Both the position numbers and the translations under genes were made by a program. A DNA stretch of 64,000 nt from Streptomyces rimosus (GTDB lineage Bacteria; Actinomycetota; Actinomycetes; Streptomycetales; Streptomycetaceae), in NCBI RefSeq assembly GCF_008704655.1, contig NZ_CP023688.1, forward strand, positions 7,818,501 to 7,882,500, written 5' to 3'. The notes beneath the pieces are model-generated. The model was given only the letters and a program-made list of their open reading frames with translations, did not search any database and was not told where the DNA came from. Below are positions 1 to 64,000 of this stretch, in pieces (the first letter of the stretch is position 1; each line of letters starts with the position of its first letter).

Positions 1-2
1 TG

Positions 3-1670
3 CAGCTGGCGGTGCCGCCGCGGCGGGCGAAGGTGGAGGGGAAGGATTCCGGGGCGCCGTTGCCGCCGAACGCGATGCCCGACGTGGGGAGTTGGGGAAG
101 ATATGCGGCGGGTCCCGGCTTCCTGGAGGCGTTGGGGCGGGGGGAGTCGCCGCGGGCCGTGTGGACGGCGTTGCCGGGGCCGCAGTGGCCGCAGGAGCTG
201 GCGCGGGCGATGGCCGCTGTGATGGCGTCCGGGCGCGGGGCGCTGGCCGTCCTGCCGGACGGGCGCGCCGCCGCGCGGGTGGACGCTGCGCTGGAGGAGC
301 TGGTCGGGGCCGGGCGGCATGTGGTGCTGAGCGCGGACGCCGGGCCCGAGGAGCGGTACCGGCGGTGGCTGGCGGTCAGCCGCGGCGCGGTGCGGGCGGT
401 GATCGGGACGCGGGCGGCGATGTTCGCGCCGGTGCGGGACCTGGGGCTGGCGGTCATCTGGGACGACGGGGACGGCAGTCACAGTGATCAGCGCGCGCCG
501 CACCCTCATGCCCGTGAAGTGCTGCTGCAGCGGGCCGTGACCGAGCGGGCCGGATTCCTGCTGGGCGGCCTGAGCTGCACGGTCGAGGCGGCGCAGCTGG
601 TGGAGACGGGCTGGGCGCGTCCGCTGACGGCCGACCGTGAGCAGGTGCGCGCCGCGGCGCCGCTGGTCCGTACGGTCGGTGACGCCGACGAGGCCCGGGA
701 CGCGGCGGCGCGGGCCGCGCGGCTGCCGACGCTGGCGTGGCAGGTGGTGCGCGAGGGACTCAAGCACGGGCCGGTGCTGGTTCAGGTGCCGCGACGGGGT
801 TACGTACCGCGCCTGGCGTGTGAGCGCTGCCGGGAGCCGGCGCGGTGCCGGGCGTGCGCGGGTCCGCTGGAGGCGCGCGACGCGGGCGAGCTGCGGTGCG
901 GCTGGTGCGGGCGCGAGGAGGGCGACTGGCACTGCGGGGAGTGCGGGGGCACGCGGCTGCGGGCCCGGATCGTGGGCGCGCGGCGGACGGCGGAGGAGCT
1001 GGGGCGGGCGTTTCCGGCCGTGCCGGTGCGGACGTCGGGGCGCGATCATGTGCTGGACACGGTGCCCGGCGTGCCGTCCCTGGTGGTGAGTACGCCGGGC
1101 GCGGAGCCGGTCGCCGAGGGCGGGTACGCCGCCGCGCTGCTGCTGGACGGCTGGGCGCTGCTCAGCCGCCCCGACCTGCGGGCCGGGGAGGAGGCGCTGC
1201 GGCGCTGGCTCCAGGCCGCGGCGCTGGTACGGGGCCACGCCGAGGGCGGCACGGTCGCGGTCATCGCGGAGGCGACGCTGCGCCCCGTACAGGCGCTGGT
1301 GCGGTGGGACCCCGCCGGGCACGCGGTCCGCGAGCTGGCGGAACGCGCCGAGCTGGGCTTTCCGCCGGTGTCCCGGATGGCGTCGGTGACCGGCCGCCCC
1401 GAGGACGTGGCCGAAATGCTGGCCGCGGCCGCGCTCCCGGAGGGCGCCGAGGTGCTGGGACCCGTACCCGTACCGGCGCCCGACGCGGGACGCCCGCGCC
1501 GGCCGGGGGACCCGCCGCCCGGGGAGGAATGGGACCGGGCGCTGGTACGAGTACGCCCCGGCCAGGGTGCCGCGCTGGCGGCGGCGCTCAAGACGGCGCA
1601 GGCTGCGCGGCTGGTCAAGCGGGAGGGGGAGGCGGTTTGGGTGCGGGTGGATCCGCCGGACCTTGGGTGA
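3..1670 (+). CDS. priA: Primosomal protein N' (PriA-like), 5' end outside the window
   Basis: The C-terminal 550 or so residues of a PriA-type replication restart protein; the reading frame is open back to the window edge, so the start is missing. A zinc-binding block around residues 268-318 contains eight cysteines in CxxC-type pairs (CERC, CRAC, CGWC, CGEC), as in PriA. The helicase part is degenerate: the Walker A position has no GKT/GKS and the Walker B/DEAH position reads DDGD. Loss of helicase motifs is usual in actinobacterial PriA, which probably acts as a DNA-structure-binding primosome scaffold and not as a motor. Its position upstream of fmt is the usual actinobacterial order. Confident in family, less so in biochemical role. 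Confidence 0.9.
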   Translation, partial: QLAVPPRRAKVEGKDSGAPLPPNAMPDVGSWGRYAAGPGFLEALGRGESPRAVWTALPGPQWPQELARAMAAVMASGRGALAVLPDGRAAARVDAALEELVGAGRHVVLSADAGPEERYRRWLAVSRGAVRAVIGTRAAMFAPVRDLGLAVIWDDGDGSHSDQRAPHPHAREVLLQRAVTERAGFLLGGLSCTVEAAQLVETGWARPLTADREQVRAAAPLVRTVGDADEARDAAARAARLPTLAWQVVREGLKHGPVLVQVPRRGYVPRLACERCREPARCRACAGPLEARDAGELRCGWCGREEGDWHCGECGGTRLRARIVGARRTAEELGRAFPAVPVRTSGRDHVLDTVPGVPSLVVSTPGAEPVAEGGYAAALLLDGWALLSRPDLRAGEEALRRWLQAAALVRGHAEGGTVAVIAEATLRPVQALVRWDPAGHAVRELAERAELGFPPVSRMASVTGRPEDVAEMLAAAALPEGAEVLGPVPVPAPDAGRPRRPGDPPPGEEWDRALVRVRPGQGAALAAALKTAQAARLVKREGEAVWVRVDPPDLG

Positions 1671-1732
1671 GGGGCTGGGGGGTTCGGAGGAGGGGCCGGG
1701 AAGCTTGGGGGAGCGGAGGGGAGAGTGCGGGA

Positions 1733-1831
1733 GCCTGGGTCCGGGTCAGAGGAGTTCGGCTGGGACCCGGGGAGTCTGGGGGAGCCCGGCAATCCTGGGC
1801 CCGGGTCCGAGGAGCTCGGCTGGGGCCCGGG
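1733..1831. repeat. 60-bp-period G/C-rich direct repeat after priA
   Basis: About 39 bp at 1733-1771 recurs at 1793-1831 with only a few mismatches, an exact 60-bp period. The rest of 1671-1946 is purine-rich, GC-biased sequence with no convincing gene. Confidence 0.7.
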
Positions 1832-1946
1832 GCTCTAGTGGCGGCTCGGGCCCCGGGTAAAGCCTGCCGGGCTGCAAGGCAAAGGCGAAAGCGCAGATGA
1901 GGAAAAGCCGCCCCGGGGGAGGAGCCGGGGCGGGGTGTGGGGGTGG

Positions 1947-3667
<1,721 letters not shown>

Positions 3668-3782
3668 GGGCTCGGCTCCAGGGCCCCAGGGCTCGGTCCC
3701 AGGAACCCAGGAACCCAGGAACCCAGGGCCCCAGGGCTCGGCCTCAGGGCTCCCGGGCTCGGCCCCGGAACGCGGGGCTCGG
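3668..3782. repeat. Repeated GGGCTCGG and CCCAGGAA units between fmt and rsmB
   Basis: GGGCTCGG occurs at 3668, 3689, 3734, 3755 and 3775 (spacings 21, 45, 21, 20), with three tandem AACCCAGG units near 3711-3728. The block starts directly at the fmt stop codon and resembles, on the other strand, the repeat after priA. No gene fits here (3668-3919). Confidence 0.7.
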
Positions 3783-3919
3783 ACCCGGGCACCCAGGTCA
3801 CGTCCCCAGGCCCCGAGGCCGTCGCGGCCGGTCACAGGCCCAGCACCCCCACCCCCTCCTCTCCGCCACGTAGGCTTGGGCCCGAACTTCTTCCCGTACA
3901 GCAGCGGAGCACATTTCCC

Positions 3920-5350
3920 GTGAGTGGCCAGTCGCGTCGTCCCAGCAAGCCCTATCGCCGCCCCCGTAAGGACCCGGTTCGGATACTCGCCTTCGAGGCG
4001 CTGCGGGCCGTCGACGAGCGGGACGCGTACGCGAACCTGGTGCTCCCGCCGATGCTGCGCAAGGCACGGGAGACCGGGGACTTCGACGGGCGGGACGCGG
4101 CGCTGGCCACCGAGCTGGTGTACGGCACGCTGCGGTGGCAGGGCACGTACGACGCGATCATCGCGCGGTGCGTGGACCGGCCGCTGCGCGAGGTGGACCC
4201 GCCGGTGCTGGACGTGCTCTCGCTCGGCGCTCACCAGCTGCTCGGCACGCGCATCCCGACACACGCCGCGGTGAGCGCCAGCGTCGAGCTGGCCCGCGTG
4301 GTGCTGGGCGACGGGCGCGCGAAGTTCGTCAACGCCGTGCTGCGGAAGATCGCCGCGGATGACCTGAACGGGTGGCTGGAGCGGGTCGCGCCGGAGTACG
4401 ACGACGACCCCGAGGAGCATCTCGGGATCGTGCACGCGCACCCCCGGTGGGTCGTCTCGGCGCTCTGGGACTCCCTCGGCGGCGGGCGCGCGGGCCTGGA
4501 GGACCTGCTGGCGGCCGACAACGAGCGGCCCGAGGTCACGCTCGTGGCCCGGCCCGGGCGGTCCACCCCCGAGGAACTGATCGAGGCCGTGGGGGAGGAG
4601 AGCGCCCTGCCCGGCCGCTGGTCCCCGTACGCGGTACGGCTCGCCGAGGGCGGCGAGCCCGGCGCCCTGGACGCCGTACGGGAGGGCCGGGCCGGTGTCC
4701 AGGACGAGGGCAGCCAGCTCGTCGCGGTGGCCCTGGCCAACGCTCCCCTCGAAGGCGCCGACCGCACCTGGCTCGACGGCTGCGCCGGCCCGGGCGGCAA
4801 GGCCGCACTGCTGGGCGCGCTCGCCGCGCAGCGCGGCGCCCGGCTGCTCGCCTCCGAGAAGCAGCCGCACCGTGCCCGCCTGGTGGCGCGTTCGCTGGCG
4901 GGCAACCCCGGCCCGTACGAGGTCATCGCGGCCGACGGCACCCGCCCGCCGTGGCGCCCCGGCTCCTTCGACCGCGTCCTGATGGACGTCCCGTGCACCG
5001 GCCTCGGCGCCCTCCGGCGGCGCCCGGAGGCCCGCTGGCGCCGCCGCCCGGAGGACCTGGAAGGCTTCGCCCCCCTCCAGCGCGAACTCCTGCGCCAGGC
5101 CCTGCTCTCGGTCCGCGTCGGCGGCGTGGTCGGCTACGCGACCTGCTCACCGCACCTGGCCGAGACGCGCGCCGTGGTGGAGGACGTCCTCAAGGCACGG
5201 GGCGGCGCGGACGTGACCGCGGAGTGGATCGACGCCCGCCCGCTGCTGCCCGGCGTACCCGCTCTGGGCGACGGCCCGGACGTACAGCTGTGGCCGCATC
5301 TGCACGGTACGGACGCGATGTACTTGGCGCTGTTGCGGCGGACGGCGTAG
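3920..5350 (+). CDS. rsmB: 16S rRNA (cytosine-5) methyltransferase, RsmB family
   Basis: SAM-dependent m5C methyltransferase expected to modify C967 (E. coli numbering) of 16S rRNA. The 476-residue protein has an N-terminal NusB-like RNA-binding domain (about residues 20-170) and a C-terminal Rossmann methyltransferase domain. The SAM-binding segment is GCAGPGGKAALLGALA (about residues 291-306). Both family cysteines are present: Cys359 in MDVPCTGLG and Cys409 in YATCSPH. The GTG start at 3920 precedes a basic N-terminus (SRRPSKPYRRPRKDPVR). Order fmt-rsmB-rpe is conserved in actinobacteria. Confidence 0.95.
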   Translation: MSGQSRRPSKPYRRPRKDPVRILAFEALRAVDERDAYANLVLPPMLRKARETGDFDGRDAALATELVYGTLRWQGTYDAIIARCVDRPLREVDPPVLDVLSLGAHQLLGTRIPTHAAVSASVELARVVLGDGRAKFVNAVLRKIAADDLNGWLERVAPEYDDDPEEHLGIVHAHPRWVVSALWDSLGGGRAGLEDLLAADNERPEVTLVARPGRSTPEELIEAVGEESALPGRWSPYAVRLAEGGEPGALDAVREGRAGVQDEGSQLVAVALANAPLEGADRTWLDGCAGPGGKAALLGALAAQRGARLLASEKQPHRARLVARSLAGNPGPYEVIAADGTRPPWRPGSFDRVLMDVPCTGLGALRRRPEARWRRRPEDLEGFAPLQRELLRQALLSVRVGGVVGYATCSPHLAETRAVVEDVLKARGGADVTAEWIDARPLLPGVPALGDGPDVQLWPHLHGTDAMYLALLRRTA

Positions 5351-5437
5351 GGCGTCGAGGCGGCGGGGGCCGGGCCACGGCCGTATGCCCCACCCACCCC
5401 CTTAGTCCCCCCGTCGGCAAGGGGACATACTGGAGGC

Positions 5438-6121
5438 ATGGCCTTGATCAACCCCAGCATCCTGTCCGCAGACTTCGCCCGGCTCGCCGAGGAGGCGAAG
5501 GCCGTCGAGGGCGCCGACTGGCTGCATGTCGATGTGATGGACAACCACTTCGTGCCGAATCTGACGCTGGGTGCTCCGGTCGTCGAGGCGCTGAGCAAGG
5601 CGACGGACACCCCGCTCGATCTGCATCTGATGATCGAGGACCCGGACCGGTGGGCGCCGCAGTACATCGAGGCGGGTGCCGGGTCGGTGACCTTTCACGC
5701 GGAGGCGGCGGCCGCGCCCGTACGGCTGGCGCGGGAGATCCGGGCCAAGGGGGCGCGGGCCTCGATGGCGCTCAAGCCGGCCACGCCGGTCGAGCCGTAC
5801 GAGGATCTGCTGCCCGAGCTGGACATGCTGCTGATCATGACCGTGGAGCCGGGCTTCGGCGGGCAGGCGTTCCTGGACATCATGCTGCCGAAGATCCGCC
5901 GGACCCGGGAGCTGATCTCCAAGCACGGCCTGCAGATGTGGCTCCAGGTGGACGGCGGGGTCTCGGCGTCCACGATCGAGCGGTGTGCGGAGGCCGGCGC
6001 GGACGTCTTCGTGGCGGGTTCGGCGGTGTACGGGGCGGACGACCCGGCCAAGGCGGTGCGCGAGCTGCGCGCGCAGGCCGAGGCCGCGACGGCCGGGGCC
6101 GGCTGGGCCTGCGCGCACTGA
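5438..6121 (+). CDS. rpe: Ribulose-phosphate 3-epimerase
   Basis: Interconverts ribulose 5-phosphate and xylulose 5-phosphate in the pentose phosphate pathway. A 227-residue TIM barrel starting [16 protein letters not shown], with the metal-binding His and catalytic Asp in [14 protein letters not shown] (about residues 29-42), HLMI, the phosphate-binding [10 protein letters not shown] (about residues 138-147) and the second catalytic Asp in LQVDGGVS. The start is an ATG shortly after rsmB (87 nt gap), so they may be cotranscribed. Confidence 0.97.
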
Positions 6122-6339
6122 CGTAGCGCCTTCGACGCAGGGGTGCCCGCGGACCGGCCGCGGGCACCGGCGCCGCACGTGGTGTGACCGGCCCCGCGCA
6201 CGGGCCCGCACGCCGGTGTTTCTTGGTGTCACCGCCACCGAGCGTTCACGATGACCAGGGCGGTGATGGTCCCCGACCACCTCGGGTTTCTGCAAGGATG
6301 AGCAAAGACTCGATCAGGTGCGCACAAGGGGAGAATCTC

Positions 6340-7356
6340 GTGGTTGCCAGCCGCCCGCAGTCCGCAATGGGCCCCGCCGAGCTGGTGCAGGCCGCGGCCA
6401 TGGCCCGCCGCTTCTACCTAGAGGGCAAGTCCAAGATCCAGATCGCCGAGGAGTTCGGCGTCAGCCGCTTCAAGGTCGCCCGGGTGCTGGAGACGGCGCT
6501 GGAGCGCGACCTCGTACGGATCGAGATCCGCGTCCCGGCGGAGCTGGACGCCGAACGGTCCGACGCGCTGCGGGCCCGCTACGGCCTGCGGCACGCGGTC
6601 GTGGTGGAGTCGCCCGCCGACGCGGCCGACGACGCCCCGGACCCGGAGAACCTCGGCGAGGTCGCGGCCGACCTGCTGGGGGAACTGGTGACGGAGGGGG
6701 ACGTGCTCGGGCTCGCCTGGGGCCGGTCCACCATCCACATGGCGGCCGCGCTGCACCGCCTCCCGCCGTGCACGGTCGTGCAGCTGACCGGCGTGTACGA
6801 CGCCGGGACCGCGGACCGCGGGTCGGTCGAGGCGGTCCGCCGCGCCGCCGACGTCTCGGGCGGCGAGGCGCACCCCATCTACGCGCCGATGCTGCTGCCC
6901 GATCCGGCGACCGCCGCCGCCCTGCGCGGCCAGACCGGCATCGCCCGCGCGTTCGAGTACTTCGACAAGGTCACCGTCGCCTGTGTCTCCATCGGCTCCT
7001 GGGCGCCGGGCATCTCCACCGTCTACGACATGCTCACGGAGCAGGAGCGGGAGCACTACGCCTCGCTGGGCGCCGCCGCCGAGATGTCCGCGCACCTCTT
7101 CGACGCCGAGGGGCGCCGGATCGGGCGGGACCTGGGCGAGCGGTGCATCACCGTCGAGGCGGACCGGCTGCGCCGTATCCCCGAGGTCGTGGCGATCGCG
7201 GGCGGCCGACGCAAGGCGGCGGCGATCGGCGCGGTGCTGCGGTCCGGGCTGGTGACGAGCCTGGTGACGGACACGGCCGCCGCCGATCATCTGCTGCTGG
7301 AGACGGGCCCCGGCCCGCGTCCGGCGCTGGAGCGGGCGGACCCGGACGGCTCGTGA
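6340..7356 (+). CDS. SorC/DeoR-type sugar-binding transcriptional regulator
   Basis: A 338-residue regulator with an N-terminal HTH (SKIQIAEEFGVSRFKVARVL, about residues 31-50) and a C-terminal SorC-type sugar-phosphate-binding domain (GLAWGRSTIHMAAAL, VQLTGVYDAG, GGRRKAAAI). I chose the GTG at 6340 since AAGGGGAG ends 6 nt upstream; an ATG at 6298 has no usable spacing. The effector is probably a phosphorylated sugar; its position beside rpe makes a pentose phosphate plausible, but that is inference. No sugar transport or catabolic operon adjoins it. Confidence 0.9.
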   Translation: MVASRPQSAMGPAELVQAAAMARRFYLEGKSKIQIAEEFGVSRFKVARVLETALERDLVRIEIRVPAELDAERSDALRARYGLRHAVVVESPADAADDAPDPENLGEVAADLLGELVTEGDVLGLAWGRSTIHMAAALHRLPPCTVVQLTGVYDAGTADRGSVEAVRRAADVSGGEAHPIYAPMLLPDPATAAALRGQTGIARAFEYFDKVTVACVSIGSWAPGISTVYDMLTEQEREHYASLGAAAEMSAHLFDAEGRRIGRDLGERCITVEADRLRRIPEVVAIAGGRRKAAAIGAVLRSGLVTSLVTDTAAADHLLLETGPGPRPALERADPDGS

Positions 7357-7456
7357 GCCCTGCGGGAGGCCACTGGCTGATCTTGCAGGGACGCGAGACG
7401 TGATCTTGTGCGGACGCGGGCGCGCACCCCGTGCCGCCCTGTGACAGCATCGGCGC

Positions 7457-7903
7457 ATGGTGATCCGTTCCGCTCCCCGTGCTGCCGTCGGCGTGCTCGC
7501 CGCGCTGCTGGCCTGCGTTCTGCTGTTGGTGTCCGGCTGTTCCGGAGGCGGTGGCGGGCAGGGGAGCGCGAAGCCCACGCACGGGGCGCCCTCGGGGAGC
7601 GCCACCGCGCCGGAGTGGGCGCGCGGCATGGCGACCGTACCGGCCGGCCGGCTGCCCGCGCAGGCCCGTGAGACGCTGCGGCTGATCGACGCGAAGGGCC
7701 CGTTCCCGTATCCGAAGGACGGCACGGTCTTCGGCAACAACGAGCGGCTGCTGCCCCGGCAGAAGCGGGGCTACTACCACGAATACACGGTTCCCACCCC
7801 GGGCTCGAAGGACCGTGGCGCGCGCCGGATCGTGACCGGCGACAGCCACGAGACGTACTACACCGATGACCACTACCGGACTTTCAAGGCGGTGCTCCGA
7901 TGA
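7457..7903 (+). CDS. Secreted guanyl-specific ribonuclease (RNase Sa/N1 family), probable lipoprotein
   Basis: 148 residues. The N-terminus has a hydrophobic segment ending in a lipobox-like LLVSGC (Cys about residue 28), followed by a Gly/Ser/Thr linker, then the microbial ribonuclease domain (about residues 50-148). Catalytic residues of the RNase Sa family are visible: Glu in YYHEYTVPTPG, Arg in GARRIVTG and His in TDDHYRTF. It should cleave RNA after G outside the cell or at the membrane surface. Its last four bases overlap the start of a barstar-like gene, matching the known toxin-inhibitor pairing. Confidence 0.92.
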   Translation: MVIRSAPRAAVGVLAALLACVLLLVSGCSGGGGGQGSAKPTHGAPSGSATAPEWARGMATVPAGRLPAQARETLRLIDAKGPFPYPKDGTVFGNNERLLPRQKRGYYHEYTVPTPGSKDRGARRIVTGDSHETYYTDDHYRTFKAVLR

Positions 7904-8349
7904 CGGCTCCCGTGCCCCGGCCGCTCGCGGCGGTGCTCGACGGCGGTACGCCCCCCGGGGTGGTGCCCTGGCCGCATGACCGGCCCGCGCAGGAAGCGCT
8001 GGACGCGGCGCGCGCGGCCGGGTGGAGCGGTGCGCTGCTCGACCTCGAAGGCGTCACGGACAAGGCGGAGTTCATGGACCGCTGCGCGCGGGCGTTGCGG
8101 CTGCCCGACTGGTTCGGCCGTAACTGGGACGCGCTGGCGGACTGCCTGACCGACCTGTCGTGGTGTCCGGCGGACCGCGGCCGGGTGCTGGTGGTGTGCG
8201 GCTGGCAGGGGTACGCGGCTGCCGCACCAGATGACTGGAGTGTCGCCGAGGAGGTCATCGCGGACGCGGTGGCTTTCTGGCGTGACACGGACACCGGGCT
8301 GGCCGTCGTGATGGCGCGCGGTCGGAAGCCGGGGGCTTCGGCGGAGTGA
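7900..8349 (+). CDS. Barstar-family ribonuclease inhibitor
   Basis: A 149-residue cytoplasmic protein whose ATG overlaps the end of the RNase gene by four bases (ATGA), so the two are translationally coupled. The barstar core is clear: DLEGVTDKAEFMDRCARALRL, then FGRNWDALADCLTDLSW (about residues 72-88), the segment that plugs the active site in barstar. It should bind unexported RNase and protect cell RNA. The N-terminal 40 residues are longer than in barstar itself. Confidence 0.93.
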   Translation: MTAPVPRPLAAVLDGGTPPGVVPWPHDRPAQEALDAARAAGWSGALLDLEGVTDKAEFMDRCARALRLPDWFGRNWDALADCLTDLSWCPADRGRVLVVCGWQGYAAAAPDDWSVAEEVIADAVAFWRDTDTGLAVVMARGRKPGASAE

Positions 8350-8777
8350 CGAACGGGGGGATGCGGGGGTACGGCGTGGCTCGTACGCGCCTGGTGGCGT
8401 GCGTCGCGGCGCTGCTGGCCGTCGCCGCAGGGCTCGGCGTGCGGGCCGGGGCGGCCCGCACGGGACTGGGACCCGAGGTCGCCAAGTACGCGGGGGACGC
8501 GCTCTACACCGTGCTCGTGCAGACGCTGGTGGTGCTGGCCGCGCCGCGCGTCCGGCCGCCGGTCGCGGCCGGTGTGGCCCTGGCCATCAGCTGGGCCGTG
8601 GAGTTCGCGCAGCTCAGCGACGTACCGGCGGAGCTGTCCCGGCGCAGCGTGGTGGCGCGCCTGGTACTCGGCTCGACCTTCAACGCGCCGGATCTGTTCT
8701 GGTACGCGGTGGGCGCCGGGTGCGCCTGGGCGGTGCACGGGTGGCTGCGGGGGCGGAGCCGTACGGCCGTGGGGTGA
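8346..8777 (+). CDS. DUF2809 membrane protein
   Basis: About 143 residues with three or four hydrophobic helices and the DUF2809 pattern: GDALYTVLVQTLVVL, WAVEFAQLSDVP, LGSTFNAPDLFWYAVGAG. The function of the family is not established. The frame opens at a GTG overlapping the barstar stop; an internal GTG at 8376 preceded by GGGGG is an alternative start. It is the third overlapping gene of the RNase-barstar unit, but whether it acts with them is unknown. Confidence 0.75.
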   Translation: MTNGGMRGYGVARTRLVACVAALLAVAAGLGVRAGAARTGLGPEVAKYAGDALYTVLVQTLVVLAAPRVRPPVAAGVALAISWAVEFAQLSDVPAELSRRSVVARLVLGSTFNAPDLFWYAVGAGCAWAVHGWLRGRSRTAVG

Positions 8778-8780
8778 ACC

Positions 8781-8839
8781 GGTGCGGACGTACGGCCGCG
8801 GCCCCAACTGGTACGGACGTACAGTCGCGGCCTGAACCT
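8781..8839. repeat. 29-bp imperfect direct repeat
   Basis: GGTGCGGACGTAC at 8781 and GGTACGGACGTAC at 8810 begin two units of about 29 bp; a third partial unit (TACGGACGTCC) follows near 8839. It fills the gap between the DUF2809 gene and the CNNM gene (8778-8936); nothing else is visible there. Confidence 0.6.
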
Positions 8840-8936
8840 ACGGACGTCCGCCCCCCGAGCCCGCCGTCCGCCCCGCCACCCCCCGATGTTTCACCCGCCC
8901 CCCTCCGGGCACCGAGGTGCGGCGGGAGGTGACGCG

Positions 8937-10277
8937 GTGGCCGAGGTGCTGCTCCTACTGGTGGCGTTGGCGCTCACGCTGGCCTGTGCCGTGTTCGTGG
9001 CGGCGGAGTTCTCGCTGACGACGGTCGAGCGCAGCGAGGTGGAGCGCGCGGCGGAGGCGGGGGAGCGGGGCGCCGAGGGGGTGCTGAGCGCGGTGCGCGC
9101 GCTCGCGTTCCAGCTGTCCGGCGCGCAACTGGGCATCACCGTCACCTCGTTGGTCATCGGCATGCTCGCGGAACCGTCGCTGGCGGCGCTGCTGCGCGGC
9201 CCGCTGGCGGCGGCCGGACTGCCGGGCACGGTGGTGCCCGGCGTCGCGTCCGCGCTCGGGGTGGGCGTGTCCACCGTGGTGCTGATGGTCGTCGGCGAAC
9301 TCGTGCCCAAGAACTGGGCGATCTCCCGGCCGCTGGCCGTGGCCCGGCTGGTGGCCGGCCCGCTGCGCGCCTTCAGCGCCGTCTTCGCGCCGTTCATCCG
9401 CCATCTGAACCGGTCCGCCAACCGGATCGTCCGGCGCTTCGGGCTGGAGCCCACCGAGGAACTGGCGTCCTCCCGCAGCCCGGCCGAACTGGTCGCGCTG
9501 GCCCGGTACTCGGCCGAGGAGGGCGCCCTGCCCGCCGACTCGGCGGAACTGTTCGTACGGACCCTGCATTTGGGCGAGCTGACGGCCCAGAGCGTCATGA
9601 CGCCGCGGGTCGACGTGGTCGCCCTGGAGGCGCGGGCCACCGCCGCCGACGCGGCCACCCTCACCCTGGCCACCGGCCTGTCCCGCTTTCCCGTGTACCG
9701 GGGTGGCCTGGACGAGGTGATCGGCACCGTCCACATCCGTGACGTGCTCGCCCTCGACCCCGCGGTGCGGACCGCCACCACGGTCGCTCAGCTGGCCACC
9801 GACCCCGTACGGGTGCCGGAGTCGCTGCCCGTCGACCGGCTGCTGGACCGGCTGCGCACCGTCCGGACGATGGCGGTGGTGATCGACGAGTACGGCGGTA
9901 CGGCCGGGATCGTCACCCTGGAGGACATCGTCGAGGAGATGGTCGGCGACGTACGGGACGAGTACGACCCGGTGGAGGGTCCTGACCTGCTGCGGACCGG
10001 GGCGCGGTCCTGGGAGGCGGACGGCACCCTGCGCCTGGACGGGCTGGCCGGGATCGGCCTGGAGGCGCCCGACGGGCCGTACGAGACGCTGGCCGGACTG
10101 CTCGCGACCCGGCTGGGGCGGATTCCGGAGCCCGGCGACGAGGTGTGCGCCGGGGGCTGGCGGCTGACGGTGCTGGACGTGCGCAGGCACCGGGCCGAGC
10201 GGGTACGGCTGACCGCGCCCGCCGGTGCGTCCTCGCCGGTGGCCCGGGCCGACGACGGCGGGAGGGAGCGGGCATGA
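8937..10277 (+). CDS. CNNM/CBS/CorC_HlyC membrane protein (first pair, gene A)
   Basis: 446 residues: a CNNM transmembrane domain (about 1-190) with FVAAEFSLTTVERSEVERAA, FQLSGAQLGITVTSLVIGML and VGELVPKNWAISRPL; two CBS domains (about 205-325, with SVMTPRVDVVAL and VVIDEYGGTAGIVTLEDIVE); and a C-terminal CorC_HlyC domain (about 340-430). The family includes Mg2+/Co2+ resistance proteins and transporters; older annotation as hemolysin is misleading. I place the start at the GTG at 8937 because GGGAGGTGA precedes it. It overlaps gene B by ATGA. Confidence 0.92.
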   Translation: MAEVLLLLVALALTLACAVFVAAEFSLTTVERSEVERAAEAGERGAEGVLSAVRALAFQLSGAQLGITVTSLVIGMLAEPSLAALLRGPLAAAGLPGTVVPGVASALGVGVSTVVLMVVGELVPKNWAISRPLAVARLVAGPLRAFSAVFAPFIRHLNRSANRIVRRFGLEPTEELASSRSPAELVALARYSAEEGALPADSAELFVRTLHLGELTAQSVMTPRVDVVALEARATAADAATLTLATGLSRFPVYRGGLDEVIGTVHIRDVLALDPAVRTATTVAQLATDPVRVPESLPVDRLLDRLRTVRTMAVVIDEYGGTAGIVTLEDIVEEMVGDVRDEYDPVEGPDLLRTGARSWEADGTLRLDGLAGIGLEAPDGPYETLAGLLATRLGRIPEPGDEVCAGGWRLTVLDVRRHRAERVRLTAPAGASSPVARADDGGRERA

Positions 10278-11326
10278 CGCTGGTTCAGCTGGCGGTCGCC
10301 GCGTTGACTTTGGTCAGCAACGCCTTCTTCGTCGGCGGAGAATTCGCGATGATCTCCGTACGGCGCAGTCAGATCGAGCCGCGTGCCAAAGACGGGGACC
10401 GCCGGGCCGAACGGGCGCTGTGGGGTCTGGAACACCTCTCCGAGATGCTCGCCACCGCCCAACTGGGCGTCACTGCCTCCTCGTTGGTGCTCGGCGCGAT
10501 GGCCGAACCCGCCATCGCGCACCTCGCCGAGCCACTGTTCGCGGCGGTGCGCGTCCCGCACGGACTCGTGCATCCGGTCGCGTTCGTCCTGGCGCTGTCC
10601 CTGGCCACGTATCTGCACATGCTCGTAGGGGAGATGGTCCCCAAGAACATCGCGCTGGCCGCGCCCGAACGCTCCGCGCTGCTGCTGGGGCCGCCGATGG
10701 TGGCCCTCACCCGCGCGCTGCGCCCCGTCGTCGTAAGCATCAACGCCCTGGCCAACACGCTGCTGCGGCTCGTCCGGATCGAGCCGGCGAACGAGGTCGC
10801 CGCCGCCTTCACGGACGAGGAACTCGCCCGTATCGTGCAGGACTCCCGGCACGCCGGGCTGCTCTCCGACACCGGCGGCGAGCGGCTGCGGGACGCGCTG
10901 GAGCTTGGGCAGCGGCCGGTCGGCGATCTGCTCGTACCGCTGTCGGAGATGGTCACCGTCGATCAGCGTGTGACCCCGGACGAGCTGGAACGGACCGCGG
11001 CCCGCGCCGGGTTCTCCCGGCTGCCGGTCACCGGCCCGGCCGGTACGGTCCTCGGCTACCTGCACATCAAGGACACCCTCGGCGTCGTCGAGCGCGACCG
11101 GCCGTTCCCCCGGAAGGCGCTGCGCCCCATGCCACGCGTGCACCGCGACACCCCGCTGGACGACACCCTGACCACGATGCGGGCGGCCGGCACCCAGCTG
11201 GCCGCGGTGGGCGGCGAGCAGGGCGAGGTGCTCGGCTTTGTCACGATGACGGACGTACTCGGGGAGCTGGTGGGCCCGCCCGCCCCGGACCGGGCCCGGG
11301 GCGCGGTCGAAGGAGCGGATCAATGA
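10274..11326 (+). CDS. CNNM/CBS membrane protein (first pair, gene B)
   Basis: 350 residues starting MTLVQLAVAALTLVSNAFFV. The CNNM domain (about 1-190) shows GGEFAMISVRRSQIEPRA, AQLGVTASSLVLGAMAEP and VGEMVPKNIALAAPE; two CBS domains follow (about 205-335). It lacks the C-terminal CorC_HlyC domain present in gene A, so A and B probably form a heteromeric membrane complex handling divalent cations. Four-base overlap with gene A means coupled translation. A second A-B pair with the same architecture lies at 35851-38369. Confidence 0.9.
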   Translation: MTLVQLAVAALTLVSNAFFVGGEFAMISVRRSQIEPRAKDGDRRAERALWGLEHLSEMLATAQLGVTASSLVLGAMAEPAIAHLAEPLFAAVRVPHGLVHPVAFVLALSLATYLHMLVGEMVPKNIALAAPERSALLLGPPMVALTRALRPVVVSINALANTLLRLVRIEPANEVAAAFTDEELARIVQDSRHAGLLSDTGGERLRDALELGQRPVGDLLVPLSEMVTVDQRVTPDELERTAARAGFSRLPVTGPAGTVLGYLHIKDTLGVVERDRPFPRKALRPMPRVHRDTPLDDTLTTMRAAGTQLAAVGGEQGEVLGFVTMTDVLGELVGPPAPDRARGAVEGADQ

Positions 11327-11371
11327 GCGGTCGATGGGCGGATCGATGGGCGGATCGATGGGCGGAGCACG
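11317..11371. repeat. 12-bp tandem repeat at the 3' end of the CNNM gene B
   Basis: Units of the form GATCGATGGGCG occur about four times from 11317 (one unit is a base short and the first is diverged). The array spans the stop codon of the CNNM gene and the short gap before the convergent phosphatase gene. Confidence 0.65.
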
Positions 11372-11393
11372 GTGGCGGAGCGGCGGCCGGGCG

Positions 11394-12533
11394 TCAGTCG
11401 GACACCGCGGCCGAGGGCGAGGGGCAGGCGGTTTCGCGGGGCTCACCGGGCCGCTCGGCGCTGGTGGCCGTGACGGCGGGCGGGGTGTGGGCGTGGTGCT
11501 GGCGGGGCAGGCTGGGCTCCAGCTCGATCAGGACGAGGGCGACATCGTCGTCCTGGGCGCCGTGGGTGTGCCGGCACATCGTCGACAGCACGGCCTCGAT
11601 CGCGTCGTTGAGATCGGGCAGCGAGCAGGCCGGCAGCAGGCCGGCCAGATCGATCATCGTGCCGTGCGGGTCCCGGGCCTCGGCGAGGCCGTCGGTGTAG
11701 AGCAGCAGGCGGTCGCCGGGGGACAGTTCCACCTCCTGGACGCGGGGCATCGGATACAGCCCGATGGGCGTGGTCGGCTCGGCCGGGGTGAGTAAGACCG
11801 GCGGGCCGGCGGCGGGCAGGTGCAGGGGCGGGTGGTGGCCGCAGTTGACCAGCCGCAGCCGCCCCGGGGATATCTCGGCGATCACGGCGGTGATGAAGTC
11901 CTCCGGGCCGAGGTCGTCGATCAGCCGCCGGTCGGCCTCCTCGACCACCTCGGCGAGGTTGCTGCGGGTGTAGGCGCAGTCGCGGAAGTGCCCTATGGCC
12001 GCCGCGGACAGGCGGACCGCCTCCAGGCCCTTGCCGCGTACATCGCCGATCAGCACCCGCAGACCGCTCGGGGTGTCGGCGAAGGCGTACAGATCGCCGC
12101 CGATGACGGCGCGCGGAGCGGCGGAGCGGTAGCGGGCGCACACCGACGCGCCGCTGACCCGGAACGAGGTGGGCCGCAGGATCGCGCGCTGCGCGGCGGC
12201 CGCGACCCCGGCGAGCTGACTGTCCAGGACGGCCTGCCGGTCGGAGGCCCAGGTCGCGTAGGCAGCGGCGGCGGCGAGCACGGTCAGGGACAGCAGCTGG
12301 TCGGTGCGGCTCAGGGTGTGTTCGTGTGCGGCGACGGCCACGCCCAGGAGCAGGGCGGCGAACGAGACCGCGGCGGTGCACGCTCCTTCGAGTCTGGTGG
12401 CGGCGACCAGCGGGCCGATCATCAGCAGCCCGGTCAGGCTGATGTCCGGTCCCAGCGCCAGGTCCCCGGCCGCGACGGCGGCTCCGGCCAGGGCCGTGAG
12501 CAGCAGCAGGGCGCCCTGTCGGACTTCGCGCAT
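11394..12533 (-). CDS. Membrane-bound SpoIIE-type (PP2C) serine/threonine phosphatase
   Basis: 379 residues. About four hydrophobic helices (residues 5-95) are followed by a SpoIIE/PP2C domain (about 130-330) with VIGGDLYAFADT, LIGDVRGKGLEAV, VNCGHHPPLHL and LLLYTDGLAEARD, which include the metal-binding aspartates. Such phosphatases in streptomycetes act on anti-anti-sigma proteins. No sensory PAS or GAF domain is visible. I prefer the ATG at 12533; the frame also opens at a GTG at 12551 that lies inside the likely ribosome site GGGGAGG. The tail (about 340-379) is Pro/Ser/Thr-rich. Confidence 0.9.
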   Translation of the reverse strand: MREVRQGALLLLTALAGAAVAAGDLALGPDISLTGLLMIGPLVAATRLEGACTAAVSFAALLLGVAVAAHEHTLSRTDQLLSLTVLAAAAAYATWASDRQAVLDSQLAGVAAAAQRAILRPTSFRVSGASVCARYRSAAPRAVIGGDLYAFADTPSGLRVLIGDVRGKGLEAVRLSAAAIGHFRDCAYTRSNLAEVVEEADRRLIDDLGPEDFITAVIAEISPGRLRLVNCGHHPPLHLPAAGPPVLLTPAEPTTPIGLYPMPRVQEVELSPGDRLLLYTDGLAEARDPHGTMIDLAGLLPACSLPDLNDAIEAVLSTMCRHTHGAQDDDVALVLIELEPSLPRQHHAHTPPAVTATSAERPGEPRETACPSPSAAVSD

Positions 12534-14457
<1,924 letters not shown>

Positions 14458-14490
14458 TCTCCCGCCGCCCCCGAGCCAGGGGGACACGGC

Positions 14491-14531
14491 CGTCCGGCCC
14501 CGCACCGATTGCCTCGGTGCGGGGCCGGACG
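14491..14531 (+). terminator. Terminator after guaB1
   Basis: A perfect 18-bp stem (14491-14508 with 14514-14531) closes a 5-nt loop (TTGCC), 34 nt after the guaB1 stop. Only weakly T-rich sequence follows, as is common in streptomycetes. Confidence 0.9.
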
Positions 14532-14583
14532 CGTTTGTGCGGCGGGATGTGCGGGAACGTCCAACCGATGAGATTTGTCGTTT

Positions 14584-14646
14584 GTGTGCAACGAACGACC
14601 GCTCGCGGACCAGGTGCGCAACGAATGTTCACGGTTGCGCAAGGAA
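14584..14646 (+). promoter_or_regulatory. Phased direct repeats (candidate AsnC/Lrp operator) upstream of the permease
   Basis: GCAACGAA at 14588 and 14618 and GCAAGGAA at 14639; each is preceded by GTGT, GCGC-like or TGC sequence (full core TGYGCAACGAA). Spacings of 30 and 21 bp put all copies on about the same helix face. The same array occurs upstream of the amidase/monooxygenase pair at 19209-19300. Confidence 0.6.
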
Positions 14647-14652
14647 CCTGCA

Positions 14653-14682
14653 TTACGGCATCTCATGACCGCCCCGTACAGT
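14653..14682 (+). promoter_or_regulatory. Candidate permease promoter
   Basis: TTACGG at 14653-14658 and TACAGT at 14677-14682, 18 bp apart, 14 bp after the start of the last repeat copy. The -35 is a weak match, the -10 a good one. GTACAG and CTGTAC at 14676 and 14689 form a small inverted repeat over the -10. Confidence 0.45.
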
Positions 14683-14824
14683 CATGCGCTGTACGTGGAG
14701 TGGCGGGGACCGCCTGCTCGGCGGTCCCCCCTTCCTTGTCGCGGGTTGTTTCGTCGTACCCGCGCACGGGGCCCGCTGTCGGTCGTCCGCCACCTTGACC
14801 GGCAGCGATGAAGGAGCCACCCCT

Positions 14825-16300
14825 GTGTTGGAGCACGGCGCAGCCCCGCCCGCGGCGGGCAGCGACCCCCGGCCACCCGTTCCCACCGGGGGCCTCGGCG
14901 CCCGCCTGATGCGGCGCAAGCCCGTCGAACGGCTGGTGGCCGAGGGCGGGCAGGGCGAGGGCGGCACCCTCCGCCGCTCGATGGGCATGTGGCAGCTGAC
15001 CATGATCAGCATCGGTGCCACGCTGGGCACCGGCATCTTCGTCGTCCTGGGCGACGCGGTGCCCAAGGCCGGCCCGGCCGTCATCCTCTCGTTCGTCATC
15101 GCCGGCATCACCGCCCTGTTCTCCGCGCTGTCCTATGCGGAGCTGGCCGGCTCCATCCCGGTCTCCGGCTCGTCGTACTCCTACGCCTACGCGACCCTCG
15201 GCGAGCTGGTCGCCTGGGTCTGCGGCTGGTGCCTGATCCTGGAGTACGGCGTCTCCGTCGCGGCCGTCGCGGTCGGCTGGGGCCAGTACCTCAACGAGCT
15301 GCTGTCCGGCACGATCGGCGTCACCCTCCCCGAGGCGCTGTCCGCGCCGCCCGGCGGCGGCGGGATCTTCAACCTCCCGGCGCTGATCGTCGTCATGCTG
15401 GCCATGGTCTTCCTGCTGGGCGGCGCCAAGGAGAGCGCCCGCGCCAACACGATCATGGTGGCCGTCAAGATCGTCGCGCTGCTGCTGTTCTGCGGCGTCG
15501 CCGCCCAGGGCATCAGCTCCGGCAACTACGCCAACTTCATGCCGCTGGGCATCGCCGGCGTCAGCGGCGCCGGGGCCACGCTCTTCTTCTCCTACATCGG
15601 CTTCGACGCCGCCTCCACCGCGGGCGAGGAGGCCAAGAACCCGCAGCGCGACCTGCCGCGCGCGATCATGCTCTCGCTGATCATCGTCACCGCGCTGTAC
15701 TGCCTGGTCGCCGCCGTGGCCGTGGGCGCCCGCCCCTGGAAGAACTTCGAGGGCTCGGAGGCCGCGCTCGCCGGCATCCTGAAGGAGGTCACCGGGCAGG
15801 GCTTCTGGTCCGTGCTGCTGGCCGCCGGCGCCGTCATCGCCATCGCCAGCGTCGTCCTGACGGTGCTCTACGGCCAGACCCGCATCCTGTTCGCGATGTC
15901 CCGCGACGGCCTGGTGCCGAAGGTGTTCTCCAAGGTCCACCCGAAGAGCGGCGCGCCGCGCACCAACACCGTCCTCGTCTCGCTGTTCTGCGGCATCCTG
16001 GCCGCCGCCATCCCGCTCGGCCAGCTCGCCGACGCCACCAGCATCGGCACCCTCTTCGCCTTCGCGCTGGTCAACATCGCGGTGATCGTGCTGCGCTTCA
16101 CCAAGCCGGACATGCCGCGCTCCTTCCGCACACCGCTGGCGCCGGTCTTCCCCGCGATCGGTTTCCTGCTCTGCCTGTACATGATGAGCAGCCTCGGTCC
16201 GGTCACCTGGGTGGTCTTCGGTGTCTGGATGGTCGTCGGGCTCGTGGTCTACTTCGTCTACGGCATGCGCCGCTCCCGATTGGCCACCGCAGAGAAGTGA
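14825..16300 (+). CDS. Amino acid permease of the APC superfamily, cationic amino acid transporter type
   Basis: 491 residues with about 12-13 membrane helices. The first helix carries the APC substrate motif GATLGTGIFVVLG; LSYAELAGSIPVSGSSYSYA, FFSYIGFDAASTAGEEAKNP and YGQTRILFAMSRDGLVP are typical of the CAT (cationic amino acid) subgroup. I set the start at the GTG at 14825, 8 nt after GAAGGAG. Likely a lysine/arginine-type proton symporter in the cytoplasmic membrane. It is followed 19 nt later by an AsnC regulator and preceded by the repeat array, which suggests amino-acid-responsive control. Confidence 0.9.
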   Translation: MLEHGAAPPAAGSDPRPPVPTGGLGARLMRRKPVERLVAEGGQGEGGTLRRSMGMWQLTMISIGATLGTGIFVVLGDAVPKAGPAVILSFVIAGITALFSALSYAELAGSIPVSGSSYSYAYATLGELVAWVCGWCLILEYGVSVAAVAVGWGQYLNELLSGTIGVTLPEALSAPPGGGGIFNLPALIVVMLAMVFLLGGAKESARANTIMVAVKIVALLLFCGVAAQGISSGNYANFMPLGIAGVSGAGATLFFSYIGFDAASTAGEEAKNPQRDLPRAIMLSLIIVTALYCLVAAVAVGARPWKNFEGSEAALAGILKEVTGQGFWSVLLAAGAVIAIASVVLTVLYGQTRILFAMSRDGLVPKVFSKVHPKSGAPRTNTVLVSLFCGILAAAIPLGQLADATSIGTLFAFALVNIAVIVLRFTKPDMPRSFRTPLAPVFPAIGFLLCLYMMSSLGPVTWVVFGVWMVVGLVVYFVYGMRRSRLATAEK

Positions 16301-16319
16301 TCCACCCGCAGTGCGACAG

Positions 16320-16769
16320 ATGAACGAACTCGACCAGCGCATCGTCCATGCCCTGGCGGAGGACGCCCGCCGCTCCTACGCCGACATCGGGGCGGAGGTC
16401 GGACTCTCCGCCCCGGCCGTCAAACGCCGGGTGGACCGGCTGCGGGCCGAGGGCGCCATCACCGGGTTCACCGTCCGGGTGGACCCGGCGGCGCTGGGCT
16501 GGGAGACCGAGGGGTTCATCGAGCTGTTCTGCCGCCGCAACACCTCGCCGGACGCCATCCACCGGGGTCTGGCGCGCTACCCGGAAGTGGCGTCCGCCTC
16601 CACCGTCACCGGTGAGGCGGACGCCATCGTCCAGGTCTTCGCCTCCGACATGCGCCACTTCGAACGCGTACTGGAACGCATCGCGGGCGAGCCGTTCGTG
16701 GAACGCACCAAGTCGGTGCTGGTCCTCTCACCACTGCTGCGGCGGTTCAGCTCGGGGTCGCCCGGGTGA
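16320..16769 (+). CDS. Lrp/AsnC-family transcriptional regulator
   Basis: 149 residues. The N-terminal HTH (YADIGAEVGLSAPAVKRRVD, about residues 20-39) is followed by the RAM ligand-binding domain (about 65-145; the VTGEADAIVQVFASDM segment is characteristic). Such proteins form octamers that bind several phased sites and respond to amino acids. It lies 19 nt after the permease and is probably cotranscribed. The ATG at 16320 is used; a GTG at 16311 is in frame and possible. It is the natural candidate for binding the phased GCAACGAA arrays at 14588 and 19209. Confidence 0.92.
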   Translation: MNELDQRIVHALAEDARRSYADIGAEVGLSAPAVKRRVDRLRAEGAITGFTVRVDPAALGWETEGFIELFCRRNTSPDAIHRGLARYPEVASASTVTGEADAIVQVFASDMRHFERVLERIAGEPFVERTKSVLVLSPLLRRFSSGSPG

Positions 16770-16899
16770 GGGGGCGGCGGTTGCCGTAACCGGTTGCGGG
16801 CGGTACGGGGCCGGGCTCCCGGGCCGGGCTTTCGGTTCCGGGCCCCTGAACCGGGCTCCGGGGCTTGGGCCTGCGGGACTTCCGCCGCCGCGCGACCGG

Positions 16900-17240
16900 G
16901 ACCAGGTGGCGCGACCCGGTGTCCGACCGGATCGGCGCGGGGACTTCCGTACCGTCTTCACCAGCGGCGGGCCGCCGTTCATCGAACTCATCGAAGGGCT
17001 CCAGGGCAGCCTCTGGGACGCCTCCGGGGGCGCGATTCGATCACATCGGATTCTGGACGGCCGATGTGCGGGCCGGCTCACGGCGGCCGGCGGAAGAAGG
17101 CATGCCCGTCGACTTCTCCGGCTGTCTGTACGGGCGGCCGTTCGCCTATCACCGTATGGACAGCGTCGGAGCCCGCCTCGAACTCGTCGACGTGAGCCGG
17201 CAGCCCGCGTTCCCCGACCGGTGGCACCCGGGCTGCGCCC
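16900..17240 (+). pseudogene. Remnant of a VOC (glyoxalase/bleomycin-resistance fold) protein gene
   Basis: Two consecutive pieces of one VOC-type protein are in different frames: about 16950-17034 encodes FRTVFTSGGPPFIELIEGLQ and what follows, and from about 17036 a second frame continues FDHIGFWTADV to DVSRQPAFPDRWHPG. One extra base (or two lost) at 17028-17036 separates them. The N-terminal part, with its first metal ligand, is absent, and no start codon with a ribosome site is seen. The remnant lies in the gap 16770-17246, whose remaining sequence shows nothing else. Confidence 0.75.
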
Positions 17241-17246
17241 CGATCC

Positions 17247-18257
17247 TCACCCCCGCCCGCTCAACCACGCCAGCACCCCGCCCAGTACGAGCAGGGCGCA
17301 GATGCCCAGGTTGACGAGTTTGTAGGAGAGGAAGACCGCGGCGAATTCGCGGATGGTGGCGCTGGGCCAGAAGTAGGCGGCGGTGGGGGCGCCGACGACC
17401 TGGCCGTTGATGCCGGCGCGGCGGGCCAGGATCGCGGCGCGCAGTACGTGGTAGTTGTTCGTGACGATCACGCAGCGGTGGTCCGGCACCGTACGTTCCA
17501 TGATCTCCTTGCTGTACGCCAGGTTCTCCTCCGTCGTGCGGGACTGCTCCTCGCACAGGATGCGGTCCGCGGGGAAGCCGCGCTCGGTCAGGTAGGCCGC
17601 CATCGCCCGGGACTCCGGGAGCTGTTCGTCCGGGCCCTGGCCGCCGGAGGTGAGCAGCAGCGGCGGGTTGCCGCGCCGCGCCTGGCGCTCGTACACGGCG
17701 CGGGCCCGCTCCAGCCGGTTGGCCAGCAGCGGCGGTACGCGCGTACCGCCGATCAGCCCGGAGCCCAGCACCACCACGAAGTCCGCGTTGCGGCGCACCC
17801 GCAGCCGCCCGTAGAGGAACGCGTAGCCGACGAAGCACAGGAAGAGGAAGGAGACGTAGCCGAGCACCAGCAGGGTCGTGGCGGAGACCACGATCAGGGT
17901 GCGCGACCCGGTGCCGGCGGCCGTGATCAGCAGGGCGGTCACCGCGAAGATCCCCAGCCCGGCCAGCAGCGACAGCAGGTTCGCCAGGCTGCGGCCTTCC
18001 TTGCGGACCATCTTCACGCCGTTGAGGATCAGGAAGACGCCGAGGACGAGGATGCCGAGCGTGGGCAGCAGGAGGATGAGCACGGCGGCCGCCACGGCCA
18101 CCGGCATCGGCAGGTGGCGCAGTTGTATGAGCAGGGCCGGGACGAGGAAGACGACGGTCAGGCCCAAGTGGACGGCGTTGCTGAAGCGGCGCCGGTCGCG
18201 CAGCACACCGACGAGGAACAGGACGAAGAAGAGGGCCGGCAGGGCGTACGCGAGCAT
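17247..18257 (-). CDS. YdcF-family (DUF218) membrane protein
   Basis: 336 residues. About four or five N-terminal helices (residues 1-145) precede the DUF218/YdcF domain (about 160-305): FVVVLGSGLIGGTRVPPLL, LLLTSGGQGPDEQLPESRAM, ILCEEQSRTTEENL and VIVTNNYHVLRAAILARRAG. A last hydrophobic helix closes the protein. Family members (SanA, ElyC, YdcF) influence envelope and cell-wall steps; the reaction is not settled. The ATG at 18257 starts the conserved MLAYALPALFF; the open frame upstream only translates a hexamer repeat. It overlaps the decayed VOC gene region at its 3' end. Confidence 0.88.
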   Translation of the reverse strand: MLAYALPALFFVLFLVGVLRDRRRFSNAVHLGLTVVFLVPALLIQLRHLPMPVAVAAAVLILLLPTLGILVLGVFLILNGVKMVRKEGRSLANLLSLLAGLGIFAVTALLITAAGTGSRTLIVVSATTLLVLGYVSFLFLCFVGYAFLYGRLRVRRNADFVVVLGSGLIGGTRVPPLLANRLERARAVYERQARRGNPPLLLTSGGQGPDEQLPESRAMAAYLTERGFPADRILCEEQSRTTEENLAYSKEIMERTVPDHRCVIVTNNYHVLRAAILARRAGINGQVVGAPTAAYFWPSATIREFAAVFLSYKLVNLGICALLVLGGVLAWLSGRG

Positions 18258-18290
18258 GGCCACATCGTAAGTCGGGCGATCATGGGCCCG

Positions 18291-18350
18291 ATGCCGATGC
18301 CGATGCCGATGCCGATGCCGATGCCGGTGCCGGTGCCGGTGCCGGTGCCG
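18291..18350. repeat. Hexanucleotide repeat (6 x ATGCCG, 4 x GTGCCG)
   Basis: Sixty bases made of six ATGCCG units followed by four GTGCCG units, located 34 bp upstream of the DUF218 start and 50 bp downstream of the next minus-strand gene. One transition separates the unit types. Confidence 0.9.
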
Positions 18351-18399
18351 CCTGCCGCGGGCACCGGCCGGCGTGCCCGGCCCCCGCGGCAGGCCGCGG

Positions 18400-19029
18400 T
18401 CAGTTCCCCGGCACCTCCCACGGCACGACCGTGAAGTCCCCGCGCTCCACCGTCTCGAACGGCGCCGAACTGACGCACTTGGGGAGATCCTTGGTGGCCG
18501 TCGGATCGTTGGTGGACGCCCAGCTGTAGCCGAGCCGGTCGGCCCGGCCCGGCCCCCGGTCGTGCACGGAGAAGCCGACCCGCTTGCCCTTGAGGCCCGC
18601 CACGTCGGTCGCGGTGACGATGCCGCTGGCCACCGCGACCTTGCCACCGGTCACCAGGCAGTCGATACGGCCCTTCGCCCAGCCGCTCGTCGTCTTGCCG
18701 ACGTGCCGGAACGCGAAGGTGCCACGTGCCTTGTCGGGCATCTCGTCCTGGCGGAAGCGCGCGTCGAAGGAGAAGCGGACATCGTCGCCGTCGGCCCGGC
18801 GGAGCTTCGCCGACCCGGTCAGCCGCGCGTCGGCGGGCTGGTGGGCGGCGCTCTGCGCGGCGGTGGCGCGCGGCACCGGGTGCGCCGCGTCGGGCGGGGG
18901 TACGGCGAGCGCGGAGCCGCCCGCCCCCGCGGCCAGCAGGACCGCCGCCGAAACGGCGACGAGCCGGAGACATCTGCGGGCGGTGCTGCGAGTGGTGTGG
19001 GTGCGGTGACGGCGGTCCGAACGGTTCAT
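18400..19029 (-). CDS. Secreted protein of unknown function
   Basis: 209 residues from the ATG at 19029 (GGGGGAAG lies 6 nt upstream). An Arg-rich N-terminus and a hydrophobic stretch (VAVSAAVLLAAGAGGSALA, about residues 25-43) form a signal peptide. The mature part has repeated beta-like segments (DDVRFSFDARF, RGTFAFRHVG, ASGIVTATDVAGLKGKRVGF) and two cysteines (DCLV, KCVS) that may pair. I do not recognise a named domain. It is transcribed divergently from the amidase gene, so the phased repeats at 19209-19300 could also affect it. Confidence 0.75.
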   Translation of the reverse strand: MNRSDRRHRTHTTRSTARRCLRLVAVSAAVLLAAGAGGSALAVPPPDAAHPVPRATAAQSAAHQPADARLTGSAKLRRADGDDVRFSFDARFRQDEMPDKARGTFAFRHVGKTTSGWAKGRIDCLVTGGKVAVASGIVTATDVAGLKGKRVGFSVHDRGPGRADRLGYSWASTNDPTATKDLPKCVSSAPFETVERGDFTVVPWEVPGN

Positions 19030-19208
19030 GAGGATCTTCCCCCGACGCAATCGTGAGCGTTCACCCGGACTCTCCGGGCGCCTCGTACGATGCCGTCCGG
19101 CCGGGTGCGCCACATCGGGCCCGGGAGCGATCCCCGTTCCGCCGCGCGGGGGACCGCCCTGCGACCGGAGGCGTACCGGGGGAGCGGATGCCCTCCGCAC
19201 GGCGGCGT

Positions 19209-19300
19209 GCAACCCGCGGCACGCCCCGGGGCGCCGGGCGCAACGAATCGCCGTACCGGCCGTACAACACGCAACGAAACAGCCATCGGCACGCAATGGT
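19209..19300 (+). promoter_or_regulatory. Phased direct repeats (candidate AsnC/Lrp operator) upstream of the davAB-like pair
   Basis: GCAACCCG at 19209, GCAACGAA at 19240 and 19271, and GCAATGGT at 19293; spacings 31, 31 and 22 bp. The last three copies mirror the array at 14588-14646 (30 and 21 bp). Confidence 0.6.
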
Positions 19301-19306
19301 GACGTC

Positions 19307-19336
19307 TTGTACGGGGGGTTCGGCGGACCGTACCGT
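19307..19336 (+). promoter_or_regulatory. Candidate promoter of the davAB-like pair
   Basis: TTGTAC at 19307-19312 and TACCGT at 19331-19336, 18 bp apart; the -35 starts 14 bp after the start of the last repeat copy, exactly as at the permease. Confidence 0.5.
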
Positions 19337-19427
19337 CTAGGCGTCCCGCCGATCGCCGGGCCACGGCCGCACCGCAACGGTGCCGGGCCGGCCGCCGTTC
19401 GTCCGCACGTGTCCTCCGAGGGGTCCC

Positions 19428-20225
19428 ATGTCGTCGCTGCGCACCGCCCTGCTCCAGAGTTCGGGACGGCCCGGCGACGTCGCGCGGAACCTGCGGGCCG
19501 TCGAGGACGCGGCGCGCGAGGCGGCGGCGGGCGGTGCCGGGCTGCTCGTCTGCCCGGAGCTGTTCCTGACCGGCTACGCCATCGGTGAGGACCTGCACAG
19601 GCTCGCCGAACCCGCCGACGGCCCGGCCGCCCGGACGGTGGCCCGAATGGCCGCCGAACACGGCATCGCGGTGCTCTACGGCTACCCGGAGCGCGACGGC
19701 GCGACGGTCTACAACTCGGCACAGCTGATCGGCCCCGATGGGCAGCCGCTGGCCAACTACCGCAAGACCCACCTCTTCGGCTGCTTCGAGCGCGAGTGGT
19801 TCACGCCCGGGGACGAGCCGGTCGTCCAGGCAGAGCTGGACGGTCTCCGGATCGGCCTGATGATCTGCTACGACGTGGAATTCCCGGAGAACGTCCGCGC
19901 CCACGCGCTGGCCGGCACCGACCTGCTGCTGGTGCCCACCGCCCAGCTGCACCCCTTCCAGTTCGTCGCCGAATCGCTCATTCCGGTACGGGCCTTCGAG
20001 AGCCAGCTCTACATCGCCTACGTCAACCGGACCGGCCCGGAGGGCGATTTCGAGTTCGTCGGGCTGAGCTGCCTGGCCGGGCCCGACGGCACCGTGCGCG
20101 CCCGCGCCGGACGCGGCGAGGAGCTGGTGTTCGGCGACGTGGACGCCGCTCTCCTCAAGCGGTCGCGGGAGGACAATCCGTACCTCGCCGACCGGCGCCC
20201 GGGCCTCTACGGCGCGCTGACCTGA
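19428..20225 (+). CDS. davA: Carbon-nitrogen hydrolase, probable 5-aminovaleramide amidohydrolase (DavA-like)
   Basis: 265 residues of the nitrilase superfamily with the Glu-Lys-Cys triad: Glu44 in CPELFLTGY, Lys113 in NYRKTHLFG, Cys147 in ICYDVEFPEN. Length and motifs (CPE-FLTGY-IG, LAE-ADGPAA, VYGYPER, SNYRKTHLFG, ICYD-EFPEN) closely follow Pseudomonas putida DavA as I remember it, which hydrolyses 5-aminovaleramide to 5-aminovalerate. The gene is 122 nt upstream of a DavB-like flavoenzyme, which would make the amide. The ATG at 19428 follows GAGGGG. Other amides cannot be excluded. Confidence 0.85.
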   Translation: MSSLRTALLQSSGRPGDVARNLRAVEDAAREAAAGGAGLLVCPELFLTGYAIGEDLHRLAEPADGPAARTVARMAAEHGIAVLYGYPERDGATVYNSAQLIGPDGQPLANYRKTHLFGCFEREWFTPGDEPVVQAELDGLRIGLMICYDVEFPENVRAHALAGTDLLLVPTAQLHPFQFVAESLIPVRAFESQLYIAYVNRTGPEGDFEFVGLSCLAGPDGTVRARAGRGEELVFGDVDAALLKRSREDNPYLADRRPGLYGALT

Positions 20226-20347
20226 CCACGCCGCCTCTGGCACCGGCCTGACGAAAGCCCCCCACAGCGGCGCCACCGCGCCGCCCCCACGCCTGCCCGC
20301 GTGCACCCACACCCCCCTCAGCACCCGCCTGCAAGGAGCCCGTACCG

Positions 20348-22033
20348 ATGACCGTGCCCACCGCCGCCCAGCACGCGGACGCCCAGCCGCCCATCACCAT
20401 GTTCGGGCCGGACTTCCCGTACGCGTACGACGACTTCCTCGCCCACCCGGCGGGCCTCGGCCAGGTGCCCGCGACCGAGCACGGCAAGGAGGTCGCCGTC
20501 ATCGGCGGCGGCCTGTCCGGGATCATCACGGCGTACGAGCTGATGAAGATGGGCCTCAAGCCCGTCGTCTACGAGGCGGACCAGATAGGCGGCCGGCTGC
20601 GCACCGTCGGCTTCGAGGGCTGCGACCCGGAGCTGACCGCCGAGATGGGCGCGATGCGCTTCCCGCCGTCCTCCACGGCGCTCCAGCACTACATCGACCT
20701 CGTCGGCCTGAAGACCAAGCCGTTCCCCAACCCGCTCGCGCCCGACACCCCCTCCACGGTCGTCGACCTCAAGGGCGAGACCCACTACGCGCGCACCGTC
20801 GAGGACCTGCCCGAGGTCTACCACCAGGTCATGGACGCCTGGAACGCCTGCCTGGAGGAGGGCGCGGACTTCTCCGACATGAACCGCGCCATCCGCGAGC
20901 GCGATGTGCCGCGCATCCGGGAGATCTGGTCGCGCCTGGTCGAGAAGCTCGACAACCAGACCTTCTACGGGTACCTCTGCGACTCCACCGCCTTCAAGTC
21001 CTTCCGGCACCGCGAGATCTTCGGCCAGGTCGGCTTCGGCACCGGCGGCTGGGACACCGACTTCCCCAACTCCATCCTGGAGATCCTGCGCGTCGTCTAC
21101 ACCGAGGCCGACGACCACCACCGCGGCATCGTCGGCGGCAGCCAGCAGCTGCCGCTGCGCCTGTGGGAGCGCGAGCCGGAGAAGCTCGTCCACTGGGCGC
21201 CGGGCACCTCGCTGTCCTCCCTGCACGACGGTACGCCGCGCCCGGCGGTCACCCGGCTGCACCGCACGGCGGGCAACCGCATCACCGTCACCGACGCCGA
21301 CGGCGACATCCGTACGTACGAGGCGGCCGTCTTCACCGCGCAGTCCTGGATGCTGCTGTCGAAGATCGCCTGTGACGACGCGCTGTTCCCCATCGACCAC
21401 TGGACGGCGATGGAGCGCACCCACTACATGGAGTCGTCCAAGCTGTTCGTCCCCGTGGACCGGCCGTTCTGGCTGGACAAGGACGAGGAGACCGGCCGGG
21501 ACGTCATGAGCATGACGCTCACCGACCGGATGACCCGCGGCACCTACCTGCTCGACGACGGCCCCGACAAGCCGGCCGTCATCTGCCTCTCGTACACGTG
21601 GTGCGACGACAGCCTCAAGTGGCTGCCGCTGAACGCCAACGACCGTATGGAGGTCATGCTCAAGTCGCTCTCGGAGATCTATCCGAAGGTCGACATCAGG
21701 AAGCACATCATCGGCAACCCGGTGACCGTCTCCTGGGAGAACGAGCCGTACTTCATGGGCGCGTTCAAGGCCAACCTGCCCGGCCACTACCGCTACCAGC
21801 GGCGCCTGTTCACCCACTTCATGCAGGACCGGCTGCCCGAGGACAAGCGCGGCCTCTTCCTCGCGGGCGACGACATCTCCTGGACGGCCGGCTGGGCCGA
21901 GGGCGCCGTACAGACCGCGCTGAACGCGGTGTGGGGCGTGATGACCCACTTCGGCGGCAGCACGGACGCGGCCAACCCGGGCCCCGGCGACGTGTACGAC
22001 GAGATCGCGCCGGTCGAGCTGCCGGAGGACTGA
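20348..22033 (+). CDS. davB: Flavin monooxygenase/amine oxidase, probable L-lysine 2-monooxygenase (DavB-like)
   Basis: 561 residues. The FAD-binding GxGxxG is in VIGGGLSGIITAYELMKMG (about residues 50-68), with a second FAD motif GDDISWTAGWAEGAVQTALN near the C-terminus. The start (PITMFGPDFPYAYDDFL) and end (HFGG, NPGPGDVYDEI) match lysine 2-monooxygenase of Pseudomonas (DavB), as does the length; tryptophan 2-monooxygenase IaaM is a more distant relative. Expected reaction: L-lysine plus O2 to 5-aminovaleramide, CO2 and water. Downstream transaminase and dehydrogenase for 5-aminovalerate are not in this window. Confidence 0.85.
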   Translation: MTVPTAAQHADAQPPITMFGPDFPYAYDDFLAHPAGLGQVPATEHGKEVAVIGGGLSGIITAYELMKMGLKPVVYEADQIGGRLRTVGFEGCDPELTAEMGAMRFPPSSTALQHYIDLVGLKTKPFPNPLAPDTPSTVVDLKGETHYARTVEDLPEVYHQVMDAWNACLEEGADFSDMNRAIRERDVPRIREIWSRLVEKLDNQTFYGYLCDSTAFKSFRHREIFGQVGFGTGGWDTDFPNSILEILRVVYTEADDHHRGIVGGSQQLPLRLWEREPEKLVHWAPGTSLSSLHDGTPRPAVTRLHRTAGNRITVTDADGDIRTYEAAVFTAQSWMLLSKIACDDALFPIDHWTAMERTHYMESSKLFVPVDRPFWLDKDEETGRDVMSMTLTDRMTRGTYLLDDGPDKPAVICLSYTWCDDSLKWLPLNANDRMEVMLKSLSEIYPKVDIRKHIIGNPVTVSWENEPYFMGAFKANLPGHYRYQRRLFTHFMQDRLPEDKRGLFLAGDDISWTAGWAEGAVQTALNAVWGVMTHFGGSTDAANPGPGDVYDEIAPVELPED

Positions 22034-22085
22034 CGGGAAACGGGTCCCGTACGGCGCGCCGTACGGGACCCGCGGCGACCGCCCC

Positions 22086-22838
22086 TCAGCCCAGGGGCGT
22101 CAGCAGGCAGCGGCCGACCAGGCCCACGCCCGAATCGAGCCGTTCGGTGAACTCCTCGGCCGTCTCCGGCAGGCCGCGCAGGCTCCACAGCACCCGGGCC
22201 GCCGCCCAGGCGCCGTCCCGGGCCATCTCCAGGCTCCAGGAACCGGCCAGGTGGGTGAGCGGGTCGGCGATGTCCAGCAGGTCGGGGCCGGGCATCAGGC
22301 TCTCCCGGATGCGCTCCTCCAGGCCCGTCAGGAGATCGCCCACGCGGTCGAAGTCTGCGGCCAGCGCGCCCGGTTCGCAGTCCAGGGCGCGGCAGGTGTC
22401 CACCACGGCCAGCGCCAGGTCGTGCCCGATGTGGGCGTTGATCCCGGCCAGCGCGAACTGCAGGGGCCGTACGCCCGGGTGGCGGCGCAGCTGGAACAGC
22501 GGGCGCCAGCAGGCCGGGACGGTCAGGCCGGCGCCGGCCGCGTCCACCGCGGCGAGGTAGCGCCGGGCGAACACCGCGTCCAGCTCGCCCGCCGCCGCGG
22601 AGTCCTGGAAGCCGCCCGCGCCGAGGCGCCGGGCGATCTCCTCCGTGACGGACAGGTACACCCGGTTGAAGACCGCGATGCCGTCGGCGGGCGGAAGCGT
22701 GGCTTCCAGTACGCGCATCCGCGCCAGGACCGCGGCCACGGACGCCGGTGGCGCGGGAACGTGCTCGGCGGCCGGGCCCGGCCGGGCCGCGTCGGGGCGC
22801 ACCGCCGGACCGCCCGGGGCCTGGTGAGTCGTCGTCAT
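22086..22838 (-). CDS. DUF5995 family protein
   Basis: 250 residues from the ATG at 22838 (MTTTHQAPGG). After a 30-residue Pro/Ala-rich lead it is mostly helical, with FNRVYLSVTEEIARRL, FQLRRHPGVRPLQFALAGIN and AHIGHDLALAVVDTC, the conserved segments of DUF5995. The histidines of the NAHIGHD motif could bind metal, but no function is known. It is convergent with the davB-like gene and 219 bp from the divergent phospholipase gene. Confidence 0.85.
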   Translation of the reverse strand: MTTTHQAPGGPAVRPDAARPGPAAEHVPAPPASVAAVLARMRVLEATLPPADGIAVFNRVYLSVTEEIARRLGAGGFQDSAAAGELDAVFARRYLAAVDAAGAGLTVPACWRPLFQLRRHPGVRPLQFALAGINAHIGHDLALAVVDTCRALDCEPGALAADFDRVGDLLTGLEERIRESLMPGPDLLDIADPLTHLAGSWSLEMARDGAWAAARVLWSLRGLPETAEEFTERLDSGVGLVGRCLLTPLG

Positions 22839-23057
22839 GCGCACAGCGTGACAGTCGGGTACCCACCGCAGAGGCGGCCCGGCGGCGGATGACCGGATCG
22901 GGGTAACCGGCGGCGCGCCCCCTTGTCCGTGCGCCGCCCGGCCGCTGATCACTGTTCAGCCAAAACACCACCGCCGGTCGTTCGAATTGAATATTTTCAG
23001 CCTTCAAGCAGCGGCCCGATCCTGCCGAAGGGCCGCCGTGTCCCCGGAGGTTGAAGG

Positions 23058-23510
23058 ATGTACCGAAGACTCGCCGCCGCTCTGTCCGCCTCGGCCATGA
23101 CCGTCACCGCGCTGGTGGCGGCCGCCGCGCCGGCCCAGGCCGTCCCCGCCGACAAGGCGAAGGTGCTGGCCGGCTGGACGCAGACCGACGCCGGCAGCTA
23201 CGACAGCTGGCTCGCGGCCCGCGGCAACCAGGCGAAGTGGGCGGCGTACCGGTTCGACTGGAGCACCGACTACTGCTCCAAGTCGCCCGACAATCCCTTC
23301 GGCTTCCCCTTCGAGACGTCCTGCGCCCGTCACGACTTCGGCTACCGCAACCACAAGAAGGCCGGCACCTTCGCCGCGAACAAGCCGCGCCTGGACAGCG
23401 CGCTGTACGAGGACCTCAAGCGGGTCTGCGCCAAGTACACCGGCGCCAAGAAGACCTCGTGCAACGCGCTCGCGTGGACCTACTACGAGGCGGTCAAGAA
23501 CCTCGGCTGA
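23058..23510 (+). CDS. Secreted phospholipase A2
   Basis: 150 residues with a signal peptide (cleavage likely after APAQA, residue 28). The prokaryotic PLA2 motif CARHDFGYRN gives the His92-Asp93 dyad; Asp71 in STDYCS is placed as the calcium ligand. Four cysteines (73, 89, 124, 135) fit the two disulfides of the S. violaceoruber enzyme. It should hydrolyse the sn-2 ester of phospholipids outside the cell in a Ca2+-dependent way. An AT-rich stretch at 22985-23005 upstream is the likely promoter. Confidence 0.95.
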   Translation: MYRRLAAALSASAMTVTALVAAAAPAQAVPADKAKVLAGWTQTDAGSYDSWLAARGNQAKWAAYRFDWSTDYCSKSPDNPFGFPFETSCARHDFGYRNHKKAGTFAANKPRLDSALYEDLKRVCAKYTGAKKTSCNALAWTYYEAVKNLG

Positions 23511-23520
23511 GCCGGGAGCT

Positions 23521-24942
23521 TCAGGCGGTCGTCCCCGGCTTCTGCGGCCCCGCCGGCTTCCGGGGCGCCGCCTCCTCGTCGTACGCGCTGGTCCCCTCGT
23601 CGAGCAGGGGTTCCTGCCCCTTGAGGTGCGCGGGGGCCAGCGCGCGCAGTACGTGGTAGCCCGAGAGCACCACGATCGTGCCGAGCGCGATGCCGCCCAG
23701 CTCGAAGTTGTCGCCGATCTTCAGGCTGACGCCGCCGATGCCGATGATGACGCCCGCGGCGACCGGCACCAGGTTCAGCGGATTGCGCAGGTCCACCTTG
23801 TTGTGCGCCCAGATCTGCGCGCCGAGCAGGCCGATCATGCCGTACAGGATGACGGTGATGCCGCCGAGCACGCCGCCGGGGATCGCGGCCACCACCGCGC
23901 CGAACTTCGGGCACAGGCCGAAGAGCAGGGCGAAAGCGGCCGCCGCCCAGTAGGCCGCGGTGGAGTAGACGCGGGTCGCCGCCATCACGCCGATGTTCTC
24001 GGAGTACGTGGTGTTGGGCGGGCCGCCGAGCGCGGTGGAGAGCATCGAGCCCGCGCCGTCGGCGGAGATCGCGGTGCCCAGCTTGTCGTCGAGCGGGTCG
24101 CCGGTCATCTCGCCGACCGCCTTGACGTGCCCGGCGTTCTCCGCGACCAGCGCGATCACCACGGGCAGCGCGACCAGGACGGCGGACCACTGGAAGGACG
24201 GCGCGTGGAAGGACGGCAGGCCGATCCACTCGGCCTTGCCGACGCCCGACAGGTCCAGGCGCCAGTGGTCGGTGATCCGCCCGGCGCCGTCCGCCGCGTG
24301 GATCTTGCCGAAGACCAGGTCGAACACCCAGGAGATGCCGTACCCGAAGACCAGCCCCAGGAAGATCGCGATGCGCGACCAGAAGCCGCGCAGGCAGACC
24401 ACGGCCAGGCCGGTGAAGAGCATGGTCAGCAGCGCCACCCACTGGTCCTGCGGCCAGTACGTGCTGGCCGTCACCGACGCCAGGTTGAAGCCGATGAGCA
24501 TCACGACCGCGCCGGTGACCACCGGCGGCATCGCCGCGTGGATGATCCGCGCGCCGAACCGCTGGACCGCGAGGCCCACGAGGAAGAGCGCGACGCCGAC
24601 GACGAAGACCGCGCCGGTGACGGTGGCGCTGCTGCCGCCCTGCGCGCGGATGACGGCCGCGACGCCGACGAAGGACAGCGAGCAGCCGAGGTAGGACGGC
24701 ACCCGGCCGCGGGTCGCCAGCAGGAAGATGACGGTCGAGACGCCCGACATCATGATGGCGAGGTTCGGGTCCAGGCCCATCAGGACGGGCGCGACGAAGC
24801 TGGCCCCGAACATGGCCACCACGTGCTGCGCGCCCAGGCCGGCGGTGCGCGGCCAGGACAGCCGTTCGTCCGGGCGGACGACGGCTCCGGGGGCGGGGGT
24901 GCGCCCGTCGCCGTGCACGGTCCAGCGCACACCGAGGCCCAT
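23521..24942 (-). CDS. Uracil/xanthine permease (NCS2 family)
   Basis: 473 residues with about 12-14 helices. The NCS2 signature GAQHVVAMFGASFVAP is near the N-terminus (about residues 36-51), and the second substrate region reads LVAENAGHVKAVGEM and TTYSENIGVMAATRVYS, both typical of UraA-type uracil:H+ symporters. The C-terminal 45 residues are polar and Pro-rich. It ends 10 bp from the convergent phospholipase gene; no pyrimidine gene adjoins it. Confidence 0.93.
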   Translation of the reverse strand: MGLGVRWTVHGDGRTPAPGAVVRPDERLSWPRTAGLGAQHVVAMFGASFVAPVLMGLDPNLAIMMSGVSTVIFLLATRGRVPSYLGCSLSFVGVAAVIRAQGGSSATVTGAVFVVGVALFLVGLAVQRFGARIIHAAMPPVVTGAVVMLIGFNLASVTASTYWPQDQWVALLTMLFTGLAVVCLRGFWSRIAIFLGLVFGYGISWVFDLVFGKIHAADGAGRITDHWRLDLSGVGKAEWIGLPSFHAPSFQWSAVLVALPVVIALVAENAGHVKAVGEMTGDPLDDKLGTAISADGAGSMLSTALGGPPNTTYSENIGVMAATRVYSTAAYWAAAAFALLFGLCPKFGAVVAAIPGGVLGGITVILYGMIGLLGAQIWAHNKVDLRNPLNLVPVAAGVIIGIGGVSLKIGDNFELGGIALGTIVVLSGYHVLRALAPAHLKGQEPLLDEGTSAYDEEAAPRKPAGPQKPGTTA

Positions 24943-25085
24943 GAGTGCTCCACTTCTTCACGTACGTCGCGGGGGGGATCGGCCGGACGGGGGCCGGCCG
25001 GGCCATGTTAAGTCGGGATAAGACCGCTCGCGGCCTGCGGACCGACCCGTGGGACGGTGTGCCCGCCCCGGCGGCCGGAGCATTT

Positions 25086-25099
25086 TAAGCAGCCGCTTA
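25086..25099. promoter_or_regulatory. Inverted repeat TAAGC-N4-GCTTA upstream of the thioesterase gene
   Basis: A perfect 5-bp dyad with a 4-bp centre in an otherwise GC-rich gap (24943-25193), about 95 bp before the thioesterase start. The form resembles TetR-family operators; the protein that binds is unknown. Confidence 0.5.
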
Positions 25100-25193
25100 C
25101 GATGGCCGGGTCCACTTCTTGAACAGTCAACAGCATCGGGCGGCGTCCGCCGTACCGCGCCGCCGACCGCCGCAGAACCAGGAGCACCACCCC

Positions 25194-25664
25194 GTGAGCG
25201 TCGAAGCCCTTGAGGCCGCCCCCGCCGTCCCGTACGGACAGCTGGTCCCCGTCACCGTGCACTTCGACGACCTCGACGCGCTCGGCATGCTCCACAACTC
25301 CCGCTACCCGCTGCTCGTCGAGCGCGCCTGGGCCGAGTTCTGGCACGCCCGCGGCTTCGGCTTCGACGGGGACTGGGCGGCGGCCGGCGACATGTGCAAC
25401 GTCATCAAGGAGATGAAGGTCTCGTACGAGCAGCCGGTCACCCGGCCCGGCTACTACGCCGCCCACCTGTGGGTCGAGCGCCTGGGCCGGACCGGCCTGA
25501 CGTACGGCTTCCGGCTCTGCTCCGCGGACGGCGAGCAGACCTACGCGCGCGGCCACCGCGTCCTGGTGCGCGTCGACCCGCAGGCGCTGCGGCCCACGCC
25601 CTGGTCGGACCGCGCCCGCGAGATAGCCGCCGAGCTGCTGCACCCGGAGGCGCAGGCCGCCTGA
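25194..25664 (+). CDS. Acyl-CoA thioesterase, hot-dog (4HBT) fold
   Basis: 156 residues from the GTG at 25194, with AGGAG about 9 nt upstream. The 4-hydroxybenzoyl-CoA thioesterase pattern is present: VHFDDLDALGMLHNSRY (about residues 20-36; Asp in the D-x-x-D/H-N region), then VSYEQPVTRPGYYAAHLWVERLGRTGLTYGF. It should hydrolyse an acyl-CoA; the chain length cannot be told from sequence. It converges on the MFS gene. Confidence 0.9.
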   Translation: MSVEALEAAPAVPYGQLVPVTVHFDDLDALGMLHNSRYPLLVERAWAEFWHARGFGFDGDWAAAGDMCNVIKEMKVSYEQPVTRPGYYAAHLWVERLGRTGLTYGFRLCSADGEQTYARGHRVLVRVDPQALRPTPWSDRAREIAAELLHPEAQAA

Positions 25665-25674
25665 GCCGTTCCGG

Positions 25675-26937
25675 TCACGGCTTCAGGTCGCCGGCCGGTA
25701 CCGCGTCGCGTCCCGCGGCGTCCCGGCCCGGCACCCGCAGCACCCCCGCGCCCAGGACCAGCCCGCAGGCCAGCGCCGTGACCAGCACGAACGAGCCGGT
25801 CAGCGAGGTGGCCTGGGCGATCGAGCCGATGGCGGACGGGGCGATCAGGCTGGAGGTGTACGTGATGGTGGCGACGCCCGCGATGGCCTGGCTGGGCGCC
25901 GGGCCGCTGCGTCCCGCCGCGGCGAACGCCAGCGGCACCACGACCGCGATGCCCAGTCCGATCAGCGCGAAGCCGGTCACCGCCATCGCCGGGTGCCGGG
26001 CCAGCACGATCAGCAGGCCGCCCGCCGTCGCCAGCGCGCCGCCGGCCCGTACGGTGCGCACCGGCCCGAACCGGGCGACCACCGCGTCCCCGGCCAGCCG
26101 GGCCACGGCCATGGTGCAGGTCAGGGCGGTGGTCGAGGCCGCCGCCAGGCCCGGGTCGGTACCCAGTACGTCGCGCAGGTAGACCGCCGACCAGTCCAGG
26201 CTGGCGCCCTCAGCGAACACCGCGCAGAACCCGATGGCGCCGATGATCAGCGCGGACTTCGGGGGCAGCGCGAAGCGCGGCGGCGGGTGCTCGTCGGCGG
26301 CGCTGCGCAGGTCCAGCACGCCGCGGCAGGCCAGGGCGCCCAGCGTGGTGGAGACCAGCGCGGCGACGGCCAGGTGCACCCGCGCGTCGGTGGCGGCGTG
26401 CGCAGCGGCCGTACCGGCCGCCGAGCCGAGCAGGGCCCCCACGCTCCACATGCCGTGCAGCCCCGACATGATCGGTTTGCCGAGCCGGTTCTCGGTCTCC
26501 ACCCCCAGCGCGTTCATCGCCACGTCCGCCGTGCCGGAAGTCGCGCCGTATACGAGGAGGGCGCCGCACAGTCCGTACAGGTTGGGGGAGAGGGCGGGCA
26601 GGGCGAGGGAGAGCGTCCACAGGGCGAGCAGCAGGCGCAGTGCGGTGCGGGCGCCGAGATGGTGGCTGATCCGGCCGGCCAGGGGCATCGCGAGGAACGC
26701 GCCGATCGCCGGGAAGGCGAGGGCCAGGCCCAGCTGGCCCGCGCCGATCCCGGCATGGTCCTGAATCCAGGGCACGCGGGTGGCGAAGCTGCCGGCCACC
26801 GAGCCGTGGACGAGGAAGACCACGGCCACGGACCAGCGGGCGCGGCGCAGCCGGGCCGGGGTGAAGCGCTGTCCGGAGGCCGGTTCGGGGGGTGGGGCGG
26901 CCGCGGAAGCCGCGTCGGGAACGCCGGTGCCATCCAT
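25675..26937 (-). CDS. MFS transporter (YbjJ-like)
   Basis: 420 residues with 12 predicted helices. The first helix carries FLVHGSVAGSFATRVPWIQD and the motif-A region PLAGRISHHLGAR; LYGATSGTADVAMNALGVE and MSGLHGMWSVGALLGSAAGT fit the YbjJ/fucose-permease-like subgroup. Substrate unknown. The ATG lies only 10 bp from a perfect inverted repeat (26948-26970), and the divergent neighbour is a ROK repressor, so the transporter is probably its target. Confidence 0.88.
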   Translation of the reverse strand: MDGTGVPDAASAAAPPPEPASGQRFTPARLRRARWSVAVVFLVHGSVAGSFATRVPWIQDHAGIGAGQLGLALAFPAIGAFLAMPLAGRISHHLGARTALRLLLALWTLSLALPALSPNLYGLCGALLVYGATSGTADVAMNALGVETENRLGKPIMSGLHGMWSVGALLGSAAGTAAAHAATDARVHLAVAALVSTTLGALACRGVLDLRSAADEHPPPRFALPPKSALIIGAIGFCAVFAEGASLDWSAVYLRDVLGTDPGLAAASTTALTCTMAVARLAGDAVVARFGPVRTVRAGGALATAGGLLIVLARHPAMAVTGFALIGLGIAVVVPLAFAAAGRSGPAPSQAIAGVATITYTSSLIAPSAIGSIAQATSLTGSFVLVTALACGLVLGAGVLRVPGRDAAGRDAVPAGDLKP

Positions 26938-26947
26938 GCGCGTTAAA

Positions 26948-26970
26948 TTATCAGGAACCCTGCCTGATAA
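26948..26970. promoter_or_regulatory. Operator: TTATCAGG-N7-CCTGATAA between MFS and ROK genes
   Basis: A perfect 8-bp inverted repeat around a 7-bp centre in an AT-rich island. It sits 10 bp upstream of the MFS start and 63 bp upstream of the ROK start, where a repressor would block the MFS promoter. Confidence 0.7.
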
Positions 26971-27033
26971 AAAGAAGATTTCTCCGGCGCACCGCGCCGC
27001 GGCCCGTCCGGAGAGGTCTGGAAGGATCCGGTC

Positions 27034-28290
27034 ATGGACGAGACGCGCGGAACCGCTCCCGGTCGCCCCACCGCACCGGCCGCCGCACGCGCCACCCCGC
27101 GCACCGCCTCACCGAGCACCGCACGGGCGATCAACGACCGGCTGGCCCTCCAACTCCTCCAGAACGAGGGCCCGTTGACCGCCGGGGAGCTGAAGACCGG
27201 TACCGGCCTGTCCCGGCCGACCGTCGCCGACCTCGTCGAGCGCCTCCAGGCCGCCGGACTGATCGCGGTGGTCGGCGAGTCCGGCGCGCGGCGGCGCGGA
27301 CCCAACGCCCGGCTGTACGGGATCGTCGCCGACCGGGCCCACCTGGCCGCCGTGGACCTGCGTACGGACAGTGCCACGATCGCGGTCGCCGACCTGCTCG
27401 GCCGGGTGCAGGCCGAGACCGCCGTCCCGGTCGGCCCGGACACGGACCCCGCGCAGGCGGCGGCGAACGGCGTCGCCGCCCTGGAGAAACTGCTCGGCGC
27501 GGCCGGGGCGGCCCGGCCGCACGCCGTCGCCGTCGGCGCGCCCGGCCTGGTGGACCCGGCCACCGGGCGCTTCCGCGGCACCGAGGGGGTGCCCGCCTGG
27601 CACGCCGCGCTCGTCACGGCGCTCGGCGCCCTGCCCGCCGCGCCCGTCCTGCTGGAGAACGAGGTCAACCTCGCCGCCATCGCGGAACAGCGTGACGGCT
27701 CCGCGCGCGGCCGTGACACCTTCGTCCTGCTCTGGCTCGGCCACGGCACCGGCGCCGCCGTCGTCCTGGACGGCAGGCTGCGGCGCGGTGCCTCGGGCGG
27801 CACGGGCGAGATCGGCTTCCTGCCCGTACCGGGCACGGGCGGACTGCCCACCGCCGCGGGCTGCGACGGCGGCTTCCATTCGCTGGCGGGCTCGGCGGCG
27901 GTGTGCGAACTGGCCGCCGAGTACGGGATCGAGGCGGGTGACCCAGGCGGGTCCGACCCCGGCGCACCCCCCGCCGAGGCGCTGGTCCGCGCCGCCGTCC
28001 ATGCGGGCGAGGCCGGGGCCGCCTTCCTGGACGCGCTGGCCGCCCGTATCGCCCTCGGGGTCGCGGCCGTCTGCGCCGTACTGGACCCCGGCTGCGTCGT
28101 CCTCGGCGGCGAGACCGGCCGTGCGGGCGGTGACGCGCTGGCCGAACGGGTCGCCGACCACCTCGCCCGGATGTCCCCGCTGCACACCGAGGTGCGCGCG
28201 GGGACGGTCGGTGGCCGGGCGGTGCTGCGCGGCGCGGTGCTCGCCGCGATGGACGCGGCGCAGGACGACCTCTTCGGGCCCGCGGGCTGA
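27034..28290 (+). CDS. ROK-family transcriptional repressor
   Basis: 418 residues. The N-terminal winged HTH (LTAGELKTGTGLSRPTVADLVERLQAAGLI, about residues 49-78) is followed by a ROK sugar-kinase-like domain (about 100-400): VDLRTDSATIAVADLLG, AVGAPGLVDPATG, ENEVNLAAIAEQ, LWLGHGTGAAVVLDG. The zinc motif CxCGxxGC of ROK proteins is not preserved (GCDGGFHSLAG instead), and the phosphate-binding DxGGT is DLRTD, so it is a regulator without kinase activity. The ATG follows GGAAGGA. Divergent from the MFS gene with the inverted repeat between. Confidence 0.92.
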   Translation: MDETRGTAPGRPTAPAAARATPRTASPSTARAINDRLALQLLQNEGPLTAGELKTGTGLSRPTVADLVERLQAAGLIAVVGESGARRRGPNARLYGIVADRAHLAAVDLRTDSATIAVADLLGRVQAETAVPVGPDTDPAQAAANGVAALEKLLGAAGAARPHAVAVGAPGLVDPATGRFRGTEGVPAWHAALVTALGALPAAPVLLENEVNLAAIAEQRDGSARGRDTFVLLWLGHGTGAAVVLDGRLRRGASGGTGEIGFLPVPGTGGLPTAAGCDGGFHSLAGSAAVCELAAEYGIEAGDPGGSDPGAPPAEALVRAAVHAGEAGAAFLDALAARIALGVAAVCAVLDPGCVVLGGETGRAGGDALAERVADHLARMSPLHTEVRAGTVGGRAVLRGAVLAAMDAAQDDLFGPAG

Positions 28291-28337
28291 GCAACCGTCC
28301 GCTGCGCCGCCGGCCCCGCCTGCTGACCGGTCCCCGC

Positions 28338-29126
28338 CTACCGCCCCGCGGCCGCCTTCCCGGTCTTCCCGCCGCGCTCCGCCAGGAAGTCCCCGTACCC
28401 CACCGTCCCGTCCGCATGATCGAGCGCCAGGTTCTCGCCCCGCCGCAGGGCGCCGAACAGCCTGCCCGGCAGCCACAGCGGCAGGAGCAGGCGCCGCCGC
28501 CCGCCGGCCCGCAGGGTGTCCCGTACGAGGGCGTGGGCGCTGCGGACCTCCGGGCCGCCCATGTCCGGGACCCGGCCCGCCGGTTCGCCGCAGGCCAGTG
28601 CGGCCAGCCGGTCGGCGACCTCGCGTACATCCACCGGCTGGAGCCGGACACCGGCCGGCACCGGGACCACCGGCAGTCGCGCCCCGGCCTTGACCATCCG
28701 CAGCACCAGATCGTGGAACTGGGTGGTGCGCAGCACGGTCCAGCCCAGCCCGGAGTCCGCGATCAGCCGCTCCACGTCGCGTTTGGCGCGGTAGTAGCCC
28801 AGCGGTACGCGGTCCACGCCGACAATGGAGATATAGGCCAGATGCCGCACCCCGGCCGCCCGCGCCGCCTCGATGAGCCGCCCCGCGGCCTCGGTGTCGC
28901 CGGTCGGCGACGACGCGCAGTGGATCACGGTGTGCACGCCTGCCAGCGCCGGGGCCAGCCCCGAGCCGTCGCGCAGGTCCACCGCGTACGAACTGAGCCG
29001 GGGCCGCTCGGCGCCGGTGCGCGGACGACGGCTGAGGGAGCGCACGACATGGCCGTCGGCGAGCAGCCGTTCGACCACGGCGCGGCCGAGCGTGCCGGTG
29101 CCGCCGGTCACCAGAATCGTCGTCAT
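28338..29126 (-). CDS. NAD(P)H-binding atypical SDR (NmrA-like)
   Basis: 262 residues from the ATG at 29126. The Rossmann motif is VTGGTGTLGRAVVERLLADG (residues 6-25). VIHCASSP, HLAYISIVGVDRVPLGYYRAK with Tyr/Lys spacing (YYRAK), and LRTTQFHD follow, as in NmrA-like/atypical SDR proteins. Substrate not predictable. The stop is 47 bp from the convergent ROK gene end. Confidence 0.88.
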   Translation of the reverse strand: MTTILVTGGTGTLGRAVVERLLADGHVVRSLSRRPRTGAERPRLSSYAVDLRDGSGLAPALAGVHTVIHCASSPTGDTEAAGRLIEAARAAGVRHLAYISIVGVDRVPLGYYRAKRDVERLIADSGLGWTVLRTTQFHDLVLRMVKAGARLPVVPVPAGVRLQPVDVREVADRLAALACGEPAGRVPDMGGPEVRSAHALVRDTLRAGGRRRLLLPLWLPGRLFGALRRGENLALDHADGTVGYGDFLAERGGKTGKAAAGR

Positions 29127-29315
29127 CGCGATCAGTCCTCGCAGGTAGGGGAGGGGTGCCGGGCCGAGGCCGGGGAGGCCCGGCACCGTATCGACAGGGC
29201 GCCGGGCCGGAACGTGACACGCACGCCGCATCCTGTGAGGCACCCCACAGGCCGCCGCCCGCATGGCCGACGATCAGACGTGGCAGACTGAAGCCGTACT
29301 GAATTGACATACGCA

Positions 29316-29442
29316 GCGCACTCCGGGGTCGGTGAAAGTCCGAACCGGCGGTAACAGTCCGCGACCCGGCCGCCTCCAGCGGCCGGTTGAGCAGGTGGAA
29401 TTCCTGCACCGACGGTTAAAGTCCGGATGGGAGGCAGTGCGC
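29316..29442 (+). ncRNA. FMN riboswitch (RFN element) controlling the rib operon
   Basis: The P1 stem pairs GCGCACT (29316-29322) with AGTGCGC (29436-29442). Between them are the RFN core pieces GGTGAAAGTCC, GGCGGTAACAGTCCGCGACCC, a GC hairpin, GTGGAATTCCTGCACCGACGG-type loop sequence (29397-29416) and TTAAAGTCCGGATGGGA. FMN binding should lower expression of the riboflavin operon beginning 159 nt later. Confidence 0.96.
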
Positions 29443-29600
29443 GGCGGGCGAGCAGCGGTATACCGCCGTCGGCGGCGGTCGTCCTCGTGTCCACGAGTGG
29501 CGGCCCCCTTTCCGGCACCGGTGTCCCCGTTGTTCCGTTCCCGTTTTCCTGTCCTTCGTGACAGCCCCGGAGTCCGTGCCTTCACAGGCAGGAGGACCCG

Positions 29601-30728
29601 GTGGCCACCTCAGCTCCCGCCGAGACCGCGGCGATGCGCCGAGCCATCCAGCTTGCCGCCCACGGCCTCGGGCACACCAGCCCCAATCCCGTCGTCGGCT
29701 GTGTCATCCTCGACGCCGCGGGGCACACCGTGGGGGAGGGCTGGCACGAGCGGGCCGGCGGTCCGCACGCCGAGGTCAACGCGCTGCGCGAGGCGGGCGA
29801 CCGGGCCCGCGGCGGCACCGCCTTCGTCACCCTGGAACCCTGCAACCACACCGGCCGTACGGGACCGTGCGCGCAGGCCCTCATCGAGGCGGGCATCGCC
29901 CGGGTGCACTACGCCGTCCCGGACCCGACCCCCACCGCCACCGGCGGCTCCACCACCCTCGCCGAGGCCGGGATCGAGGTCGAGGGCGGGCTGCTCGCCG
30001 ACGAGGCCGCGGCCGGCAACGAGGCGTGGCTGACCGCCGTACTGCGCCGCCGCCCGTTCGTCCTGTGGAAGTACGCCGCCACCCTCGACGGCCGGATCGC
30101 CGCCGCCGACGGCACCAGCCGCTGGATCAGCTCGGCCGAGTCCCGCGCCGATGTGCACCGGCTGCGGGCCCAGGCGGACGCCGTGATCGTCGGCTCCGGC
30201 ACCGCGCGCGCCGACGACCCGCACCTGGGCGCCAGGATCGCGGGCCTGGCCGACGCCGAGGTCAGCCAGCCGCTGCGGGTCGTGATCGACACCGCCGCCG
30301 CCGTCGTCAAGCCCGGCGCCCGGGTCCTGGACGGCACCGCGCCCACCCTGATCGCGGTCGCCGAGGACGCCGACGCCGGCCACCTCGAAGGACTCGCCCC
30401 GATCGTCCGCCTGCCGCGTACCGCCGCCGGCACCGGACTGCACATTCCCGCCCTGCTCGACGCCCTGTACGCACGCGACGTGCGGTCCGTGCTCCTGGAA
30501 GGCGGTCCGACCCTGGCCGGTTCCTTCCTGGCCGCGCACGCCGTGGACAAGGTCGTCGGCTATCTCGCGCCCGTCCTGCTCGGCGCCGGTCCCGCCGCCC
30601 TCGGCGACGCCGGAATCGGCACGATCGACCAGGCGTTGCGCCTCGATGTGACCGCCACCGACCGGCTCGGCCCCGACCTGCGCATCACCGCCGTACCGGC
30701 CCGCCACGCCCTGAACGAGGAGAACTGA
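29601..30728 (+). CDS. ribD: Bifunctional pyrimidine deaminase/reductase RibD
   Basis: Deaminates 2,5-diamino-6-ribosylaminopyrimidinone phosphate and reduces the ribosyl chain. 375 residues: N-terminal zinc deaminase (HAE at 56-58; Cys81 and Cys90 in EPCNHTGRTGPC) and C-terminal reductase (about 160-370; WKYAATLDGRIAAADGTSRW, LLEGGPTLAGSF). GTG start at 29601 with GGAGGA upstream. First gene of the FMN-riboswitch operon. Confidence 0.97.
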   Translation: MATSAPAETAAMRRAIQLAAHGLGHTSPNPVVGCVILDAAGHTVGEGWHERAGGPHAEVNALREAGDRARGGTAFVTLEPCNHTGRTGPCAQALIEAGIARVHYAVPDPTPTATGGSTTLAEAGIEVEGGLLADEAAAGNEAWLTAVLRRRPFVLWKYAATLDGRIAAADGTSRWISSAESRADVHRLRAQADAVIVGSGTARADDPHLGARIAGLADAEVSQPLRVVIDTAAAVVKPGARVLDGTAPTLIAVAEDADAGHLEGLAPIVRLPRTAAGTGLHIPALLDALYARDVRSVLLEGGPTLAGSFLAAHAVDKVVGYLAPVLLGAGPAALGDAGIGTIDQALRLDVTATDRLGPDLRITAVPARHALNEEN

Positions 30729-30729
30729 C

Positions 30730-31365
30730 GTGTTCACCGGAATCGTCGAAGAACTGGGTGAGGTCGCTGCCGTCGAGCACCTCGGCGACAGCTCCCGGTT
30801 CACCCTGCGCGGCCCGCTCGTCACCCAGGACGCGAAGCACGGCGACTCGATCGCCGTCAACGGCGTCTGCCTGACCGTCGTGGACACCGGCGACGGCACC
30901 TTCACCGCCGATGTGATGGCCGAGACGCTCAACCGCTCCAGCCTCGGCGCCCTCGCCGCCGGCTCCCGCGTCAACCTCGAACGCCCGTTGGCGCTCGGCG
31001 GGCGGCTGGGCGGCCACCTCGTCCAGGGACACGTGGACGGCACCGGCACGATCGTCTCGCGGACGCCCGGCCAGCACTGGGAGATCGTGAAGATCGCGCT
31101 GCCCGCCCACCTCGCCCGCTACGTTGTGGAGAAAGGCTCCATCACCGTCGACGGCGTCAGCCTCACCGTCGTCGACGCGGCCGACGACCACTTCACCATC
31201 AGCCTGATCCCCACCACCCTCGCCCTGACCACCCTCGGCATCAAGCAGCCCGGCGACCCGGTCAACCTGGAGGTCGATGTGCTGGCGAAGTACGTGGAGC
31301 GGCTGCTGGGCCAGGGCCGGAGCACCGGGACGGCCGCCGCTGCCGTGGAAGAGAGCCTGCGGTGA
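30730..31365 (+). CDS. ribE: Riboflavin synthase, alpha subunit
   Basis: Dismutates two 6,7-dimethyl-8-ribityllumazine to riboflavin. 211 residues with the internal duplication of the family: [12 protein letters not shown] and NGVCLTVVD in the first half, [12 protein letters not shown] and [13 protein letters not shown] in the second. GTG start one base after the ribD stop. Overlaps ribM by four bases. Confidence 0.97.
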
Positions 31366-32015
31366 ACCTCCTCGACTGGCTCAACGGCCCGGCGTTCACC
31401 GCCTTCGGACAGCAGGTCATCTGGTCCGACATGGTCGGCAACAGCATCGGCCTGGCCGCCCTCGCCTTCGGCTGGCGGCGCTCCATATGGACCTGGCCCG
31501 CCCAGTTCCTGTCCGGTCTGATCCTCGTCTCCGCGTACGCCTACGCCCACCTCAGCGGCGGCGTCGGCAAGCAGCTGCTGGTCATCGGCGTGGCGCTGTG
31601 GGGCTGGCGGCAGTGGCAGCGCGGGCGGCGGCAGGCCCAGGACGGCTCCATCGCCGTCCGCTTCGCCACCTGGCGCGAACGGGCCCTGCTCGTCGCGGGC
31701 ACCGCCGCCGGCACCGTCGCCGTCGGCTCGCTGTTCGCCCTCGTACCGCAGCTGTCCTGGAACCCCTGGCCCGACGCGTACATCTTCGTCGGCACCCTGG
31801 CGGCGATGGTCGCCCAGGCCCGCGGCCTGGTCGAGTTCTGGTTCGCCTGGCTGCTCGTCGACATCGTGGGCGTCCCCCTGGCCTTCAGCAGCGGCCTGGC
31901 CTTCTCCGGCCTGGTCTACGTCGTCTATCTCGGCCTCGTCCTGTGGGGCATGCGCGACTGGTGGCTGCGTTCCCGTACGAACCCGCAGCCCGTCCTGGAA
32001 GGAGCGGCGGCATGA
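31362..32015 (+). CDS. ribM: Riboflavin transporter RibM (PnuC family)
   Basis: 217 residues with about seven helices, PnuC fold: [65 protein letters not shown] and [18 protein letters not shown]. PnuC proteins carry nicotinamide mononucleotide or riboside, but the copies inside actinobacterial rib operons (RibM of S. davawensis and C. glutamicum) transport riboflavin and roseoflavin. Four-base overlaps with ribE and ribBA support the riboflavin role. Confidence 0.93.
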
Positions 32016-33313
32016 CCGCACTGCAGAGCTGGTACGACTCCGAGGACACGGCGGCGCGCGACGCGGCCCTGGCCCTGGACCCCATCGAGCAGGCCGTCGC
32101 GGACATCGCCGCGGGCCGCCCCGTCGTGGTCGTGGACGACGAGAGCCGGGAGAACGAGGGCGACCTCGTGGTGGCCGCCGAACGGGCCACCCCGGAAATC
32201 CTCGCCTTCATGATGAGCGAGTGCCGCGGCCTGATCTGCGCCCCCATGGACGGCGCCGAACTGGACCGCCTGGCGCTGCCGCAGATGGTCGAGCAGAACA
32301 CCGAGTCGATGCGCACCGCGTTCACCGTCTCCGTCGACGCGAGCGCCGCGCACGGCGTCAGCACCGGCATCTCCGCCGCCGACCGCGCCACCACCCTGCG
32401 CCTGCTGGCCTCCGGCGAGGCCGCCCCCGCCGACTTCGTCCGGCCGGGCCACATCTTCCCGCTGCGCGCCCGCGACGGCGGCGTGCTGGAGCGCAACGGC
32501 CACACCGAGGCCGGCGTGGACCTCGCCCGGCTGGCCGGGCTGCGGCCCGCCGCTGCCATCGTCGAGATCGCCGGCGAGGACGGCACGATGCTGCGGCTGC
32601 CCGAGCTGGTGCCGTTCGCCCGCAAGCACGGCCTGTCGATCATCTCCATCGAGGACCTGATCGCCTACCGCAAGAGCTCCGAGCCGACCGTCCGCCGCGA
32701 GGCGACGACCCGGCTGCCCACCCGCTACGGCGAGTTCACCGCGTACGGCTACCGCTCCACCGTCGACGGCGTCGAGCATGTCGCGCTGGTGGCCGGGGAG
32801 ATCGGCGACGGCGAGGACGTCCTCGTACGGGTCCACTCCGAGTGCCTGACCGGCGACATCTTCCACTCGCTGCGCTGCGACTGCGGCCCTCAGCTGGAGG
32901 AGTCGCTGCGGCGCGTGCAGGAGGCGGGCCGCGGCGTGGTGATCTACCTGCGCGGCCACGAGGGGCGCGGCATCGGGCTGCTGTCCAAGCTGCGCGCGTA
33001 CGAGCTCCAGGAGCGCGGCCGCGACACCCTCGACGCCAACCTGGAGCTGGGCCTGCCCGCCGACGCCCGGGACTACGGCGCGGGCGCCCAGGTGCTGGCC
33101 GATCTCGGCGTACGGTCGCTGCGCCTGATGACCAACAACCCGGAGAAGACCGAGGCGCTGGTCCGGCACGGCCTCAAGGTCACCGGCCGCGAGCCGATGC
33201 CCGTCCAGGCGGGCGAGCACAACCTGCGGTACCTGCGCACCAAGCGGGACCGGATGGGGCACGACCTGCCCTGGCTCGACGCGGAACGCGCGTCGGCCTG
33301 CGGCAACCAGTAG
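32012..33313 (+). CDS. ribBA: Bifunctional DHBP synthase / GTP cyclohydrolase II
   Basis: 433 residues. RibB domain (about 20-225): [38 protein letters not shown] and [13 protein letters not shown]. RibA domain (about 235-425): [20 protein letters not shown] with the three zinc cysteines, [20 protein letters not shown] and [12 protein letters not shown]. It makes both riboflavin precursors. Start ATG overlaps the ribM stop. Confidence 0.97.
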
Positions 33314-33373
33314 CACCGCGGCCGGACCCCGGCCGTCCCACCCGTTACGTACACGAACACCACGAGGAGAACC

Positions 33374-33859
33374 GTGAGCGGCAAGGGCGCACCCGAACTG
33401 TCCGTGAAGAACTGTGGCGACCTGAGAGTGGCCGTCATCGCCGCCCAGTGGCACGAGAAGGTGATGGACGGCCTGGTCGACGGCGCCCTGCGCGCCCTGT
33501 CCGAGCTGGGCATCGACGAGCCGACGCTGCTGCGCGTGCCCGGCAGCTTCGAGCTGCCGGTGGTCGCCAAGGTGCTGGCCGGCCGGGGCTACGACGCGAT
33601 CGTGGCGCTCGGCGTCGTCATCCGCGGCGGCACCCCGCACTTCGACTACGTCTGCCAGGGCGTCACCCAGGGCCTGACGCAGGTCAGCGTGGACACCGGC
33701 GTACCGATCGGGTTCGGCGTGCTGACCTGCGACACCGAGGAGCAGGCACTGGACCGGGCCGGAATCTTCGGCTCCACCGAGGACAAGGGCCACGAGGCGG
33801 TGACCGCCGCCGTCGCCACCGCCGCGACGCTGCGCACCGTCGCCGAGCCCTGGCGCTGA
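33374..33859 (+). CDS. ribH: 6,7-Dimethyl-8-ribityllumazine synthase
   Basis: 161 residues, GTG start. Lumazine synthase segments: [49 protein letters not shown] (His at the catalytic position) and [16 protein letters not shown]. Forms an icosahedral or pentameric enzyme. Last rib gene; 60 nt after ribBA. Confidence 0.97.
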
Positions 33860-33894
33860 GCGGCGCCCCGCGACCGCGTAGGGTGGGGCCCATC

Positions 33895-34164
33895 ATGTCC
33901 AAGAAGACGTTCGAGGAGCTGTTCACCGAGCTCCAGCAGAAGGCCGCCGGCGACCCCGCCACCTCCCGCACCGCCGAACTGGTCCAGTCCGGCGTCCATG
34001 CGATCGGCAAGAAGGTCGTCGAGGAGGCCGCCGAGGTGTGGATGGCCGCGGAGTACGAATCCGACGAGGCCGCCGCCGAGGAGATCTCCCAGCTCCTGTA
34101 CCACCTTCAGGTGATGATGGTCGCCAAGGGCCTGACCCTCGACGACGTCTACGCCCACCTCTGA
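33895..34164 (+). CDS. hisE: Phosphoribosyl-ATP pyrophosphatase
   Basis: 89 residues, second step of histidine synthesis. MazG-like fold: [28 protein letters not shown] and [18 protein letters not shown] carry the Glu metal ligands. The start ATG at 33895 lies 35 nt after ribH. Followed by hisG, the actinobacterial hisE-hisG pair. Confidence 0.95.
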
Positions 34165-34229
34165 GCCGCCCGGCTCGCCCGCACCACCCCCTTTCCCTGT
34201 CATCCCTCGTACGAAGGAAGTCACCTCTC

Positions 34230-35078
34230 ATGCTGCGCATCGCCGTCCCGAACAAGGGTTCACTGTCCGAGCCTGCGTCGGCGATGCTCCATGAGGCCGG
34301 CTACCGCCAGCGCAAGGACCGCAGGGAATTGGTCCTGGTCGACGCGGAGAACGAGGTCGAGTTCTTCTTCCTGCGCCCGCGCGACATCGCGGTCTACGTC
34401 GGCTCCGGCAAGCTGGACATCGGCATCACCGGCCGGGACCTGCTGCTGGACTCCGGCGCGCAGGCCGAGGAGATCATGCAGCTCGGCTTCGCCGGCTCGA
34501 CCTTCCGCTACGCCACCCGCCCGGGCACCGCCAAGGAGGTCACCGACTTCGACGGCATGACGGTCGCCACCTCCTTCTCCGGCCTGGTCACCCAGCACCT
34601 CGCCGACAACGGCGTGAACGCCTCCGTCGTCCACCTGGACGGCGCGGTGGAGACCGCCATCCAGCTCGGCGTCGCCGAGATCATCGCCGATGTGGTGGAG
34701 ACCGGCACCACCCTGCGCAACGCCGGACTGGAGATCATCGGCGAGCCGATCCTGAAGTCCGAGGCGGTCGTCATCCGCGGCAAGGACGCGCCCGGGGACG
34801 ACCCGAAGGTCCGCCAGTTCCTGCGCCGCATGCAGGGCGTCCTGGTCGCCCGGCGCTACGTGATGATGGACTACGACATCCGCGTCGAGCACGTCGAGAA
34901 GGCCGTGGCGCTCACCCCGGGCCTGGAGTCGCCGACCGTCTCCCCGCTGCACCACGAGGGCTGGGTCGCGGTCCGCTCGATGGTCCCCGCCAAGGACGCC
35001 CAGCGCATCATGGACGAGCTGTACGAGCTCGGCGCCCGCGCCATCCTGACCACCGGCATCCACGCCTGCCGCCTCTGA
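34230..35078 (+). CDS. hisG: ATP phosphoribosyltransferase, long form
   Basis: 282 residues; first, feedback-regulated step of histidine synthesis. Catalytic domains show PNKGSLSEPASAML, VYVGSGKLDIGITGRDLL, and the PRPP-binding EIIADVVETGTTLRNAGL. The C-terminal ACT-like regulatory domain (about 205-282, SPTVSPLHHEGWVAVRSMV) makes it the long form inhibited by histidine without HisZ. AAGGAAG precedes the ATG at 34230. Confidence 0.97.
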   Translation: MLRIAVPNKGSLSEPASAMLHEAGYRQRKDRRELVLVDAENEVEFFFLRPRDIAVYVGSGKLDIGITGRDLLLDSGAQAEEIMQLGFAGSTFRYATRPGTAKEVTDFDGMTVATSFSGLVTQHLADNGVNASVVHLDGAVETAIQLGVAEIIADVVETGTTLRNAGLEIIGEPILKSEAVVIRGKDAPGDDPKVRQFLRRMQGVLVARRYVMMDYDIRVEHVEKAVALTPGLESPTVSPLHHEGWVAVRSMVPAKDAQRIMDELYELGARAILTTGIHACRL

Positions 35079-35163
35079 CCCGGCGGCCCGGCCGCCGCCG
35101 ACGGGCGGCGGCCGCCTCCGCCGCCGGCCCGCGCCGGCGGCCCGTACGAAAGAGCCCAGCGAC

Positions 35164-35628
35164 GTGTCCGCGCCCGCATCCGCGCCCCTGCCCGCCCTCC
35201 CGGTGACGTTCCGGCCCGGCCGTACCCGGGCCGTGCTGTACGGCGTCGGCATCGCCCAGCTCGCCGTGCTCACGGTGATCGCCGTGCTGCTGCCGAAGCT
35301 CGGCCCCGGCGAGCGGATCAGCTTCGTGTTCACGGGGCTGATCGTGCTCGGCGTGCTCCTGCTGCTCGCCCGCCCCAAGGTGGTCGCCCACCAGGACGGC
35401 ATCACGGTCGTCAACCTCACCAAGAAGCGCGAGCTGGCCTGGGCCCAGGTGCTGCGCGTCAATCTGCGCCAGGGCGACCCGTGGGTGCACCTCGACCTGG
35501 CGGACGGCACCAGCCTGCCCGCCATGGGCATCCAGCCCGGCATCGCGCGCGACCAGGCGATCCGGGACGCCCGTACGCTCCGGGCGCTCGCCGACAGCCA
35601 CGGCACCGGCAGTCAGCCGGGCAAATGA
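35164..35628 (+). CDS. Small PH-domain membrane protein
   Basis: 154 residues, GTG start. Two hydrophobic helices (about residues 21-41 and 52-66) precede a bacterial PH-like domain (about 70-140: VVAHQDGITVVNLTKKREL, QVLRVNLRQGDPWVHLDL). Such proteins are common next to hisG in streptomycetes; function unknown. The last codons lie in the first copy of a 29-bp duplication. Confidence 0.85.
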   Translation: MSAPASAPLPALPVTFRPGRTRAVLYGVGIAQLAVLTVIAVLLPKLGPGERISFVFTGLIVLGVLLLLARPKVVAHQDGITVVNLTKKRELAWAQVLRVNLRQGDPWVHLDLADGTSLPAMGIQPGIARDQAIRDARTLRALADSHGTGSQPGK

Positions 35629-35667
35629 CCTGCCCGCACAGTCAGCCGGGCGGATGACCTGCCCGCA
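35610..35667. repeat. 29-bp tandem duplication across the PH-protein stop codon
   Basis: Copies at 35610-35638 and 35639-35667 differ at two adjacent bases (AA versus GG). The first includes the stop codon at 35626-35628. Confidence 0.85.
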
Positions 35668-35763
35668 CCGGGGTCCGGCTGATTACCCTGGTGCCCAGGG
35701 CGCGCCCGCGCCCCGCCCCGGCCCGGGGCCCCAGCGACCTGAGGAGTGACTCCCTCCAGCAAT

Positions 35764-35821
35764 GGACGGATCGTCCGGTAGTACCTGCGCCGCCCCTTCC
35801 TCGGAACCCCCGCATACGGGG
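35764..35821 (+). promoter_or_regulatory. Hairpins in the leader of the second CNNM pair
   Basis: GGACG-GAT-CGTCC at 35764-35776 and CCCCG-CATA-CGGGG at 35808-35821 lie 30-90 nt before the CNNM start at 35851, after a GC-only stretch (35700-35745). They could form a metal-sensing or attenuation structure, but I recognise no known riboswitch class. Confidence 0.35.
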
Positions 35822-35850
35822 CACTTCCCCTTCCTGACGGAGGCGGCGGC

Positions 35851-37197
35851 ATGACCGCCAGTCTGCTGCTGCTCGCGGCGGCACTCGTCCTGATCCTCGC
35901 CAACGGCTTCTTCGTCGCCGCCGAATTCGGCCTGGTGACCGTGGAGAAGGCGGAGGCCGAACGGGCCGCCGCCGCGGGCGACCGGCGCGCCCGCACCGTC
36001 GTCTGTGCGCTGCGCGAACTCTCCTTCCAGCTCTCCGGCACCCAGCTCGGCATCACCATCACCTCCCTGGTGGTCGGCATGCTCGCCGAGCCCGCCCTCG
36101 CCCACCTGCTGTCCGGGCCGCTGACCGCCCTCGGGCTGCCGGCCGGCGCCGTACCGGGCATCGCCGTCGTCATCGGGATGCTGCTGGCCTCCGCCGTGCA
36201 GATGGTCCTCGGCGAGCTGGTGCCCAAGAACTGGGCGGTCTCCAAGCCGCTCCAGGTCGCCCGCTTCGTGGCCGGCCCGCAGGGCGCCTTCTCGCGGTTC
36301 TTCCGCCCGGTGATCTCCCTGCTGAACACGGTCGCCAACCGGCTCGTACGGGCCCTGGGCGTGGAGCCGACCGACGAGCTGGCCTCCGCCCGCACCCCCG
36401 GCGAACTGGTCTCGCTCGCCCACCACTCGGCCCGCGCCGGGGTGATCGAGCAGGACACCGCCGACCTGTTCGTGCGCACCCTCTCGCTCGGCGGGCTGAC
36501 CGCCGAGAACGTGATGACCCCGCGGGTACGGGTCAGCGCCCTCCAGGCGTCCGCGACCGCCGAGGACGTCCTCAACCTCACCCGCGCCACCGGCCTGTCC
36601 CGCTTCCCCGTCTACCACACCCGGCTCGACGAGGTCGTGGGCATGGTGCACCTCAAGGACGCCCTCGCGGTGCCCGAGCACGAGCGGCTGCGCACCCCGG
36701 CCGGACGGATCGCCGTACCGCCGCTCCTGGTGCCCGAGACACTGCCGGTGCAGCCGCTGCTGGAGCGGCTGCGCAGCGAACAGCCGATAGCCGTGGTCGT
36801 CGACGAGTACGGCGGCACGGCGGGCGTGGTCACCCTGGAGGACATCGTCGAGGAACTGGTCGGCGAGGTCCGCGACGAGCACGACCGGGCGGCCCTGCCC
36901 GAGCTGGCGCAGGCGCCGCCCGAGGACGGCCGCCCGTCCTGGGACGCGGACGGCGGCTGCCGGGTCGACACGCTGCGCCGGATCGGCCTGGACGCGCCGG
37001 ACGGCCCGTACGAGACCGTGGCCGGACTGGTCGCGCACATACTCGGGCGGGTGCCCGCCCCCGGCGACACCGCCGAACTGGACGGCTGGCGGCTGCGGGT
37101 GCGGCTGGTGTCCCACCACCGTGCCGCACGGGTCCGGATCATACGGACGGCCGGCGCCGCCGCCCCCGCCCCGCTGCTCGCGGAGGTGGCCCGGTGA
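35851..37197 (+). CDS. CNNM/CBS/CorC_HlyC membrane protein (second pair, gene A)
   Basis: 448 residues, paralogous to the product at 8937-10277. CNNM domain with ANGFFVAAEFGLVTVEKAEA, SGTQLGITITSLVVGMLAEP and LGELVPKNWAVSKPL; CBS pair with NVMTPRVRVSAL and VVVDEYGGTAGVVTLEDIVE; C-terminal CorC_HlyC domain. GGAGG precedes the ATG. Overlaps gene B by four bases. Confidence 0.92.
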   Translation: MTASLLLLAAALVLILANGFFVAAEFGLVTVEKAEAERAAAAGDRRARTVVCALRELSFQLSGTQLGITITSLVVGMLAEPALAHLLSGPLTALGLPAGAVPGIAVVIGMLLASAVQMVLGELVPKNWAVSKPLQVARFVAGPQGAFSRFFRPVISLLNTVANRLVRALGVEPTDELASARTPGELVSLAHHSARAGVIEQDTADLFVRTLSLGGLTAENVMTPRVRVSALQASATAEDVLNLTRATGLSRFPVYHTRLDEVVGMVHLKDALAVPEHERLRTPAGRIAVPPLLVPETLPVQPLLERLRSEQPIAVVVDEYGGTAGVVTLEDIVEELVGEVRDEHDRAALPELAQAPPEDGRPSWDADGGCRVDTLRRIGLDAPDGPYETVAGLVAHILGRVPAPGDTAELDGWRLRVRLVSHHRAARVRIIRTAGAAAPAPLLAEVAR

Positions 37198-38369
37198 GTT
37201 TCCTGCAGCTGCTGTTCGCCGCCTTCCTGGTCCTGGTCAACGGCTTCTTCGTGGGCGCCGAGTTCGCGCTCGTCTCGGTGCGCCGCAGCCAGATCGAGCC
37301 GCTGGCCACCGAGGGCTCCAAGCGGGCCCGCAAGGTGCTGCACGGCCTGGAGAACCTGCCGCAGATGATGGCGGCGGCCCAGTTCGGCATCACCGTCTGC
37401 TCCCTGACGCTCGGCGCGGTCGCCGAACCGACCGTCGCCCGCCTCCTGGAGCCCCTCTTCCACGCGGCGCATCTGCCCGCGCCGCTGATCCACCCGCTCG
37501 GCTACGTCATCGCCCTGGCCGCGGTGGTCTTCCTCCACCTCGTCATCGGCGAGATGGTGCCGAAGAACCTGGCGATGGCCGCGCCGGAGAAGACCGCGCT
37601 GTGGTTCAGCCCGGGCCTGGTCGCCTTCGCCCGGCTGTGCCGCCCGGTCACCGCCCTGCTCGGGGCGTGCGCGCGCGGTGTGCTGCGGCTGTTCCGCGTC
37701 GAGCCGAAGGACGAGGTCGAGGCGGTCTTCACGAGCGAACAGCTCACCCACCTCGTCGAGGACTCCAAGCAGGCCGGGCTGCTGGCCCCCGCCGAGCAGG
37801 AGCGCCTGTCCGACGCGCTGGAGCTGGGCAGCCGCCCGGTCACCGACGTGCTCCTGGATCCGGCCGGGCTGGTGACGGTCGATCCGGCGGTCACCCCGCG
37901 CCAGGTCGAGGAGCTGACCGTCAAGACCGGCTACTCCCGCTTCCCGGTGTCCGCGCCTGGCGGCGCGTACATGGGCTACCTGCACGTCAAGGACGTACTG
38001 GACCTGGAGGAGGGCGACCGTGCGGTGCCGCAGCACATCTGGCACCCGATGACGACGCTGCGCGCCGAACTCCCCCTGGACGACGCGCTGACCGCGATGC
38101 GCCGGTCCGCCTCCCACCTGGCCGCCGTCGCCGACGCGACCGGGCGGGTACTCGGCCTGGTGGCGCTGGAGGACGTACTGGAGAAGCTGGTGGGGGAGGT
38201 GCGCGATCCGGCGCACCGGCAGGAGGACCTGGTGCCCGTGGCGGCGTTCGGCGCGCAGGGCACCCGGGTGCCCGAGGTGCCGGGGCTCACCGGTACGCCG
38301 GGGGACCGGCTGTCCGGGCCGCGGAGCGAGCCGGGCCCGGCCCGGGACGACCGGGCGCTGGCGGGCTGA
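37194..38369 (+). CDS. CNNM/CBS membrane protein (second pair, gene B)
   Basis: 391 residues, paralogous to the product at 10274-11326. NGFFVGAEFALVSVRRSQIE, AAQFGITVCSLTLGAVAEP and IGEMVPKNLAMAAPEK mark the CNNM domain; the CBS pair ends with VLGLVALEDVLEKLVGEV. The tail (about 345-391) is longer than in the first pair and polar. GTG start overlapping gene A. Confidence 0.9.
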   Translation: MSFLQLLFAAFLVLVNGFFVGAEFALVSVRRSQIEPLATEGSKRARKVLHGLENLPQMMAAAQFGITVCSLTLGAVAEPTVARLLEPLFHAAHLPAPLIHPLGYVIALAAVVFLHLVIGEMVPKNLAMAAPEKTALWFSPGLVAFARLCRPVTALLGACARGVLRLFRVEPKDEVEAVFTSEQLTHLVEDSKQAGLLAPAEQERLSDALELGSRPVTDVLLDPAGLVTVDPAVTPRQVEELTVKTGYSRFPVSAPGGAYMGYLHVKDVLDLEEGDRAVPQHIWHPMTTLRAELPLDDALTAMRRSASHLAAVADATGRVLGLVALEDVLEKLVGEVRDPAHRQEDLVPVAAFGAQGTRVPEVPGLTGTPGDRLSGPRSEPGPARDDRALAG

Positions 38370-38414
38370 AAACGCCCGTGACGTATGGGGTGAGCCCGCG
38401 GCCGGTCCGCGGGC

Positions 38415-38852
38415 TCACGCCGTTTCCGGCCAGTCCCAGCCGAGCTGCGCGAACATGCCCAGCCGGTCGCTGACCGCCCGGATCTCCGTGATCTTCCCGG
38501 CCCGTACGGTGAAGATCCATATCTGCTCCACCGCGAACCGCCGTCCGGTGGGCCGCGGCATCCGCGGATGTGCCCCCGTGTGCACCCCGCTGACCAGCAG
38601 CCGGGCCACCACCCGGTCGCCCTCCGCGATCAGCTCGCGCGGCTCCATCCGCGCTTCGGAGAAGGCGTCGAGCTGCTGCCGGAAGCCGTCGAAGGCGGCG
38701 CCCGGTGCGTCCGGCTCGCCATGGATGATCTTGTTGTGGTCGATCACGTCCGCCGCCAGGTACCTCGGCAGATCCGCCGTCCGCCGTGCGCTGATCGCCG
38801 CGAACAGGCCGGTGACGAGCTGCTTGTTCCGCTCGGTGCGGGTCGCGTCCAT
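38415..38852 (-). CDS. NTF2-like (SnoaL-type ester cyclase) protein
   Basis: 145 residues with the cone fold of SnoaL-like proteins: NKQLVTGLFAAISARRTADL, YLAADVIDHNKIIHG, GDRVVARLLVSGVHTG, FAVEQIWIFTVRAGKITEI. His and Asp residues in the pocket could act in cyclisation, hydrolysis or isomerisation; no polyketide genes are nearby, so it is probably a stand-alone enzyme. Divergent from a TetR regulator with twin operators between. Confidence 0.85.
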   Translation of the reverse strand: MDATRTERNKQLVTGLFAAISARRTADLPRYLAADVIDHNKIIHGEPDAPGAAFDGFRQQLDAFSEARMEPRELIAEGDRVVARLLVSGVHTGAHPRMPRPTGRRFAVEQIWIFTVRAGKITEIRAVSDRLGMFAQLGWDWPETA

Positions 38853-38869
38853 GGTGCCGTTCCTCTTTT

Positions 38870-38919
38870 CTTACGGTGTAAGTGGCGGGCTGCCCGGTAG
38901 AATCGCCTTACGTCGTAAG
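38870..38919. promoter_or_regulatory. Twin TetR operators CTTAC-N3-GTAAG with a -10 between
   Basis: CTTACGGTGTAAG (38870-38882) and CTTACGTCGTAAG (38907-38919) are perfect dyads with centres 37 bp apart in the 81-bp divergent gap. TAGAAT at 38898-38903 is a good -10 for the TetR gene, so the repressor probably controls itself and its neighbour. Confidence 0.8.
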
Positions 38920-38933
38920 AAAGTCAAGGAGGG

Positions 38934-39596
38934 ATGGACGTGACCAAGGGGCCGAAGCGCGCGCGGGGGGAACGGGCCGGGCTGTCCCGGCAGCGGGTGC
39001 TGGACGCGGCGCTCGCGCTGGTCGACCGCGATGGACTCGCCGCCCTCTCGATGCGCCGGCTGGGCGCCGACCTCGGCGTCGAGGCCATGACGCTCTATCA
39101 CTATGTGCCGAACAAGGACGCGTTGCTGGACGGCCTGGTGGAGCGGGTCTTCGAGCAGGCGGCGCCGCTCACCGCCGACGGCGCGCGCTGGCGGCCCGCA
39201 CTGGAGCGGTACGCCGGGTCGCTGCGCCGCACGCTGCTGCGCCACCCCGCCGTACTGCCCCTGGCGATGAGCCGCCCCGCGGTGACACCGCAGACCCTCG
39301 GTGCGGTGGAGAGCGGCCTGCGGATGCTGCGCGACGCGGGCTTCCCGCTCGGCCGGGCGCTGGACGTACTGAACGCGCTCACCGTCTTCGTCATCGGGCA
39401 CGCCGCCGTCGAAGCGGCCACCGCCCGCGTCAACGAACAGGGCGCGCCCGGCTCAACGGCGTACCTTGCGCAGTTGGACGCGGACCGCTTCCCGCTGCTC
39501 GTGGAGGCCGGGCGGGGCGGCCACGGGGCCGACGACGCGGCGCGCTTCGACCACGCCGTGCGGGCGCTGCTGGCGGGCTTCGACGGCGGGGCCTGA
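38934..39596 (+). CDS. TetR-family repressor
   Basis: 220 residues. N-terminal HTH (LDAALALVDRDGLAALSMRRLGADLGVEAMTLYHYVPNKDALL spans about residues 23-65) with the typical LYHY recognition end. The C-terminal domain (about 85-210) resembles the TetR class-C domain of tetracycline-type repressors. Likely binds the twin dyads upstream. The ATG at 38934 overlaps a GGAGGG site; a GTG two codons in is possible. Confidence 0.92.
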   Translation: MDVTKGPKRARGERAGLSRQRVLDAALALVDRDGLAALSMRRLGADLGVEAMTLYHYVPNKDALLDGLVERVFEQAAPLTADGARWRPALERYAGSLRRTLLRHPAVLPLAMSRPAVTPQTLGAVESGLRMLRDAGFPLGRALDVLNALTVFVIGHAAVEAATARVNEQGAPGSTAYLAQLDADRFPLLVEAGRGGHGADDAARFDHAVRALLAGFDGGA

Positions 39597-39613
39597 AGGA
39601 GCCGGGCGTTCCG

Positions 39614-41521
39614 TCAGAGCGGCGGCGGCAGGTCCGGGCCCGGTCCGATGGCCGGGCCGCGCCCGGAGAGGACTTCGCCGTACGCCTGCATCAGATCCGG
39701 CAGGCGCAAGGTGGCCAGGTCGTCGCGGGACGGGGCGCTGGACCACGTGGACAGCCGCAGGTCCCGGTAGGCGCAGCTCTTCTCGTACAGGGTGCGCAGG
39801 AAGCGGCCGTTGCCCAGCTCGTCGATCCAGCCCTGCTCGACGACGTGGGCGCTGATGCTGCGCAGCTCCTCCAGCGACTCCTCGTCCCAGTGGTCGCCGT
39901 TCTCGGCGGCCAGCACCTCGCCGATGGCGGTCAGCTCCGGCGGCCGGTAGCTCGGGAAGTCGACGCGCGAGGTGAAGCGGGAGGACAGGCCGGGGTTGGC
40001 GGCCAGCAGGCGGTCCATGCCCTCCGGGTAACCGGCGAGGATGACGACGAGCCGGTCGCGGTTGTCCTCGGCCCGCTTGAGCAGCACCTGAAGGGCCTCG
40101 TCGCCGTACGCGTCGCCCTTGGTGTACGCCGAGTTCGACAGGCTGTACGCCTCGTCCACGAACAGCACCCCGCCCAGCGCCGAGTCGATCAGCTCGTTCG
40201 CCTTCACGGCGGTCTGCCCCAGGAACTCGCCGACCAGGTCGGCCCGTTGCGCCTCGACCAGGTGATCACCGCCGAGCAGGCCGAGCGCGTAGAACACCCG
40301 GCCGAGTATCCGGGCCACGGTGGTCTTGCCGGTGCCGGACGGCCCGGAGAAGACGAAGTGTCGTTTCGGCGGCTGCACCGGAAGGCCCTGGCCCGCCCGC
40401 AGCCGCGCCATCCGCAACTGCGCCGACAGCGCCCTGACCTGACGCTTCACCGGCTCCAGCCCGACCATCCGCTCCAGCTCGGCGAGCGCCTTCTCCAGCA
40501 GCACCGGGTCGGAAGGGCCGGCCGGCAGCTGGTCGGCGCCGCGCGGTCCGCCGAGCGCGGCCTTCTCCCGTACGGCCGGACCGGCGTCCCCCGGCGAGCC
40601 GCCCGCCAGATCACCGTCCGGGCCCTCCGGCTCGGTCGTGGCCAGCAGTTCCCGCCCGTCCACCGGGTCGAGCGGGGAGAGCGGATCGAGGTCGCCGCCC
40701 GCCTCCTGGCCGAGGCCGGAGGCGGACACGGCCGCCAGGCCCGCGCCCTCCTCCAGGCCGTCGCCCTCGGCTATGGCCGCCAGCCGGGCCGAGGTGTCCA
40801 TGAACGCCGGGTCGACGCGGTGCACCGCGCGGTACAGCGGCAGCGCCGCCGCGCTGCGGCCGGTGCCCTCGTGGGCCCGGGCGAGCCAGTACCGCAGCTC
40901 CTTGCGCTGCGGCTGCTCACTGCGGCAGCGCATCAGGGCGGCCGCCAGCAGCGGCTCGGCCTGGCCGTACATCTCCTGGCGCACCCGCGCCATGCCGCCG
41001 AACAGCCCGGCCTCGATGCCGAGCAGCGGATCGTCCAGCAGCGGCTCGGTATGTCGCACGAGCTGGTCCCAGTCCTTGACGAGATAGGCGCGGCAGGCGT
41101 GCAGGAAGCGCACCTGCGGGTCGGTGTCCACCGGCGGGCAGCCCGCCAACGCCTGGTCCAGCTCGGCCACATGGCGGCCGTCGAGCCAGTGCGAGGCGTG
41201 CGCCAGCAGCAGGTCGCGGCCGGTCTCCAGCACCGGCTGCACCCACCATCCGAGCCAGTACCAGGAATTGAGCGTGCGCCGGTGGCGGGCCCGCTGCTCC
41301 CCGAAACGGTCGCGGTGCCGGTGCATGCGCAGCAGCGCGGTCGAGGTGTCCGCACGCAGCGCGTGCAGGCCGAGCCAGCCGTCGGCCATCGTCGGATCCA
41401 TCCGCACCGCGGCCCGGAACTCCTCCTCCGCCTGCGGGTACGCGCCCACCGTGTAGGCGTCCACCGCGCGCAGCCAGGCGAGTTCGGCCGGGGCGTGTGT
41501 GCCCTGGGTGCCGAAATCCAT
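39614..41521 (-). CDS. EccA-like / CbbX-type AAA ATPase
   Basis: 635 residues. An N-terminal helical TPR-like region (about 1-255), an acidic Pro/Gly-rich linker (about 265-345) and one AAA domain (about 355-600): Walker A GPSGTGKTTVA (about 391-401), Walker B GVLFVDEAYSL (about 448-458), sensor LVVILAGYPEGMD and Arg finger region NPGLSSRFTSRVDFPSY. This is the layout of EccA of type VII secretion, but no esx, eccB-E or mycosin gene is nearby. The ATG at 41521 starts MDFGTQGTHAPAELAWL. Confidence 0.88.
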   Translation of the reverse strand: MDFGTQGTHAPAELAWLRAVDAYTVGAYPQAEEEFRAAVRMDPTMADGWLGLHALRADTSTALLRMHRHRDRFGEQRARHRRTLNSWYWLGWWVQPVLETGRDLLLAHASHWLDGRHVAELDQALAGCPPVDTDPQVRFLHACRAYLVKDWDQLVRHTEPLLDDPLLGIEAGLFGGMARVRQEMYGQAEPLLAAALMRCRSEQPQRKELRYWLARAHEGTGRSAAALPLYRAVHRVDPAFMDTSARLAAIAEGDGLEEGAGLAAVSASGLGQEAGGDLDPLSPLDPVDGRELLATTEPEGPDGDLAGGSPGDAGPAVREKAALGGPRGADQLPAGPSDPVLLEKALAELERMVGLEPVKRQVRALSAQLRMARLRAGQGLPVQPPKRHFVFSGPSGTGKTTVARILGRVFYALGLLGGDHLVEAQRADLVGEFLGQTAVKANELIDSALGGVLFVDEAYSLSNSAYTKGDAYGDEALQVLLKRAEDNRDRLVVILAGYPEGMDRLLAANPGLSSRFTSRVDFPSYRPPELTAIGEVLAAENGDHWDEESLEELRSISAHVVEQGWIDELGNGRFLRTLYEKSCAYRDLRLSTWSSAPSRDDLATLRLPDLMQAYGEVLSGRGPAIGPGPDLPPPL

Positions 41522-41795
41522 CACGTCCCCCACAAAACGTCCCCCGTGGTGTGCCGCCGGGCGAGTGCCAGGCCGCAGCGTGTTCGAACCGTCGTACCGT
41601 GGACGGGCGTTGCTCGCCGTCCGGGCTCTTCGATGTGCGTCCTTCGGTGGCACGGACTCGCATCGTACCTGCGGTATCGGTGCGGCCCGAAGGGGGCGGC
41701 AGGGGGGAAGACGGGGCTCCGCGGCGCGAAGGGAGCGGTGACATAGGGTGAGGGACGGACGGCGTCGACGCGCGCCGGAAGCGCGGGCCACAGAA

Positions 41796-41833
41796 CGAAG
41801 CCCCCGATCACGGGGGAACAACCGGGGGCTTCG
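41796..41833 (-). terminator. Strong inverted repeat between the kinase and AAA ATPase genes
   Basis: CGAAGCCCCCG (41796-41806) pairs with CGGGGGCTTCG (41823-41833). Read on the minus strand it is followed by TTCTGT. It could end transcription of the kinase gene or a small RNA before the ATPase gene. The rest of 41522-41976 holds no gene I can support. Confidence 0.6.
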
Positions 41834-41914
41834 CGTCTGCGGGCGGTCCGTCAGAACCGCACATTGAGAACGTAAGTCCTGTACGCCCCCCAGGTCAAGC
41901 CGAGTTGAGGCAGT

Positions 41915-41951
41915 CGGCGGTACGCGCACGGCGACGATCTGCGTACCGCCG
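41915..41951 (-). terminator. Inverted repeat just after the kinase gene
   Basis: CGGCGGTACGC and GCGTACCGCCG form a perfect 11-bp stem around a 15-nt loop, 26 bp downstream of the kinase stop codon (minus strand). Confidence 0.6.
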
Positions 41952-41976
41952 GTGGTCCGTCACGGACGGTGACGAT

Positions 41977-42621
41977 TCAGGGGGTACCGTGCGTCCCATC
42001 CGGCCCCGGCAGCACCTCGTACCCCTCGGTGCTCGCGCGTACCAGCAGGCCGGCGTGCGGACGCGTGGGGTCCGCCGCGAAATGGCCGCGTTCCGCAGGG
42101 ATCCAGTCATCCCAGAACCCTTCGAGGGCCTGTCCGTCCCGCAGCCGTCCCCGTTCCCAGGAGTGACCGGCCGTCAGGTCCATCCACAGCAGGCACGCCA
42201 GGTACGGGCGCAGGGCGCGCCGGCCCGCGCCCACGCCCTCCACGATGACGGCGTGCGCCGGTACCAGCTCCCGGCGCGCGGTGAACTCCCTGCGCTCCCA
42301 GTCGTACACCCGGTACCGGGCGGGCTCCCCGCGCGACAGCGGCGCCAGGACCTCGGCCCGGAACCGGTCCGCCCAGGCGAACAGTTCGTCGTGGGTGGCG
42401 ATGTCGTCCAGCTGGACGACCGGGGCGTCGTCCAGCGCCGCGGCCAGATGCCGCGCGAAGGTGCTCTTGCCGGACCCGGCGTGCCCGTCCACCGCGATCA
42501 GGCGCACCGGACCGCAGGACGGGGGCAGCGCGCGCAGCCGGGCGGCGAGGGCCTCCAGCCCGTCCGGCGCGCGGGACGGCGCCGGGCCGGACGGGACCGG
42601 CCGGATCGGCTCTTGACTCAC
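41977..42621 (-). CDS. Uridine kinase-like nucleoside/nucleotide kinase
   Basis: 214 residues. The P-loop is IAVDGHAGSGKSTFARHLA (about residues 41-59), followed by VVQLDDIATHDELFAW, HAVIVEGVGAGRRALRPYLA and the lid-region WERGRLRDGQALEGFWDDW. This is a P-loop kinase of the uridine-kinase superfamily as annotated in many streptomycetes; the actual substrate is not proven. Two inverted repeats lie downstream. Confidence 0.85.
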   Translation of the reverse strand: MSQEPIRPVPSGPAPSRAPDGLEALAARLRALPPSCGPVRLIAVDGHAGSGKSTFARHLAAALDDAPVVQLDDIATHDELFAWADRFRAEVLAPLSRGEPARYRVYDWERREFTARRELVPAHAVIVEGVGAGRRALRPYLACLLWMDLTAGHSWERGRLRDGQALEGFWDDWIPAERGHFAADPTRPHAGLLVRASTEGYEVLPGPDGTHGTP

Positions 42622-42916
42622 GCTGCTGCCTGTCTGACGGGGCTGGGGGAACGCGGCAAGATTACCGTTACGGGGCTTTCGGCCCCGCGGGCGTCACGGC
42701 CGCGCACCCCGCCCCGGGTGTGCCCCGGCTGCCGCAATCAGATGATCCCTTTCGCGACGCGCGGCGAACCGCTGGCCGAAGGGCGTGCGCGGGGCAATAG
42801 TTGAGCCACGGCCGCTGTACGGGCAGCCTCCCGGACCCGCCCGTGCCCGGCCCACCGCACCGTCCGCCTCCCGCTCCACCGGCTCACTCCATCGCATCCG
42901 ACTGGGGGACCCACCG

Positions 42917-44275
<1,359 letters not shown>

Positions 44276-44346
44276 TCCCGTCGCACCCCTCCTCCGGCCC
44301 GTGTTCGCCGTCTGGCCGATCGTGCGGAACCTGTGGCGCAATGGAA

Positions 44347-44373
44347 CCATCGGGGCCGACGGGGCCCCGATGG
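44347..44373 (+). promoter_or_regulatory. Perfect stem-loop just before the ribosome site of the next gene
   Basis: CCATCGGGGCC-GACGG-GGCCCCGATGG, 11-bp perfect stem, 72 nt after the C39 stop and 11 nt before GGGGGAGG. Could be a terminator for the protease gene or hide or insulate the next leader. Confidence 0.6.
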
Positions 44374-44395
44374 TGACGAGTTGGGGGAGGGGCCC

Positions 44396-44914
44396 ATGTC
44401 CGTAGCGGTGTGTTCGCTGCTCTGGGACGCGGCGAAGCACGGGGCGGGGACGCAGAAGATCTCGTACGACAGCGACGGGTACCACCTCGTGCGCTTCCCG
44501 TACGCGGCGGAAGCCGAGTCCTACGACCCGTGGAAGATGCACGATCCGGCCAACGGGGGCAGTACGCCGTCCACGTTCCCCGACGCGCGGTCGGGGCTGA
44601 TCTGGCCGAGCCACGAGGGCTGGGGCGTGCTGTCCGCGATGGTGTTCTGGGACGCGGACGACCGGCCGAACGAGTACCGGGCCCGGTTCGTGCGCGATCC
44701 GCTCGGGCCCGGTTACGACTCGACGGCCACCACCGACACGTGGAAGACCGGCGGCGGCCAGTACAAGACGTACGTCTGGCAGATGTTCGTCCACCGGGGG
44801 ACGTCGGTCGGGCTGAAGATCTCCGCGCGCGGGGACGGCGACGCCAAGGTCCCCACCGCGATCACCCACGCGCAGTTCAAGCTGGCGATCCACACGGACG
44901 TGGTGCGGCCCTAG
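44396..44914 (+). CDS. Hypothetical protein, Streptomyces type
   Basis: 172 residues; the ATG at 44396 follows GGGGGAGGGG. No signal peptide or membrane helix. Aromatic-rich with beta-like segments (YHLVRFPYAAEAESYDPWKM, GWGVLSAMVFWDADDRPNEY, YKTYVWQMFVHRGTSVGLKI). I do not recognise the domain; it may bind a ligand or an envelope component, which cannot be decided here. Confidence 0.75.
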   Translation: MSVAVCSLLWDAAKHGAGTQKISYDSDGYHLVRFPYAAEAESYDPWKMHDPANGGSTPSTFPDARSGLIWPSHEGWGVLSAMVFWDADDRPNEYRARFVRDPLGPGYDSTATTDTWKTGGGQYKTYVWQMFVHRGTSVGLKISARGDGDAKVPTAITHAQFKLAIHTDVVRP

Positions 44915-44920
44915 GGCGGA

Positions 44921-45616
44921 TCAGTCGACCAGGCCGAGCGCGGGACGCAGGCCGTCCGGGCGCTCGGTCACCGGCACGTGGTCGACGGGCAGGTACGCGC
45001 AGCCCAGCGCCGTCGCCGCGCCGTCCGCCGTACGGTCGTCGCCCACCATCAGCACGTCCGTGGGCGCCAGCCCCAGCTCCTCGCACGCGATCTCGAAGAG
45101 CCGCAGATCCGGCTTCTGCATGCCGTGCTCGTACGACAGGACGCAGCTGTCGACGAAGCGGTCGAGGCCGTGGGCGCGGAGCACCGGGCGCAGGTCCCAG
45201 CCGATGTTGCTGACCACGCCGATGCGGATGCCGCGCTGCCGGAGTCCGCCCAGGACCTCGGCGGCGTCCGGGTACGGCGCCCACGCGGCGGCGGTCATAT
45301 GGCGCTCGTACAGCGCGTCGTACAGCCTGTCGTCGGGCAGCGGCACCTGCCGGGCCAGGCCGGTGTACAGCTCGCGGTGCCGGTCCGCGCTGCGGTCCCG
45401 GACCTCCCACAGGGCGGACAGGCCGGGCGGCAGCCGTTCCGGCGAGGGGCCGCCGGGCAGCGCGCCCGCCCGGCCCAGTTCCGCCGCGAGACGGACGGTC
45501 TCCGCCTCCGGGAGCCGCGTCCCGGTCTCCGCGAGCCCCGCGCGCAGCCAGCTCTCCGGCGATTCGATGCGCAGCAGCGTCCCGGAGAAGTCAAAGAGCA
45601 CACCCTTGATCGTCAT
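44921..45616 (-). CDS. HAD-superfamily hydrolase
   Basis: 231 residues. Motif I reads LFDFSGTLLRIE: the nucleophile Asp9 is present but the usual second Asp is Ser11. Motif II/III (GVVSNIGWD, KPDLRLFEIACEEL) and motif IV (LMVGDDRTADGAA) are normal. DFSGT is seen in a group of actinobacterial HAD proteins. It could be a phosphatase with altered acid/base or a different hydrolase. Confidence 0.88.
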   Translation of the reverse strand: MTIKGVLFDFSGTLLRIESPESWLRAGLAETGTRLPEAETVRLAAELGRAGALPGGPSPERLPPGLSALWEVRDRSADRHRELYTGLARQVPLPDDRLYDALYERHMTAAAWAPYPDAAEVLGGLRQRGIRIGVVSNIGWDLRPVLRAHGLDRFVDSCVLSYEHGMQKPDLRLFEIACEELGLAPTDVLMVGDDRTADGAATALGCAYLPVDHVPVTERPDGLRPALGLVD

Positions 45617-45647
45617 ACCGCCATCCTGTCGTTCCGACGGCCCGCCG

Positions 45648-46331
45648 TCATCGACGGGCCTCGTGCCGGGTTCCGTACCGCCGGACGTACACGAGCGCCG
45701 CGACCGCCACCCAAGCGCCGCCCAGCAGCCAGCCGCCGAGCACGTCCGTGGCCCAGTGGACCCCCAGATACACCCGGGTCAGGCCGACGCCCGCCACGGA
45801 CACCGCGATCAGCGCCGCGGCGGCCCGCCGCCAGGCCCGGCGCGCCCCGTACAGCCGCAGCAGCCACAGGGCGAGGCCGCCCGCGACCGCCGCCGTCATC
45901 GCGTGGCCCGAGGGGAAGGCCGCGTAGCCCGCCGAGTCGACGGGGTCCGGCCACACCGGGCGGGGCCGGTCCACCAGGGCCTTCAGCGTCTGCTGGAGCG
46001 CGGTGCCCAGGGCCGCCGTGGCCGCCACCCAGCAGCCGAGCACCCACTGCCGGCGGCACAGGAGTGCGATGACCGCGACGGCCAGGAGGGCGCGCAGGGT
46101 CCAGGGGTCCCAGACCCAGTCGGAGAAGATCCGGTTGGTCTGCGTCAGGCCGGGGTCCGCGACGGCCGTGCGGTGGAAGGCCGTGGCCAGCGTCCGGTCG
46201 AGGGCGAGCAGAGGGCTCCAGCGGGCGGCGACGAGGGCGAGGAGCGCGGCGAAGGGGAGGAGCAGAAGGAGGGGGAGGAGGGGGGAGAAGGGGAGGGCGC
46301 GGGGCGGTGCGGGGGCGGGCCTGGAGAGCAT
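45648..46331 (-). CDS. PAP2-family membrane phosphatase
   Basis: 227 residues with about six helices. The three PAP2 motifs are present: KALVDRPRPVW (motif C1), FPSGHAMTAAV (C2) and GLTRVYLGVHWATDVLGG (C3, His nucleophile). Probably dephosphorylates a lipid phosphate or undecaprenyl pyrophosphate at the outer membrane face. Confidence 0.92.
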   Translation of the reverse strand: MLSRPAPAPPRALPFSPLLPLLLLLPFAALLALVAARWSPLLALDRTLATAFHRTAVADPGLTQTNRIFSDWVWDPWTLRALLAVAVIALLCRRQWVLGCWVAATAALGTALQQTLKALVDRPRPVWPDPVDSAGYAAFPSGHAMTAAVAGGLALWLLRLYGARRAWRRAAAALIAVSVAGVGLTRVYLGVHWATDVLGGWLLGGAWVAVAALVYVRRYGTRHEARR

Positions 46332-46419
46332 GGGGAAATCTTCGCCGAGGGGAGCGGGGAGGGCCAGGGAGCCCCGTATGGAGGTACGTTCGTACGTCCG
46401 CGCGCGCCTCCGCCCTCCC

Positions 46420-47358
46420 TCAGTACGTCAGCGCGCTCAGCCCCGGCATGAACGTCACCAGCAGCGGAACCGCCGGGACCAGCGCCGCGATCGCCGTCAT
46501 CCGCAGGCGCCGGCCGGGCGTGAAGCGGGGCGCGGGGGCCAGCAGCCGGTGCACGCGGTCCGGGACCTCGGTGTGATGGGCGGGGCACGGGCCGAACACC
46601 CCGCGGTCCTCGTTGAGTTCGACCAGGGCCAGGGCGATCGTCAGCCGTCCGAAGCGGCGCGAGGCCACGTCGTCGGCGGCCAGCTCGACCAGCCGGTGCA
46701 CCTGGTCGCGGAACGCGGCGAAGACCGGGACCTGGGGGAAACCGGCCGCCAGCGCCGAAGCGCAGTGCAGCAGGACGTCGTGCCGGGCCCGCGCGTGGCC
46801 CTGCTCGTGGGCGATCAGCGCATCGAGCTGACGGCCCTTCAGGCGGCGCAACGCGGCGGTGGTGATGACCAATTGGGGTGTGGCGCCGGGCAGCCACCAC
46901 GCCTCGGGGCGGTCGCCCTCCAGGACGACGAGCCGGTCCCCGGTCCGCTCCTCGCCGGGCAGCAGCGGAGCGCGCCGCACCAGGTCCGTACGCTCCTGCC
47001 GCCGCCGGGCGCGGGCGCCGCGCACCTCCCGGGTGAGCATGACGGCCGTCCAGGCGCCGCCGCCCGCCAGTACTCCGGCCAGTACGCCGGACCAGGGCCC
47101 GTACGCCTTGAGCGCGTACGCCTCGACGACGACGCGCGGTGCGTGGCCGAACAGGTGGCTGCGTACGGCTTCCCAGGCGGCGGCGCCGCTCAGCGACATC
47201 GCCAGGACACAGCACAGGAGAACGGCGGCGACCACGCACTGCCACACCCACAGGGCGAGCACCGGTTCGCGGTCGGGCCAGTCGGCGCGGGCCATCAGGC
47301 GCGGCGCCATCGCCGCAGCCAGCGCGCCGAGCATCATCAGCGCGAGGGGGACCATCAT
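46420..47358 (-). CDS. M56/M48-type membrane metallopeptidase
   Basis: 312 residues with four or five helices. The zinc motif is HEQGH (184-188) in LIAHEQGHARARHD, with ELAADDVASRRFG supplying the third ligand (Glu). This fits BlaR1/MecR1-like M56 peptidases, but there is no penicillin-binding sensor domain and no BlaI-type repressor gene beside it. ATGs at 47358 and 47355 are both possible. Preceded by DUF5134. Confidence 0.9.
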   Translation of the reverse strand: MMVPLALMMLGALAAAMAPRLMARADWPDREPVLALWVWQCVVAAVLLCCVLAMSLSGAAAWEAVRSHLFGHAPRVVVEAYALKAYGPWSGVLAGVLAGGGAWTAVMLTREVRGARARRRQERTDLVRRAPLLPGEERTGDRLVVLEGDRPEAWWLPGATPQLVITTAALRRLKGRQLDALIAHEQGHARARHDVLLHCASALAAGFPQVPVFAAFRDQVHRLVELAADDVASRRFGRLTIALALVELNEDRGVFGPCPAHHTEVPDRVHRLLAPAPRFTPGRRLRMTAIAALVPAVPLLVTFMPGLSALTY

Positions 47359-47521
47359 GGACGTCAGCCTATGAGCGCGCGGCTGCCGCCAGGTATGGAA
47401 CGGCGCCGGAAGTGACGTATACCACCGGCGCCGGTGGTGCGGGCGGTGCGCGAGGGACGGACGGCCGCCCAACCGGCCCTGGCGCGCGCCGGGTCGGGGT
47501 GTCGGAGTCGGCAGCGAGACG

Positions 47522-48109
47522 TCACAGCGTCAACAGCATCGCGAACATCCCGATGCCCATCGCCACCCGGCACGCGCCCACCACCTCCGGCCACGCGGCC
47601 CGCACGGGCGCGATTTCGGTGTCCGCCGTGCCCGGGGCGGCCGAGGGAGCCAGGCGGACTCCGGCGGCGACGACGTATACCGCGTAGTACGCCAGCAGCA
47701 GCCCGGTGAGCAGCGGCAGCCCGCCAGGCCCCATGGAATCCATCTCCTCCATGCTTCCTGTGTGCGCTGCGTGCCCGCCGCTCAGCGGGCCGCCGCCGGG
47801 GACGGCCACCATCGCCAGCGCCATGTAGACCATCGCCGCCGCGCCCACCGCGTGGTGCGGGTGCCGCCGCAGCAGCGCCCACAGACCCGCCGCGCCGAAG
47901 ACGACGGCGAACACCCACGGCGTCCAGGACGGCTGCACCACCGTGGCGGCGGGCAGCGCCATCACCGCCATGCCGAGCCCCATCAGCGCCTCGCCGCGCG
48001 CTTCCCGGCGCTGCGCGGCCGTACCCCGGCGCACACTCGACAGGCAGTACGCGCCCGCCCCGGCGCACAACAGCACCAGCAGCCAGCCGACCCATGACGG
48101 TCCGTGCAC
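47522..48109 (-). CDS. DUF5134 membrane protein
   Basis: 195 residues with five or six helices (WVGWLLVLLCAGAGAYCL, GLGMAVMALPAATVV, FAVVFGAAGLWALLR and others) and His/Met-rich loops (RRHPHHAVG, HAAHTGSMEEMDSM). The Met/His-rich stretch could bind copper. Function of the family unknown. Same strand as the M56 peptidase, 163 nt away. Confidence 0.82.
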   Translation of the reverse strand: MHGPSWVGWLLVLLCAGAGAYCLSSVRRGTAAQRREARGEALMGLGMAVMALPAATVVQPSWTPWVFAVVFGAAGLWALLRRHPHHAVGAAAMVYMALAMVAVPGGGPLSGGHAAHTGSMEEMDSMGPGGLPLLTGLLLAYYAVYVVAAGVRLAPSAAPGTADTEIAPVRAAWPEVVGACRVAMGIGMFAMLLTL

Positions 48110-48317
48110 GGCGTCCTCCCCGTAAGCCGTAGGGCGGTCGCGTGCGGACCACGCACACGGCGCGCGGCGTCACACGGAGCCCGGTACAGCCGCATGGTGC
48201 CCCGCGGGCGGCCCGGAAACCCCCGCCGGAAACCGGGAACGGGGAGCGCACGGGCGCAAGAGGGGAGCACGGCGGCCGGGGAGGGGCCGTGGGTACGGGT
48301 GGGTCCCCTCGGCGCCC

Positions 48318-48710
48318 TCAGATGCCGGGGCGGTACCGCAGCGGGTGGTCCGCAGGGACCTGCGTCAGCACGATCCGGTGGCCGTCCGGGTCCGCGATCC
48401 ACATCTCGATCAGTCCCCACGGCTCCTGTACCGGCGGGCGCAGGATCTCCACGCCGTCAGCCTTCAGTTCCTCGTGCGCGGCTGCGGCATCGGCGACCTG
48501 GAGCCACAGCTGGAGCGTGGCGGTCGGGGGCTCTGCGGAGCGGCCGGAGACCTCCAGGAAGCCGCCGCCGAGGAAGTACACCGTGCCGCGCTCGGGGCCG
48601 GTACCGAATTCGCGGTAGATCTCCAGGCCCAGCGCGCGCCCGTAGAAGTCCCGCGACCGCTCGGGGTCGGACGGCCGCACCAGCACCCTGCTGCTCAGTA
48701 CATGCACCAT
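48318..48710 (-). CDS. VOC (glyoxalase-fold) protein
   Basis: 130 residues from the ATG at 48710 (MVHVLSSRVLVRPSDPERS). Typical fold pattern: DFYGRALGLEIYREFG, GTVYFLGGGFLEVSG, LQLWLQVADAAAAHEELKAD, MWIADPDGHRIVL. Metal ligands and substrate cannot be assigned with certainty. Divergent from the GNAT gene. Confidence 0.9.
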   Translation of the reverse strand: MVHVLSSRVLVRPSDPERSRDFYGRALGLEIYREFGTGPERGTVYFLGGGFLEVSGRSAEPPTATLQLWLQVADAAAAHEELKADGVEILRPPVQEPWGLIEMWIADPDGHRIVLTQVPADHPLRYRPGI

Positions 48711-48905
48711 GCTGCGGACCCTACGCCGCCGGGCGGGCGGCGTAGGGTCCCGGGGCCGCATCCGGCCCGCCCGAGCCGCCGCACGCGGACCGGACCGCGC
48801 GGCGGGCCCGTGGGTCTTGTTAGCCTCCGGTACGGCCGTACGCGTGCGCCGCCCCGCACCCCGGTCCGTACCGCCGCGCCGAGCCACCGGAGAGGACGCC
48901 CGCCC

Positions 48906-49439
48906 ATGACGACCGTCGAGCTGACCTACCGAGCCGCCACCGAGGCCGACGTCCCGGCGCTCGTCGCGCTGATCGAGTCCGCCTACCGCGGCGACGCGAG
49001 CCGGGAGGGCTGGACCACCGAGGCGGACCTGCTGGAGGGGCAGCGCACCGATCCGGAGGGTGTCGCCGCGGTGGTGGGCGCCCCGGACAGCGTGCTGCTG
49101 GTCGCCGAGAACGCGGGCGGGATCGTGGCCTGCTGCCAGCTCGAACACCGCGGCGATCATGTGTACTTCGGTATGTTCGCGGTCCGTCCCGGCCTCCAGG
49201 GCGGCGGCCTCGGCAAGGTCGTCATGGCCGAGGCGGAACGCACCGCGCGCGCCCGGTGGAACGCCGCCGAGATGCGGATGACCGTCATCCGGCAGCGCTC
49301 CGACCTGATCGCCTGGTACGAGCGCCGCGGGTACCGGCGCACCGGCACGATGTTCCCGTTCCCGTACGGCGACGAGCGGTTCGGCATTCCGCGGCGCCCC
49401 GACCTGGAGTTCGAGCTGCTGGTCAAGGACCTCGGCTAG
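48906..49439 (+). CDS. GNAT-family N-acetyltransferase
   Basis: 177 residues from the ATG at 48906. The acetyl-CoA motif is YFGMFAVRPGLQGGGLGKVV (about residues 88-107, core Q-GGGLGK), followed by AEMRMTVIRQRSDLIAWYERR and the RRTG segment. Substrate unknown. GGAGAGGACG lies upstream. Confidence 0.93.
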   Translation: MTTVELTYRAATEADVPALVALIESAYRGDASREGWTTEADLLEGQRTDPEGVAAVVGAPDSVLLVAENAGGIVACCQLEHRGDHVYFGMFAVRPGLQGGGLGKVVMAEAERTARARWNAAEMRMTVIRQRSDLIAWYERRGYRRTGTMFPFPYGDERFGIPRRPDLEFELLVKDLG

Positions 49440-49470
49440 AGCTGCCGGGCGGTTCGCTGCCCGGCCCGTC

Positions 49471-50154
49471 TCACGCCGTGAACCGCACCGCCCGCCGGAT
49501 CTCGGGGAAGTCGGTGATCACGCCGTCCAGCCCGAGCCCGCGGCTGAGCCGCAGCTCGTCGTGGGTGTTCACGGTCCAGCCCAGGACGCGCAGGCCCGCC
49601 GCGTGGGCCCGCTCCACCAGTTCCAGGGTGAGCCGGCGGATGTCGAGGGAGAGCGCCGAGGCGCCGACGGCCAGCGCGCGGTCCACCACGTCGGTGCCGT
49701 AGTGCTCGGCGACCAGCGCGGTCCGTACGCCGGGCAGCAGCTCGCCGACCGTGGCCAGCGCCGCGTCGTGGAAGGAGATCACCTCGACCCGGGCGGTCAG
49801 GTCGCGGGCGCGCAGCACGTCCACGAGCGCCCGGGCGGCGGCCACGTCCTTGATCTCCGCCTGGAGCGGCGCCCGCACCGCGTCCACGATCTCCTCGAAC
49901 ACCGGGATCCGCTCGCCGTAGCCGGCGTCCAGGTCGCGCAGTTCGGCGAGGGTGCGGTCGGCGACCGGTCCCGTCCCGTCGGTCGTGCGGTCCACGTCCG
50001 CGTCGTGCATGACCACGAGCGCGCCGTCCTTGCTCAGGTGCAGGTCCAGCTCGATGACGTCGAGACCTTCGCGTTCGGCGCGGACGAACGAGCGCAGGGT
50101 GTTCTCCGGCTCGACGCCCATCATCCCGCGGTGTCCGATGGTGAGAAAGGACAA
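49471..50154 (-). CDS. Glycerophosphodiester phosphodiesterase
   Basis: 227 residues. TIM-barrel GDPD motifs: TIGHRGMMGVEPENTLRSF (catalytic His and metal Glu), VIELDLHLSKDGALVVMHDA (second catalytic His), QAEIKD, LSLDIRRL and GWTVNTHDELRL. It lacks a signal peptide and is probably cytoplasmic. The TTG at 50154 fits best, with GAGG 5 nt upstream; the frame stays open further upstream without conservation. Confidence 0.92.
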   Translation of the reverse strand: MSFLTIGHRGMMGVEPENTLRSFVRAEREGLDVIELDLHLSKDGALVVMHDADVDRTTDGTGPVADRTLAELRDLDAGYGERIPVFEEIVDAVRAPLQAEIKDVAAARALVDVLRARDLTARVEVISFHDAALATVGELLPGVRTALVAEHYGTDVVDRALAVGASALSLDIRRLTLELVERAHAAGLRVLGWTVNTHDELRLSRGLGLDGVITDFPEIRRAVRFTA

Positions 50155-50830
50155 GGCTGCCTCGTTTCTGTCGGTGTGCTGCCGGACCGGTGCCGCCCGC
50201 CGGCCACGGCTGCCCCGCCTGCGCCGCGCGTGTACCACCGGCTGCTCTCGAAACGGCGCACAGCCTAACGGGCACCCGAAGGCGCCGGAACGGTGTCGGA
50301 CAGCCCTGCGACATGGCCGGAACGGGGGCTTGCCACGCCTGGGACGAGTGCCGGGGGAGCGCCGGAAATCCGTTGCCGGTCACGGGTGTTCGGGTGCCGC
50401 GGCTGCCGTTCGGCGGGCGGTGCCGTCCGATCCGTCCGGGGTGTCCGGTGCCGCGTCGTCGTCACCCGTGCGTGGGCGCGTCCGCCGGGGGCTGACGCGC
50501 CCGTACGACGGTGTGGCCGTCGCGGCCCCAGGAGGGCTCCCCGGTCGCCGGGTGCACGGAACCGGTCAGGGGCAACAGCCGGGCGCCGGGGCGGCTGCCC
50601 GTCGGGCGGCCGGATTTCGACCGGATCCGGTCGCTTCCCGACCACCGCTGAGCGTCCCGCGCCCATAGTCGCCACGCCGCGTCCCGTATACGGCGGCCGA
50701 TTCCGGGTACGTGCTGCAGGATGCGCGGCAGGCATGGTCCCGCCGGACAGAAACTTCCGCATCTTCTCAGACGGACAGGAAAAAAGTGCGTGACCATGGG
50801 GGTCGGGCAGAACATTTTCCTCTGGAGCTC
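50155..50830. other. Long intergenic region without a supported gene
   Basis: About 680 bases between the GDPD gene and the DUF6421 promoter. Frames here have weak codon bias and no recognisable protein. The last 60 bases become AT-richer (AGGAAAAAAGTG near 50776). I see no RNA gene. Confidence 0.4.
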
Positions 50831-50860
50831 TTGAGAAGTCGAAGACCCCCTGGATACCGT
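50831..50860 (+). promoter_or_regulatory. Candidate vegetative promoter of the DUF6421 operon
   Basis: TTGAGA (50831-50836) and TACCGT (50855-50860) with 18-bp spacing, 35 bp before the start codon and GGAGGG ribosome site. Confidence 0.65.
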
Positions 50861-50895
50861 GGCGGCACAACAGGATCTCCTGCCGGAGGGTAGTC

Positions 50896-52293
50896 ATGAC
50901 GGAAATTCTTTCGCCTGTGGGTGCCCCAGGCGCCACCGCCACCGCAGAGCGTGTGGTGCGGCATCCGGCGTGGCCGGTGCTGAAGGACGCCATCGAGACC
51001 ATCCGCCCGTGGCAGTCCAAGGACGGCTCGATCGACTTCACCGCCGAGGGCGCGCCCGCGGCCGGCACCGTCCGGCACGAGGTCGAGCGCGCGATATCGG
51101 CCATCGAAGAGCTGGCGCCGCTGCTCCCGCACGACGCCGCCTACCACCGGGCGCTCGTCGCGGACCTGCGCCGCTGGGCCGACGGCGGCTTCGCCGTACC
51201 GGACTTCCTCGACTCCCTGCTGGCCTTCCACCCCGCGCGCCAGCGCTCCGACGGCCTCCAGCACCTGGTCGTCTTCCCCATGTACACGCAGAACGGCAAC
51301 CCGGACCGCAACTTCGAGGCGGTCGTGCTGCGCATGGTCTGGCCCGACTGGCTGGCCGACCTGGAGCGCACCCGCTACGACAACCCGATGTTCTGCGGCA
51401 TCACCTTCGAGGACTTCACCTCCGGATACGACACCAACTCCGCGGTCCTCTTCCCCGAGACCATCGCCGTGCGCGAGGCGCCCGAGCGCTTCACCTGGGG
51501 CGGCATCTTCTGCGACCGCGAGGCCGCCCGCTTCCGCCGGGTCAGCGAGGCCGCGGTGGCGACGCTGGGCGTCGAACTGCCCGACGACATCCGCGCGATG
51601 CTCGCCGACCAGCAGCGCTGCCAGGAGGCGTTCGTCCTGTGGGACATGGTCCACGACCGCACCCACAGCCACGGCGACCTGCCCTTCGACCCCTTCATGA
51701 TCAAGCAGCGGCAGCCGTTCTGGATGTACGGCCTGGAAGAGCTGCGCTGCGACCTGACCGCCTTCAAGGAGGCCGTCAAGCTGGAGGCGGAAGGCGTCCG
51801 CCAGGCCCGCGACGTCCAGTACGCGGTCATCTTCGACCGGCTGTTCCGCTTCCCCGTCACCGGTGACCGGGTGCGCAACTACGACGGCCTCGGCGGCCAG
51901 CTGCTCTTCGCCTACCTGCACCGGCACGACGTCGTACGCTGGACGGACAACACCCTGCACATCGACTGGGAGCGGGCCCCGCAGGTCACCAACCAGCTGT
52001 GCGGCGAGATCGAGAAGCTGTACCGGGACGGCATCGACCGGCCCAAGCTGGTCCACTGGTTCGCCGCCTACGATCTCGTCTCGACCTACCTCGCCCCGCA
52101 CCCCGGCTCGACCTGGGCCAAGGGGCCGGACGCCCTCGACCTCGACAAGCCGCCGCGCAAGCTCGTCGACGACGTCCTGCCGGACGAATTTCCGCTCAGC
52201 ATGTTCTACGAGGCCCTCGCCAAGAAACTGCGCGGCGTGATTGCCTCCACCAAGGGCATCACGGCCCACAGCGACATGCCGGTGGCGGTGTGA
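50896..52293 (+). CDS. DUF6421 family protein
   Basis: 465 residues, mostly soluble and aromatic-rich. A cluster HDRTHSHGD gives His253, His257 and His259, an HxxxHxH arrangement that could hold a metal. Other conserved-looking parts are WQSKDGSIDF, FPMYTQNGNPDRNFE, FTWGGIFCDREAA and NYDGLGGQLLFAYLHRHDVV. No enzyme class can be named. First gene of a tight operon with an SDR and a PLP-dependent lyase, which suggests a common small-molecule pathway. Confidence 0.88.
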   Translation: MTEILSPVGAPGATATAERVVRHPAWPVLKDAIETIRPWQSKDGSIDFTAEGAPAAGTVRHEVERAISAIEELAPLLPHDAAYHRALVADLRRWADGGFAVPDFLDSLLAFHPARQRSDGLQHLVVFPMYTQNGNPDRNFEAVVLRMVWPDWLADLERTRYDNPMFCGITFEDFTSGYDTNSAVLFPETIAVREAPERFTWGGIFCDREAARFRRVSEAAVATLGVELPDDIRAMLADQQRCQEAFVLWDMVHDRTHSHGDLPFDPFMIKQRQPFWMYGLEELRCDLTAFKEAVKLEAEGVRQARDVQYAVIFDRLFRFPVTGDRVRNYDGLGGQLLFAYLHRHDVVRWTDNTLHIDWERAPQVTNQLCGEIEKLYRDGIDRPKLVHWFAAYDLVSTYLAPHPGSTWAKGPDALDLDKPPRKLVDDVLPDEFPLSMFYEALAKKLRGVIASTKGITAHSDMPVAV

Positions 52294-52340
52294 GCGCCGG
52301 CGGCACCCAGGGCAGGCCGGAGCACGAGGAGACGAGGGAC

Positions 52341-53102
52341 ATGAGTACTGCGACCAATGGCCAGGGGTCACTGGAAGGCGCGGTCATCGCGGTGGCCGGG
52401 GCGGCGGGGCCCGCCGGGCGGGCGACGCTGCTGCGGCTGGCCGAGGCGGGCGCGACCGTGGTGGCCGCCGACGCGGACGCCGCGCGGCTGGCGGAGGCCG
52501 TGGACGCCGCGCGGTACGCGCACGGCGGCGCGACCGTCACCGGCGACACCGTCGACCTGCTGGACCTCGACGCGACACGCGCCTGGGCCGACCGTACGGA
52601 GAAGGAGTTCGGCCGGATCGACGGGCTGGTGCACCTGGTCGGCGGCTGGCGCGGCTCCGCGTCGTTCGCGGAGACCGACCTCGGCGACTGGGACGTGCTG
52701 GAAAAGCTCCTCATCCGTACGGTCCAGCACACCTCGCTGGCTTTCCAGGCCGCGCTGGAGCGCTCCGGGAACGGGCGGTTCCTGCTGGTCAGCGCGGCGG
52801 GTGCGAGCAAGCCGACGGCCGGTAACGCCGCGTACGCCGCGTCCAAGGCCGCCGCCGAGGCGTGGACGCTGGCCCTCGGCGACGCCTTCCGCAAGGCCGG
52901 GGGCGAGGCGGGGCCCAAGGCGGCGGCTGCCATCCTGGTCGTCAAGGCGCTCGTCAACGACCAGATGCGCGCCGAGCGCCCGAATGCCAAGTTCGCGGGC
53001 TTCACGGACGTCAAGGACCTGGCCCAGGCCGTCAGCGGCGTCTGGGAGCGGCCCGCCCAGGAAGTGAATGGACAGCGTCTGTGGCTGACCCCCGAAGCGT
53101 GA
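52341..53102 (+). CDS. Short-chain dehydrogenase/reductase
   Basis: 253 residues. The coenzyme motif is VAGAAGPAGRATLLRLAEAG (about residues 18-37), VADADAARL suggests NAD preference, and GWRGSAS plus AAYAASKAAAE gives the active-site Tyr-Lys (YAASK) after SAAGA (Ser). A classical SDR; substrate unknown. 47 nt after the DUF6421 gene and overlapping the next gene by four bases. Confidence 0.9.
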   Translation: MSTATNGQGSLEGAVIAVAGAAGPAGRATLLRLAEAGATVVAADADAARLAEAVDAARYAHGGATVTGDTVDLLDLDATRAWADRTEKEFGRIDGLVHLVGGWRGSASFAETDLGDWDVLEKLLIRTVQHTSLAFQAALERSGNGRFLLVSAAGASKPTAGNAAYAASKAAAEAWTLALGDAFRKAGGEAGPKAAAAILVVKALVNDQMRAERPNAKFAGFTDVKDLAQAVSGVWERPAQEVNGQRLWLTPEA

Positions 53103-54169
53103 CCGAGCGCAAGACCGACGCCCAGCGGCACCACGACCCGACGGTGCGCGGTTTCGCCAGCGACAACTACGCGGGTGTGCACCCGGAGGTGCTGGCGGCC
53201 ATCGCGCTCGCCAACGGCGGTCACCAGGTCGCCTACGGCGAGGACCAGTACACCGAGCACCTCCAGCGCGTCATCCGCAGCCACTTCGGGCAGACCGCCG
53301 AGGCGTTCCCGGTCTTCAACGGCACCGGCGCCAACGTGGTCGCCCTCCAGGCGATGACCGACCGCTGGGGCGCGGTGATCTGCGCCGAGAGCGCCCACAT
53401 CCACGTCGACGAGTGCGGCGCCCCCGAACGCGTCGGCGGGCTGAAGCTGCTGACCGTGCCGACCGAGGACGGCAAGCTCACGCCCGAGCTGATCGACCGG
53501 CAGGCGTACGGCTGGGACGACGAGCACCGCGCCATGCCGCAGGTCGTCTCGATCGCCCAGAACACCGAGCTGGGCACGGTCTACACCCCCGACGAGGTGC
53601 GGGCCATCTGCGAGCACGCCCACGAGCGCAACATGCTCGTGCACCTGGACGGGTCGCGGCTCGCCAACGCCGCCGCGTCGCTGGACGTCCCGATGCGGGC
53701 GTTCACCAACGCGGTCGGTGTGGACGTGCTCTCCCTCGGCGGCACCAAGAACGGCGCGCTGTTCGGCGAGGCCGTGGTGGTCATCAACCCGGACGCGGTG
53801 CGCGCGATGAAGCACGTACGCAAGATGTCCATGCAACTGGCCTCCAAGATGCGCTTCATATCCGCGCAGTTCGAGGCCCTGCTGGCCCGCGACCTGTGGC
53901 TGCGCAACGCCCGGCACGCCAACACGATGGCGAAGCGGCTCGCCGCCGGCGTCCGCTCGGTCGACGGTGTGGAGATCCTCTACCCGGTGCAGGCCAACGC
54001 CGTCTTCGCGCGTCTGCCGCACGATGTCACCGAGCGTCTGCAGAAGCGTTACCGCTTCTACTTCTGGGACGAGGCGGCCGGCGACGTCCGCTGGATGTGC
54101 TCCTTCGACACGACCGTGGAGGACGTGGACGGGCTGGTGGACGCCCTGCGGGAGGAGATGGGGCGGTAG
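53099..54169 (+). CDS. Low-specificity threonine aldolase-like PLP enzyme
   Basis: 356 residues of the beta-eliminating lyase/threonine aldolase family (fold type I). Conserved: FASDNYAGVHPEVLAAIA, FPVFNGTGANVVALQAM, HIHVDECGAPE, VHLDGSRLANAA and the PLP lysine Lys217 in LSLGGTKNGALFGEAVV. It cleaves or eliminates a beta-hydroxy amino acid. The GTG at 53099 overlaps the SDR stop (GTGA), so translation is coupled. SDR plus aldolase could oxidise or form a beta-hydroxy amino acid. Confidence 0.9.
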   Translation: MTERKTDAQRHHDPTVRGFASDNYAGVHPEVLAAIALANGGHQVAYGEDQYTEHLQRVIRSHFGQTAEAFPVFNGTGANVVALQAMTDRWGAVICAESAHIHVDECGAPERVGGLKLLTVPTEDGKLTPELIDRQAYGWDDEHRAMPQVVSIAQNTELGTVYTPDEVRAICEHAHERNMLVHLDGSRLANAAASLDVPMRAFTNAVGVDVLSLGGTKNGALFGEAVVVINPDAVRAMKHVRKMSMQLASKMRFISAQFEALLARDLWLRNARHANTMAKRLAAGVRSVDGVEILYPVQANAVFARLPHDVTERLQKRYRFYFWDEAAGDVRWMCSFDTTVEDVDGLVDALREEMGR

Positions 54170-54186
54170 GCCGCACGACGAACGGC

Positions 54187-54222
54187 GCGCCGGGCAGCTG
54201 ACCGCGGTCAGCTGCCCGGCGC
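54187..54222 (+). terminator. Terminator of the DUF6421-SDR-aldolase operon
   Basis: A perfect 36-bp palindrome (two 17-bp arms around GC) 17 bp after the aldolase stop codon. Confidence 0.85.
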
Positions 54223-54393
54223 ATTGCCGTCCGGTGCGCAGTGCACTGTGCTGGACTCCTCGGTACGGTTTGCTGAACCGTGGCCCGCTGTGCTGCAATG
54301 CCCCCCGGAGGCCGCCGACCGGTCCCGAAGCCCGTGGCGGCCGCATCCCCGCCGCCCCGCGCTTGCGCCCGACGATTCCCGAGGCACGCGACG

Positions 54394-55095
54394 ATGACTC
54401 TCCCCCTGCACGTCTCCGACGAGGTACGCGCCCTCGCGCCCGGCTTCGGATACCTCGCCGTCGAGGCGCACGGCCTGACCAACGGGCCCAGCGACGAAGC
54501 CTCCTCGGCCCTCCTGGACGCCGCCGCCCGCAGGCTCACGGAGCGGCTGGACGGCCGGGCGCCCCAGGACGACCCGCACATCGCCGCCTGGCGCGCCGCG
54601 TACACCGCCTTCGGCTCCAAGCCGTCCCGTACCCGTAACTCCGCCGAGGCGCTGGCCAAGCGGGCCCTCGCGGACGGCGGGCTGCCGCGCATCAACCGCC
54701 TCGTCGACCTCTACAACGCCATCAGCGTGGCCCACCTGATCCCGGTCGGCGGCGAGGACCTGGACCACATCCGGGGCGGCATGCGGCTGGTGCGGGCCAC
54801 CGGCACCGAGCCGTTCGTGACCGCGGCCGGCGGCGAGCGGGTCACCGAGCACCCGGAGCCCGGCGAGGTGGTGTGGTGCGACGACGAGGGCGTGACCTGC
54901 CGCCGCTGGAACTGGCGCCAGGGCGTACGGACGCGGCTCACCGACACGTCCGTGAACGCGCTGTTCCTGCTGGAGCGGATGGCGCCGATGACCGCCGGGG
55001 AACTGACCGCGGCGGGGGCCGAACTCGCCGGGACGCTGGAGAAGACCTGCCCCGACGCGCGGATCGAGGTGGGGGAGCCGCGGCTCTTCGGCTGA
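54394..55095 (+). CDS. B3/B4 domain protein (putative trans-editing factor)
   Basis: 233 residues from the ATG at 54394. The B3/B4 fold of phenylalanyl-tRNA synthetase beta is recognisable: AWRAAYTAFGSKPSRTRNSA, LPRINRLVDLYNAISVAHLI, PVGGEDLDHIRGGMRLVRA, EVVWCDDEGVTCRRWNWRQ. Stand-alone members are thought to deacylate mischarged tRNA or to modify amino acids; not proven here. A small inverted repeat ACGGTT-N5-AACCGT (54265-54281) lies upstream. Confidence 0.88.
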   Translation: MTLPLHVSDEVRALAPGFGYLAVEAHGLTNGPSDEASSALLDAAARRLTERLDGRAPQDDPHIAAWRAAYTAFGSKPSRTRNSAEALAKRALADGGLPRINRLVDLYNAISVAHLIPVGGEDLDHIRGGMRLVRATGTEPFVTAAGGERVTEHPEPGEVVWCDDEGVTCRRWNWRQGVRTRLTDTSVNALFLLERMAPMTAGELTAAGAELAGTLEKTCPDARIEVGEPRLFG

Positions 55096-55113
55096 GCCGC
55101 GGCTCCCGGCCGG

Positions 55114-55827
55114 TCAGGCCGTGGCCCCCGGCGCCGGTGCCGTGCCGCCGAGGTGCGCCGGGACCCACCAGGTGTCCTCGGGGCCCTTGGGGCGTACGGG
55201 ATACGCGCGCTGCGCCGCCTCCAGCAGGTCCTGCACACGGGAGCGCAGCCGGTCGGTGATCTTCTCGGTCTGCTCGTCCGGCGACGCCTCCACCGGCTCG
55301 CCGACCCGGATGGTGATCGGGAAGTGGTTGCGGCCCAGGTCCCGCTTGTGGCCCTTGGTCCACAGCCGCTGGGTGCCCCACAGCGCCATCGGCAGCAGCG
55401 GCACACCCGCCTCCTGCGCCAGCCGGGCCGCGCCCGACTTGAAGGTCTTCAGCGTGAAGGACTCCGAGATCGTCGCCTCCGGGAAGACCCCGATGATCTC
55501 CCCGCCGCGCAGCGCGCTCAGCGCGTGCTTGTAGGCGTGGACGCCCTGCGTGCGGTCCACCGGGATGTGCTTCATCGCGCGCATCAGCGGGCCCGACACC
55601 TTGTGCCGGAAGACCGACTCCTTCGCCATGAAGCGCACCAGGCGCTTGGCCGGGCGGGCGGCCAGGCCGCAGAAGATGAAGTCCAGGTATCCGATGTGGT
55701 TGCTCACCAGGACCGCGCCGCCGCGCCGGGGTATGTGGTCGGCCCCGGCGATGTCGAACTTCAGGTCGAGCGCCTTGAACGCCGCGCGGGCGGCGCCGAT
55801 GACGGGCGGGTAGACGAGCTCTGCCAT
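55114..55827 (-). CDS. 1-Acyl-sn-glycerol-3-phosphate acyltransferase (PlsC family)
   Basis: 237 residues. The HX4D motif is NHIGYLD (about residues 42-48), with VFPEATIS (motif III type), PLLPMALWG (motif IV). It should acylate lysophosphatidic acid or a related lipid at the membrane. The ATG at 55827 follows AAGGGG; converges with the B3/B4 gene. Confidence 0.93.
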   Translation of the reverse strand: MAELVYPPVIGAARAAFKALDLKFDIAGADHIPRRGGAVLVSNHIGYLDFIFCGLAARPAKRLVRFMAKESVFRHKVSGPLMRAMKHIPVDRTQGVHAYKHALSALRGGEIIGVFPEATISESFTLKTFKSGAARLAQEAGVPLLPMALWGTQRLWTKGHKRDLGRNHFPITIRVGEPVEASPDEQTEKITDRLRSRVQDLLEAAQRAYPVRPKGPEDTWWVPAHLGGTAPAPGATA

Positions 55828-56010
55828 GTCGGGGACCCCTTTTCTGTGCCTGGGGAGGGTTCTCCCGGCGAAGACGTTACGCAGCCGTAAGTATGCGGCT
55901 TTCGGGAGATCGTGCCCGATCGGCGGCCCGGGGGCCACCGTACGGGCCCCCGCCGCCGGGAGATCCTCGTCACGTGATGGTCACTCGGTGCGATTTCCCC
56001 TCACCGCGGA

Positions 56011-56046
56011 CGGTACACCGGGCACTCCGCGCGGTACACCGGGCAC
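56011..56046. repeat. 15-bp direct repeat, 21-bp period, upstream of the thioredoxin-like gene
   Basis: CGGTACACCGGGCAC at 56011-56025 and 56032-56046, 21 bp apart, two helical turns. Could be a tandem binding site. The rest of 55828-56125 shows no gene. Confidence 0.6.
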
Positions 56047-56125
56047 CCGGCGGCGGGAATGATTGCGGCCCGGCGGACGCTGCACCCGTCGGCGAGAGAA
56101 CCGGGTGTGAACGGGAGGGCGAGGT

Positions 56126-56458
56126 TTGCGAGGGCAGGACGTGGGGACGCGGCTGGGGGCCGCCGGAATGGGCGCGGAGCTGGGGGAGCGGGCCACGCTC
56201 GTGCAGTTCTCCAGCGCCTTCTGCCAGCCCTGCCGTGCCACCCGGCGCACTCTTGCCGAGGTGGCGGACATGGTGGAAGGGGTGACCCACGTCGAGATCG
56301 ACGCCGAGGCGCACCTCGACCTCGTACGGACGCTGCGCATCGAGCGCACGCCGACGGTGCTGGTGCTCGACGGCGACGGCGCGCTGGTGCGCCGCGCGGC
56401 CGGACAGCCCCGCAAGGCCGACGTCATCGCCGCGCTGGGGGCCGCCGTCCGTGATTGA
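56126..56458 (+). CDS. Thioredoxin-family protein
   Basis: 110 residues. Active site FCQPCRATRR (Cys-Gln-Pro-Cys, residues 33-36), cis-Pro in ERTPTVLVLDGDG. No signal peptide, so a cytoplasmic disulfide reductant or chaperone. I keep the TTG at 56126, preceded by GGGAGGGCGAGG. The CQPC pair differs from the CGPC of general thioredoxin. Confidence 0.88.
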   Translation: MRGQDVGTRLGAAGMGAELGERATLVQFSSAFCQPCRATRRTLAEVADMVEGVTHVEIDAEAHLDLVRTLRIERTPTVLVLDGDGALVRRAAGQPRKADVIAALGAAVRD

Positions 56459-56668
56459 TCTCCCAGATTTCCGGCGTTACTTGACTGCCCGCCACACGCA
56501 TCGTCAGGGTGACGTCATGCGGCCAGGACCCCTTCTTCACGGACGCGCGCCCGCGGACCCTCCGTACGCCGCCGGCGAGCGCTGTCCCCGTACGTGAGCG
56601 GCGACGACTCCCGCGGTGCCGGTGACGGCGCCGCGCCGGCCCGGACCCCACGGCAGAAGGACACCACC

Positions 56669-57193
56669 ATGACGGTACCGACCGATCTCGGTACGCCCCG
56701 TGCCGCCACCCCCGACCTGCTGCGCTCCGTCTTCCGGCAGCACGCCGCCGGCGTCGCCGTGATCACCGCGCCCGGCCCCCGCCCGGCCGGCTTCACCGCC
56801 ACCTCGCTGACCTCGGTCGCCGCCGACCCGCCGCTGCTCTCCTTCGGCATCAGCACCGGCTCCTCCTGCTGGCCCGCGGTTTCCGAGGCCGGACACATCG
56901 GCGTCCACATACTCGGCGAGCACCAGCAGGAGCTGGCCACCACGTTCGCCCGCAGCGGCGCCGACCGCTTCGCGCCGCCGACCTCCTGGCGTCCGGGGCC
57001 GCACGGGGTGCCGCTGCTGGACGGCGTGCTGGCCTGGCTGGTGTGCAAGGTGGTGGCCCGGGTGCCGGCCGGCGATCACCGGATCGTGCTCGGTCAGGTC
57101 GTCGAGGGCGACCCGGAGGGCTACGCCGGGACGGCCGGGCGCAGCCGCCCGCTGCTGTACCACGAGGGCCGCTTCAACGCGCTGCGCGACTGA
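56669..57193 (+). CDS. Flavin reductase-like domain protein
   Basis: 174 residues from the ATG at 56669 (AGAAGGA upstream). Typical segments: FRQHAAGVAVITAPGPRPAG, FTATSLTSVAADPPLLSFGI, GHIGVHILGEHQQELATTF, VARVPAGDHRIVLGQV. It should bind FMN or FAD and supply reduced flavin to a partner oxygenase; no monooxygenase adjoins it. Between 56459 and 56668 there is TTGACT at about 56480 but no clear -10. Confidence 0.9.
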   Translation: MTVPTDLGTPRAATPDLLRSVFRQHAAGVAVITAPGPRPAGFTATSLTSVAADPPLLSFGISTGSSCWPAVSEAGHIGVHILGEHQQELATTFARSGADRFAPPTSWRPGPHGVPLLDGVLAWLVCKVVARVPAGDHRIVLGQVVEGDPEGYAGTAGRSRPLLYHEGRFNALRD

Positions 57194-57453
57194 CCCCGCC
57201 GGGCTGCGCAACGCGGCTCATTCAACGCTTCGCACGGCCCGCCGGTTCCGCGCCGGGGGCTCTCGCGCCCCATCCGTATCCGTTGGCAACGTCACAGTTC
57301 AACGGCCTTGCTTACGGGGAAAAGGGTGGGTGTACTGGCGAGTAATATTTCGGTCGGCGCGGGAACCCCATCCGGCCGGATGCCGCCCCAACAGGCGCCT
57401 ATGCTGCCAGCACAAGGCAGTTCGGAAGAGTCGAAGCAGGTAGGAGAGCCGGC

Positions 57454-58242
57454 GTGAGCCTGAGGATCGTTGTCTGTGTGAAGTACGTGCCCGACGCCAC
57501 CGGCGACCGGCACTTCGCCGAGGACCTGACCGTCGACCGCGACGACGTGGACGGCCTGCTCTCGGAGCTCGACGAGTACGCGGTCGAGCAAGCCCTGCAG
57601 ATCAAGGAAGCCGCCGACGACGACGCCGAGATCACGGTGCTCACCGTGGGCCCGGAGGACGCGAGCGACGCGCTGCGCAAGGCCCTGTCGATGGGCGCCG
57701 ACAAGGGCGTGCACGTCGAGGACGACGACCTGCACGGCACCGACGCGCTCGGCACCTCCCTGGTCCTCGCCAAGGCCATCGAGAAGACCGGCTACGACCT
57801 GGTCGTCTGCGGTATGGCCTCCACCGACGGCACGATGGGCGTGCTGCCCGCGCTGCTCGCCGAGCGCCTGGGTGTGCCGCAGGTGACGCAGCTGTCCGAG
57901 GTCTCCGTCGAGGGCGGCACCGTCAAGGGCCGCCGGGACGGCGACACCGCCACCGAGCAGCTGGAGGCGTCGCTGCCGGCCGTCGTGTCGGTCACCGACC
58001 AGTCCGGCGAGGCCCGTTACCCGTCCTTCAAGGGCATCATGGCCGCCAAGAAGAAGCCGGTGGAGTCCCTGGACCTGGACGACCTGGACATCGAGGCGGA
58101 CGAGGTCGGCCTGGCGGGCGCCTGGACGAAGGTCGACGAGGCGGCCGAGCGTCCGGCCCGCACCGCGGGCACGATCGTCAAGGACGAGGGCGAGGGCGGC
58201 AAGCAGCTCGCCGAGTTCCTCGCGGGCCAGAAGTTCATCTGA
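57454..58242 (+). CDS. etfB: Electron transfer flavoprotein beta subunit
   Basis: 262 residues, GTG start with GTAGGAGAG-type ribosome site. ETF-beta segments: VVCVKYVPDATGDR, NEYA-equivalent ELDEYAVEQALQIKE, LTVGPEDASDALRKALSMGA and YDLVVCGMASTDGTMGVLPA. It pairs with EtfA to pass electrons from acyl-CoA and other dehydrogenases. 57194-57453 upstream is the promoter region. Confidence 0.96.
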   Translation: MSLRIVVCVKYVPDATGDRHFAEDLTVDRDDVDGLLSELDEYAVEQALQIKEAADDDAEITVLTVGPEDASDALRKALSMGADKGVHVEDDDLHGTDALGTSLVLAKAIEKTGYDLVVCGMASTDGTMGVLPALLAERLGVPQVTQLSEVSVEGGTVKGRRDGDTATEQLEASLPAVVSVTDQSGEARYPSFKGIMAAKKKPVESLDLDDLDIEADEVGLAGAWTKVDEAAERPARTAGTIVKDEGEGGKQLAEFLAGQKFI

Positions 58243-58301
58243 GCCCGGCGGATTCCCGTCCTTTTCCCCCGCCCGCATTCTTCCCGCAGGAGAGCAATCC
58301 C

Positions 58302-59264
<963 letters not shown>

Positions 59265-59303
59265 TCCGCCGGGCACGGCGGGACCGTGCCGCGCCAGTGA
59301 CGA

Positions 59304-59341
59304 GCCCAGGGCCCGTACGCACCCGCGTACGGGCCCTGGGC
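59304..59341 (+). terminator. Terminator of etfBA
   Basis: A perfect 17-bp stem (59304-59320 with 59325-59341), ACCC loop, 40 nt after the etfA stop. Confidence 0.9.
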
Positions 59342-59357
59342 CTGTTCCGGGGCGCGA

Positions 59358-59436
59358 GGGCTTACGTCCCGCACGCGGGGACGTAAGCCCCGGGTTCCGG
59401 GTCGCCCGGCGGGCACAACGGGGGTGCCGGAACCCG
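59358..59436. promoter_or_regulatory. Two further inverted repeats before the anti-sigma-like gene
   Basis: GGGCTTACGTCCC (59358-59370) with GGGACGTAAGCCC (59378-59390), and CGGGTTCCGG (59391-59400) with CCGGAACCCG (59427-59436). They directly abut each other and end 25 bp before the ATG at 59462. Confidence 0.65.
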
Positions 59437-59461
59437 ACCGCGGAACCGAAGGAAGACCCCC

Positions 59462-59797
59462 ATGATGCCGCTGCCCCACGCCCCGACCGACCCCTGCGTC
59501 CGTGCCCCGCGGATGCGCCTGCCGACGAGTCCCCGGGAGCCCCGCCCGGCCCGCGAATCGGTCAGCGCCGTCCTGGACCCCCACCGCTACGCGCTCGGCG
59601 ACGGCCGGGCGTGCCTGTCCGAGGTGGTGGCCAACGCCACCGTGGGCGGACCCTTCGCCGAGGACGGCCGGGGCCTGGAGGTCCTGGGGGCGCTCGCGGA
59701 CGGCTGGGGCTTCGACCGGACGCGGTCCGGGAAGTGGGTGTGGTTCCGCGTGCGCCACCCGCGCTCGGACACCGCCGAGAGGCAGGTGGCCGCGTGA
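59462..59797 (+). CDS. Truncated RsbW-like (HATPase) protein
   Basis: 111 residues. The start and end of an RsbW-type anti-sigma kinase are recognisable: SEVVANAT (N-box helix) and GRGLEVLGALADGWGFDR, KWVWFRV. About 40-45 residues that should lie between them, with the ATP-binding G motif (DxGxG), are missing without loss of frame. It probably cannot bind ATP. Its stop overlaps the GTG start of a SigB-family sigma gene, so it is read together with its presumed partner. Confidence 0.75.
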   Translation: MMPLPHAPTDPCVRAPRMRLPTSPREPRPARESVSAVLDPHRYALGDGRACLSEVVANATVGGPFAEDGRGLEVLGALADGWGFDRTRSGKWVWFRVRHPRSDTAERQVAA

Positions 59798-60651
59798 ACA
59801 CCGGATTCGCGTCCGTACGGGAGAGACCCGGGGCCGGACCGGCCGGGCTGCCCCTGCTGGAGGACGCCGGCGCGGTCACCCCGGAGGACGCCCGCGAGGT
59901 GTCCCGGCTCTTCTTCGAGCGGCTGGCCGGGCTTCCCGAAGGCGACCCCGCCCGCCGGTACGCGCGCGACTGCCTGATCGAGATGAACCTGTCCCTGGTC
60001 CACTTCGCGGTCCGCCGGTTCCGCAGCCGGGCCGAGGAGACGGAGGACATGGTCCAGGTGGGCACCATCGGACTGATCAAGGCGATCGACCGGTACGACC
60101 CCGCGCGCGGCACCCCGTTCAGCGCCTTCGCCGTCCCGTACATCGTCGGCGAGATCAAGCGCTTCTTCCGGGACACCAGCTGGGCGGTGCACGTCCCGCG
60201 CCGCCTCCAGGAACTCCGTATCGACCTGGCCAGGGCCCGCGAGAAACTCGCCCACGAACTGAACCGCGCGCCCACCACCTCGGAACTGGCCCGGCACCTC
60301 GAAATGGACGAGGAAGACGTCATCGAGGGCCTGTACGCCGGAAACGGCTACTCCGCCGATTCCCTGGACGCGCCGCCGGAGGAGGGCCACGCACAGACCG
60401 CCGGCGCAGCCCTGGCCGCGCGTCTGGGCGGCGAGGACCCCGACCTGGAAAAGGCCGAGAACGTCCAGGCGCTCAAACCGCTGCTGGACGGCCTGGAAGA
60501 GCGGGACCGGCAGATTCTGCACCTGCGCTTCGGCGCGGAAATGACCCAGACGCAGATCGGCGAGGCCCTGGGCATCTCACAGATGCAGGTGTCGCGCCTG
60601 CTCACCCGCATTCTCGCGGAACTGCGGGAAGGAATGCTGGAGGTGAATTGA
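59794..60651 (+). CDS. SigB/SigF-family RNA polymerase sigma factor
   Basis: 285 residues. Region 2 (about 70-140: EDMVQVGTIGLIKAIDRYDP, FSAFAVPYIVGEIKRFFRD), region 3 (about 145-215: VHVPRRLQELRIDLARAREK) and region 4 (about 235-282: LEERDRQILHLRFGAEMTQTQIGEALGISQMQVSRLLTR). This is the stress/sporulation sigma group (SigB, SigF, SigG type) controlled by RsbW-like anti-sigma factors. GTG start overlapping the upstream RsbW-like gene. Confidence 0.95.
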   Translation: MNTGFASVRERPGAGPAGLPLLEDAGAVTPEDAREVSRLFFERLAGLPEGDPARRYARDCLIEMNLSLVHFAVRRFRSRAEETEDMVQVGTIGLIKAIDRYDPARGTPFSAFAVPYIVGEIKRFFRDTSWAVHVPRRLQELRIDLARAREKLAHELNRAPTTSELARHLEMDEEDVIEGLYAGNGYSADSLDAPPEEGHAQTAGAALAARLGGEDPDLEKAENVQALKPLLDGLEERDRQILHLRFGAEMTQTQIGEALGISQMQVSRLLTRILAELREGMLEVN

Positions 60652-60674
60652 GAGAAGCGCGGCGCCTCCCGATA

Positions 60675-60722
60675 CGGCGAAGGCCCGTCTTCCGCGGATT
60701 GGCGGGAGACGGGCCTTCGCCG
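60675..60722. terminator. Bidirectional terminator between sigma gene and DUF5133 gene
   Basis: CGGCGAAGGCCCGTCT (60675-60690) pairs perfectly with AGACGGGCCTTCGCCG (60707-60722). It serves both convergent genes. Confidence 0.9.
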
Positions 60723-60727
60723 TCGGT

Positions 60728-60934
60728 TCAGGCCGCCCGCCGGTACTCCGCGTCATGCGTGCGCAGCAGACGGCGGGCCTCGCGGAGAGCGGCGGCCGGA
60801 TCGCGGTGGCCGGTGTAGACGCCGAGCGTGTAGGAGATGTCGTCGAGGCGGGCGACTTCCGGGGTGCCGTTCCGGGTGAGGCGCTGGTGTTCATGGACGA
60901 GGTCGCGCAGCACCTGGTAATTGATCAGTCGCAT
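60728..60934 (-). CDS. DUF5133 family small protein
   Basis: 68 residues: MRLINYQVLRDLVHEHQRL, then ARLDDISYTLGVYTGHRDPA and ALREARRLLRTHD, the core of DUF5133. Many streptomycete copies lie near stress sigma genes; function unknown. GAAAAGG lies about 5 nt upstream of the ATG. Confidence 0.85.
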   Translation of the reverse strand: MRLINYQVLRDLVHEHQRLTRNGTPEVARLDDISYTLGVYTGHRDPAAALREARRLLRTHDAEYRRAA

Positions 60935-61227
60935 GGGGTGGCCTTTTCTGTGCGGGGAACCGGGTGATCGTCGCCGGGGAATGCCGATTCATTCGCCTGC
61001 TGCCTTTTCGGTGCCCCGCAGTATGCGGGAGCGGCGGGATCTACGGCCTTTGATGTACGGGACTTCCGCCGGTTCGGAACGGTCCAACGGCCCCTTTTTC
61101 CGCCGCGCCCGAATTTCGTCACCTAGGGCCGCATATCCGGTGTCAGTAACGGACATCACAAGATTCTGGCGGCCGTCACAGGCCGGAATGGCCGGAACAG
61201 CCGGTGCGATGGACGGAAGGGGAGCAG
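60935..61227. other. Intergenic region
   Basis: About 290 bases between the DUF5133 gene and the FUSC gene start. Several T-rich patches (CCCCTTTTTCC near 61092, AATTTCGTC near 61114) point to promoters; no gene or RNA recognised. Confidence 0.35.
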
Positions 61228-62465
61228 GTGCGTGAGGAGAACACGGGGACGGCCGGGCGCCGCGCGTGCGCCGCGCTCGCGGCCGTGCGCCCGTCGCGCC
61301 TGCGGGACGGGCCCTGGGCCGTGCGGTGGCTGGTCGCGGTCCGCGCGAGCGTCGCGGCCGCCCTGGCCTGGCAGCTGTGCTCCAGCGTGTGGGGGACGCC
61401 GCGGCCCGCCCCGGCGGTCGTCGCCGCGCTGCTCGTCGTCCACCCGACGGTGTTCCGGTCCTGCACGGCGGGCCTCCAGTACGCGGCCGGGTGCACGCTC
61501 GGCGCGCTGATCGCGCTGCCCGCCGCGGTCCTCGTCGGGCCGACCTGGCTGAGCATGGGCGCCGTACTCCTGCTGTCCCTGCTGGCCGCCGGGCACGAGC
61601 GGCTGGGCGCGCACGGCCTGCACGTACCGATCACCGCGGTCTTCGTCCTGCTGCTCGGACCGAGCCACGCGCGGGAGATCGGGCCGCACCTGCTGCAGAT
61701 CGGGGTGGGCATCTGCGTCGCGGTGCTCTTCAACGCCCTGCTGCCCCCGCCGCTGCGGCTGCGCGCCGCCGAGGCCGCCCTCGACCGGCTGCGCGCGGAA
61801 CTGGCGCGGTGCTGGACGGGGTGGCCGACGCGGTACGCGAGGCCCGGCACCCGGACGAGGTTCTGGACCCGGGCCGGCGCGACCGCCTGACGGATCTCGT
61901 CGCCCGGGCCCGCGGCGCGCTCGGCCAGGCGCATGAAAGTCTGCGCTGGAACGTGCGCGCGCCGGACCGGCACACCGTCTGGCACCTGGACCGGCGGGTC
62001 CTGGAAAGCCTGGAGCGCGTCGCGCACGACACGGAAGCGGTCGTCGCCGCGCTCGGCGACCTCGCGGCGCAGCGCCCGGCCGCCGTGCGGCCCGACGCGT
62101 ACGACACGGACGGCACGGCGGAGACGGACGCCTGGGACCGGGAGTTCCGGGCCGGTTGCGCGCGGCTGCTGACCTGTCTGGCGCTGTGCGTCCGCGGCTG
62201 CCGGGGCGGCAGCCCGCACCCCGTCCTGCCCGCCACCCGCCGCGTGTGGCGGGAACTCACCGAACGCTGCGGCGACCGGCGCGGCAGCCTGGACGCGCGG
62301 CTGGCCGAGTGGCGCCTGCTGATGCTCCTCGACCGGTCGCTCCAGCACGTGGCGGGCGGACGCCACCGTACGGCGCAGGCTGCCCGGAACCGTACCGCCA
62401 CCACCGAACTCACCGCCGTCGCCGGGGAAGAAGCCCATGCCCAAGCCGCCGCCGAGCACCGCTGA
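61228..62465 (+). pseudogene. FUSC/aromatic acid exporter-like membrane protein gene, one-base frameshift
   Basis: The frame from the GTG at 61228 (AAGGGGAGCA upstream) encodes four to six helices of a FUSC/ArAE protein (VRWLVAVRASVAAALAWQLC, HVPITAVFVLLLGPSHAREI) up to about 61808, then runs into a stop at 61890. The natural continuation, VLDGVADAVREARHP to the soluble FUSC tail, lies in the next frame and ends at 62465. Adding one G in GCGCGGTGCTG at 61801-61812 joins them (ARVLDGVADA). It is a fresh mutation, an assembly error or, less likely, programmed shifting. Confidence 0.8.
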
Positions 62466-63477
62466 ACGTCCCACCGGGAAGGGGCGCCGCCGGACCGGAC
62501 GACCCACGGCCGGACGCCTCCGGATCGTGCGGTGTGCGCGCCTGCTGTCGCGCGCGCTCTTCGTCCTCGCCTTCGCCCTGTTCGTCCTGGCCATCGCGGC
62601 CGTGTCGATCGGCTCGCCGAACCGGGGCGCGGCCGGGCCGGCGTCCCGAGCGGCGGTGTGCACGGCACTGGCCGCCGCGCCGGTGGCCGCCGTCGGCGAG
62701 GCGATACGGCAGCGGCGGCGGCGCGCTCTGAGCCGGGCGGACAGCTCGGCCGCGACCGCGCAGCGGGTCCTGCTGCGCCCGCTCCCCGGCCGGATCGGGG
62801 ACCTGCGCCTGCGCGGCACCTACCTCCCGGCCCGCACCGCGCCCCGCAGCGGCGGCGATCTCTACGACGCGGTACGCGGCCCGTACGGCGTCCGACTGCT
62901 CATCGGCGACGTACGCGCCAAGGGGATGCTCGCGGTGGAGGCGTCGGCCGTACTCCTGCGCGGGTTCCGCGAAGCGGCGTACCAGGAGGAGACATTGACC
63001 GGGGTGGCCCGGCGGCTGGAGGGGGAGGCGCGGCGGCATATCGCGCGGCTGCCGGGCGCGGAGACGCCGGAACGGTTCGCCACCGCCCTGCTGGTGGAAA
63101 TCCCGTCCGGGCCGGTGGCCCGGGTGGTCCACTGCGGGCACCCGGAGCCCCTGCTGATCCGGGACGGGCTGGTACGGGTGTGCCCGCCGGAGCGGCCCGG
63201 CGCCCCCATCGGCATGGCCGACCTGGTGGGGACCGGGCACACGGTCCATACGCTGCCGTTCCGCGTGGGGGACCGGCTGGTGCTGTACACCGACGGGTTC
63301 ACCGAGGCGCGCGACGCGGCGGGGCGCTTCCAGCCCTTCGCCGAGCGGGTCGCGGAACGGGCCGCCGCCCCACTGGACGACCTGGTGGACGGGCTCCGCG
63401 CGGACCTGGTCCGGCACACGGGCGGGGAGCCGCGGGACGACGCGGCGCTGCTCGCCGTCGAGCGCGAGCCCCGGTGA
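62437..63477 (+). CDS. SpoIIE-type (PP2C) phosphatase with membrane anchor
   Basis: 346 residues. Basic N-terminus, one or two helices (about 33-85), then a PP2C domain (about 125-345): SGGDLYDAVRGPYGVRLLIG, DVRAKGMLAVEASAVLL, VVHCGHPEPLLI, LVLYTDGFTEARD. Related to the phosphatase at 11394-12533 but without close similarity in the membrane part. Its ATG lies 29 bp inside the end of the FUSC frame, so it would be coupled to an intact FUSC gene. Confidence 0.9.
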   Translation: MPKPPPSTAERPTGKGRRRTGRPTAGRLRIVRCARLLSRALFVLAFALFVLAIAAVSIGSPNRGAAGPASRAAVCTALAAAPVAAVGEAIRQRRRRALSRADSSAATAQRVLLRPLPGRIGDLRLRGTYLPARTAPRSGGDLYDAVRGPYGVRLLIGDVRAKGMLAVEASAVLLRGFREAAYQEETLTGVARRLEGEARRHIARLPGAETPERFATALLVEIPSGPVARVVHCGHPEPLLIRDGLVRVCPPERPGAPIGMADLVGTGHTVHTLPFRVGDRLVLYTDGFTEARDAAGRFQPFAERVAERAAAPLDDLVDGLRADLVRHTGGEPRDDAALLAVEREPR

Positions 63478-63503
63478 GCCGCGCCGTCCCCGCCGGGCCG
63501 GCC

Positions 63504-63977
63504 CTAGTCGCCGGTCGCGCCGTCGATCCGCTCGCGCAGCAGGTCCGCGTGGCCGTTGTGCCGCGCGTACTCCTCGATCATGTGGACGTACACCCACCGG
63601 AGGCTGATCGTCCGGCCGTCCTTCGTGGTGAAGGTGTCGTCCAGGCCGCGGTGGGCCACCGCCTGGTCGGCGGCGTCGATCTCGGCGCGCAGCGTGGCGA
63701 TCGCGTCCTCGGCGGTGGCGGTGTCCAGCACCTCGAAGTCCGCGTCCGGCTGCTCCTCGGTGTAGTACAAGGGCCCGATCTTCTGGCCCGCGACCCGGAA
63801 GCGGAACCAGCTGCGCTCCACCTCGGCCATGTGCCGGACGAGGCCGAGCAGCGTGAGGTTGGACGGTTCGGCGCTCGGCCGGACGAGCTGTTCGGGCGTG
63901 AGGCCGGCGCACTTGCTCAGCAGGGTGTCGCGGTGCCGGTCCAGCCAGCCCTGGAGCATCGTGCGTTCGTCCGCCAC
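63504..63977 (-). CDS. DinB-family (DUF664) protein
   Basis: 157 residues, GTG start at 63977, complete in the window. Four-helix DinB fold with His ligands: LTLLGLVRHMAEVERSWF (His49 area), WVYVHMIEEYARHNGHADLL (two more His). The family includes thiol-dependent S-transferases and metal-binding proteins; activity unknown. Confidence 0.92.
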   Translation of the reverse strand: MADERTMLQGWLDRHRDTLLSKCAGLTPEQLVRPSAEPSNLTLLGLVRHMAEVERSWFRFRVAGQKIGPLYYTEEQPDADFEVLDTATAEDAIATLRAEIDAADQAVAHRGLDDTFTTKDGRTISLRWVYVHMIEEYARHNGHADLLRERIDGATGD

Positions 63978-64000
63978 GTACGGCTCGGTGCGGCGGTCAA

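What the first reader, a model, noticed from the sequence alone, without database searches (positions are those of the whole stretch)
14584..19336. Same phased repeat array in front of an amino acid permease and a DavA/DavB-like pair
GCAACGAA-type copies lie at 14588, 14618, 14639 and at 19240, 19271, 19293 (plus a diverged copy at 19209). Spacings are 30/21 and 31/22 bp, multiples of helical turns. In both places a possible -35 starts exactly 14 bp after the start of the last copy, and the -10 follows with 18-bp spacing (TACAGT, TACCGT). Such parallel architecture 4.6 kb apart is unlikely by chance. The Lrp/AsnC protein cotranscribed with the permease is the natural binder, since these octamers bind several phased sites.
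Basis: partly seen in the sequence, partly recalled or inferred. Interest (0 to 1): 0.85.

Follow-up and report, generated by a model that had tools for sequence, protein, structure and literature searches.

The report
Conserved switch for Streptomyces lysine degradation
The same evenly spaced DNA repeats sit in front of a Streptomyces amino acid importer gene and its lysine-breakdown genes and are kept, at nearly fixed spacing, in most of the related genomes examined, which marks them as landing sites of one regulator, most likely the Lrp-type protein encoded right behind the importer.

Summary
All four exact GCAACGAA in the window lie in the two promoters. In Streptomyces relatives (80 loci) the davA promoter has GCAA cores 67, 36 and 14 bp before the -35 (75, 77, 78 of 78); the permease promoter has them at 65, 35 and 14 bp (63, 64, 64 of 65). 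The three-site davA pattern occurs in 266 of 295 same-genus genomes. Of the other 29 plus one more, 9 lack DavB and also the Lrp orthologue; 21 have both, and the 20 readable davA upstreams keep two or three units.

Best reading: an Lrp/AsnC regulator, encoded behind the permease, binds phased sites abutting the -35 and controls uptake and DavAB degradation of lysine, probably as a lysine-responsive activator. Binder, ligand and sign are inferred. The units are mostly asymmetric direct repeats, which also suits an AraC-type protein, but Lrp is the only DNA-binding protein among 16 scanned neighbours. The 'diverged copy' at 19209 is not conserved. Known in kind, unusually well conserved; no description found in ten paper searches.

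The parts
14588..14595 (+). permease promoter, distal site P1 (GCAACGAA)
   Evidence: GCAA conserved in 63 of 65 relatives at -65 from the -35 start
14618..14625 (+). permease promoter, middle site P2 (GCAACGAA), 30 bp after P1
   Evidence: 64 of 65
14639..14646 (+). permease promoter, proximal site P3 (GCAAGGAA), 21 bp after P2, 14 bp before the -35
   Evidence: 64 of 65
14653..14682 (+). predicted permease promoter: -35 TTACGG, 18-bp spacer, -10 TACAGT
   Evidence: TTAC and a TA...T-type -10 conserved in the alignment of 65 loci
14825..16300 (+). APC-family amino acid permease (CAT/GkApcT-like)
   Evidence: TIGR00909 above cut-off; PF13520, PF13906; nearest solved relatives 5oqt and cationic amino acid transporters
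16320..16769 (+). Lrp/AsnC-family regulator, 19 bp after the permease stop, proposed binder
   Evidence: PF13404 + PF01037; only close copy in the genome, next best 33% identity
19240..19247 (+). davA promoter, distal site D1 (GCAACGAA, extended GCGCAACGAATCGCCG)
   Evidence: GCAA in 75 of 78 relatives
19271..19278 (+). davA promoter, middle site D2, 31 bp after D1
   Evidence: 77 of 78
19293..19300 (+). davA promoter, proximal site D3 (GCAATGGT), 22 bp after D2, 14 bp before the -35
   Evidence: 78 of 78
19307..19336 (+). predicted davA promoter: -35 TTGTAC (CTTGTCC in most of 78 relatives), 18-bp spacer, -10 TACCGT
19428..20225 (+). davA-like carbon-nitrogen hydrolase (proposed 5-aminovaleramidase)
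   Evidence: PF00795; amidase/nitrilase relatives
20348..22033 (+). davB-like flavin amine oxidoreductase (proposed L-lysine 2-monooxygenase)
   Evidence: best solved relative 3we0 L-amino acid oxidase/monooxygenase, E 9.5e-241, residues 9-558

Best explanation
Shown: two promoters share an array of ~10-bp units (gCGCAAYGAW) two or three helical turns apart, the last unit lying next to the -35, and this layout is kept across most of the genus. Inferred: the Lrp/AsnC protein encoded behind the permease binds the units as a multimer lying along one face of the DNA, touches RNA polymerase at the -35, and raises transcription of permease-lrp (uptake plus positive autoregulation) and davAB (lysine to 5-aminovalerate) when lysine is plentiful. 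Rough likelihoods: array is a real cis-regulatory element 0.98; Lrp is the binder 0.75; activator rather than repressor 0.7; lysine or a near relative is the effector 0.65.
For: Site cores are 94% and promoter hexamers 96% identical in pairwise comparison, the columns outside sites and promoter 42%. Of 105 exact CGCAACGAA on both strands of the loci, 102 lie within 400 bp upstream of davA, permease or lrp on the sense strand. Three-site davA pattern in 266 of 295 genomes; the reversed control shows 2 hits in the table. Lrp and DavB go together: 21 of 21 against 0 of 9 (in one of the 21, G026, the Lrp frame holds a stop); in a 40-genome set that shares four genomes with these, Lrp in 37 of 38 DavB-positive and 0 of 2 DavB-negative. 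Where the permease is not found between guaB1 and lrp (L176, L067), lrp is still there just before davA and its array. In another family (f17) an Lrp (60-63%) lies beside or near davB in 8 of 9 stretches (the ninth, L155, ends at a contig end), and davA has GCAA pairs 31 bp apart in 5 of the 8 readable and 22 bp apart in one. In G028 davA, davB and perm-lrp are Mb apart, yet davA and permease keep the sites. A review (PMC2995911, passages seen) reports Lrp-type site spacing of two or three helical turns on one face.
Against: The averaged unit is not a clear palindrome; only D1 is a good 15-bp pseudo-palindrome, whereas Lrp sites are described as semi-palindromic. In G044 DavB and the array are present but no Lrp was found (1300 contigs). 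The upstreams of five 52-56% Lrp paralogues have no GCAA array (L106, L191, L192, L195, L196). The tree does not resolve whether the f17 Lrp is the orthologue, and the f17 permease promoters show mostly one GCAA core, not the 30/21 array. Co-loss of neighbouring genes can be one deletion. Sign and ligand untested.
Confidence: 0.62

Rival explanations
1. Another regulator, for example an AraC/XylS-type activator encoded elsewhere, binds the units as direct repeats about 21 bp apart next to the -35; Lrp only accompanies the permease.
For: Units are asymmetric and all in one orientation; 21/22-bp direct repeats abutting the -35 are, from recall, a hallmark of AraC/XylS activators.
Against: Among 16 proteins of window 8.9-26.9 kb scanned against Pfam only Lrp has a DNA-binding domain. 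Lrp is kept before davA even where the permease is not found at the locus (L067, L176). The 30/31-bp steps fit Lrp-type spacing too.
Confidence: 0.2
2. Lrp binds the array but represses both operons, and lysine releases it.
For: Sites abut the -35, and a multimer could exclude polymerase or wrap DNA; autorepression is common for Lrp proteins (recalled).
Against: The conserved units lie upstream of the -35, none over the -10; a published regulator that activates GABA use, GabR, also binds immediately upstream of the -35, called there a typical activator position (PMC7652997, passages).
Confidence: 0.2
3. Chance similarity or shared ancestry of two promoters without function.
For: Units are short; related genomes share sequence; the one-mismatch count in the window is not enriched.
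Against: Surrounding sequence is not conserved while units and spacing are; 266 of 295 genomes carry the davA array.
Confidence: 0.01

Closest known systems
Lrp/AsnC (feast/famine) local regulators of amino acid catabolism, e.g. BkdR of Pseudomonas (recalled)
   Same: AsnC-type HTH plus ligand domain; several sites two or three helical turns apart; gene beside the amino acid genes it would control
   Different: Units here are mostly asymmetric direct repeats in one orientation with a fixed distance to the -35; target is lysine uptake and DavAB; no binding data
Pseudomonas davBA lysine 2-monooxygenase pathway
   Same: DavB- and DavA-type enzymes encoded side by side
   Different: In a paper that my searches listed on the downstream part of this route (PMC6667623, title and start of abstract only), glutarate catabolism is under GntR- and LysR-type regulators; an Lrp link for davAB was not found
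AraC/XylS activators (recalled)
   Same: Direct repeats about 21 bp apart, proximal one beside the -35
   Different: No such protein found among the 16 neighbours scanned; additional 30/31-bp steps

Membership tests
Lrp/AsnC regulators | AsnC-type HTH and AsnC ligand-binding (RAM) domain | tested here: met
   PF13404 62 bits, PF01037 53.9 bits, both above gathering cut-offs
Lrp/AsnC regulators | multiple target sites on one helical face, two or three turns apart | tested here: met
   21/22 and 30/31 bp steps, kept across most of the genus; criterion from PMC2995911 passages. Met for the DNA; that this protein binds it is not shown
Lrp/AsnC regulators | semi-palindromic 13-15 bp dimer site | tested here: inconclusive
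   D1 clearly pseudo-palindromic, mean unit not
Lrp/AsnC regulators | octamer/dimer assembly, amino acid ligand, DNA binding | not testable with these tools
   needs protein work
L-lysine 2-monooxygenase (DavB) | full-length homology to the oxidase/monooxygenase 3we0 | tested here: met
   E 9.5e-241 over residues 9-558; lysine specificity of 3we0 is recalled
5-aminovaleramidase (DavA) | nitrilase-superfamily amidase beside davB; activity on 5-aminovaleramide | tested here: inconclusive
   PF00795 met and adjacent to davB; no NCBIfam model above its cut-off; activity untested
AraC/XylS activator system | cognate AraC-type protein encoded nearby or co-occurring | tested here: inconclusive
   none among the 16 neighbours scanned; the rest of the genome not scanned

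The most novel reading that the evidence does not exclude
A subfamily of Lrp/AsnC proteins reads asymmetric units in direct repeat, at alternating two- and three-turn steps and in a fixed register with the -35, acting as a class-II-like activator complex dedicated to lysine uptake and DavAB degradation throughout Streptomyces. This would be a binding mode unlike the palindromic Lrp dimer site.
Probability: 0.35. Interest if true: 0.62.

Novelty: new member of a known kind. Interest (0 to 1): 0.45.

Why it matters
It predicts a small regulon, permease-lrp and davAB, for lysine uptake and oxidation in antibiotic-producing actinomycetes. It gives a clean natural dataset (hundreds of promoters with near-fixed geometry) for how a feast/famine regulator measures DNA and touches polymerase. 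The array could serve as a lysine-responsive promoter part if the ligand is confirmed.

Tried and rejected
Chance: rejected. The copy at 19209: rejected, 0 of 78. Further regulon members: the pair pattern gave 133 hits in 41 genomes against 22 of the reversed control (my sums from the table; 39 of 41 genomes had a hit). Besides davA and permease I saw by eye two other recurrent kinds: a 29-bp step in several genomes and a 21-bp step in three (G027, G029, G041). Read in 6 loci (L107-L111, L113), they lie by other genes and contain inverted TTGC halves, so I take them for other regulators' sites, but membership in this regulon is not excluded; single or weaker sites would be missed. For that reason I dropped the idea that the palindrome GCAACGATCGTTGC seen there shows a general Lrp site. 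Own-genome extra hits: two lie in ORFs (L114, L115), one in no listed ORF (L116). Leader hairpin of the permease as attenuator: strong in some relatives but not general, median z -1.1, 16 of 65 below -2. My genus-wide permease pattern was mis-spaced by three bases (4 instead of 7 N before the -35); its 2 of 295 result is uninformative, and permease conservation rests on the 65 aligned loci (15 of 80 dropped: permease not found in the stretch, its start not matched, or upstream cut). davA counts rest on 78 of 80 loci (L008, L066 cut). The davA rows were anchored on the D1/D2 pair, so their 31-bp step is partly built in; D3, -35 and -10 were not used for anchoring, and one search used no anchor. 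A tree of Lrp proteins did not settle orthology with family f17. Literature: ten searches answered listed no paper whose title or abstract start describes this regulator or array; (the bare 8-mer) found 593 papers, 30 of them listed, which I did not open; the SCO numbers are recalled and may be wrong; most subscription papers are not held. Passages of PMC13118837 on Lrp/AsnC clusters did not concern this locus.
Full report
Setting. The window lies in a 9.36-Mb genome that I take for a Streptomyces because the closest named locus is Streptomyces rimosus, DavB 99% identical; 'same genus' genomes below are unnamed. Gene order is guaB1 - amino acid permease - Lrp/AsnC regulator - (reverse: DUF218 protein, a protein without a family match) - davA-like amidase - davB-like flavoprotein. 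DavB matches the L-amino acid oxidase/monooxygenase 3we0 along its length (that this enzyme acts on lysine is recalled). The permease is closest to 5oqt (GkApcT, name recalled) and cationic amino acid transporters.

Observation. Exact GCAACGAA occurs four times in 64 kb, all in the two promoters; 0.8 expected, 0 of 100 shuffles reached four. With one mismatch there is no excess in the window as a whole. In the whole genome the paired pattern occurs seven times, four of them here, against four hits of the reversed control.

Conservation. Eighty loci were fetched by the DavB protein, all Streptomyces. Exact GCAACGAA in the 330 bp upstream was found in 70 of 78 davA, 28 of 65 permease, 0 of 57 guaB1, 0 of 79 davB and 0 of 69 lrp upstreams. 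With the GCAA core as criterion, the positions relative to the start of the -35 are: davA -67 (75 of 78), -36 (77), -14 (78); permease -65 (63 of 65), -35 (64), -14 (64), and in 21 of 65 a fourth at -86 (where permease offsets are counted from GCATTACG, 3 bp earlier). All three davA cores together: 74 of 78; all three permease cores: 63 of 65. Site cores are 94% and promoter hexamers 96% identical pairwise; the columns outside sites and promoter 42%. Exact CGCAACGAA occurs 105 times on both strands of these loci, and 102 of these lie in the 400 bp upstream of davA, permease or lrp on the sense strand.

Genus-wide. A fixed three-site davA pattern (steps 31 and 22, up to one mismatch) is found in 266 of 295 genomes, once each except for three genomes with two; the reversed control shows two hits in the table. 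I examined the 29 without it plus G289, a same-genus genome without DavB met. Nine lack a DavB match at 1e-60; two of these nine are only 78 and 82% complete. All nine also lack the Lrp orthologue (no match, or best match about 1e-43 to 1e-45 at 53-54% identity, the level of a paralogue). The other 21 have both, though in G026 the Lrp frame holds a stop. For 20 of these 21 the davA upstream could be read: it shows two or three recognisable units, with mismatches or a step shifted by one base; in G417 davA is not in the stretch. In a 40-genome set (four genomes shared with the 30: G024, G026, G053, G289) Lrp (1e-55) is in 37 of 38 with DavB and 0 of 2 without; the exception, G044, is a 1300-contig assembly. 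In G026 the davA array has also lost its third unit; one case only.

Unlinking. In G028 davA, davB and perm-lrp lie megabases apart; the array stays at davA, two sites 30 bp apart at the permease, and none at davB. In G039 perm-lrp and davAB are 1.3 Mb apart, and davA keeps its array. In L067 and L176 no permease is found between guaB1 and lrp; lrp stands just before davA.

Outside the genus. Of 296 genomes of the class, 44 have DavB, 17 of them outside the genus. I took stretches around 19 matches: 18 outside the genus (G304 twice) and one second copy in a same-genus genome. In family f17 (9 genomes, unnamed) permease-davA-davB stand together in 8 (L156 is cut), and an Lrp of 60-63% lies nearby in 8 (L155 is cut). 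davA could be read in 8: 5 have GCAA cores 31 bp apart, one 22 bp apart, one a single core and one none; the f17 permease promoters show mostly one core, not the 30/21 array. In the other ten stretches no Lrp matched at 1e-8, and in the six of them where davA was found no array precedes it; Lrp elsewhere in those genomes was not sought. The tree leaves the f17 Lrp next to, but not firmly with, the Streptomyces one; residues such as TVTGEADA and RTKS are shared between window and L150 but not with the L192 paralogue.

Who binds. Among 16 proteins of the 8.9-26.9 kb region scanned against Pfam, Lrp is the only one with a DNA-binding domain; two had no match. It is the only close copy in the genome (next 33%). 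A review of Lrp-type regulators states centre-to-centre spacings of two or three helical turns and same-face binding (PMC2995911, passages); 21/22 and 30/31 bp fit. Against this, the averaged unit gCGCAAYGAW is asymmetric; only D1 (GCAACGAATCGCCGC) is a good pseudo-palindrome. The upstreams of five 52-56% paralogues show no array (L106, L191, L192, L195, L196), while a third relative (L193, L194) has many GCAA/TTGC upstream of its own gene. An AraC-type binder therefore stays open.

How it may work. The proximal unit lies next to the -35 and further units lie upstream on the same face at both promoters; no conserved unit covers the -10. That is a usual place of an activator (GabR of Corynebacterium, a PucR-type regulator, is described so; PMC7652997, passages). 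I therefore favour lysine-dependent activation with positive autoregulation of the permease-lrp operon. The regulator, the ligand and the sign are inference.

Verdict. A real, deeply conserved pair of regulated promoters, of a known kind. Two other recurrent GCAA-type arrays were seen in some relatives and look like other regulators' sites, but were not excluded from this regulon. No paper describing the array was found in ten searches of the held library.

Noticed in passing
window 18290-18349: Run of GATGCC/GGTGCC hexamers just upstream of the start of the reverse-strand DUF218 gene.
   Followed up: no
window 14702-14735: Strong GC-rich hairpin in the permease leader (GGGGACCGCC-TGCTC-GGCGGTCCCC); leader folding is strong in some relatives but not general in 65.
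   Followed up: partly
window 16865-17314: Small frame that looks to my eye like a glyoxalase/VOC remnant between lrp and the DUF218 gene; no Pfam match.
   Followed up: no
L107, L113 (also seen in G020, G031, G032, G033, G054): A different phased array, CGCAACGAAC..TGTTGCC..GAACGCAACG with a 29-bp step, recurs in several relatives, in L107 and L113 near a gene whose protein begins MPGGRLTQQERQQIA.
   Followed up: partly
L108, L110, L111: GCAAYG-type repeats with a 21-bp step and inverted TTGC halves beside a sugar-kinase-like gene (by eye); in L110 and L111 the other flank is a gene for a RLAEERVDHRFKGLPP protein. Probably another regulator's site, not proven.
   Followed up: partly
L166 (G348:C10), L217-L221, G047:C1:1491711, G051:C7:240478: Some relatives carry a second DavB-like protein, 61-64% identical; the one stretch examined (L166) has no array near it.
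   Followed up: partly
L193, L194: A third Lrp relative (about 50%) has many GCAA/TTGC words in the 110 bp upstream of its own gene.
   Followed up: no
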